Positions 1 to 37,922 of a stretch of 37,922 nt of DNA are shown here, one piece after another. The stretch is from Alphaproteobacteria bacterium. Its GTDB lineage: Bacteria; Pseudomonadota; Alphaproteobacteria; ATCC43930; CGMCC-115725. The notes under the pieces were generated by a model. It did not search any database, was not told where the DNA came from, and saw nothing but the letters and a program-made list of their open reading frames with translations. A program made the translations under genes and the position numbers. Location: NCBI GenBank assembly GCA_030041385.1, contig JASHNY010000070.1, positions 1 through 37,922 on the forward strand, given 5' to 3'. The first letter of the stretch is position 1; every line of letters starts with the position of its first letter.

Positions 1-160
1 CGCGGATGGCCTCTGCTTGCTGTCGCCGGCGCGCTAGAGCCTCCCTGTCGGCTTCGGAGATGGTGCCGTTCCCCTCCGTTGCATGAGCGGCCGGCAGGCG
101 CGTAATGCGGCCGCCCGCGGCCAGAAAAGCTCTGACCGCGGCGTCGGTATCTTGGGGCAT
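1..160 (-). CDS. Hypothetical small protein, cut by window edge
   Basis: An open frame on the minus strand starts at an ATG at 158-160, only three bases after the stop of the AlpA-like gene, and runs off the left edge. The visible 53 residues start MPQDTDAAVRAFLAAGG and are charged and Ala/Arg-rich, with an Arg/Gln-rich stretch near the cut end. I do not recognise a family. The tight coupling to the upstream DNA-binding protein suggests one transcript and membership in the same putative integrated element. The length, C-terminus and function cannot be judged from this window. Confidence 0.55.
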   Translation of the reverse strand, partial: MPQDTDAAVRAFLAAGGRITRLPAAHATEGNGTISEADREALARRRQQAEAIR

Positions 161-163
161 CGG

Positions 164-379
164 CTAGGCGCTAAGGCGCGTGGCAGCCCAGCGTTCCGCC
201 TCGGCGCGCGGAACGTAGGCGCGGCGTCCAAGGCGGGAAATATTGAGATGGCCGCCCTTCACTTCGTTCCAGAACTTGGTGTGGCCAATCGGGTAAACCC
301 GCCGGAATTGGCGCTCGGTGTAGAAGGCTGCGGTCGGCGCGGGGTTGTCGCGGTCGGAAAGCGGTTTTGATGTAGCCAT
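164..379 (-). CDS. AlpA/excisionase-like helix-turn-helix protein
   Basis: 71 residues. The centre reads FYTERQFRRVYPIGHTKFW and is followed by LGRRAYVPRAEAERWA, the pattern of small MerR/AlpA-type winged-helix DNA-binding proteins: a recognition helix, a short wing, then a helix rich in Arg/Glu. Such proteins act as excisionases or transcription activators in prophages and integrative elements. The family assignment rests on this pattern and on size. It is the first gene of a unit with the truncated gene at 1-160. A 24-bp palindrome (425-448) lies about 45 bp upstream and could be an operator. Its position close to the 3' end of a tRNA-Ser gene fits an integrated element. Confidence 0.7.
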   Translation of the reverse strand: MATSKPLSDRDNPAPTAAFYTERQFRRVYPIGHTKFWNEVKGGHLNISRLGRRAYVPRAEAERWAATRLSA

Positions 380-728
380 GGCACGGCTCCGCGTAGCCCC
401 GAAGGGCTTTGTTGGCGCGGTGCCGTCGCGGTTTAATCTAGCCGCGACTATCTCACTTCACGCGATCCTCGGCTCGCGGAGCCATGTAATCCGGTGGACG
501 GCCTGCCAAGGACAGGTGCCCCGCCTACACCTTCGCACGAGCCACCGCTGATGGACCCGCGCTCTACGCCTATACCTAGGCGCGTTGTCTGCCGCGTCAA
601 GGGATCGTGTGCGGCCGTCCGATGCGGACACGGCAATATGGTTAACAACCGCTTAGGAAATCGTTAGTACACAGATTTGTATATCGTTTTGGAATTTCCG
701 ATCTATCTTATTGATTTTCCTAGTATTA
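380..728. other. Intergenic stretch between AlpA-like gene and tRNA-Ser
   Basis: 349 bp with no convincing gene. It holds a palindrome at 425-448. The last 80 bases before the tRNA 3' end are clearly more AT-rich than the rest of the window, as often seen at tRNA-linked integration junctions. No integrase fragment was recognised. If an element is integrated here, its attachment core should start within the tRNA 3' end and extend into this stretch, but only one copy would be inside the window. Confidence 0.4.
425..448. promoter_or_regulatory. Palindrome upstream of AlpA-like gene
   Basis: GTCGCGG at 425-431 and CCGCGAC at 442-448 are perfect 7-bp inverted arms around an AT-rich 10-base centre (TTTAATCTAG). 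The position, 46 to 69 bp upstream of the AlpA-like start codon, fits an operator for the element's own regulator. A transcript hairpin is an alternative. No terminator U-run follows on either strand. Confidence 0.35.
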
Positions 729-818
729 TGGCGGAGGGAGCGGGATTCGAACCCGCGATACGGTTGCCCGTATACACGCTCTCCAGGCGTGCGCCTTCGA
801 CCGCTCGGCCACCCCTCC
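729..818 (-). tRNA. tRNA-Ser (anticodon GGA)
   Basis: Read on the minus strand, the acceptor strand GGAGGGG (818-812) pairs with TCCCTCC (739-733; one G-T pair), followed by discriminator G and an encoded CCA (731-729). The anticodon arm is CACGC-CTGGAGA-GCGTG, giving anticodon GGA, which reads UCC/UCU serine codons. A long variable arm (TATACGG...CCGTATC) marks a class II tRNA. The T-arm is GCGGG-TTCGAAT-CCCGC. All four arms fold, so this is a functional-looking gene. Its 3' end faces the AlpA-like gene, the usual side for integration of mobile elements. Confidence 0.96.
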
Positions 819-960
819 GCGCCGCCGCGAGGGCCGCGGCGGGGCGCGGAGAGTAGAGCAAATTCCACTGGCGCGGAACCGGTCCGCGGCGGTCTGGCCT
901 CGGCCGCGACGGCCCACTAAACTCCCGCGCAAGCGGAGCGGGGCAGGGGATCGCCGGAGG

Positions 961-2493
961 ATGGTCGCGCGGGTGCGCACGGTGGCGTTTCACGGCGTCG
1001 AGGTGGTCGAGGTCGAGGCCCAGGTCACGATCACCGCAGGGCTTCCCGCCTTTGCGATTGTCGGATTGCCGGACAAGGCGGTGGCGGAATCGCGCGAGCG
1101 GGTGCGCGCCGCCCTCGCCGCGCTCGGCCTCGCGCTGCCGCCGCGGCACATCACGGTCAATTTGTCGCCGGCCGATGTGGTCAAGGAAGGCAGCCATTTC
1201 GATCTGCCGATCGCGCTCGGCCTGCTGGCGGCGATGGACGTGTTGCCAGCCGACGAGCTCGGCAACTATGTCGCGCTCGGCGAACTGGCGCTCGACGGCT
1301 CGGTGACCGAGGTCGCCGGGGTATTGCTCGCCGCGCTCTCGGCATCCGCGCGCGAGGCCGGCATCATCTGCCCTGCCGCCTGCGGCAGCGAGGCGGCCTG
1401 GGCCGGCGAGGTCGAGATCGTCGCGGCGCCGAACCTGCTGGCGATTGTCAACCATTTCAAAGGTACCCAGCTGTTGCCGCCGCCGCAGGCGAAACTGGCG
1501 CCGGCGCGCGGCGCCGGGCTCGACCTCAAGGACGTGAAGGGCCAGGAAAGCGCCAAGCGCGCGCTCGAAATCGCCGCGGCGGGCGGCCACAACATGCTGA
1601 TGACCGGCCCGCCCGGCTCGGGCAAGTCGATGCTGGCGGCACGGCTGCCCGGCATATTGCCGCCGCTCGAACCGAAAGAGGCGCTGGAGCTCGGCATGAT
1701 CCTGTCGGTCGCCGGCGGATTGCGCGGCGGCGGATTGTCGCGCGAGCGCCCGTTTCGCGACCCGCACCATTCGGCCTCATTGCCGGCGCTGGTCGGCGGC
1801 GGCCTCAGGGCGCGGCCGGGCGAGATCAGCCTCGCGCATCAGGGCGTCCTGTTTCTCGACGAACTGCCCGAATTCAGCCGGGCCGCGCTCGAAGCGCTGC
1901 GCCAGCCGCTCGAAACCGGGCGGATCAGCGTCGCCCGCGCCAACACCCACGTGACCTATCCGGCGCGGGTGCAGCTGATCGCGGCGATGAACCCGTGCCG
2001 CTGCGGCTATCTCGCCGAGCCGGGCCGCGCCTGCGGCCGCGCCCCGCGCTGCGCCCAGGATTACCAGGCGCGATTGTCGGGGCCGCTCCTCGACCGCATC
2101 GATCTGCACATCGACGTGCCGGCGGTGTCGCCCGCCGACCTCGCCTTGCCGCCGCCGGCCGAGGCGAGCGATACGGTCGCCGAACGGGTCGGCCTCGCCC
2201 GCGCCCGGCAGCAGCGGCGCTATGCCAAACTGCCGGAAGACCGCCGCATCCGCACCAATGCCGAGGCCGACGGGGCCGTGCTCGACGAGGCCGCGACGCC
2301 GGAAGAGGCCGGGCGCGCCCTGCTGACCCGCGCCGCCGAGCGATTGCACCTGTCGGCCCGCGGCTATCACCGCGTATTGCGCGTCGCCCGCACCCTGGCC
2401 GACCTCGACGGCGCCCCGGTTGTGGCCCGCCGCCACGTCGCCGAGGCGCTCTCCTACCGCCGCGGCTTCGATGCGCCGGAAGGATCAGGGTAG
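961..2493 (+). CDS. comM: YifB/ComM-type Mg-chelatase-like AAA+ ATPase
   Basis: 510 residues, the usual family length. ComM is a hexameric helicase that promotes branch migration during uptake and integration of foreign DNA, known from naturally competent bacteria; many relatives are simply called YifB. The N-terminal Lon-like domain (about 1-170) contains the GLPDKAVAESRERVRAAL signature. It is followed by Walker A GPPGSGKS (216-223), Walker B GVLFLDELPEF, and MNPCRCGY with a Cys-rich insert (RACGRAPRC). The C-terminal helical domain is present. MVARVRTVAF is the normal family N-terminus, so the ATG at 961 is preferred although a GGAGG abuts it directly; a GGGGCAGGGG stretch further upstream may serve as ribosome site. 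It is monocistronic, with repeats following immediately. Confidence 0.95.
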   Translation: MVARVRTVAFHGVEVVEVEAQVTITAGLPAFAIVGLPDKAVAESRERVRAALAALGLALPPRHITVNLSPADVVKEGSHFDLPIALGLLAAMDVLPADELGNYVALGELALDGSVTEVAGVLLAALSASAREAGIICPAACGSEAAWAGEVEIVAAPNLLAIVNHFKGTQLLPPPQAKLAPARGAGLDLKDVKGQESAKRALEIAAAGGHNMLMTGPPGSGKSMLAARLPGILPPLEPKEALELGMILSVAGGLRGGGLSRERPFRDPHHSASLPALVGGGLRARPGEISLAHQGVLFLDELPEFSRAALEALRQPLETGRISVARANTHVTYPARVQLIAAMNPCRCGYLAEPGRACGRAPRCAQDYQARLSGPLLDRIDLHIDVPAVSPADLALPPPAEASDTVAERVGLARARQQRRYAKLPEDRRIRTNAEADGAVLDEAATPEEAGRALLTRAAERLHLSARGYHRVLRVARTLADLDGAPVVARRHVAEALSYRRGFDAPEGSG

Positions 2494-2500
2494 AGGGGCA

Positions 2501-2606
2501 CGGAGATAAGTGCACTGTCACCGTAATTCCCGGAGATAAGTGCACTGTCACCGTAATTGTGTCACCGTAATTGTAATTGAATTCCCGGTGACAGTGCACG
2601 TAATTC
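2501..2606. repeat. REP-like cluster of TGCACTGTCACCG repeats
   Basis: Two exact 28-bp copies (2501-2528 and 2531-2558) begin CGGAGATAAGTGCACTGTCA and end in CCGTAATT. A third partial copy GTCACCGTAATT is at 2561-2572, and an inverted copy CGGTGACAGTGCA at 2586-2598 continues into CGTAATTC. Direct and inverted copies can fold into a hairpin. Such 20-30-bp palindromic units resemble the REP sequences mobilised by REP-associated tyrosine transposases (RAYTs). No transposase is in the window, so that link is inference. The cluster sits between comM and higA. Confidence 0.75.
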
Positions 2607-2628
2607 AGGACTACGGCTTAGGTAATTC

Positions 2629-2934
2629 CTACGCCCCAATTCCCTCGCGGGGCTGCACTTGGCGTTCAATCGCGGGTCCGTGTTCTGCCAGTGTGCGGGA
2701 CAGGTCATAGGCGGATTGCAGGTTCAGCCAGAATTCGGGCGAGGTGCCGAAATAACGGGCGAGGCGGATTGCGGTTTCGGCCGAAACGGCGCGCGGCTTT
2801 TCGGCGCGGAGAATGTCGCCGATCCGCGTCGCCGGCACCCGCAAGGCCAGGGCCAGCGCGTTTGCCGACAGGCCGAGCGGCTTCATGAACTCTTCGCGCA
2901 GAACTTCGCCGGGATGGGTACGAATTCGGGCCAT
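2629..2934 (-). CDS. higA: HigA-type antitoxin, XRE family
   Basis: 101 residues. It begins MARIRTHPGEVLREEFMKPL, the classic HigA/VapI N-terminus, followed by an XRE helix-turn-helix (LSANALALALRVPATRIGDI) and the typical YFGTSPEFWLNLQSAYDL segment. HigA binds and neutralises the mRNA-cleaving toxin HigB and represses the operon. The start is set by the family N-terminus and by a GAGGG ribosome site just upstream. It lies 11 bp downstream of the higB stop on the same strand, the normal toxin-first higBA order. The antitoxin looks intact while its toxin is not, so it may act only as an autoregulator or cross-antitoxin. Confidence 0.92.
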   Translation of the reverse strand: MARIRTHPGEVLREEFMKPLGLSANALALALRVPATRIGDILRAEKPRAVSAETAIRLARYFGTSPEFWLNLQSAYDLSRTLAEHGPAIERQVQPREGIGA

Positions 2935-2945
2935 GGTTTGATCCC

Positions 2946-3068
2946 TCAGTGATAATCGACTATCTCGACGTTCTCGGCATTGCCATCGCGCCAGACAAGG
3001 CAGATGCGCCACTGGTCGTTGATCCGGATGCTGTGCTCGCGGCGTCTGTCTTTGAAGGACCGGATCAC
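2946..3068 (-). pseudogene. higB: HigB toxin remnant with core deleted in frame
   Basis: A 40-codon frame with GTG start (3066-3068) encodes VIRSFKDRRREHSIRINDQW followed by RICLVWRDGNAENVEIVDYH. Both ends match the RelE-fold HigB mRNA interferase: the SFKD start and the HSIRINDQWRICxxW ... VEIVDYH end. Full-length HigB is about 90-95 residues. Roughly 50 residues between SFKD and the HSIRIND block are missing, including the central helices and the usual GNRLEALKGDR segment. The frame is kept across the junction, suggesting recombination at a short similarity (KD...GDRR). The product is unlikely to be an active toxin. I infer pseudogene rather than a miniature toxin. Confidence 0.82.
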
Positions 3069-3080
3069 CGTCGAAATATA

Positions 3081-3109
3081 TAACGTGGAATATTATATGT
3101 GGAACGTTA
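3081..3109 (-). promoter_or_regulatory. Probable higBA promoter/operator
   Basis: TAACGT (3081-3086) and ACGTTA (3104-3109) are perfect inverted arms. Between them, on the minus strand, lies a consensus -10 box TATAAT (3092-3097), about 24 bp upstream of the higB GTG. A possible -35 (TGGACA, 3117-3122) is present with a long 19-bp spacer. An operator overlapping the -10 box is the usual arrangement for antitoxin autoregulation. HigA binding is inferred, not shown. Confidence 0.55.
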
Positions 3110-3201
3110 CCTCGCGTGTCCACCCGGAAATCGCTTGCGGGAACCGGCGGCGATGGCCGACGATTAGATAAAGGCGGGACCTTCGCCGGAGGGATCGGCA
3201 C

Positions 3202-4380
3202 ATGAGCGAGCTTTATCTGCGCAGCGGCATCTTCCTGGCGCCGTTCCACAATCACGACGAAAACCCGACCTTGTCGATGGAGCGCGACCTCGAACTGCTG
3301 GAGCATCTCGACCGGCTCAACTATCACGAGGCGTGGATCGGCGAGCACCATTCGGGCGGGTTCGAACTGATCGCCTGCCCGGAGATGTTCATCGCCGCCG
3401 CCGCCCAGCGCACCCGGCATATCCGGCTCGGCACCGGCGTCGTGTCATTGCCCTACCACAACCCGTTCATGCTCGCCGACCGCATGGTCCAGCTCGACCA
3501 CATGACGCGCGGGCGGGCGATGATGGGAGTGGGGCCGGGGGCGCTGGTGCACGACGCCTTGAAGATCGGCATCGAGCCCGGCGAGCAGCGCCGGATGATG
3601 AACGAATCGTTCGACTGCATCGTCCGGCTGCTCAACGGCGAGATCGTCAACAAGAAGACCGATTGGTTCAACCTGACCGACGCGCAATTGCAGTTGCGCC
3701 CCTACACCAGGCCGACGATGGAGCTGGCGGTCGCCGCGGCGCGCTCGCCGTCGGGATCATTGCTCGCCGGCAGATACGGCGTCGGCATGCTGTCGATCGG
3801 CGGGACGAGCCCGATGGCGATGGAGCGCCACACCGAGAACTGGGGCCTTTACGAAGAGACCGCGCGTGCCAATGGCCACACCCCCGACCGCAGGAACTGG
3901 CGCGTCGTCGGCCTGTTCCACATCGCCGACACGCGCGAGCAGGCGCGCGCCAACGTCAGGTTCGGCGTCCAGGCCTTCGCCAATTATTTCCACGACGTGG
4001 CGACCTTTCCGATCATCCCGCCCGAGGTTGGCGACCCGATCGAGTGGCTGATTGAGAGCGGTACCGCCTGCATCGGCACGCCCGACGACGCGATCGCCTA
4101 TGTCGACCGGCTGGTCGCCGGCTCGGGCGGGTTCGGGGTGTTGTGCGAGCTGGCGCAGAACTGGGCCGATTGGGAGGCGACCAAGCGGCATTACGAATTG
4201 ATGGCGCGCTTTGTTCATCCCAAATATCAGCAGAGCCGGGAATTGCTGCGCGGCAGCTACGATTACGCCACGAGCCACCATGTCGATTTTACCGGCCAGG
4301 CCAGCGCGGCGATCCAGAAAGAGATCGACCGCCATGCCGCCAGCCGCGCCGGCACCGGCAAGCGGGAGGCGGCCGAATAG
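3202..4380 (+). CDS. Luciferase-like flavin-dependent monooxygenase
   Basis: 392 residues, one domain of the bacterial-luciferase/LLM superfamily, which uses reduced FMN and O2. Family marks are HDENPTLSMERDLELLEHLD, YHEAWIGEHHSGGFE, IRLGTGVVSLPYHNPFMLAD, and GRAMMGVGPGALVHDA. The overall pattern is closest to the limonene 1,2-monooxygenase (LimB)-like subgroup in length and motifs, but the substrate cannot be read from sequence. A flavin reductase partner is not adjacent. A ribosome site GGAGGGATCGGCAC precedes the ATG. The BMFP gene starts 8 bp downstream, so the two may be co-transcribed. Confidence 0.88.
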   Translation: MSELYLRSGIFLAPFHNHDENPTLSMERDLELLEHLDRLNYHEAWIGEHHSGGFELIACPEMFIAAAAQRTRHIRLGTGVVSLPYHNPFMLADRMVQLDHMTRGRAMMGVGPGALVHDALKIGIEPGEQRRMMNESFDCIVRLLNGEIVNKKTDWFNLTDAQLQLRPYTRPTMELAVAAARSPSGSLLAGRYGVGMLSIGGTSPMAMERHTENWGLYEETARANGHTPDRRNWRVVGLFHIADTREQARANVRFGVQAFANYFHDVATFPIIPPEVGDPIEWLIESGTACIGTPDDAIAYVDRLVAGSGGFGVLCELAQNWADWEATKRHYELMARFVHPKYQQSRELLRGSYDYATSHHVDFTGQASAAIQKEIDRHAASRAGTGKREAAE

Positions 4381-4388
4381 GATCGGGG

Positions 4389-4688
4389 ATGCAGAGCCAA
4401 AGCCGGTTGCTTGACGATCTCGCCCGCGTGGCCGCCGGTGCGGCGGGCGCGCTGACGGGAATGCGCGGCGAGGTCGAATCGCGCTTGCGCGACCAGCTCG
4501 AACGGGTGCTGGCACGGATGGACCTGGTGACGCGCGAGGAGTTCGAGGCGGTCAAGGAGATGGCGGCCCGGGCGCGCGCCGAGCAGGAGGCATTGCAGCG
4601 CCGGCTCGATGCGCTCGAGGCGCGCCAGGCGCCCGCCGGCGGTACATCCGAGCCCGGGAAGCTAGGTGCTGAGCCAAGCGCGCAGTGA
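4389..4688 (+). CDS. ubiK: BMFP-domain protein, UbiK-like accessory factor
   Basis: 99 residues from the ATG at 4389, preceded by GATCGGGG. The sequence LLDDLARVAAGAAGALTGMR followed by MDLVTREEFEAVKEMAARAR and a heptad-rich coiled coil (EQEALQRRLDALEAR) is the BMFP/DUF526 pattern. E. coli UbiK (YqiC) is an accessory protein for ubiquinone biosynthesis, and the Brucella relative was named membrane fusogenic protein. It is predicted to trimerise through the coiled coil and associate with membranes. A Gly/Pro/Ser-rich tail follows. The preceding monooxygenase is probably unrelated to ubiquinone synthesis. Confidence 0.85.
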   Translation: MQSQSRLLDDLARVAAGAAGALTGMRGEVESRLRDQLERVLARMDLVTREEFEAVKEMAARARAEQEALQRRLDALEARQAPAGGTSEPGKLGAEPSAQ

Positions 4689-4853
4689 TACGCTAAATCT
4701 AGGCTTGCGCCGGCGATCCGGCTTTGGCAGCGTAGCCCTGCCTCGCGGGTGTGTGTTGTATGCGGCGCCGCCGCCTCGATGGGTTGCCATCGCCGGGGAA
4801 GCTGTTAAGAAGCCGCCGCCCGAGTCTCGTCGAGCCGCCTTCAGGAGGGCGCG

Positions 4854-5360
4854 ATGACGTCTGTTTCCGTAGCCGAAGTTCGCACCCTGTCGGGCAACCC
4901 GATCGATCTCGTCGAGGAATTCGTGATCGCCAACGACTGGGCGCACGATCGCGCCAGCGAGGACGAGCTGATCGTCGAGATTTCCGGGCGCTGGTGCGAT
5001 TACCGCCTGTATTTCATGTGGCAGGAGGAATTGAGCGCATTGCATTTCTCGGCCGGGTTCGACATGCGCGTGCCGAAGCGCCGGCGCAGCGCGGTCTATG
5101 AATTGCTGGCCTTGGCCAACGAGAAATTGTGGCTCGGCCATTTCGATCTGTCGGCCGGCGACAATCTGCCGGCCTTCCGCCATGCGGTATTGCTGCGCGG
5201 CCTGGCTGGCCCGACCGCCGAGCAGGTCGAGGACCTGGTCGAGATCGCCGTGGCCGAATGCGAGCGCTTCTACCCGGCCTTCCAGCTGGTGATCTGGGGC
5301 GGCAAGCCGGCCGAGGAGGCAATGGCGACCGCGATGATCGACCCGATCGGCGAGGCCTGA
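4854..5360 (+). CDS. YbjN domain-containing protein
   Basis: 168 residues with a strong ribosome site (AGGAGGGCGCG) before ATG 4854. The fold pattern of alternating strands and helices (ISGRWCDYRLYFMWQEELSA, then FDMRVPKRRRSAVYELLALA, then NEKLWLGHFDLSAGDNLPAF) matches the YbjN family, which has a type III secretion chaperone-like fold and, in enterobacteria, is linked to stress and motility control. The biochemical role in alphaproteobacteria is not established. It lies between BMFP and proC, an order I associate with alphaproteobacteria. The stop is 17 bp before proC, so translation of the two is probably linked by one transcript. Confidence 0.88.
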   Translation: MTSVSVAEVRTLSGNPIDLVEEFVIANDWAHDRASEDELIVEISGRWCDYRLYFMWQEELSALHFSAGFDMRVPKRRRSAVYELLALANEKLWLGHFDLSAGDNLPAFRHAVLLRGLAGPTAEQVEDLVEIAVAECERFYPAFQLVIWGGKPAEEAMATAMIDPIGEA

Positions 5361-5377
5361 CCCGGGGAGTTTGCGCA

Positions 5378-6190
5378 ATGGGTGCTGGCACGCTGGTCCT
5401 GGTCGGCTGCGGCCAGATGGGGTCGGCGATGCTGCGCGGTTGGGTTTCGGGCGCAGCGGCCCGGCGCTTTGCGGTGGTCGAGCCGGCGGGCGCCCCGGCG
5501 TCGCTTGCTCCCGCACCCGAAATCTCCTGGCACAAGGCTCCGGCTGAGCTGCCCGACCGGCTCGACCCCGACGCGGTGGTGTTCGCCGTCAAGCCGCAGG
5601 TAATCAGCGACCTGCTGCCGGATTATCGCCGCTGGGCACGGCCGCAGACCCTGTTCCTGTCGATCGCTGCGGGCAAGACCATCGCCGGGCTCGCGCGCCA
5701 TCTCGGCGGCGCTGCCGCGATCGTGCGGGCGATGCCCAACACGCCTGCGGCAATCGGCCGCGCGATCACGGTCGCCTGCGCCAATCCGCTTGTGACCCCG
5801 GCGCAGCGGAGCCTGTGCGAGGGGCTGCTGGCGGCGATCGGCGAAAGCGCCTGGGTCGAAGACGAGTCGCTGATGGATGCCGTGACCGCAGTGTCGGGCA
5901 GCGGACCGGCCTATGTCTTCCTGCTGATCGAGGCCCTGGCGGCGGCCGGCGTCGAGGCCGGGCTGCCCGCCGATCTGGCCATGCGGCTGGCCCGCGCGAC
6001 CGTGGCCGGAGCGGGCGAACTGGCGCGGCTTTCACCCGACAGCCCGGCCCGGTTGCGCGAGAATGTGACCAGCCCCGGCGGCACCACCCGCGCCGCGCTC
6101 GACGTCTTGATGGGCGAGCGCGGTCTGGCGGCGCTGCTCGACCGCGCGGTCGCAGCCGCCACGGCGCGGTCGCGCGAATTGGCGAGCTGA
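5378..6190 (+). CDS. proC: Pyrroline-5-carboxylate reductase
   Basis: 270 residues, normal length. It catalyses the last step of proline synthesis, NAD(P)H-dependent reduction of 1-pyrroline-5-carboxylate to L-proline, in the cytoplasm. The N-terminal Rossmann motif is VLVGCGQMGSAML; VRAMPNTPAAIGRAIT is the conserved mid segment. The C-terminal dimer/active-site domain has AVSGSGPAYVFLLIEALAAA and the ProC signature ENVTSPGGTTRAALDVL. The start at 5378 follows GGGGAG. It lies in a run with YbjN upstream and a TetR regulator 4 bp downstream. Confidence 0.96.
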   Translation: MGAGTLVLVGCGQMGSAMLRGWVSGAAARRFAVVEPAGAPASLAPAPEISWHKAPAELPDRLDPDAVVFAVKPQVISDLLPDYRRWARPQTLFLSIAAGKTIAGLARHLGGAAAIVRAMPNTPAAIGRAITVACANPLVTPAQRSLCEGLLAAIGESAWVEDESLMDAVTAVSGSGPAYVFLLIEALAAAGVEAGLPADLAMRLARATVAGAGELARLSPDSPARLRENVTSPGGTTRAALDVLMGERGLAALLDRAVAAATARSRELAS

Positions 6191-6194
6191 CGCG

Positions 6195-6824
6195 ATGCCG
6201 CGGGCGCGCCGAGCTGCCGGCAACGGCGCCGAGAAAAGCGACGCCGATCGCATCATCGATGCGGCGCTTGCCGGCATCGCCGAACAGGGCTGGCGGCGCC
6301 TGTCACTGGCGGCGATCGCGGCGGCGGCGGGCATGCCGATCCTGCGGGTCTATCGCCTGTTCCCCTCGAAGGCAGCGATCCTGTGCGGGCTGTTCCGCCG
6401 GGTCGACGAGGCGGCGCTGGCGGCGCCGGTCGAAGCCGGCGATGACGAACGCCCGCGCGATCGGGTGTTCGACCTGCTGATGCGGCGATTCGACGCGCTC
6501 GGCCCGCACAAGCGTGCGATCTCGGTCCTGCGCCGCGAATTGCCGGCCGATCCGCCGAGCGCGATCGCGGCAGGCGCCGGGCTGTTGCGCTCGATGCGGT
6601 GGATGCTCGAAGCGGCGGGCATCGCCACCGCCGGCATCGGCGGCGCGGTCGCGGTCAAGTTGACGGCGGCCGCCTATCTCGGTGCAGCATCGGTGTGGCT
6701 GCGCGACGATTCCGCCGATCTGGCGCCGACGATGGCGGCGCTCGACCAGCGGCTGCGGCGGATCGAACGCTGGTTCGGCGCGCCGCGGCCGCACTCGGCA
6801 CCGGGCGAGGCTGCCGCCGGCTGA
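6195..6824 (+). CDS. TetR family transcriptional regulator
   Basis: 209 residues. The N-terminal DNA-binding domain shows the TetR helix-turn-helix: RIIDAALAGIAEQGWRRLSL, AAIAAAAGMPILRVYRLFPS, then KAAILCGLFRRVDE. The remaining helical domain, likely for ligand binding and dimerisation, is poorly conserved and ends in a Pro/Ala-rich tail. The start is four bases after the proC stop, so it is probably co-transcribed with proC, although a role in proline metabolism is not implied. The fold also resembles the TetR-like COQ9 family in outline, but the clear HTH favours a repressor. Confidence 0.85.
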   Translation: MPRARRAAGNGAEKSDADRIIDAALAGIAEQGWRRLSLAAIAAAAGMPILRVYRLFPSKAAILCGLFRRVDEAALAAPVEAGDDERPRDRVFDLLMRRFDALGPHKRAISVLRRELPADPPSAIAAGAGLLRSMRWMLEAAGIATAGIGGAVAVKLTAAAYLGAASVWLRDDSADLAPTMAALDQRLRRIERWFGAPRPHSAPGEAAAG

Positions 6825-6846
6825 TTGCTGCGCTGCAATATACGCC

Positions 6847-6898
6847 TTGCAATTTTCCGCGAACGGGTCGATATACCCGCCATTGTGCAATGCACAAT
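6847..6898 (+). promoter_or_regulatory. Putative phasin promoter and PhaR-like operator
   Basis: Upstream of the phasin gene lies a perfect 17-bp palindrome, ATTGTGCA-A-TGCACAAT (6882-6898). About 35 bp before it is TTGCAA (6847-6852), a possible -35, with an AT-rich GATATACC around 6870-6877 as weak -10. Alphaproteobacterial PhaR repressors bind TGC/GCA dyads upstream of phasin genes, so autoregulation by PhaR is a reasonable inference. phaR itself is not in the window. Confidence 0.5.
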
Positions 6899-6924
6899 AC
6901 CTCGACCCCGTCCGGAGCCGCGCT

Positions 6925-7359
6925 ATGTCCGAAAGCCATTCCAGCTTCTTCGATTTCGATGCCGCCAGGATGTTTGCCGATTTTCCGTTGCGTCCGTTCG
7001 ATGTCGAGGCGGTGTGGACATCCGGGCGCCGCAATATCGAGGCGCTGTCGCGGGCGAACCGGCTGGCCGTCGAGGGGGTGCAGGCGATGGCCCGGCGCCA
7101 GGCCGAGATGGCGCGCGAGAGCTTCGATGATTTCTCGGCCCTGGTCCGCGACCTGTCGCGTCCGGCTTCTGCCGAGGAGCGGATCGCCAAGCACACTGCT
7201 TACGCGAAGAATGCGATCGACAAGGGTTTCAGTCATGGCCGCGAGATCGCCCAGATGGCGAGCAAGGCCGGCGGCGACGCCGCCGAGGTACTGCAGCGTC
7301 GGGCCAGCGAAGGGCTCGACGAATTGTCCGCGCTGACCTGCCACAAGGCGAAGGCGTAG
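6925..7359 (+). CDS. Phasin family protein
   Basis: 144 residues starting at ATG 6925, preceded by CCGGAGCCG. It is almost entirely helical, with the phasin pattern RRNIEALSRANRLAVEGVQA followed by MARRQAEMARESFDDFSALV and RIAKHTAYAKNAIDKGFSHG. Phasins coat polyhydroxyalkanoate granules and control their size and number. The short length and Ala/Arg/Glu-rich amphipathic helices fit. No PHA synthase or depolymerase is in the window. The gene is separated from TetR by a 100-bp regulatory gap with dyad symmetry. It converges with the histidine kinase gene, leaving only 22 bp between the two stops. Confidence 0.88.
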   Translation: MSESHSSFFDFDAARMFADFPLRPFDVEAVWTSGRRNIEALSRANRLAVEGVQAMARRQAEMARESFDDFSALVRDLSRPASAEERIAKHTAYAKNAIDKGFSHGREIAQMASKAGGDAAEVLQRRASEGLDELSALTCHKAKA

Positions 7360-7381
7360 CCGCGCCCCGCCTTTCGCCGGC

Positions 7382-8773
7382 TCAACTGGGCAGGTGAACG
7401 CGGGCGCGCAATCCGCCCTGCGGGGAGGTTTCGAGCCGCACGTCGCCGCCATGGCTGCGGGCGACATCGCGGGCGATCGCGAGGCCGAGGCCGATTCCCC
7501 CGGTCTCTGAATTGCGTGACGCATCGAGGCGGACGAATGGCTGAAACACCCGGTCGCGATCTTCCGCCGGGATGCCCGGGCCGTCGTCGTCGATCAGGAT
7601 ATCGACCCCGCCCTCTACCGCCAGCCCGGCCAGCCAGACATGAGTGCCGTATTGGCGCGCGTTGGTAATCAGGTTGCCGAGGCAGCGCCGCAATGCGTTG
7701 GGCCGCACCGGCACCACGATCTCGCCCGGGACCGACAATGACAGCGGCGTGCCGTCGCGGCGCACCGCCGCGGCAATGTCGTCGAGCAACATCGCGATAT
7801 CGGTCTCCACCGGCGATTCGGTGCCCTCGCCACGGGCGAAATCGAGATAGAGATCGACGAGCCGCTCCATCTCGATCACGTCGGATTTGAGTTCGGCAAC
7901 GGCCGGATCGTCGCCGAGCAGTTCGAGCGCAAGCTTCATGCGCGTCATCGGCGTGCGCAGATCGTGCGACACGCCGGCCAGCATCTCGGTGCGCTGGCGC
8001 ACCTGGCGCTGGATGCGGTCGCGCATCTGAAAAAACGCCACCGCCGCCTGGCGCACTTCCAGCGCGCCCTCGACCTTGGAGAACCGCACCGGCCGGCCCT
8101 TGCCGAACCCCTCGGCCGCCGCCGCCAGCCGGCGCAGCGACTTGACCTGGTTGCGCAGGAACAGCGCGGCAACGAACGCCAGGATCAGCGACGAGCCGAC
8201 CATCCACAGCATGAAAATGTAAGTCGTCGAGGTATAGAGCCGCTTGCGCGGCACGATGACCGACAACACCGCGCCGGGCAGCTGGATCCCGATCAGCACA
8301 TCGTCCGGATCGTTGTCGGCATCGATCCAGTAGGGCCGGCCGACCCGTTCGGCCAGGGTCTGGTGCAGCTGGGTTTCCAGCAAAGTCCCGCCGGATGGCA
8401 GCGGCGGCGGCAGTGTTTTGCCCGGTTCGAGGGTGAAGCTCATATCGGTGAGCGCCGAGCCCGTTTCGAGCAGTCCGGTCTGGTCGACCGGGCGCGGCGT
8501 GTATTTCATCGCCTCGATGACGAGGCCGATATCGCCCGCAACATCGGAGGAATAGCGGTACGACACGGTCTCCCAGTGGCGGTCGTAAAACACCCAGGTG
8601 GCGATGATCTGCACCAGCACCAGCGGCATCACGATCAGCAGCAGCGAGCGCCCGAACATCGTCTGCGGCAGGATCCGCTTGGTCCAGCGCCGCGGACGGA
8701 CCTCGAAGCGCTCGGCCGGCGGCGGCAGCGCCTCTGTGGCGGCAACGCCGCCGTCAGTCGGGGCGGAGCGCAT
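7382..8773 (-). CDS. Sensor histidine kinase, EnvZ-like
   Basis: 463 residues. A first membrane segment (about 41-62) and a second (about 184-206) enclose a periplasmic sensor region of about 120 residues. A HAMP linker follows, then the HisKA box AGVSHDLRTPMTRMKLALEL with phospho-acceptor His270. The ATPase domain has an N box (NLITNAR, 367-373), a G1 box (DDDGPGIP) and a G2 box (GGIGLGLAIARD). All catalytic boxes are intact. The start overlaps the end of the response regulator gene by 20 nt, so the pair is translationally coupled. The signal is unknown. Confidence 0.93.
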   Translation of the reverse strand: MRSAPTDGGVAATEALPPPAERFEVRPRRWTKRILPQTMFGRSLLLIVMPLVLVQIIATWVFYDRHWETVSYRYSSDVAGDIGLVIEAMKYTPRPVDQTGLLETGSALTDMSFTLEPGKTLPPPLPSGGTLLETQLHQTLAERVGRPYWIDADNDPDDVLIGIQLPGAVLSVIVPRKRLYTSTTYIFMLWMVGSSLILAFVAALFLRNQVKSLRRLAAAAEGFGKGRPVRFSKVEGALEVRQAAVAFFQMRDRIQRQVRQRTEMLAGVSHDLRTPMTRMKLALELLGDDPAVAELKSDVIEMERLVDLYLDFARGEGTESPVETDIAMLLDDIAAAVRRDGTPLSLSVPGEIVVPVRPNALRRCLGNLITNARQYGTHVWLAGLAVEGGVDILIDDDGPGIPAEDRDRVFQPFVRLDASRNSETGGIGLGLAIARDVARSHGGDVRLETSPQGGLRARVHLPS

Positions 8774-9437
8774 AGCCGGTGCCGCGGACGGTCTGCAAAT
8801 AGCGCGGAAAGCGCGGGTCGCGCTCGATCTTGCGCCGCAGCCGGGTCATCTGCACATCGACGGTGCGGACATTGCCGCTGAGCTGCATCAATTCGGCCAA
8901 TTCCTCGCGCGACACCGGCTGCCCGGCGCGCTGCGCCAGGCTGGCGAGCAGCCCGGCCTCCGCCGCGGTCAGGCGCACGAGGTCGCCGCCGCGCGACAGT
9001 TCGCCGCGCGCGAGGTCGAAGCGGAACCCGCCAAAGCGGATTTCGCGCCCCTCCGCCGCGGAGGCGGGACGGCGCTGCAGGATGTTGCGGATGCGCAGCA
9101 CCAGCTCGCGCGGCTCGAACGGCTTGGCGAGGAAATCGTCGGCGCCCTGTTCGAGCCCGTTGATGCGGTCTTCGGGCTCGGCCATTGCGGTCAACAGCAA
9201 CACCGGCACCTCGCTGTCGCGGCGCAGGGCGCGGGTCAGGTCGAGCCCGTTTTCGCCCGGCATCATCACGTCGAGCACGACGAGGTCGAAGGCGAAGCTG
9301 GCGAGGCTGGCGCGCGCCTCGCCGGCATCGCCGGCGGTGGTGACGCGGAACCCGTTATCCGACAGATAGCGCTGCAGCAGCCCGCGCAGGCGCGCATCGT
9401 CGTCGACGACCAGCAGGTGAGGTTCGCTCTCGCTCAT
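8754..9437 (-). CDS. OmpR-family response regulator (PetR-like)
   Basis: 227 residues from the ATG at 9435-9437, chosen because MSESEPHLLVVDDDARLRGL is the normal receiver start; an earlier ATG would add ten residues. The receiver domain has acidic residues DDD near 12-14, phospho-acceptor Asp56 in VVLDVMMPG and Lys105 in LAKPFEPREL. The C-terminal winged helix ends in RTVDVQMTRLRRKIE and VRGTGYALRP. With a MarR gene directly upstream it matches the petP-petR arrangement of Rhodobacter, where these regulators affect cytochrome bc1 expression. Equivalence of function is inference. The cognate kinase overlaps its 3' end. Confidence 0.93.
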   Translation of the reverse strand: MSESEPHLLVVDDDARLRGLLQRYLSDNGFRVTTAGDAGEARASLASFAFDLVVLDVMMPGENGLDLTRALRRDSEVPVLLLTAMAEPEDRINGLEQGADDFLAKPFEPRELVLRIRNILQRRPASAAEGREIRFGGFRFDLARGELSRGGDLVRLTAAEAGLLASLAQRAGQPVSREELAELMQLSGNVRTVDVQMTRLRRKIERDPRFPRYLQTVRGTGYALRPD

Positions 9438-9488
9438 CCGGCCCAGTATACGACAACGCCGCGCCAAACGCCGCCCGGGCGGGAGGCG

Positions 9489-9989
9489 CTATCGCCGGGT
9501 CGGCGGCGGATGCTCGAAACGGCGCCGGTCTTCCTCGCTCTCGATGATGCCGAGGAGCACCTTGCGGAAACCCTCGACCGCCGGCGCACCGGCCTTCTTG
9601 AAGGCGGCACCGACGCGGGCGCGCTGCGGCGCCGACAACAGCCGCTCGAGCTGGTGTCCGCGCTCGGTCAATTCCAGCAGCCGCTGGCGGCGGTCCTGGA
9701 GACCGCGGTGCTGGATGATGAAGCCCTGCCGGACCAGCTGGCCGAGCACACGGTTGAGGCTCTGCTTGGTGATGCGCAGGATTTCGAGCAATTCGCCGAC
9801 CGTCATGTGCGGATAACGGCCGACAAAGTGCACGACCCGATGATGGGCCCGGCCGAAGCCGTATTCGTCGAGGATGCGGTCCGGCTCGGCGGTGAAATCG
9901 CGGTAGGCGAAGAACAGCAACTCGATTCCCTGGCGCACCAGCTCTTCGCCCGCCAGGTCCGCGGCGGATGGCGATTTTATGTCAGCCAT
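9489..9989 (-). CDS. MarR-family regulator (PetP-like)
   Basis: 166 residues with the MarR winged helix-turn-helix: RAHHRVVHFVGRYPHMTVGE, LLEILRITKQSLNRVLGQLV, then the wing segment RQGFIIQHRGLQDRRQRLLE and LTERGHQLERLL. It is the first gene of a minus-strand unit MarR, response regulator, histidine kinase. This block next to a divergent branched-chain aminotransferase recalls the petP/petR region of purple bacteria. The short divergent gap with ilvE carries repeated ATATTG words that could be its operator. Ligand and targets cannot be told from sequence. Confidence 0.88.
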   Translation of the reverse strand: MADIKSPSAADLAGEELVRQGIELLFFAYRDFTAEPDRILDEYGFGRAHHRVVHFVGRYPHMTVGELLEILRITKQSLNRVLGQLVRQGFIIQHRGLQDRRQRLLELTERGHQLERLLSAPQRARVGAAFKKAGAPAVEGFRKVLLGIIESEEDRRRFEHPPPTRR

Positions 9990-10019
9990 ATTGACTTATA
10001 TTGCAGGCTCGGGTACAAG
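9988..10019 (+). promoter_or_regulatory. Divergent promoter region between MarR gene and ilvE
   Basis: On the plus strand TTGACT (9991-9996) and TACAAG (10014-10019) are 17 bp apart, a reasonable sigma-70-type promoter for ilvE. On the minus strand TATAAG (9995-10000) overlaps it and would place the MarR transcript start almost at its ATG. ATATTG occurs twice in direct orientation (9988-9993 and 9998-10003), one helical turn apart, a possible regulator site covering both promoters. Confidence 0.45.
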
Positions 10020-10068
10020 CCGGCGGTATTCTGGACTATAAGGTCTGCCGAAATTTCGGTACGAGGAT

Positions 10069-10983
10069 ATGTCCATGGCCGCAACCCCTCCCTTCGACGA
10101 CCGCGACGGCTTCATCTGGTATGACGGCCGGCTGGTTCCCTGGCGCGATGCAAAACTGCACGTGCTGACTCACGCCCTCCATTATGCGAGTTGTGTGTTC
10201 GAAGGCGAGCGTGTCTATGGCGGCAAGGTCTTCCATCTCGACGAGCATAACGCCCGCCTGATCAATTCGGCCAAAATCCTCGGCTTCGAGGTGCCGGCCA
10301 GCATGGACGATCTGGCCAAGGCGACGGAGGAGGTGGTCGCAGCGAACCACATCGTCGATGGCTATGTCCGCCCGGTGTGCTGGCGCGGCGCCGAGCAGAT
10401 GGGGGTGTCGGCGCAGGCGGCGAAAATCCACCTGGCGTTGGCGACCTGGGAGTGGCCGGCCTATTTTTCGCCCGAGGCGCGGGCCAAGGGCATCCGCATG
10501 TGCTGGGCCCCATGGGCCCGGCCGGCGCCGAACACCGCCCCGGTTCACGCAAAGGCGGCCGGGCTTTACATGATCTGCACGCTGTCCAAGCACGATGCCG
10601 AGGCCAAGGGGTTTGACGACGGGCTGATGCTGGACTGGCGCGGCCAGCTCGCCGAGGCGACCGGCGCCAACATCTTTCTCGTCATCAACGGCGAGCTGCA
10701 CACCCCGACCCCGGATTGCTTCCTCAACGGCATCACCCGGCAGACCGTGATCGGCCTCGCCAGGAAGCGCGGCATCAAGGTGGTCGAACGCGCGATCTGG
10801 CCGCAGGAGCTGGCGCAGGCGCAGGAGGTATTCCTGACCGGCTCGGCGGCGGAAGTCACCCCGGTCGGCGAGATCACCGGCGCGCACGGCAATTACCGCT
10901 TCACTCCCAGCACCGTGTGCCGGCTGATGTGGGAGGATTTCGACCGGCTGGTCGGCAAGAAGCCGGTCGCCAGCGCGGCCTGA
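10069..10983 (+). CDS. ilvE: Branched-chain amino acid aminotransferase
   Basis: 304 residues, class IV PLP aminotransferase. It interconverts valine, leucine and isoleucine with their 2-oxo acids using glutamate/2-oxoglutarate. Family marks are THALHYASCVFEGERVY near 34-50, the PLP lysine Lys162 in PVHAKAAGLYM, EATGANIFLV, and the late segment LTGSAAEVTPVGEI. Length and spacing match the E. coli IlvE type, which has its lysine near 160. The ATG at 10069 follows ACGAGG. It is transcribed divergently from the MarR gene and followed by a palindromic repeat before the convergent aminotransferase gene. Confidence 0.95.
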   Translation: MSMAATPPFDDRDGFIWYDGRLVPWRDAKLHVLTHALHYASCVFEGERVYGGKVFHLDEHNARLINSAKILGFEVPASMDDLAKATEEVVAANHIVDGYVRPVCWRGAEQMGVSAQAAKIHLALATWEWPAYFSPEARAKGIRMCWAPWARPAPNTAPVHAKAAGLYMICTLSKHDAEAKGFDDGLMLDWRGQLAEATGANIFLVINGELHTPTPDCFLNGITRQTVIGLARKRGIKVVERAIWPQELAQAQEVFLTGSAAEVTPVGEITGAHGNYRFTPSTVCRLMWEDFDRLVGKKPVASAA

Positions 10984-10998
10984 CCGCCAATCCGCGTC

Positions 10999-11074
10999 GT
11001 CGCCCCCGCGAAGGCGGGGCCCCGAGCAACCGTTTATGCTTATGGCTCCGGGTTCCCGCTTACGCGGGAATGAC
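10999..11074. repeat. GTCAT-type palindromic element
   Basis: Imperfect outer arms GTCGCCCCCGCG (10999-11010) and CGCGGGAATGAC (11063-11074) enclose two small hairpins: CCCCGC-gaag-GCGGGG at the left and TCCCGC-ttac-GCGGGA at the right. It belongs to the same class as the elements at 21789-21849, 25595-25677 and 37774-37822. Lying between convergent ilvE and the aspartate aminotransferase gene, it may double as a transcription terminator, although no clear T-run follows. Confidence 0.6.
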
Positions 11075-11098
11075 GACTCGATTCGACCGATCGCGCTG

Positions 11099-12995
<1,897 letters not shown>

Positions 12996-12997
12996 CG

Positions 12998-13630
12998 TTA
13001 GTCGAATTCGGTCGGCAAGGCGGGATCGCGATGATGCGCGAACATGCGGCCGATATGAAACCGCGAGCTGCGGTTGACGGAGAGCTCGGCGGGGATGTCG
13101 GGCTCGGCGAAAAACGCGACCTCGGTGGTCTCGTAGCTCGGCCGGGCGGCACCGCCGACGATGCCGCAGACAAAAAACAGGCGGTAGATGTGGAAGGGCC
13201 AGCGCGTCGGCATCTGCGCCGAGCCGACGCGGTCGAACACCGCGGCCAATTTGTGCGGCACGATCTCGAACCCGGTTTCTTCGCGCACCTCGCGCACGAC
13301 CGATTCGCGCGGCGACTGGTTGACGTCGGCCCAGCCGCCCGGCAAGGCCCAGCGCCCGTCGTTCATCTCCCGCACCATCAGCAGCGCGCCGTCATCGCGA
13401 AACACCGCCGCGCGCACGCCGACCTTGGGCGTCGCGTAGCCGGTCTCCATCGCAAACATCGCTTCGACCTCGGCGGCATCCGCACCCGCCGGCTCGGCCA
13501 TCATCCGCGCCGCGATCGTCCGGACGGCGGCATAGCGGTCGCGATCGAACGGATCGGCGGCATAGGTCAGCCCGGTCTGCGCCAGCGCCAGCAATTCGCG
13601 CGCCCAAAGCAGCCAATTCGGTTCAGTCAT
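12998..13630 (-). CDS. NUDIX hydrolase with Nudix N-terminal domain
   Basis: 210 residues. An N-terminal helical domain (about 1-65, WLLWARELLALAQTGLTYAA ... FDRDRYAAVRTIAARMMA) is the Nudix_hydro_N type. It precedes a NUDIX domain with the box GWADVNQSPRESVVREVREE followed by TGF. The first Glu of the canonical G-x5-E part reads Gln here; the metal-binding REVREE core is intact. Family members hydrolyse nucleoside diphosphate derivatives such as ADP-ribose or CDP-choline, and the substrate here is not determined. It heads a two-gene unit with the methyltransferase, divergent from uvrB across a 140-bp gap. Confidence 0.9.
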   Translation of the reverse strand: MTEPNWLLWARELLALAQTGLTYAADPFDRDRYAAVRTIAARMMAEPAGADAAEVEAMFAMETGYATPKVGVRAAVFRDDGALLMVREMNDGRWALPGGWADVNQSPRESVVREVREETGFEIVPHKLAAVFDRVGSAQMPTRWPFHIYRLFFVCGIVGGAARPSYETTEVAFFAEPDIPAELSVNRSSRFHIGRMFAHHRDPALPTEFD

Positions 13631-13770
13631 GCATCCCCTTTTCCCACGGCTCCAGGCCGGCGAACCGTGCTTGACCCGGAACGACTAAGCGATGGTAATC
13701 CCTTCTCGCGGCGCCCGCGAATTGCGGTGTCGCGCTGGCGCTGCAACAGTCCACGCCTTATCTTTGATCC

Positions 13771-15924
<2,154 letters not shown>

Positions 15925-15942
15925 GGTCGAGGAATGACCGCC

Positions 15943-16734
15943 ATGCCCGAGCTCGATGGCGCGCTCGCCACCCCCGAGGTGCCGAAGACGGCGCTGGTCA
16001 CCGGCGGTGCGCGCCGTGTCGGCAGGGCGCTGTCGCTGGCCCTGGCCGAGGCCGGTTATGCCGTCGCCATCCATTATCATCGCGCCGGCGATGCGGCGCA
16101 GGCGCTGGCCGCGGAAATCGGCGCGGCCGGCGGAACGGCGGTCGCGCTCGCCGCCGATCTCGCCGACGAGAACGCGGTACGTGAACTCGCGGCCCGGGCC
16201 GCCGCTGCGCTCGGGCCGATCGGCGTTCTCGTCAACAATGCCGCGGTGTTCGAGAACGATACGGTGGCCACCGCGACGCAGGCCGGCTGGGATCGCCACT
16301 TGGCGATCAATCTGCGCGCGCCTTTTGTGCTGATTCAAGAGGTTGCGGCGCGTTTGCCGAGCGATGCGGGGGGCGTCGTGGTCAACCTGCTGGACGAACG
16401 CGTGTGGAATCTGACGCCGTATTTCGTCTCCTACACCGTCGCCAAGGCGGGGTTGTGGACGCTGACGCAGACCATGGCGCTGGCGCTGGCGCCGCGCATC
16501 CGCGTCAACGGCATCGGCCCCGGCCCGACGCTGCCGAGCACTCGCCAGTCGGAAGCCCAGTTCATCCAGCAATGCCGCGCCCTGCCGCTCGGCCGCGGCA
16601 CCGCCCCTGCCGAGATCGCCGCCGCCTTGCGCTTTATCCTGGCGGCGCCGGCGCTTACCGGGCAGATGATCGCGCTCGACGGCGGCCAGCATCTCGGCTG
16701 GGCGCAGCCGCGCCAGTCGTTCGCGGTCGAATAG
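15943..16734 (+). CDS. SDR oxidoreductase, pteridine-reductase-like
   Basis: 263 residues from the ATG at 15943, which has GAGGA nine bases upstream; an in-frame ATG at 15934 abuts that site and is less likely. It is a short-chain dehydrogenase with cofactor motif TGGARRVGRAL, NNAA, and YxxxK in SYTVAKAGLW. The usual catalytic Ser is replaced by Asp in VVNLLDERVW, 13 residues before the catalytic Tyr. This is the Asp-Tyr-Lys arrangement of pteridine reductases (PTR1/FolM type), as is the RVG after the Gly motif, and the IRVNGIGPGPTLPS segment fits. Reduction of dihydropterin or dihydrofolate is therefore likely but inferred. It sits between uvrB and uvrC. Confidence 0.88.
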   Translation: MPELDGALATPEVPKTALVTGGARRVGRALSLALAEAGYAVAIHYHRAGDAAQALAAEIGAAGGTAVALAADLADENAVRELAARAAAALGPIGVLVNNAAVFENDTVATATQAGWDRHLAINLRAPFVLIQEVAARLPSDAGGVVVNLLDERVWNLTPYFVSYTVAKAGLWTLTQTMALALAPRIRVNGIGPGPTLPSTRQSEAQFIQQCRALPLGRGTAPAEIAAALRFILAAPALTGQMIALDGGQHLGWAQPRQSFAVE

Positions 16735-17046
16735 CCAACGGCACGATGCGCGGGTTCTGGTGCGGCAACGAAAAATGTCTCGTCCTGGCGCCGGTTTGGC
16801 CCCTGCTGTTGGCTTGGCGGCGTAAGTTGTTCACAGCGCTTGTTACCGTTCGGATACAGTCGATTATGGCAATACCCTCTCACATAATTGACCGGAGGTT
16901 TCCGGGTTTTTCAGAAAAACATCGACAATTCAACGCGTTAATAATTTGCCTATTTTTTGGGCATTCTCGGCAAACGCTCAGATTGATTGATTTCAGCCGT
17001 TTCGGACCCAAGTTTCTCTACAGAGTTATCCCCAGGTTCGGTGGAT
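16735..17046. other. AT-rich upstream region of uvrC
   Basis: 312 bp without a credible gene. The second half (about 16855-17035) is much more AT-rich than its surroundings and must hold the uvrC promoter; several TATTTTT/TAATAATTT stretches could serve as -10 or UP elements. A single TTATCCCCA resembles a DnaA box with one mismatch but stands alone. A possible TTG start in frame with uvrC occurs at 16987; it would add 20 residues and lacks a ribosome site. Confidence 0.5.
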
Positions 17047-19077
17047 ATGCCCGAGGGAACCGACATTCCGGTGGCGCCGCTGCCGCCTGATGCGGGAGAG
17101 CGGGCGGCGCCGCCACGTCGTGCGCGCCGGCGCGCCACGGCGCCGCTCGACCCGCGCCGCCGTCCGGAAGGCATTGCCGCCGACCCCGTGCCGGTTGCGG
17201 CCGCCGTCGAATTTCCGGCGACCGGCGGGATCGCCGCCGGGACGGCGGTATTGCGCGCGGCGCTGCGCAATGTTCCGGCCCAGCCCGGTGTCTACCGGAT
17301 GCTCAACCGCAAGGGCGATGCGCTTTATGTGGGCAAGGCGCGCAACCTGAAAAACCGGGTGCAGAACTATACGCACACGGCGGGTCTCTCGAACCGGATT
17401 CGCCGGATGGTCGCCGAAACGGCGTCGCTCGAAATCGTCGTCACCGCGACCGAGGCAGAGGCGCTGCTGCTCGAATGCAACCTGATCAAGCGCTTGATGC
17501 CGCGCTTTAACGTGTTGCTGCGCGACGACAAGTCGTTTCCGTTCATCCACCTGACCGCGGGGCACGATTTTCCGCAGCTCGCCAAGTTCCGCGGCGCGCG
17601 CGACAAGGGCGGCGCCTATTTCGGCCCGTTCGCTTCCGCCGGGGCGGTCAACCGCACCCTGATCACGCTGCAGAAGGCGTTCCTCCTGCGCTCGTGCAGC
17701 GACAGCATCTTCGCCAACCGCACGCGGCCGTGCCTGCTCTACCAGATCAAGCGCTGCAGCGCCCCCTGCGTCGGCCGCATCGGGCGCGAGGACTACGCCG
17801 CGCTGATCGAGCAGGCGCACGCGTTTCTGTCCGGCCGCAGTCAGGACGTGCAGCAGCGGCTCGCCGCCGAGATGGAGGAAGCGGCCGAGGCGCTTGATTT
17901 CGAAGGCGCGGCGTTGATCCGCGACCGCATCCGGGCATTGTCGCTGGTGCAGGGGCACCAGGACATCCACGTCGCCGGGATCGTCGACGCCGACGTGATC
18001 GCCGCGCACCAGGAAGGCGGTCAGACCTGCGTGCAGGTGTTCTTTTTCCGCGGCGGGCAGAACTGGGGCAATCGCGCCTATTTTCCAAGCCACGACCGCC
18101 AGCTCGGGATCGACGAGGTGCTGACCGCCTTTGTCGGCCAGTTTTACGACAACCGGCCAAAGCCGCCGCTGATCCTGCTGAGCCACCGGCTGGCCGAGCC
18201 GGAACTGGTGGCCGAGGCGCTGTCGCTGGGCGGTCCGCGCGTCGTCCTGGCGGTGCCGCAGCGCGGCGACAAAAGGCGGCTCGTCGAACGCATCGCCGCG
18301 GCGGCGCGCGAGGCGCTCGGCCGCCGCCTGGCCGAGAGCGCATCACAGCGCCAATTGCTCGACGGGGTTGCCGCCGCGCTCGGGCTTGAAGCGCCCCTCG
18401 ACCGCGTCGAGGTGTACGACAACAGCCACATCCAGGGCTCGAACGCGGTCGGCGCGATGATCGTTGCCGGCCCCGACGGGCTGATCAAGAACGCGTATCG
18501 CAAATTCACGATCCGCAGCGTCGCCCCCGGCTCCTTTGGCGGCGACGATTTCGAAATGATGCGCGAGGTCTTGCGCCGCCGCTTCGGCCGCGCCCTCAAG
18601 GAAGACCCCGACCGCGAGCGCGGCACCTGGCCCGACCTTGTCCTGATCGACGGCGGCCAAGGGCAGCTCAGCGCCGCGCGCGAGGTACTGGCCGAGCTGG
18701 GCATCGACGACGTTGCGATCGCCGGCATCGCCAAGGGGCCCGACCGCAACGCCGGCCGCGAGCGGTTCTTTCTGCCCGGGCGCGCGCCGTTCTCGCTGGA
18801 GCCGCGCGACCCGGTGCTCTATTTCCTGCAGCGCCTGCGCGACGAGGCGCACCGCTTCGCGATCGGCACCCATCGGGCAAGGCGGGCGAAAGCGCTGGGG
18901 CGCTCGCCGCTCGACGAGATTGCCGGGATCGGGGCGCGGCGCAAACAGGCGCTTTTGCACCATTTCGGCTCGGCACGGGCGGTGGCGCGCGCGGGGCTTC
19001 CGGAAATCGAGCGCGTGCCGGGAATCAGCACCGGAGTCGCAAAAAAGGTTTATGACCATTTTCACGGCGACGGCTAA
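17047..19077 (+). CDS. uvrC: Excinuclease ABC subunit C
   Basis: 676 residues from ATG 17047. UvrC makes both incisions in nucleotide excision repair. The GIY-YIG nuclease starts near residue 77 ([22 protein letters not shown]), later a UVR motif ([20 protein letters not shown]). The RNase H-like second nuclease has [20 protein letters not shown] and [18 protein letters not shown], and two helix-hairpin-helix motifs ([39 protein letters not shown]) close the protein. About 65 Pro/Arg/Ala-rich residues precede the first domain, longer than in E. coli. pgsA follows after 28 bp, so the uvrC-pgsA-mob/moa genes are probably one transcript. Confidence 0.97.
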
Positions 19078-19105
19078 GATATCCGCGCTTTTCCGGAGGC
19101 CCCCC

Positions 19106-19699
19106 GTGCCGCTGACCAGCCTGCCCAACCTGCTGACGCTGTCGCGCATCCTGGCGGTACCGTTGGTGGTGGCGACGTTCTACATTTCGGGCGATTCGGC
19201 GCGCTGGTTCGGCTGCGCGCTGTTCGCGGCAGCGGGGGTGACCGATTGGCTCGACGGGCATGTCGCCCGGCGCTGGGAGCAGCAATCCGAACTTGGCCGG
19301 TTTCTCGACCCGATTGCCGATAAACTGCTGGTTTCCGCAACGCTGTTGATGCTGACCGCGAGCGGCCGCCTGGCGGACGGGGCGGTGTTGCCGGCGCTGG
19401 TCATCCTGTGTCGCGAAATCCTGGTGTCAGGGTTGCGCGAGCACCTGGCCGGGCTCAGCGTCGGGGTGCCGGTCTCGCGCCTGGCCAAATGGAAGACCGC
19501 AATCCAGATGCTCGCCATCGGCTTCCTGATCGTCGGTTCCGCGGGCCCGGCCTTCTTGCCGGTCGTGGCGATCGGCGACGCGCTGCTGTGGGTGGCGGCG
19601 CTGTTGACGCTGGTGACCGGCTACGACTATCTGCGCGCCAGCCTGTCGCACCTGACCCATCCCCGCGCGCGCCGCAGCAACTCGCAGCACCTCGCGTGA
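19106..19699 (+). CDS. pgsA: CDP-diacylglycerol-glycerol-3-phosphate 3-phosphatidyltransferase
   Basis: 197 residues. The start is a GTG at 19106 with a clear GGAGG six bases upstream, giving the family N-terminus PLTSLPNLLTLSRILAVPLV. The enzyme makes phosphatidylglycerophosphate from CDP-diacylglycerol and glycerol-3-phosphate in the inner membrane, the committed step to phosphatidylglycerol and cardiolipin. The CDP-alcohol phosphotransferase signature is complete: D47, D50-G51, A54-R55, G64, D68 and D72 (GVTDWLDGHVARR then LGRFLDPIADKLL). About five to six hydrophobic segments follow. It sits directly behind uvrC, the standard alphaproteobacterial order. Confidence 0.95.
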   Translation: MPLTSLPNLLTLSRILAVPLVVATFYISGDSARWFGCALFAAAGVTDWLDGHVARRWEQQSELGRFLDPIADKLLVSATLLMLTASGRLADGAVLPALVILCREILVSGLREHLAGLSVGVPVSRLAKWKTAIQMLAIGFLIVGSAGPAFLPVVAIGDALLWVAALLTLVTGYDYLRASLSHLTHPRARRSNSQHLA

Positions 19700-19756
19700 G
19701 GCGCGGCTTGCAGCGGGCGGTGCCGCCGCTTAAGTGAGGCGGAGGAACGGGCAGCA

Positions 19757-20251
19757 ATGCGGATTTTCGGCCTCGCCGGCTGGAGCGGCAGCGGCAAGAC
19801 GACGTTGTTGACGGCGTTGATCCCCGAATTGGTGGCACGGGGCCTTACGGTGTCGACGATCAAGCATGCCCATCACGAATTCGATATCGACCGGCCGGGC
19901 AAGGATTCGTGGCGCCATCGCGAAGCCGGCGCCACCGAGGTGATGGTCGCATCGTCGCGGCGCTGGGCCTTGATGCGCGAATTGCGCGGCGCGCCGGAGG
20001 CGGCGCTCGACGAGCTGGTGGCGCGGATGAGCCCGGTCGATCTGCTATTGGTCGAAGGCTTCAAGCGGCACCCGCACCCCAAGATCGAGGTGCATCGCCC
20101 CTCGGTCGGCCAGCCGCTGCTGTATCCGGACGATCCGCATATCGTCGCGATCGCCAGCGACGAGATTTTGTCGGTGCCGCTGCCGCTGTTGCCGCTCGAC
20201 GAACCGGCCGTGATCGCCGGGTTCATGCTCGCGCACAGGGAATCGGGCTGA
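19757..20251 (+). CDS. mobB: Molybdopterin-guanine dinucleotide biosynthesis adapter MobB
   Basis: 164 residues. The P-loop GWSGSGKTT (8-16) and STIKHAHHEFDID followed by the GKDSWRHREAGA segment define MobB, a GTP-binding helper of MobA in converting molybdopterin cofactor to the guanine dinucleotide form. The later VDLLLVEGFKRHPHPKIEV is the other conserved block. The ribosome site is GGAGGAACGG. Its stop TGA shares one base with the moeA start, so the two are translationally coupled. mobA is not in the window. Confidence 0.95.
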   Translation: MRIFGLAGWSGSGKTTLLTALIPELVARGLTVSTIKHAHHEFDIDRPGKDSWRHREAGATEVMVASSRRWALMRELRGAPEAALDELVARMSPVDLLLVEGFKRHPHPKIEVHRPSVGQPLLYPDDPHIVAIASDEILSVPLPLLPLDEPAVIAGFMLAHRESG

Positions 20252-21504
20252 TGGCGCAGCTCAGCGACGACTGCTTCGCCTTCGGCGGCGAACTGCTCGG
20301 CGTCGACGCCGCGCTGAAGCTGATCGAAGGCCGGCTCGCGCCGGTGGTGGAGACCGAGGCGGTACGGCTGACCGAGGCGGCGGGCCGTATTCTCGCCGCC
20401 GACCGCATCGCTGAGTTCGACCTGCCGCCACACGCCAACAGCGCGGTCGATGGCTATGCACTCGCCTATGCCGATCTCGCGCCCGGCGCCGACACGGTGT
20501 TGCCGATCGGCGGCCGGGCTGCGGCGGGCCATCCGCTCGGCCGCGCGTTGCGCCGCGGCGAGGCGATCCGCATCTTCACCGGTGCGGCCATGCCGGACGG
20601 CGCCGATACCGTGATGATGCAGGAGGATTGCACGGTCGAAGGCGATTGCGTGCGGCTGAAGCCGGGGTTGAAGCCCGGCGCGAACCGCCGCCACGCCGGC
20701 GAAGACGCGGCCAAGGGCGCCGTCGTGCTCAAGGCGGGGCGACGGCTCCGGCCCGCCGATCTCGGACTTCTCGCTGCGCTCGGCCATACTCAGCTGAGGG
20801 TGTTCCGGCGGCTGCGCGTTGCGGTGCTGTCGACCGGCGACGAGGTGGTCGAACACGGCGCACCCTTGGCGCCCGGCAAAATCTACGACGCCAACCGGGT
20901 CATGCTGCTGGCCCTGTTGGGCGGGTTGGGCTGCATCGTCACCGATCTCGGCATCTGCCCCGACCGCGAGGCCGCGCTTGCCGATATCCTCGGCGAGGCG
21001 GCGCGCACGCACGACCTGATCGTGACCTCGGGCGGGGTTTCGACCGGCGAGGAAGACCACGTTCGCAGCGCCATCGAGCGGCTCGGCCGCTTGCATTTCT
21101 GGCGGCTCGCGATCAAGCCGGGCCGTCCGGTGGCGCTCGGCCAGGTCGGCGGCGTGCCGCTCGTGGGGTTGCCCGGCAACCCGGTCGCCGCGGCACTGAC
21201 CTTTGCGATCCTCGCCCGGCCCTTGATCCTGCGGCTCGCCGGTGCGATCGAGCCGGCGCCGCAGGCGTTCCCGGTGCAGGCCGCATTCGCCTACAGGAAG
21301 CGCGCCGGCCGCCGCGAATATGTCCGCGCGACACTCGGCCGCGATGGCGGCAAGCTCGTCGCGCACAAATATCCCAAAGACGGCGCCGGCATCTTGTCGT
21401 CGATCGTCAATTCCGACGGCTTTGCGATCGTCGGCGAAGGGGTCACCACCCTGGCGCCGGGCGATGCCGTCGATTTCCTGCCCTTTGCCGAAGTGTTCGG
21501 ATGA
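20251..21504 (+). CDS. moeA: Molybdopterin molybdenumtransferase MoeA
   Basis: 417 residues starting at ATG 20251 inside the mobB stop. MoeA inserts molybdate into adenylylated molybdopterin. Visible blocks are AEFDLPPHANSAVDGYALAY, IFTGAAMPDGADTVMMQEDC, VLSTGDEVVEHGAPLAPGKI, LIVTSGGVSTGEEDHVR and GLPGNPVAAALTF, in the normal order for domains I-IV. The C-terminal domain IV is complete (AGILSSIVNSDGFAIVGEG). The last four bases overlap the moaD start (ATGA). Position in the uvrC-pgsA-mobB-moeA-moaD-moaE run indicates a molybdenum cofactor operon. Confidence 0.96.
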   Translation: MAQLSDDCFAFGGELLGVDAALKLIEGRLAPVVETEAVRLTEAAGRILAADRIAEFDLPPHANSAVDGYALAYADLAPGADTVLPIGGRAAAGHPLGRALRRGEAIRIFTGAAMPDGADTVMMQEDCTVEGDCVRLKPGLKPGANRRHAGEDAAKGAVVLKAGRRLRPADLGLLAALGHTQLRVFRRLRVAVLSTGDEVVEHGAPLAPGKIYDANRVMLLALLGGLGCIVTDLGICPDREAALADILGEAARTHDLIVTSGGVSTGEEDHVRSAIERLGRLHFWRLAIKPGRPVALGQVGGVPLVGLPGNPVAAALTFAILARPLILRLAGAIEPAPQAFPVQAAFAYRKRAGRREYVRATLGRDGGKLVAHKYPKDGAGILSSIVNSDGFAIVGEGVTTLAPGDAVDFLPFAEVFG

Positions 21505-21758
21505 GCGTGCAACTCCTGTATTTCGCCTGGCTGCGGGCGCGGATCGGGCGCGGCGAAGAAGAGCTGGAACTGCCGCCGGCGGTACGCGACGTGGCCGGAT
21601 TGCTCGAATTCCTGCGATCGCGCGGCGGCCGCTATGCCGAGGCGCTGGCCGATCTGTCGGTGGTCAGGGTCGCGGTCAACCAGGATTACGTCGAGCGCGA
21701 CCACCCGGTGCGCGGCGGCGACGAGGTCGCGATCTTTCCGCCGGTGACCGGCGGATAG
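21501..21758 (+). CDS. moaD: Molybdopterin synthase sulfur carrier subunit MoaD
   Basis: 85 residues with ubiquitin-like fold pattern and the essential C-terminal Gly-Gly (FPPVTGG), which carries the thiocarboxylate that donates sulfur to precursor Z. LLYFAWLRARIGRGEEELEL is the normal start; VAVNQDYVERDHPVRGGDEV matches the MoaD core. The ATG overlaps the moeA stop by four bases. moaE, its partner subunit, would originally have started a few bases after this stop but is now separated by a palindromic insertion (21760-21884). Confidence 0.95.
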   Translation: MSVQLLYFAWLRARIGRGEEELELPPAVRDVAGLLEFLRSRGGRYAEALADLSVVRVAVNQDYVERDHPVRGGDEVAIFPPVTGG

Positions 21759-21759
21759 G

Positions 21760-21884
21760 GCGATGATCCGGGTGTTTCTGCTCCGCGGCGTCATCCCCGG
21801 ACCTGATCCGGGGGTCCGCAAGGTTGCCGGGGCAAGCCCGGCAATGACGAAAGGAAAGGGGCGCACCGTGCGATGATCCGGGTG
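21760..21884. repeat. Palindromic element flanked by 15-bp direct repeat
   Basis: GCGATGATCCGGGTG occurs at 21760-21774 and again at 21870-21884. The right copy is the moaE start region (ATG ATC CGG GTG). The 95 bases between contain a cruciform-like palindrome, CGTCAT (21789-21794) to ATGACG (21844-21849), with two internal hairpins (CCCCGGA...TCCGGGG and TTGCCGGG...CCCGGCAA). The layout looks like insertion of a small palindromic element into the moaD-moaE junction with target duplication. The right side brought a new purine-rich ribosome site for moaE. Confidence 0.75.
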
Positions 21885-22331
21885 CAGCGCGAGGATTTCG
21901 ACATCGGCGCCGAGCTCGACCGCCTCGCCGCCGGCAACCCCCGCATCGGCGGCATTGCCAGCTTTGTCGGGTTGGTGCGCGACTTCAATCTCGAGGCGGG
22001 CGGCGACGACCGCGTATCGGCGCTGACCCTCGAACACTACCCCGGCATGACCGAAAAGAAATTGGCCGAGATCGAGGCCGAGGCACACCGTCGCTGGCCG
22101 CTCGATGCGGCGCTGATCATCCACCGCTACGGCCGTCTCGAACCTGGCGACCGCATCGTCCTCGTCGCGACCGCCTCGCCGCATCGCGAGGCCGCGCTCG
22201 CCGCCTGCCATTTTCTTATAGACTGGCTCAAGACCGACGCGCCGTTCTGGAAGAGCGAGGAGACCCCGCGCGGCGAGCGTTGGGTCGAACAGCGCGCCCA
22301 AGACGACGCGGCGCGCAAGGGCTGGCGCTGA
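21873..22331 (+). CDS. moaE: Molybdopterin synthase catalytic subunit MoaE
   Basis: 152 residues. With MoaD it forms molybdopterin synthase, which adds the dithiolene sulfurs to cyclic pyranopterin monophosphate. Conserved parts are GGIASFVGLVRDFN, LTLEHYPGMTEKKL, HRYGRLEPGD, and the active-site lysines Lys120 (DWLKTDAPFWK) and Lys127, the positions of Lys119 and Lys126 in E. coli. The start region is duplicated upstream at 21760-21774; translation probably uses AAAGGAAAGGGG upstream of 21873. A hairpin directly follows the stop codon. Confidence 0.95.
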   Translation: MIRVQREDFDIGAELDRLAAGNPRIGGIASFVGLVRDFNLEAGGDDRVSALTLEHYPGMTEKKLAEIEAEAHRRWPLDAALIIHRYGRLEPGDRIVLVATASPHREAALAACHFLIDWLKTDAPFWKSEETPRGERWVEQRAQDDAARKGWR

Positions 22332-22353
22332 CGGCCGCCGGACGAGGCGGCCG
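22332..22353 (+). terminator. Hairpin after moaE, possible terminator
   Basis: CGGCCGCC (22332-22339) pairs perfectly with GGCGGCCG (22346-22353) around a six-base loop, starting right after the moaE stop. There is no T-run, so it would be at best an imperfect or Rho-assisted terminator ending the long uvrC-to-moaE transcript. The following 130 bp probably hold the promoter of the EF-G-like gene. Confidence 0.4.
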
Positions 22354-22488
22354 ACTGCATTGCGAAGACCGGGCGAGACGGCGCCAGATTCCGATTGCCT
22401 TCGACCGGGGCGCCGCGCCACGATCCCCCCAAATCCATAGCCGCGCCAATAAAGGCAGCGGTCGTCCTGAGAGGAAATGGAGGCGCTT

Positions 22489-24519
22489 ATGGCCAACGGC
22501 CCCGCATCCCACCGCTGCGTCGCCCTGGTCGGCCCGTATCTGTCGGGCAAGACGAGCCTGCTCGAATCGCTGTTGTCGACGAGCGGCAGCATCGCCCGGC
22601 GCGGCAGCGTGCGCGACGGCAACTCGGTCGGCGATCACGTCGCCGAGGCGCGGGCGCGGCAGATGTCGACCGAGCTCAACGTTGCCAACGCCAGCTTTCT
22701 CGGCGATCCGTGGACGATCCTCGATTGCCCCGGTTCGGTCGAGCTGGCGTATGAGGCGCAGGAGGCGATGCTCGCGGCCGACGTGGCGGTCGTGGTGTGC
22801 GAGCCCGAGGTCGAGCGCGCGGTCACGGTCAGCGCTCTGCTGAGATTTCTCGGCCGGCACCAAATCCCGCACATGATCTTCATCAACAAGCTCGACACCG
22901 CGAGCGCGCGGGTGCGCGACGTGCTGGCGGCGCTGCAGTCGCATTCGGAGCGGCCGCTGGTGTTGCGCCAGGTGCCGTTGCGCGGAAAGGAGGCGGAAGT
23001 CACCGGCTATGTCGATCTGGTCAGCGAGCGCGCCTACAACTATCGGCCGGGACAGGCCTCGGATCTCATTCAATTGCCGGCGGATTTCTGGGAGCGGGAA
23101 GGCGAGACGCGCACGAGCCTCGTTGAAAAGCTCGCCGATTTCGACGATGCATTGCTTGAACAATTGCTCGAAGACGTGCAGCCGCCGAAGGAAGAGATCT
23201 ATCGCCACCTCGCCCAGGATTTGCGCAAAAGCCTGATCGTGCCGGTATTTGTCGGCGCCGCGACACAGGATCACGGCGTGCGCCGGCTGTGGAAGGCGCT
23301 CCGCCACGAGGCACCGGGGCCGGAGGAGACCGCGGTGCGGCTCGGCATCGCCGCCGAGGGCGAGCCGCTGGCCCAGGTGATCAAGACCTACCACCTGCCG
23401 CACACCGGTAAATTGTCGCTGGCGCGGGTGTGGCGCGGCACGATCGCCGAAGGCAACGTGCTCAACGGCGTGCGGGTCGCCGGCGTGGTGCGGCTGGTCG
23501 GGGCGCAGCAGGAAAAGGTGCCCGCGGCCAAGATCGGCGAGGTCGTCGGGCTCGCCCGCATGGAGGAGATTTCGACCGGCACGGTGTTGACGCCGTCCGG
23601 CAAGGCCGAGCAATTGCCGCGGCCCGAACGCCCGCAGCCGGTGTTCGGCCTGGCGATCCACGCCGAAAAGCGCGGCGACGACGTCAAATTGTCGGGCGCG
23701 ATCGCCAAGCTCGTCGACGAAGACCCGGCGCTCGAACTGGAGCAGAACCAGGATACCCGCGAGATGGTGCTGTGGGGGCAGGGTGACGTGCATGTCCAGA
23801 TCGCGATCGACCGCCTGAGGAACCGCCACAACCTCGCGGTGGTCGGGCATCCCTCGGCGGTGCCTTACAAGGAGACGATCAAGCGCGGCAGCCAGCAGCA
23901 TTCGCGCTTCAAGCGCCAATCCGGCGGGCACGGACAGTTCGCCGACATCACGATCGACGTAAAGCCGCTGCCGCGCGGCACCGGCTTTACCTTCAAGGAC
24001 AGCGTCGTCGGCGGGGCGATCCCGCGCAATTACATCCCGGCGGTCGAGGAAGGCATCACCGAGGCGCTGAAAAACGGCCCGCTCGGCTTCCCGGTCGTCG
24101 ATGTCGCGGTCGATCTGCTGACCGGCCAGTTCCACGCCGTCGACAGCTCCGACATGGCGTTCAAGACCGCCGGGCGGCAGGCGATCCAGGAATCGTTGCC
24201 GAAATGCGATCCGGTATTGCTGGAGCCGATCGACGGTGTCGACATCTCGGTGCCCAACGCCTTCACGGCGCGGGTGCAGCGCCTGGTGTCCGGGCGTCGC
24301 GGGCAGATCCTCGGCTACGACGCCAAGGCCGATTGGCCGGGCTGGGACGTGGTCAAGGCCTATCTGCCGCGCAGCGAATTGCACGATCTGATCGTCGAAT
24401 TGCGCTCATTGACGCTGGGGGTCGGCAGCTTTGCGCACCGCTTCGACCATCTGCAGGAATTGACCGGTCGTCCGGCCGAAAAAGTGATCCAGAGCCGCGC
24501 GCAGGAGGCGGCGCAGTAG
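22489..24519 (+). CDS. Elongation factor G-like GTPase
   Basis: 676 residues from the ATG at 22489, chosen because GGAGG sits five bases before it; an ATG at 22477 would add four residues. Domain order is that of EF-G: GTPase domain, beta-barrel domain II, and domains III-V (KRQSGGHGQFADITIDVKPL; FPVVDVAVDLLTGQFHAVDS). GTPase motifs are divergent: P-loop GPYLSGKT (15-22), DCPGS (80-84) in place of DTPGH, NKLD (134-137). The His needed for GTP hydrolysis in translational GTPases is Ser here. This is the EF-G-like group often labelled fusA2; its role is not established. Canonical EF-G should be elsewhere in the genome. Confidence 0.9.
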   Translation: MANGPASHRCVALVGPYLSGKTSLLESLLSTSGSIARRGSVRDGNSVGDHVAEARARQMSTELNVANASFLGDPWTILDCPGSVELAYEAQEAMLAADVAVVVCEPEVERAVTVSALLRFLGRHQIPHMIFINKLDTASARVRDVLAALQSHSERPLVLRQVPLRGKEAEVTGYVDLVSERAYNYRPGQASDLIQLPADFWEREGETRTSLVEKLADFDDALLEQLLEDVQPPKEEIYRHLAQDLRKSLIVPVFVGAATQDHGVRRLWKALRHEAPGPEETAVRLGIAAEGEPLAQVIKTYHLPHTGKLSLARVWRGTIAEGNVLNGVRVAGVVRLVGAQQEKVPAAKIGEVVGLARMEEISTGTVLTPSGKAEQLPRPERPQPVFGLAIHAEKRGDDVKLSGAIAKLVDEDPALELEQNQDTREMVLWGQGDVHVQIAIDRLRNRHNLAVVGHPSAVPYKETIKRGSQQHSRFKRQSGGHGQFADITIDVKPLPRGTGFTFKDSVVGGAIPRNYIPAVEEGITEALKNGPLGFPVVDVAVDLLTGQFHAVDSSDMAFKTAGRQAIQESLPKCDPVLLEPIDGVDISVPNAFTARVQRLVSGRRGQILGYDAKADWPGWDVVKAYLPRSELHDLIVELRSLTLGVGSFAHRFDHLQELTGRPAEKVIQSRAQEAAQ

Positions 24520-24607
24520 CGACAAGCTGCCGCGGCTCGCGAAACCGTGACTTGGCGCCTGCCGCCGCCCTCCCCAAATGGCCGCCATCGCGAACGGGAG
24601 GGGTACG

Positions 24608-25579
24608 ATGCTGATTCGCAAACGTCGCGGCTGGGAAATTCCGGAAAGCGCGGCGACCAGCGAGGCGGTGTTTCGCGACCGCCGGCGGCTGATCCAGGCG
24701 CTCGCCGCCGGGCCCGTCCTCGCCTCGGGGTTGCTTGGCGGCGGCATGCGCGCGATGGCCGCCGACGAAGCCGACCCGTCGGCCAGGCTCTACCCGTTCA
24801 AACGCAACCCCAAGTACACGCTCGACCGCCCGATCACCGACGCCAAATATGTCGAGTACTACAACAATTTCTACGAGTTCGGCACCGACAAGGACATTGC
24901 GGACGCGGCGCAGGCGCTGCCGATCCGCCCGTGGACGATCAAGATCGACGGCATGGTCGAAAAGCCGTTCACGATCGGCATCGACGATCTGATGAAAAAG
25001 ATGCCGCTCGAGGAGCGGCTTTATCGCCACCGCTGCGTCGAGGCGTGGTCGTTTGCGGTGCCGTGGAGCGGGTTTCCGATGGCCGCGCTGATGGCGCTGG
25101 CAAAGCCGCTCAGCGCGGCAAAATACGTGAAGATGGAAACCTTTATGGACCCGAAGGTGGCGCCGGGGCAGAACCAGTTCTTCTATCCGTGGCCTTATGT
25201 CGAAGGGCTGACCATCGCGGAGGCCAACAACGAATTGACGTTCCTCGTCACCGGGATGTACGGCAAGCCCGAACCGAAGCAGGACGGCGCCCCGCTGCGG
25301 CTGGCGGTGCCGTGGAAATACGGCTTCAAATCAATCAAGTCGATCGTCCGTTTCGAGTTCACCGACAAGCGCCCGGTGTCGTATTGGGAGGCATTGCAAT
25401 CGGACGAATACGGGTTCTGGGCCAACGTCAACCCGGCGGTGCCGCATCCGCGCTGGAGCCAGGCCAGCGAGCGCGAGATCGGCACCGACAAGCGCGTACC
25501 GACGCTGATCTATAACGGTTACGGCGAATACGTCGCGCAGCTCTATGCCGGCATGAAAGGCGACCAGTTGTTCCGCTGA
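24608..25579 (+). CDS. msrP: Protein-methionine-sulfoxide reductase catalytic subunit MsrP
   Basis: 323 residues from ATG 24608, preceded by GGGAGGGG. MsrP (YedY) is a periplasmic molybdoenzyme that reduces oxidised methionines in envelope proteins. A twin-arginine type signal is visible (RDRRRLIQALAAGPVLASGL, about 23-42), so export folded with cofactor is likely. The Mo-ligating cysteine is Cys143 in RHRCVEAWSFAVPWSGFP; NNFYEFGTDK and VPWKYGFKSIKSI are family blocks. The membrane haem partner MsrQ is usually encoded next to it but is absent here. The nearby molybdenum cofactor genes make functional sense. Confidence 0.95.
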   Translation: MLIRKRRGWEIPESAATSEAVFRDRRRLIQALAAGPVLASGLLGGGMRAMAADEADPSARLYPFKRNPKYTLDRPITDAKYVEYYNNFYEFGTDKDIADAAQALPIRPWTIKIDGMVEKPFTIGIDDLMKKMPLEERLYRHRCVEAWSFAVPWSGFPMAALMALAKPLSAAKYVKMETFMDPKVAPGQNQFFYPWPYVEGLTIAEANNELTFLVTGMYGKPEPKQDGAPLRLAVPWKYGFKSIKSIVRFEFTDKRPVSYWEALQSDEYGFWANVNPAVPHPRWSQASEREIGTDKRVPTLIYNGYGEYVAQLYAGMKGDQLFR

Positions 25580-25594
25580 CGGGCGCGTCTGCTC

Positions 25595-25677
25595 GTCATT
25601 GCGAGGAGCCGAAGGCGACGCGGCAATCTCGCCGGACAGACACACCATCGAGATCGCTTCGCTGCGCTCGCAATGAC
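25595..25677. repeat. GTCATTGCGAG-type palindromic repeat
   Basis: Perfect 11-bp arms GTCATTGCGAG (25595-25605) and CTCGCAATGAC (25667-25677) enclose 61 bases with further internal pairing (GAAGGCGACGCGG...; GAGATCGCTTCGCTGCGCTC). This type of repeat is widespread between genes in alphaproteobacterial genomes. Here it lies between the convergent msrP and phosphonopyruvate-hydrolase-like genes and could act as a bidirectional terminator or mRNA stabiliser. Confidence 0.75.
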
Positions 25678-25710
25678 CCCGGGAAAAGGCCCGCGGGCAA
25701 AGGGCGTCGC

Positions 25711-26577
25711 CTATCGCAGATATTTCTTTTCCGCCGCCTTCATCGCCCCGACGCGCTGCAGGTCGAAGATGTCCTCGACCGAGGGTATCTGCTTGTCCAC
25801 GTTGTGGATGCCGCCATCGCGGCGGATCTGTGCAAACACCGCGCGCATTGCGCCGACCGCGGCTCGCACGGCGTGGTTGGCGTAGATCACAATCGCGATC
25901 TTGCCGAGGTCGCGGATCATCGCCTCGGTCAGTTGCGGGTAGGCGGTCGGCACCAGAACCAGCGGGATCGCCCTGGTCCAGGCCTTGGTGAAGGCGACGA
26001 TTTCGTCCGGGGTCTTTCGTTTCGAATGCACCAGCAGCAGATCGGCGCCGGCCTCGGCATAGGCGGCGCCGCGGCGCAATGCCTCGCCCTGGCCGAGATC
26101 GGCGATCAATGCCTCGGTGCGCGCGACGACGACAAGGTCGTGCGCGGCGCCCGCCGCCTTCGCCGCGGCGAGCTTGCCCTGAAACTCCTCGATCCTCACC
26201 AGTTCCTGCCGGCCGCCGGCAAGGAGGCTGGTGTCCTTCGGAAAGATCTTGTCTTCGATGACGACAGCGGCGGCGCCGGCCCGGGCATAGGCGCCGACGA
26301 CGTGCAACACGTTGATCGCGTTGCCGTAGCCGGTGTCGATATCGGCCACCACCGGCACCGAGACCTGCTCGCAGATTGCCCGCGTCATGTCGAGGTGCTG
26401 GGACAGCGACAGCAGGCTCGCGTCGGGCACGCCATAGGCGGCCGATAATTCAAAGCCGCTCGCCCAGATGCCGTCGAACCCGGCCTCCTCGGCCAGTCGG
26501 GCCGAAAGCGGGTTGTGCGCCGACATCAATGCGACCAGCGCGCCGGCGGAGAGCTTTTCTTTGAGGGGGTTGGGCAT
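25711..26577 (-). CDS. Isocitrate lyase/PEP mutase family, phosphonopyruvate-hydrolase-like
   Basis: 288 residues, an (alpha/beta)8 barrel of the PEP mutase/isocitrate lyase superfamily. Blocks: WASGFELSAAYGVPDASLLS, metal-binding DIDTGYGNAINV (79-90), and the gating loop VIEDKIFPKDTSLLAGGRQE. PEP mutases carry Asn in the K-x-N-S loop, while the Variovorax phosphonopyruvate hydrolase PalA has Thr, as here (Thr116). The whole sequence reads very like PalA, so hydrolysis of phosphonopyruvate to pyruvate and phosphate is the best guess. 2-Methylisocitrate lyase is less likely because its KKCGH-type catalytic loop is absent. It lies 18 bp downstream of an MmgE/PrpD gene in the same direction. Confidence 0.85.
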   Translation of the reverse strand: MPNPLKEKLSAGALVALMSAHNPLSARLAEEAGFDGIWASGFELSAAYGVPDASLLSLSQHLDMTRAICEQVSVPVVADIDTGYGNAINVLHVVGAYARAGAAAVVIEDKIFPKDTSLLAGGRQELVRIEEFQGKLAAAKAAGAAHDLVVVARTEALIADLGQGEALRRGAAYAEAGADLLLVHSKRKTPDEIVAFTKAWTRAIPLVLVPTAYPQLTEAMIRDLGKIAIVIYANHAVRAAVGAMRAVFAQIRRDGGIHNVDKQIPSVEDIFDLQRVGAMKAAEKKYLR

Positions 26578-26595
26578 CGACGATCCAGCACCGCT

Positions 26596-27945
26596 TTAAG
26601 AAGGCACGGTCATCCTGATGATCCGGCAGGCGTCCTGCTCGTGTTCGAGCCCGCGCACGGCGGCAATCAACCGCCCCGCATCGACGAACGGGGCGCCGTT
26701 CGCGGCCAGGTCGCGCAGCTTGGCGTCGAGCTCGGCATCGCTCATCGGCCGGCCGGGCGTGCCGCGGCCGTGCCGGACATGTTCGCGGAAGGCTTCGCCG
26801 TTGGTGAAATGCATCGTGACGATTGCCGATTCGACCGGGATGCGGTCGTCCTCCTGCGCCGTCACCTTGGCCCGCAACGCCCGCACCGCAGGGTCGGCGA
26901 CGCATTCCTCGCTGTATTGCGCCAATCCGGCCGCGCCGAACAGAACCGCGGCGGCAACGCTATGCTGCAGGCTGACCTTGGCCTCGCGCCCGGACGCGAC
27001 GACCGGGCGGTCGGTGCGTTCGAGCAGCAGCGGGTGGCCGCGCACGGCGATGCGGGCGATGCGGGCCGGTTCCGGGGCGTGCCGCCGGCGCAGTTCGAGG
27101 CAGGCGTCGATGACCGGAAACAGCACGACCCCGCACGGATAGGGCTTGCAGGCGTTCTGCAGGATCTCCCAGCTGCCGCCGAGCCCGCCGGTGATCCTGG
27201 CAAGATCGACCGTCTCGCTGGTGACCGCGGCGAAGCCGTAGCGGCCCTCGATCGCGTGCTCGGGCGCAGTCAGGCCCGCGGCCGCGAACAATGCGGCGGC
27301 GAGGCCGTTTTTCGCCGCGTTGCCGACGCCGACGCTCTTTGACATGCTGCCGAGGCTTTCGACGAGCCCCGCCGACTGCGTCGCCGCATGGCCGAGCGCC
27401 CACAGCGTCCGCTCGGGGTCCAGGCCGAGCAGCTTGGCCGCAGCGGCGGCCGCACCAAAGATGCCGCAGGTCGCGGTGATGTGATAGCCGCGGCGGTAAT
27501 GGTTGGGCATCAGCGCGTTGCCGACCCGACATTCGGCCTCGACCCCGAGGATGAAGGCGTGGAGCAGGTCCGCCCCGCTCACGCGCTGCCGCTCGGCGAG
27601 GGCGAACAGGACCGGCGCGACCGGCGCCGCCGGGTGCATCACCGTCGGCAGGTGCGTGTCGTCGTATTCGAGCACGTTGGCGCTGACCGCGTTCAGGAAC
27701 GCGGCGTTGAGCATGTCGACGCGCTCGCCTCGCCCGATCACGCTCGCCTGCGCCGGCCCGATGCAGGGCGCGAGCGCGAGCAACGCCGCATTCATCGCCT
27801 CGTCGCCGGCGCCGCCGAGCGAGCAGCCGATGATGTTGACAAGGCCGCGCACGCCCTCGCGCCGAGCGTTCTCGGGAATGTCGTCCCAGCGCGAGGCGGC
27901 CACAAACTCCGCCAGTTGCCGTGTCGCCCCGGAATGCGCGTCCAT
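26596..27945 (-). CDS. MmgE/PrpD family protein
   Basis: 449 residues, full family length. The pattern NIIGCSLGGAGDEAMNAALL, FLNAVSANVLEYDDTHLPTV, MHPAAPVAPVLFALAE, and GYHITATCGIFGAAAAAAKL is typical of MmgE/PrpD proteins, which include 2-methylcitrate dehydratase and cis-aconitate decarboxylase but also many uncharacterised dehydratases. PCGVVLFPVIDACLELRRRH is the usual small-domain block. PrpC and PrpB partners are absent, so a methylcitrate cycle is not supported. It is the first gene of a two-gene unit with the phosphonopyruvate-hydrolase-like enzyme, which suggests a shared but unknown carboxylic acid pathway. Confidence 0.9.
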   Translation of the reverse strand: MDAHSGATRQLAEFVAASRWDDIPENARREGVRGLVNIIGCSLGGAGDEAMNAALLALAPCIGPAQASVIGRGERVDMLNAAFLNAVSANVLEYDDTHLPTVMHPAAPVAPVLFALAERQRVSGADLLHAFILGVEAECRVGNALMPNHYRRGYHITATCGIFGAAAAAAKLLGLDPERTLWALGHAATQSAGLVESLGSMSKSVGVGNAAKNGLAAALFAAAGLTAPEHAIEGRYGFAAVTSETVDLARITGGLGGSWEILQNACKPYPCGVVLFPVIDACLELRRRHAPEPARIARIAVRGHPLLLERTDRPVVASGREAKVSLQHSVAAAVLFGAAGLAQYSEECVADPAVRALRAKVTAQEDDRIPVESAIVTMHFTNGEAFREHVRHGRGTPGRPMSDAELDAKLRDLAANGAPFVDAGRLIAAVRGLEHEQDACRIIRMTVPS

Positions 27946-28015
27946 CCTCGCCTCAGCCGAATTACGCCCCCACTATAGCCGGCCGTGCCGGGCGTGCCAG
28001 GGGTTCCGGCATTTT

Positions 28016-28072
28016 ATACAATCTAAAATAGTAAATTGAGATGATTGGGACAAAGCGATGTGTATATTGTAT
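28016..28072. promoter_or_regulatory. AT-rich divergent promoter region
   Basis: The 157-bp gap between the divergent MmgE/PrpD and ATP-grasp genes has an AT-rich core quite unlike the surrounding DNA. ATACAAT (28016-28022) and ATTGTAT (28066-28072) are inverted copies 43 bp apart, words similar to half sites of GntR-type regulators. On the minus strand GTATAAAAT (28012-28020) could be a -10 box for the PrpD unit. No regulator gene is adjacent. The assignment is tentative. Confidence 0.35.
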
Positions 28073-28102
28073 CGTGCCGCCGATCCGAACGAGGAACGCG
28101 CG

Positions 28103-29044
28103 ATGCATATCCACGTGATCCACGAGAATGCCGCCTGGCTGGACCCGCTGGCGAGAGCGCTCGACGCCGAACGACTGCCGTGGCGCGACTGGTTTCTCAA
28201 CCGCGGCACGTTCGACCTGTCGCAGCCGCCGCCCGCAGGCGTCTTCTACAACCGCATGAGCGCGTCGTCGCATACGCGCGACCACCGCTACGCGGCGGAA
28301 TTGACCGCGTCGGTGCTGGCCTGGCTTGCCGCGCATGGGCGTCGCATCGTCAATGGGCCGCGCGCGCTCGACCTCGAAATCAGCAAGGCCCGCCAGTATG
28401 CCGCGCTCGAGGCCGCCGGCATTCGCACGCCGAAAACCGTGCTGGTCGCGGGGGCCGAATTATTGGTCGCGGCGGCGGACCGGCATTTCGCCGGCGGTCC
28501 GGTGATCCTGAAGCCGAACCGCGGCGGCAAGGGGCTCGGCGTGCGCCTGTTTCATACTGCCGAGGCGCTCGGCGCCCATGTGGGCAGCCACGATTACGAA
28601 GCTCCGGTCGATGGCATTCACCTGCTGCAGCAATATGTGCGGGCGCCGACGGCGCTGATCACCCGCGCCGAGTTCATCGGCGGCCGGTTTCTCTATGCCG
28701 TCGAGGTCGATACCAGCGACGGGTTCGAATTGTGCCCGGCCGATGCTTGCGCCGTCGGCGATGCGTTCTGCCCGGCCGGCCCCGAAACCGGTCCCGGGCC
28801 GCGCGCCAAATTCACAATCATCGATGACATCGACGCCGCGCTGAAGGCCCGATACGAGAGTTTTCTTGCCGCCAACGACATCGGGATCGCCGGGATCGAG
28901 TTTATCGCCGATGCCGAGGGCGCCGTCTTTACCTACGATGTCAACACCAACACGAACTATAATCCCGATGCCGAGGCTCGCGCCGGCCGCTCGGCGATGA
29001 CGGCGCTGGCCCGTTTTCTCGGCGGGGAATTGCAGAACTGCTAG
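28103..29044 (+). CDS. ATP-grasp domain ligase, RimK-like
   Basis: 313 residues from ATG 28103 (GAACGAGGAA upstream); an earlier in-frame ATG at 28058 lacks a ribosome site. The N-terminal pre-grasp domain (HVIHENAAWLDPLARALDAE) is followed by the ATP-grasp core: GPRALDLEISKARQYAALEA, GPVILKPNRGGKGLGVRLFH with the ATP-binding lysine, and the metal site FTYDVNTNTNYNPDAEAR. This architecture fits RimK/alpha-L-glutamate ligase-like enzymes that join a carboxylate to an amine. Substrates are unknown. A possible short exported protein follows after 38 bp on the same strand. Confidence 0.85.
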   Translation: MHIHVIHENAAWLDPLARALDAERLPWRDWFLNRGTFDLSQPPPAGVFYNRMSASSHTRDHRYAAELTASVLAWLAAHGRRIVNGPRALDLEISKARQYAALEAAGIRTPKTVLVAGAELLVAAADRHFAGGPVILKPNRGGKGLGVRLFHTAEALGAHVGSHDYEAPVDGIHLLQQYVRAPTALITRAEFIGGRFLYAVEVDTSDGFELCPADACAVGDAFCPAGPETGPGPRAKFTIIDDIDAALKARYESFLAANDIGIAGIEFIADAEGAVFTYDVNTNTNYNPDAEARAGRSAMTALARFLGGELQNC

Positions 29045-29082
29045 CGCCGCGTGCCTGCCGCATCCTCGTTTGTGCCGCTGCG

Positions 29083-29322
29083 ATGATGGCGGCGGCAGGG
29101 GCGGCTGCGGCCGGGGAGAGCAATGCGGCGGTCGATTTATGGGCGCCGCCGTCGTCGCTGCCGCTGCCGGCGGACCGCGGCAAGCCGCTGATGCTGCCGC
29201 CGCTCGAAGCCGGGCCCGATACCTCGCATTGCCTGCCGCCTCTGCCGTGCGGCACCCAGCTTTACGGCGCGATCCAGAAAGACGGCGCGGTCGAATTGCA
29301 GGTGCCGGCGCTGCGCTGGTGA
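29083..29322 (+). CDS. Small possibly exported protein, start uncertain
   Basis: 79 codons from ATG 29083. Residues 1-11 are Ala/Gly-rich (MMAAAGAAAAG) and resemble the end of a signal peptide. The frame stays open upstream with Arg and hydrophobic codons (RACRILVCAAAMM), but no ATG, GTG or TTG start occurs there before it enters the ATP-grasp gene. The rest is Pro-rich with two cysteines (SHCLPPLPCGTQLYGAIQKD) and ends VELQVPALRW. I recognise no family. It may be a lipoprotein-less periplasmic peptide co-transcribed with the ATP-grasp gene, or a chance frame. Confidence 0.4.
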   Translation: MMAAAGAAAAGESNAAVDLWAPPSSLPLPADRGKPLMLPPLEAGPDTSHCLPPLPCGTQLYGAIQKDGAVELQVPALRW

Positions 29323-29333
29323 GGGGGGCGTTC

Positions 29334-30584
29334 CTACCGGTGCGTCATCCGGTCGGCGGCGACCTCCCCGCCCTTCAGCACCAGGGCGATGTTCTTCGCC
29401 TCGCGCAGGGTTGCGATGTCGGCCAGCGGGTCGCCGGCAACGACGATGAGGTCGGCGAATTTGCCCTTCTCCACCGTGCCGACCTCATGCGCGCGCCCGC
29501 AGCATTCCGCCGCCCACAGGGTCGCGGCCTGCACGGCCTGCATCGGGGTCATCCCGGCGCGCACCAGGCAGTCGAGCTCGCCGGCATTGGCCGGGTGGCC
29601 ATGACCGCCGGCATCGGTGCCCGCCACCACCTTGACCCCCGCGGCCAGCGCCCGCTGCACCGCCAGGATGTGGTGCTCGTGGAGGGCGTGGGCGCGCTCG
29701 CGCACATGCGGCAACGGCGATTTGCGGTGGTATTCGTAGACGAGCAGGGTCGGCACGAAAAAGATGTTCCGTTCCGCCATGCGCTCCAACTGCCGCGGGT
29801 CTTCGTCGAGGTAGCAGCCGTGCTCGATCGAATCGACCTCGGCGGCGATCGCGATGTCGAGCCCGCGCCCGCCGAGCGCATGGCACATCACGCGGCGGTC
29901 GAGCGCGTGCGCCTCCTCGACCAATGCCTGCATCTCGTCGAGGTTGAAGGCGCCGTCCTTCGGCCCGTGTCCCGGCCTGGAGCTGGCGCCGCCGGTCGTC
30001 GCGCATTTGATCACGTCGGCGCCGGCCCGCACCATGCGCCGCACCACCGGCCGCACATCGCCGAGGGTCTCGACGACGCCGCTCGGCAACAGCGGGTCGC
30101 GCGGCACGCAACAGCAATCGCCGAAGGGGCTGGCGCCCGACGGCGCCACCGCATCGCCGATGCCGCCGATCGGCGAGATGATCGAGATCGACAACACGAG
30201 CCGCGGCCCGGCGATCAATCCTTCGTCGATCGCCCGCTTGAACCCGGCATCGAGCCCGGCGGCATCGCGGATCATCGTGTACCCGGCCTCCAGCGTCTGC
30301 CGCAACACCGCGGCGGTGCGCAGATGCCGCGTGCTTTCGGGCTCGTCGATGCCCCAGCGATGCGCCAGGTCATAGCGGTGGTTGGCCATGTGGTCGTGGC
30401 AATCGATGAGCCCCGGCAATATGGTCTTGCCGGTGCAATCGACGATCTCGGCATCGTGCGGGAAGTCGCCTTCGTTGCGCACGGCGACAGACGCGATGCG
30501 TTCGCCGTCGATGACGATCGTGGCGCCGGTAACCGGCGCGGCGCCGGTGCCGTCGATCAGTCGGGCTCCTCGCAGCACCTTCAT
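29334..30584 (-). CDS. Metal-dependent amidohydrolase, imidazolonepropionase/prolidase-like
   Basis: 416 residues with the full binuclear amidohydrolase ligand set: His63 and His65 (LIDCHDHM), Lys193 as candidate carbamylated bridge (DVIKCATTGG), His235 (VMCHALG), His255 (SIEHGCYL) and Asp324 (AGTDAGGH). The start segment RGARLIDGTGAAPVTGATIV and end segment GTVEKGKFADLIVVAGDPLA form the small beta domain. The pattern resembles the Xaa-Arg/Xaa-Pro dipeptidase and related carboxypeptidase group, which cleave N-acyl or dipeptide bonds. Substrate not determined. No signal peptide. GAGGGCAAG precedes the ATG. Confidence 0.9.
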   Translation of the reverse strand: MKVLRGARLIDGTGAAPVTGATIVIDGERIASVAVRNEGDFPHDAEIVDCTGKTILPGLIDCHDHMANHRYDLAHRWGIDEPESTRHLRTAAVLRQTLEAGYTMIRDAAGLDAGFKRAIDEGLIAGPRLVLSISIISPIGGIGDAVAPSGASPFGDCCCVPRDPLLPSGVVETLGDVRPVVRRMVRAGADVIKCATTGGASSRPGHGPKDGAFNLDEMQALVEEAHALDRRVMCHALGGRGLDIAIAAEVDSIEHGCYLDEDPRQLERMAERNIFFVPTLLVYEYHRKSPLPHVRERAHALHEHHILAVQRALAAGVKVVAGTDAGGHGHPANAGELDCLVRAGMTPMQAVQAATLWAAECCGRAHEVGTVEKGKFADLIVVAGDPLADIATLREAKNIALVLKGGEVAADRMTHR

Positions 30585-30690
30585 CTTGCCCTCCCTCGAT
30601 GCGGGTGCATTGATTGTGCCGGGACCGAGCCGGCACGCCTATCCTTGTCGGCGATCATAGCAGCGATCGCCACTGGCCCGGGAGGGAGCG

Positions 30691-31158
30691 ATGACCATCG
30701 CCGATGCCGTGCGCCGCCGGTTGCGGCCGACGCTCGCGGGGCTGTTGTTGCTGGGCGGGTGCGCAGCAGCTCCGCCGCCGCCCGTCGCGCCCAACCCACC
30801 GCCGCCCGGCGCCGCGCGCGTGTGGTTCCTGCGCCAGTGGGAGACCGGCGAATCCTGGATTACGCCGATGATCTACCTCAACGGCACGGCGATGCGCGCG
30901 AGCGTCCCCGGCACCATCTTTTACCGGGATTTCGCGCCCGGCACCTATACGTTCTCGGTCGCGACCTGCGGCATGGACACCAACCAGTCGGCGACGCTGC
31001 GGCTTGCTTCCGGTGACCAGGTCGATCTCGAAGTCCAGTCGCTGAGCTCGTGGACTCCGCCGGATTGCGGATACGAAGGCACGTTTTACGTGCGCCGCAT
31101 CCCGCCGCAATGGGCGAAGCTCTACCTGCCGCAGCTCAAATATCTCGGCCCGGGCTGA
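30691..31158 (+). CDS. Lipoprotein of unknown function
   Basis: 155 residues. A positively charged start (VRRRLRPT) and hydrophobic stretch end in lipobox LGGC with Cys24 as lipidation site, followed by an Ala/Pro-rich linker. The globular part has beta-strand-rich sequence (ARVWFLRQWETGESWITPMI, then TIFYRDFAPGTYTFSVATCG), similar to DUF2846-like envelope proteins that place a small beta sandwich at the membrane. A strong GGGAGGGAG ribosome site precedes ATG 30691. It is transcribed alone, divergent from the amidohydrolase and convergent with the FadJ-like gene. Function unknown. Confidence 0.82.
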   Translation: MTIADAVRRRLRPTLAGLLLLGGCAAAPPPPVAPNPPPPGAARVWFLRQWETGESWITPMIYLNGTAMRASVPGTIFYRDFAPGTYTFSVATCGMDTNQSATLRLASGDQVDLEVQSLSSWTPPDCGYEGTFYVRRIPPQWAKLYLPQLKYLGPG

Positions 31159-31184
31159 GCCAGCCGCAGAGGCGGCGACCCCGG

Positions 31185-33302
31185 CTATGGCATCGGCCGC
31201 GCCGCCTTGGCCTCGTGCAAGGGCGAGCCGCTTTCGGCGAGGCGCCGCAGCAGGTCGGAGGGGCGCCAGCGCTCGCCATAGCGCTGATGCCAGCCGGCGA
31301 TCTGGTTGTAGACCTCGCGTACCCCGATCGTGTCGGCCCAGTACATCAGGCCGCCGCGGTAGCGCGGAAAGCCGAAGCCGTGCAGCCACATCACGTCGAT
31401 GTCGCTGGCCCGCAACGCAGCCCCCTCTTCGAGAATCTTGCAGGCCTCGTTGACCGAGGCGAACAGCAGCCGGCGCAGGATCTCGTCGTCGCTGAACTCG
31501 TGCTGCGGAATGCCCAGCTCGGCCGCGGTTTCCCTGATGATGCGGGTGACTTCGGGGTCCGGATGCGGGGTGCGGTCGCCGGGTTCGTAGCGGTACCACC
31601 CGGCGCCGGTTTTCTGGCCGAGCCTTCCCATCTCGACGATGCGGTCGGCGATCGGCTGCTTGCGGTAGTTCGGGTATTGTTCGGCGCGGCGCTTGCGCGT
31701 GTCGTAGCCGATATCGAGGCCCGAGAGGTCGGACACGGCGAGCGGGCCGATCGGGTAACCGAAATCGACCATGACCTTGTCGATCTGCTCCGGCAAGGCG
31801 CCTTCCTCGATCAGGATGTTGATCTCCATGCCGAACGGCGCGCGGCTGCGATTGGCAAGAAAGCCGTCGCCGTTGCCGGCGAGCCCGCTGACCTTGCCGA
31901 TCTTGCGGCCCAGGGCCATTGCCGTGGCGAGCACGTCGGGTGCGCTCTTGGTGCCCTTGACCACCTCGAACAGTTTCATCACGTTGGCCGGGGCAAAGAA
32001 ATGCGTGCCGGCAACGTCTTGCGGGCGTTTCGTCATGTTGGCCATCAAGTCGATGTCGATGCCGGAGGTGTTGCTGTACAGCAGCGCGCCCGGCTTCATG
32101 ATCGCATCGAGCTTTTTGAAAATCTCTTCCTTGACCGGGATCTGCTCGAAGGCGGCCTCGATGACGACATCGCAATCCTTGATGTCGTCGAGGCTGTCGA
32201 CCGGGTGGATGCGGGCGAAGCGGCGCTCCATCTCGTCCGGCGCCAGGCTGCCGCGCTTGACGCTGGTCTCGTAATTGGCGCGGATGCGGCTGATGCCGCG
32301 ATCCAGCGCCTCTTTGGTGGCGTCGGTAATCTTCACGTCGAAACCATAATCGGCAAAGCTCATCGCGATGCCTCCACCCATCGTGCCGGCGCCGATCACG
32401 GCCGGATTGTCGGTTGGGCGCAATTTGGTGTCGGCCGGGATGAACGGGATTTTCGCCACCTCGCGCTCGGCAAAAAATGCGTAGCGCAACGCCTTGGCCT
32501 CATCGGAGCCGACCTGCTCGTCGAACAGCTTGCGTTCGAGGGCGCAGCCGTCGTCGAAGGGCAGCCTGCACGCCGCCTCGACCGCCTCGATGCAGGCATA
32601 GGGGGCGCGCTGGTTGCGGGCGCGCCGGGCGATCGCCTTGCGCGTGCCCTCGAACAGTTCCGGGGTCCCCTCGGACAGCTTTTCGTCGCGGTTGCGGATT
32701 ACCGGCAGCGGCTTCTGGTCGGCGATCTTGCGGGCGAAGGCGATCGCCGCGCCCTTCAGATCGCCCTCCGGCACCACTTCGTCGATGATGCCGAGCTTTT
32801 GCGCCTCTTCGGCCGGGACATGCCGGCCCGAGGTGATCATCTCGAGCGCCGCCTTCGGGCCGATCAACCGCGGCAGGCGCTGCGTGCCGCCGGCGCCGGG
32901 GAGAATGCCGATCAATACCTCCGGCAGCCCCACCTTGGCGCTCGGCACGGCGATGCGGTAGTGGCAGGCGAGCGCGGTTTCGAGCCCGCCGCCGAGCGCA
33001 TAGCCGTGGATCGCCGCGACCACCGGCTTCGCGCTCTGGTCCAGCACGTCGTAATGGCGGCGCGTCGGCGGCGCAGCCGCCGGACCCCGGCCGAACTGGC
33101 GGATATCGGCGCCGGCGATAAAGCTGCGGCCGGCGCCGATCAACACCATCGCCGTGACCGATGGGTCGGCGTTGCCCTTGTCGAGCGCCTCGACAATGCC
33201 CTGCGGCACGCCTGGCGACAGCGCATTCACCGGCGGGTTGTCGACCGTGATGATGCCAATGCCGTTTTCGGTCTCGAAGCGGACCAGCGCAGGTTCGGCC
33301 AT
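31185..33302 (-). CDS. Bifunctional enoyl-CoA hydratase/3-hydroxyacyl-CoA dehydrogenase
   Basis: 705 residues from the ATG at 33300-33302 (GGAGA upstream). It is a FadJ-like multifunctional beta-oxidation enzyme. The N-terminal crotonase domain (1 to about 190) has IAGADIRQFG, LGGGLETALACHYRIA and LPEVLIGILPGAGGTQRLP with the catalytic Glu. The dehydrogenase part has NAD motif AVIGAGTMGGGIAMSF, SNTSGIDIDLMA, and the catalytic His in GTHFFAPANVMKLFEVV. The C-terminal helical domain is complete. The gene was probably once joined to the thiolase-like gene upstream; a GxxExxY cassette now lies between, starting 22 bp before this start codon. Confidence 0.95.
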   Translation of the reverse strand: MAEPALVRFETENGIGIITVDNPPVNALSPGVPQGIVEALDKGNADPSVTAMVLIGAGRSFIAGADIRQFGRGPAAAPPTRRHYDVLDQSAKPVVAAIHGYALGGGLETALACHYRIAVPSAKVGLPEVLIGILPGAGGTQRLPRLIGPKAALEMITSGRHVPAEEAQKLGIIDEVVPEGDLKGAAIAFARKIADQKPLPVIRNRDEKLSEGTPELFEGTRKAIARRARNQRAPYACIEAVEAACRLPFDDGCALERKLFDEQVGSDEAKALRYAFFAEREVAKIPFIPADTKLRPTDNPAVIGAGTMGGGIAMSFADYGFDVKITDATKEALDRGISRIRANYETSVKRGSLAPDEMERRFARIHPVDSLDDIKDCDVVIEAAFEQIPVKEEIFKKLDAIMKPGALLYSNTSGIDIDLMANMTKRPQDVAGTHFFAPANVMKLFEVVKGTKSAPDVLATAMALGRKIGKVSGLAGNGDGFLANRSRAPFGMEINILIEEGALPEQIDKVMVDFGYPIGPLAVSDLSGLDIGYDTRKRRAEQYPNYRKQPIADRIVEMGRLGQKTGAGWYRYEPGDRTPHPDPEVTRIIRETAAELGIPQHEFSDDEILRRLLFASVNEACKILEEGAALRASDIDVMWLHGFGFPRYRGGLMYWADTIGVREVYNQIAGWHQRYGERWRPSDLLRRLAESGSPLHEAKAARPMP

Positions 33303-33324
33303 GTCAGTTCTCCGTAACTTTGAA

Positions 33325-33736
33325 TTCACCACAGAGGCACAGAGGCATAGAGAGGTTCTAGAGCACGAACCGTTTCATGCCTTCCTTCAATACTGGCGAG
33401 TGATAAGTCAGCAGCTGCGCATCATGTACAGGAATGAGCCGCTCCACGGTTTTCAGTTCCAGATCACCCGTTCCTCTACAACGACATCGCTTCGATAACC
33501 ACAGTCGAGGCGAACTGCCTTGTACACAACCGGCAGAGGGACTTGCCGGCGAAAGTTCAGGCCGTTTTGCTTCAGTTCATAGCACAGGCATTCCTCATAT
33601 GCCGATTCCAGCAGGCCGGGTCCAAGCTGTTGGTGAACCTCAATGGCGAAGCCGATAATTCTCTCAGTGAGAAGATCATTGGTCTGCGACCTCGACACCG
33701 CTCGACCCCTCAGTGCCTCTGTGCCTCTGTGGTGAA
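33325..33736. mobile_element. GxxExxY cassette with 23-bp inverted repeats
   Basis: Perfect inverted repeats TTCACCACAGAGGCACAGAG... (33325-33347) and its complement (33714-33736) bound a 412-bp unit with a decayed GxxExxY gene inside. Each repeat contains CCTCTGTG twice in tandem. Outside the repeats a weaker similarity continues (CTTTGAA / CTTTAGA). The unit begins two bases after the thiolase-like gene stop and ends 22 bp before the FadJ-like gene. No transposase is encoded, so movement would need help in trans or homing by the nuclease-like product. The mobile nature is inferred from structure and position. Confidence 0.65.
33358..33698 (-). pseudogene. GxxExxY protein (PD-(D/E)XK superfamily), frameshifted
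   Basis: The intact 5' part encodes 81 residues starting [20 protein letters not shown], with the family name motif GLLESAY (in [20 protein letters not shown]) and [18 protein letters not shown] one-base deletion near 33461 then gives WN-stop at 33453. In the next frame the sequence continues [20 protein letters not shown], then SPVLKEGMKRFVL and a stop at 33358. The nuclease-like residues Asp (in RSD) and ELK lie on opposite sides of the frameshift. Compared with full members (about 125-130 residues) some 15 residues after LLTY are also missing. Two lesions indicate a dead gene. Confidence 0.85.
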
Positions 33737-33738
33737 AT

Positions 33739-34908
33739 CTAAAGCGTCGCTTCGGTTCCCAAAATCACCGTCGATTGCGACGACAGAACCCCGCCGTTGC
33801 CGTGGGCGATCGCGGTTTCGGCGCCCTTGACTTGGCGCTCGCCGCATTCGCCGCGGAGTTGACGCACGGCCTCGATCAGCAGGAACAGCCCGTACATGCC
33901 GGGATGGCAATAGGAAAGCCCGCCGCCATTGGTGTTGACCGGCAGCGATCCGCCCGGAGCGATGCGCCCGCCCTCGACAAACCGGCCGCCCTCGCCTTTC
34001 GGGCAGAAGCCGAGATCTTCGAGAAACAGGATCGTGTTGATCGTGAAGGCGTCGTAGAGCTCGACCACGTCGATGTCTTTCGCCGCGAGGCCGGCCATTG
34101 CATAGGCCGCCTTTCCCGAGGCGAGCGCGCCGGTGACGGTCAGATCGGGCATCGACGAAATATTGGCGTGGGTGATCGCCTGGCCGTGGCCGAGCACATA
34201 GACCGGCGGCTTTTTCAGCGATTTGGCGCGGTCGGGCGCGGTCAATACGATGGCGCCGCCGCCATCGGTGACGAGGCAGATGTCGCGCACCGTGAACGGA
34301 TAGCTGACCATGCGCGCGCCGAGCACCTCGTCGATCGACAGCGGCTTTTTCTCCCAGGCGACCGGGTTTTTCAGCGCCCATTGTCGCGCCGCCACCGCGA
34401 CCGCGGCCATCTGCTCGCGCGTCGTGCCGAATTCGAACATGTGGCGCGAGGCGGCGAGCGCATAGGCGGAGGAGGGGAGAAACGGCCGATACGGCGTCTC
34501 GTACGGGTTGATTTCGCGCACCGAAGCCTGGCGCCGCCCGACGCTGCGCTGGGTCGAGCCGTAGGCGATGACCGCGACGTTGCACAGGCCGAGCTGGATC
34601 GCCGCCAGCGCATGGCCGACATGGAACATGAACGACGAGCCGCCGATGATCGTGGTGTCGATAAAGGCAGGCGAGATGCCGAGATATTCGCTGAGGTTGA
34701 GGCCCGAGGTGCGGCTCTGCGTCGTCGCACAGATCAGCCCGTCCACATCCTTCAGCGCCAGCCCGCAATCGGCGAGGGCGCGCGTTATCCCCTGGGCCAT
34801 CAGGTCGATGACGTTCATCCCTTCGGCGACGTGGCCGAGATCGCTTTCGGCGGCGCCGACGATCGCCGCGCCGCCACGCCGAAGTCCTCGGTTATCCGGG
34901 CCGCTCAT
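33739..34908 (-). CDS. Thiolase-like protein lacking nucleophilic cysteine
   Basis: 389 residues from the ATG at 34906-34908, overlapping the DUF35 gene stop by one base. It has thiolase fold markers: [51 protein letters not shown] and [16 protein letters not shown]. At the place of the nucleophilic Cys of thiolases it reads IIGGSSFMF, so Gly90 replaces Cys, and the usual GHP of the C-terminal loop is CHP. SCP-x/Ltp2-type thiolase-like proteins paired with DUF35 partners include retro-aldolases of steroid side-chain breakdown. A carbon-carbon lyase or scaffold role is therefore more likely than classical thiolysis. Substrate unknown. Confidence 0.9.
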
Positions 34909-35291
34909 CACGCACCCTCCGCCGGTACGAAGACCGGATAGGCCGGCTGCTCGCCTTCGGCCGGGTGGACGCGGAACCTGACCCGCATGCCGATCTTGAC
35001 CGCCATCGGGTCGATCTCCTCGACCCGGCTCATCAGCCGAAACCCCTCGTCGCAATCGACCAGCACGATATTGTAGGGCGTACCCTGCACCGGATGCGTG
35101 ACCGTGGTCGCGTAGACCGTGCCGAGCCCTTTGCTGATCCGCCATTCGAGCTCGGTATTGCCGGAATAGGGACAGACGACGCGCGGGTAGAACACCGCCC
35201 GGCCGGCCGCCGGGCTCCACTGATAGGCCAACTCGCCTTTGTCGAGATGCGCCTGATAGATCGCCAAAGGCGATCGCGCCGTTTCCGCCAT
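34908..35291 (-). CDS. DUF35 OB-fold protein, degenerate zinc ribbon
   Basis: 127 residues from ATG 35289-35291 (GAGGGGAG upstream). Family pattern: N-terminal helix (SPLAIYQAHLDKGELAYQWS), a rubredoxin-like segment (GRAVFYPRVVCPYSGNTELE), then an OB-fold (GLGTVYATTVTHPV ... YNIVLVDCDEGFRLMSRVEE). DUF35 proteins bind thiolase or HMG-CoA synthase family partners and feed acyl-CoA substrates. Of the four zinc cysteines only one remains in this segment (CPYS instead of CPxC), so zinc binding is probably lost. Translationally coupled to the thiolase-like gene downstream. Confidence 0.88.
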   Translation of the reverse strand: MAETARSPLAIYQAHLDKGELAYQWSPAAGRAVFYPRVVCPYSGNTELEWRISKGLGTVYATTVTHPVQGTPYNIVLVDCDEGFRLMSRVEEIDPMAVKIGMRVRFRVHPAEGEQPAYPVFVPAEGA

Positions 35292-35366
35292 GCGCCGCTC
35301 CCCTCGTTGCGGGGGCATTGTGTCGCCCCCGCCGTACCGCCTCAAGCGGCTTGGCGGCGGCGCACG

Positions 35367-35394
35367 AAAAAGGGCGGCCCGCATCGGGCCGCCC
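35367..35394 (-). terminator. Rho-independent terminator after small gene
   Basis: On the minus strand a perfect 10-bp stem GGGCGGCCCG/CGGGCCGCCC (arms 35372-35381 and 35385-35394, loop of three) is followed by TTTTT (35367-35371). It lies about 40 bp downstream of the stop of the gene at 35436-35657 and insulates it from the DUF35/thiolase operon. Confidence 0.88.
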
Positions 35395-35435
35395 CGTTCC
35401 GCAAAAATGGTTTCGCTATCCGGCTCTACGGAGCC

Positions 35436-35657
35436 CTATTCCCCGGCATAGCCGAGCTTCAGCTGCAGGCGAAAGCCGCCCACCACATTGCCGGCGCTGT
35501 CGGCGATCGAAATCGCGCGGTGCTCGTTCCCTTCCAGCAATTCTCGCGCCCGGTGAAGAGCCTCCTGTTCCGTGCGGAAATATTCGGTCCGCTCGACATC
35601 TTCCGTGTACGCGGTCGGAAGCATGCGGATCTCGTCGTAGGAAATTCTATAGGTCAT
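35436..35657 (-). CDS. Small protein of unknown function
   Basis: 73 residues from the ATG at 35655-35657, which has AGGGACGAG just upstream; ATGs 12 and 39 nt further upstream lack such a site. The sequence MTYRISYDEIRMLPTAYTED then TEYFRTEQEALHRARELLEG and AISIADSAGNVVGGFRLQLK suggests a small alpha/beta fold (strand, helix, two strands). Similar short proteins are common in alphaproteobacteria without a known role. It is monocistronic with its own terminator. Confidence 0.75.
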   Translation of the reverse strand: MTYRISYDEIRMLPTAYTEDVERTEYFRTEQEALHRARELLEGNEHRAISIADSAGNVVGGFRLQLKLGYAGE

Positions 35658-36076
35658 CTCGTCCCTCATAATTGAGCCTCGGCGAACAAGGATCACCGCG
35701 AAGGCGGTTCCGCGCGGAACCTGCTCCGGTCGGCGGTGACGGTGTGGTCAAGGTGCAGGCGGGGCCGGCGATTGCAGCCGCGGTAATCAGGCCGCTCTTT
35801 TAGGGAGTCCAATCATCCGGGGCAGCGCAATCTTCCCCCGTCTTGGTCTTCAGCGCGATACTTCGGGATAAACGTACTGAAGAGATACAAGTATACGCAC
35901 GATTGCAGTGTGCTGGAGCTTTGCGGCATCAATATGACATATCGTTATCCGGTTGATGACTTTCCAGAACGAAAGTCACTTTTTCGAAACTTATACTTTT
36001 TGGTTCACCGATACATCAACCGGAGCGCCAGAAACGGTGATCGCGGCGCGCCGCGCCCGCCCGCCGCGCCGCCGCG
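35658..36076. other. Intergenic region, partly AT-rich
   Basis: 419 bp without a well supported gene. 35860-36020 is more AT-rich than the neighbourhood. A plus-strand frame of 48 codons (35934-36080, starting MTYRYPVDDFPERKSLF) is possible but has no ribosome site, runs into a GC-rich low-complexity end and overlaps the GMC gene, so I do not call it. The end (36045-36076) is a run of GCC/CGC triplets next to the GMC stop. A 5' promoter for the gene at 35657 must lie near 35680-35760. Confidence 0.5.
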
Positions 36077-37699
36077 CTAGGCGGCCCTGGCGGCGGCGCG
36101 TCCTTCGGCGCGGATCAGATCGGCGCCCTTTTCGGCGATCATGATCGTCGCCGCATTGGTGTTGCCCGAAATCACCGTCGGCATGACCGAGGCGTCGATG
36201 ACCCGGAGCCCCTCTATCCCGTACACGCGCAACTCGCTGTCGACGACCGCCATGTCGTGATTGCCCATCATGCAGGTGCTGACCTGATGAAAGGTGGTAC
36301 TGCCGTTGCGGCGGACATGGTCGAGCCAGCCTTCGTCGGTGTCGACCTCGCTGCCTGGCCAGAACTCGGAGACGACATAGCGCTGCATCGTCGGCGTCTG
36401 GAAGATGCGGCGCGCGATTTTGAGCCCGGCGATCATGGTTTCGCGGTCGCCGCGGGTTGACAGGTAGTTCGGCTGCATCGCCGGCAGATCGGCCGGGTCG
36501 GGCGAGCGGATTCTGAGCCAGCCGCGGCTTTCCGGCCGGCACGGGATGCACACCAGCGAGCAGCCGGGAAACGGGTGCATCGGCTTGCCCGGCTGGTCGA
36601 GGCTGCCGGCCAAAAACTGATACTGCACATCCGGCGAGGCGAGGCCTTCGCGGGTTTTGGCGAACAGGCCGATCGGCGCCGCGCCCATCATCAATACGCC
36701 CTTGCCGGTCAGGAAATATTCGAGCCCGGCCATGCCCTGGCGCACCCAGCTGCGCGAGATTTCGTTGATCGTGTTGCGCCGGCGCACCTTGTAGATGACG
36801 CGGCAGCCGAGATGGTCCTGGAGGTTCTCGCCGACGCCGGGGAGTTCATGGACGACTCCGATGCCGTGCTCGCGCAACAGCGCCGCCGGCCCGACCCCGG
36901 ACAATTGCAGCAATTGCGGCGATTGGATCGAGCCGCCGGCCAATAGCACCTCGCGCCGCGCCCGGATGCGGCGGGTGACGCCGTCCTGCACGTATTCGAG
37001 CCCGACCGCGCGTTTGCCGTCGAACAGGATGCGGTGGGCGAAGGCACGGATTTCGATCCGCAAATTCGGCCGCTTCAGCACAGGGCGCAGATAGGCGAGC
37101 GCGGTTGAGCAGCGGCGCATCTTGCGCACGGTCAACTGGTAGGTGCCGACGCCTTCCTGTTCGGCGCCGTTGAAGTCGGGGTTCGGCCTGTGGCCGGCCT
37201 CCTGCGCCGCGGCGATAAAGGCGTCGTGCAATTCGTGCGGCGCGCGCAAATCCGACACCGAGAGCGGCCCGTCATTGCCATGGAATTCGTCGGCCCCGCG
37301 CTCCTGGCTTTCGGCGCGGCGGAAATAGGGGAGCACGTCGTCATACGACCAGCCGGGATTGCCCATCTGGCGCCACAGGTCGAAATCCTGGCGCTGGCCG
37401 CGGATGTAGATGAGGCCGTTGATCGATGACGAGCCGCCCAGCACCTTGCCGCGCGGCCACGGGATGCGCCGCCCGCCCAGCCCTTCGACCGGCTCGGTCT
37501 GGTACTGCCAGGTGATCTTTTGGTTGTAGATGTTGCGGTAGAACCCGGCCGGAATATGGATCCAGAAATCGCGGTCCTTGCCGCCGGCCTCGATCAGCGC
37601 GACCTGCGTCGCGGGGTCGGCGCTCAACCGATTGGCGAGCACACACCCGGCCGAGCCGGCGCCGACGATGACGAAATCGGCCTCTGTATCGAACTGCAT
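36077..37699 (-). CDS. GMC family FAD oxidoreductase, choline dehydrogenase-like
   Basis: 540 residues. The FAD-binding Rossmann motif is [18 protein letters not shown], then LIEAGG; GMC signature 1 is [20 protein letters not shown] and signature 2 [16 protein letters not shown]. The active-site His is in [13 protein letters not shown], and [17 protein letters not shown] closes the FAD fold. Enzymes of this type oxidise choline or other alcohols; length and motifs match the BetA/alcohol dehydrogenase-like branch. No betaine aldehyde dehydrogenase or transporter is adjacent, so the substrate remains open. No signal peptide is seen. It seems to be a single-gene unit. Confidence 0.93.
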
Positions 37700-37773
37700 G
37701 GTATTTCGGACCTCATTGCGACGGGAAGATCAAGAAGAGGTAGTCTCCTCTTACGATAGCATTTCCAATAGCC

Positions 37774-37822
37774 GTCATCCCGGCGCAAGCCGGGACCCAT
37801 GTCGGGCCTCCGCCGGGATGAC
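37774..37822. repeat. GTCATCCCGGCG palindrome
   Basis: Perfect 12-bp arms GTCATCCCGGCG (37774-37785) and CGCCGGGATGAC (37811-37822) around 25 bases; an inner hairpin CCCGGC-gcaa-GCCGGG partly competes. It is the fourth GTCAT...ATGAC element of the window, here between divergent genes. Confidence 0.75.
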
Positions 37823-37891
37823 AACGCGAGGAGCGGTCGTGGCGCGCGGCTACAATCTAACAGGCATCCGGCACAAGCGGGGGCGCTTCAC

Positions 37892-37922
37892 ATGTCTGCG
37901 ACGATGATCCTGGTCGGCGACG
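37892..37922 (+). CDS. Start of next gene, cut by window edge
   Basis: An ATG at 37892 with GGGGGC upstream opens a frame MSATMILVGD that reaches the edge. ILVGD at the N-terminus is seen in CapA-type (poly-gamma-glutamate synthesis) and other calcineurin-like proteins, but ten residues do not support an assignment. A second ATG (37904) could be the real start. Confidence 0.4.
   Translation, partial: MSATMILVGD

Follow-up and report, generated by a model that had tools for sequence, protein, structure and literature searches.

A CGTC-type REP dimer flanked by a 15-bp target duplication at the moaD-moaE junction of an alphaproteobacterial genome

CGTC REPs predominate in Alphaproteobacteria and are found mostly as head-to-head (HH) dimers with the tags outside, an arrangement defined in the GTAG section of the same paper, with stems of 8-9 bp and loops of 4-5 bases (Di Nocera, De Gregorio and Rocco, 2013; PMC3733652). 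According to that paper, CGTC REPs have neither a dedicated transposase nor an association with transposase genes, and their mode of movement is left open. Among other described systems, MITEs are short, non-coding, inverted-repeat elements, and direct repeats are described in general terms around the young ones (PMC10969869). Target duplications of 16-28 bp are documented for the IS1202 family (PMC10132070). The reverse case, in which REPs are the targets of insertion sequences, is also described (PMC1525189). The accessible portion of PMC12306157 mentions neither duplication, transposition nor RAYT, and our literature search, made on titles and abstract openings with few subscription papers covered, returned no report of target duplications for CGTC REPs.

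From our analysis of the window (the whole stretch of 37,922 nucleotides, the parts described at moaD-moaE being on its plus strand), the element between moaD and moaE is, by its sequence features, a CGTC-type head-to-head REP dimer. The preliminary description had regarded all 95 bp between the repeat copies as palindromic, which was too generous: the inverted-repeat core is only 61 bp (21789-21849), with a score of 74.6 bits over 21789-21850 under our covariance model (R1) and covariation in an 18-copy alignment, and is bordered by a left tail of 14 bp (TTTCTGCTCCGCGG, 21775-21788) and a right tail of 20 bp (AAAGGAAAGGGGCGCACCGT, 21850-21869) which, by reading, are non-complementary. Within the core, an outer stem (CGTCAT/ATGACG) encloses two hairpins, at 21795-21813 (CCCCGGACCTGATCCGGGG; helix 2, columns 7-25 of alignment A1) and 21825-21843 (TGCCGGGGCAAGCCCGGCA; helix 4, columns 58-76 of A1), each with 98.4% of cells paired. 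The CGTC tag stands at the outer end of each unit (CGTCAT at 21789, ATGACG ending at 21849). By reading, the first stem (ATCCCCGGA/TCCGGGGGT) has the loop CCTGA and one wobble, and the second (ATTGCCGGG/CCCGGCAAC) has the loop CTTGC and one mismatch at the first pair; the stems of 8-9 bp, AT in the first two positions and loops of 4-5 bases that define CGTC REPs are all present. The units are followed by CCG and CTT, both inside the dimer; in CGTC REPs a short unpaired tail, mostly CCA, stands after each unit. In 18 chosen copies, standard pairs filled 96.5% of 432 pair cells and 7 of the 24 pairs had changes on both sides, the structure having been derived from the same 18 sequences in which pairing was counted. 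RNA folding of a 151-nt stretch was no better than shuffles (z -0.77), and a search for known RNAs over 21500-22200 gave only SorX, below threshold (18.3 bits vs 46.6 needed).

The covariance model of the core gave at least 125 strand-wise matches at E <=1 in the own genome (150 of 6086 first-look candidates scored), a high copy number like that of CGTC-REP HH dimers, and matches in all 11 relatives searched (150 first-look candidates scored per genome). Strand-wise matches were numerous in G001 (at least 139) and G005 (at least 88) and few in G029 (14) and G035 (7). The element resembles the published CGTC HH dimers in its head-to-head arrangement with outer CGTC tags, in the AT that adjoins each tag, in stem length (8-9 bp) and loop length (5 bases), and in having an alphaproteobacterial host and many copies. 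It differs in its target duplication and its purine- and pyrimidine-rich outer ends, neither of which is mentioned in the main text of that paper, nor are direct repeats or empty sites (PMC3733652). Two more GTCAT...ATGAC dimers, of different sequence types, lie in the window at 25595-25677 and 37774-37822, and no flanking duplication was seen around them by eye.

The direct repeat GCGATGATCCGGGTG is exact at 21760-21774 and 21870-21884, with 95 bp between the copies, as the preliminary description had it. Upstream lies moaD (21501-21758; ThiS/MoaD-like, Pfam ThiS family E 2.4e-19), with the GG end of its relatives and the stop TAG at 21756-21758; the left copy follows this stop and holds a non-functional duplicate of the moaE start. 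The right copy is the functional moaE start, aligned with that of 29 relatives, and belongs to a gene of 152 codons (21873-22331; Pfam MoaE family E 2.5e-37). The two genes were also rightly described as tightly spaced once the element and one copy are removed, only four bases (GGCG) then separating the moaD TAG from the moaE ATG; the same GGCG spacer follows the moaD stop in two relatives (L021 and L023). We then read the junction in relatives, the comparison which had been proposed as the check for an empty site. Of 61 genomes, 49 (counting the own one) have MoaE, and at the best 30 places (the own genome and 29 relatives) the moaD-moaE distance was -4 to 18 bp in 29 of 29 relatives vs 114 bp in the own genome. 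Since every relative read has a tight junction, the site was once empty, and the repeat arose by duplication of the target. Among 80 loci from named genomes, 63 were readable by rule, with a gap of at most 20 bp in 50 and a larger one in 13; one of these, L076, is G007 again.

A chance match or independent feature in an ancestrally long moaD-moaE gap is hardly credible. The absence of a recognisable repeat from the great majority of copies would agree with such a coincidence; against it, the insert is missing from all 29 relatives read, the repeat coincides with the start of moaE, and other junctions have the same arrangement. Moreover, an exact 15-mer was common to random 60-mer pairs of the window in just 22 of ~200000 draws, and the longest match between mispaired flanks of other copies was 11 bp among 7568 pairs of 50-bp flanks and 13 bp among 2548 pairs of 60-bp flanks. 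Inserts near these genes were also met elsewhere. In another alphaproteobacterial MAG (L092, ~1380-1500), a different palindromic dimer (GTCATCCCGAGCGCAGCGAGGGATC...) inserted independently into the moaD-moaE junction (gap 118 bp), and inspection by eye showed no clear duplication around it; in a betaproteobacterium (L145, ~1940-2035) a CGTC-like dimer lies just 3' of moaE with AACCTTGAC on both sides, perhaps a target duplication.

The insert, its target duplication and the empty form in relatives are plain from the assembled sequence; that the genomes are fragmented assemblies counts against the reading that follows. We consider it probable that the CGTC-REP dimer and its tails form a non-autonomous mobile unit, which inserted at the moaE start by a staggered double-strand cut and fill-in. 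The dimer would move with its short tails, the staggered cut would fall just inside the moaE start, and gap filling would copy 15 bp of the target on both sides of the dimer. Because the duplication leaves moaD and moaE both whole, moaD keeping its end and moaE its complete start, the insertion could persist. A transposase supplied in trans would be our first choice and the most likely agent, since the ends of the unit, if degenerate, are defined; that no transposase is linked to CGTC REPs counts against this reading (PMC3733652).

The preliminary description had proposed that the GTCAT...ATGAC repeats of this genome can insert with a long target duplication, and had suggested a search for direct repeats around the other copies. 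We examined the flanks of 206 copies from 10 genomes (40 from the own genome, the others from G001, G002, G004-G007, G022, G025 and G029), a sample of mainly better-scoring sites and a subset of all copies. Exact direct repeats of at least 10 bp between the 50-bp flanks were found in 6 of 206 vs 0.41 expected from 7568 mispaired flanks within genomes, and of at least 9 bp in 8 of 206 vs 1.52 expected from mispaired flanks. These eight include moaD-moaE (15 bp), own L049 (9 bp), G001 L259 (10 bp) and G001 L454 (17 bp exact, ~26 bp with mismatches and a gap). Two other rows belong to L236, a 9-bp repeat in L243 is placed 34 and 36 bp out, and an 11-bp repeat in L428 is a match in the outer ends of a longer element; the six repeats of at least 10 bp thus comprise three at gene junctions, two from a tandem copy of the element and one inside a longer element. 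The L236 repeats were rejected as target duplications, the dimer and its surroundings (G000:C171:20875-21105) being present twice in tandem with a 141-bp spacing, and a 16-bp repeat in L172 was rejected as part of a tandem array.

A convincing duplication at a gene junction is seen in only 4 of the 206 copies, which counts against a mobile unit, and a recognisable flanking duplication is absent from the great majority. The proposal thus stands for moaD-moaE, for three more of the 206 copies, all at operon junctions, and for one dimer of a second family; it does not extend to most copies or to a fixed length. Because the duplications measure 8, 9, 10, 15 and ~26 bp across the five cases, 15 bp is no signature. 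We also rejected a fixed repeat geometry at the tail ends: exact repeats of at least 7 bp beginning 9-13 bp out on the left and 8-13 bp on the right were present in 4 of 206 copies vs 0.54 expected, and two of the four had suggested the range. At seven places of a second CGTC pattern in the own genome, no clear duplication was seen by eye.

The three further duplications lie between genes which, from reading their translations, we take to be trpB and trpA (own L049), acoB-like and acoC-like (G001 L259), and guaB and rsmB (G001 L454), and each duplication (9 bp, 10 bp and ~26 bp imperfect) holds the start of the downstream gene. At trpB-trpA, the gap was at most 20 bp in 20 of 28 rows and the start overlapped the upstream stop in 25 of 28, own included (28 of 30 fetched loci used, insert-bearing rows counted), so this junction is overlapping by descent. 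At the other two junctions tight forms exist, yet other inserts are present in many relatives. Insert-bearing rows included, guaB-rsmB had a gap of at most 20 bp in 8 of 24 rows and an overlapping start in 14 of 24 (24 of 30 loci used), and acoB-acoC had the former in 4 and the latter in 5 of 9 readable rows (10 of 30 loci used, the remainder being distant relatives). The guaB-rsmB junction of the own genome, met via an rsmB search and not via the repeat search, carries a dimer of another CGTC family with the 8-bp GTGACCCC on both sides. In G005, the acoB-acoC junction (L347) holds an other-family CGTC dimer without clear duplication (best exact match 5 bp), which counts against a mobile unit. 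Most other inserts at the three junctions have a repeat of just 4-6 bp, except L319 and L515 (8 bp) and L510 (7 bp). Several other repeat kinds were seen at guaB-rsmB in different genera (L508, L510, L514, L515, L520, L521, L522), and with such variety this junction resembles a tolerant landing site.

These five cases are rare evidence of how CGTC REPs move and indicate that insertion of the repeats is a double-strand event which duplicates the target. Tight operon junctions are, in this sense, traps: each copy of the duplication adjoins a gene that has to stay intact, so that the duplication remains visible. The duplications in turn reveal the limits of the inserted unit.

These limits are loose and lie about 11 bp outside the CGTC, the left end being rich in pyrimidines and the right end in purines. 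In 91 non-redundant copies, taken from the first 107, the positions 5-11 bases out from the CGTC were 72% pyrimidine in the left flank vs 50% further out and 75% purine in the right flank vs 51% further out; at least five of the seven positions were of the favoured kind on both sides in 48% of copies, about the expectation under independence. In 202 copies, of which 30 lacked a clear orientation, the bias was present whether the neighbouring genes were co-directional, convergent or divergent, so it is no ribosome-binding signal; a Shine-Dalgarno effect was rejected, as the bias is seen between convergent genes and on both sides. It stops near 11 bases, and two of the duplications start at just this distance, that of L049 at 11 bases on the left and 10 on the right and that of L259 at 11 on each side. 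The others start elsewhere: at 14 and 20 bases in moaD-moaE, at 7 and 20 in L454, and, counted from GTCAT/ATGAC, at 3 and 21 in the guaB-rsmB junction of the own genome. Hidden terminal repeats in the form of complementary tails were rejected by permutation (3.86 of 12 vs 3.79 permuted). Like the duplication lengths, tail lengths vary (from 3 to 14 on the left and 10 to 21 on the right), unlike a classical transposon, which counts against a mobile unit.

The strongest point in favour of break repair or template switching is this variation in the lengths of duplications and tails. A REP-bearing fragment and some of its flanks would then have been copied in where a fork had stalled or a break had left long overhangs, the duplication being a filled overhang or a polymerase back-step and a transposase being unnecessary. 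The spread from 8 to ~26 bp and the uneven tails fit such an origin, as do the other repeat kinds found at these junctions, a few of which bear slight signs of duplication (8 bp in L319, 7 bp in L510). We nevertheless regard it as unlikely, for a tail bias that breaks off near 11 bp suggests a unit with defined limits, and the own genome offers no matching donor: none of 42 matches (40 of 59 first-look candidates scored) had matching tails, and the best other match, 77% over 73 bases, spanned the core and only some of the right tail. Such donors may since have diverged, or the assembly may lack them; their absence counts against a mobile unit as well.

Another route would be movement of the dimer by a single-strand RAYT or IS200-like tyrosine transposase. 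RAYT-type single-strand transposition is not known to leave a target duplication, which disfavours this route, and we hold it to be very improbable. The element carries the tag CGTC and not the GTAG of RAYT-mobilised REPINs, and its target duplication is unexpected from single-strand transposition. What speaks for the route is the overall likeness of CGTC and GTAG repeats, GTAG REPs being those for which RAYT mobilisation is proposed. Like REPINs and GTAG REPs, the element is an inverted palindrome dimer with tags outside, dispersed between genes. Against the route, the same paper found no tyrosine transposase gene with CGTC units on its flanks (PMC3733652).

The mobile unit with a double-strand cut, which remains our preferred reading, compares in part with MITEs, as the element is short, non-coding and inverted-repeat with flanking direct repeats, and differs in having no sharp terminal inverted repeat at the junctions, no known parent insertion sequence and no fixed duplication length (PMC10969869). 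At moaD-moaE, tails of 14 and 20 bp separate the inverted repeat from the duplications, and direct repeats of the MITE kind flank this element, three more of the 206 copies and one second-family dimer, most copies being without them. The IS1202 group, compared by description only, shares the unusually long target duplications; its members are elements of ~1.5 kb (ISAjo2 type) with terminal repeats of 24-26 bp, unlike the dimer (PMC10132070).

The insertion was further described as having replaced the moaE ribosome site, of which loss of the old ribosome-binding context is plausible only, judging from the sequence. The moaD end reads GGAGG in most relatives read and GGCGG here, now ~115 bp from the moaE ATG, and in the right tail, which has a candidate ribosome-binding stretch (21851-21861), AAGGAAAGGGG ends 11 nt before the moaE ATG. 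The duplicated ATG at 21763 opens a possible relay ORF of 37 codons (21763-21876), open throughout, without a Pfam match, and closed by a TGA overlapping the moaE ATG; its end lies 4 nt beyond the first base of that ATG. Of 15 junctions with an insert (four gene pairs), 12 have a start-to-start distance of 2 (mod 3), so the duplicated start could open such an ORF, and it is fully open in 8 of the 15, moaD-moaE included. We tentatively suggest, as a possibility that is on balance doubtful, that junction insertions may persist when the target duplication rebuilds translational coupling via a relay ORF across the insert. Ribosomes leaving the upstream gene would read the relay ORF, stop at the TGA overlapping the true start and pass to the downstream gene. 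The moaD-moaE junction has a 4-bp gap and not an overlap. At acoB-acoC the relay ORF halts after three codons, which counts against a relay, as does the partial relatedness of the rows by descent.

The relay idea was formed on the first five junctions, all of which (5/5) are at 2 (mod 3). The other ten gave 7/10 (~0.02 by hand for at least 7 at one third) and may contain shared insertions (G005 with G006, G008 with G018, G011 with G012), and the p value of 2.9e-4 for 12/15 treats all 15 junctions as independent. Not among the 15 are rows in which no start codon overlaps the upstream stop (e.g., L347, L348, L349, L352, L514, L524), rows that lack a start codon where the alignment places the start (L320, L334, L342) and those that carry no insert. 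When co-directional copies were scanned without an orthologue check, an upstream stop was found in 106, of which 29 had a start overlapping the stop; the relay was in the expected frame in 6 of these 29 and in the other frames in 5 and 4, with no clear enrichment, and a general enrichment over co-directional copies was rejected. The remaining 77 copies had it in the expected frame in 12 and in the other frames in 8 and 8. The insert-bearing junctions are a testable case for relay ORFs coupling neighbour genes across an insertion.

Several CGTC dimers were found nested in longer elements. In the own genome (L185, L188, L238, L240, L254) and in G001 (L261, L262, L421, L433, L438), the longer elements carry CTAG at their outer ends or close to them (TAGAGCGTGGTCC... 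in the own genome, TAGTGCACCGACTCAGTC... in G001) and resemble MITEs of an unknown insertion sequence. In G005 (L290-L293, L295), the dimers are nested in a unit with the outer ends ATACCAAGCGCC... and ...CCGGATGGTAT.
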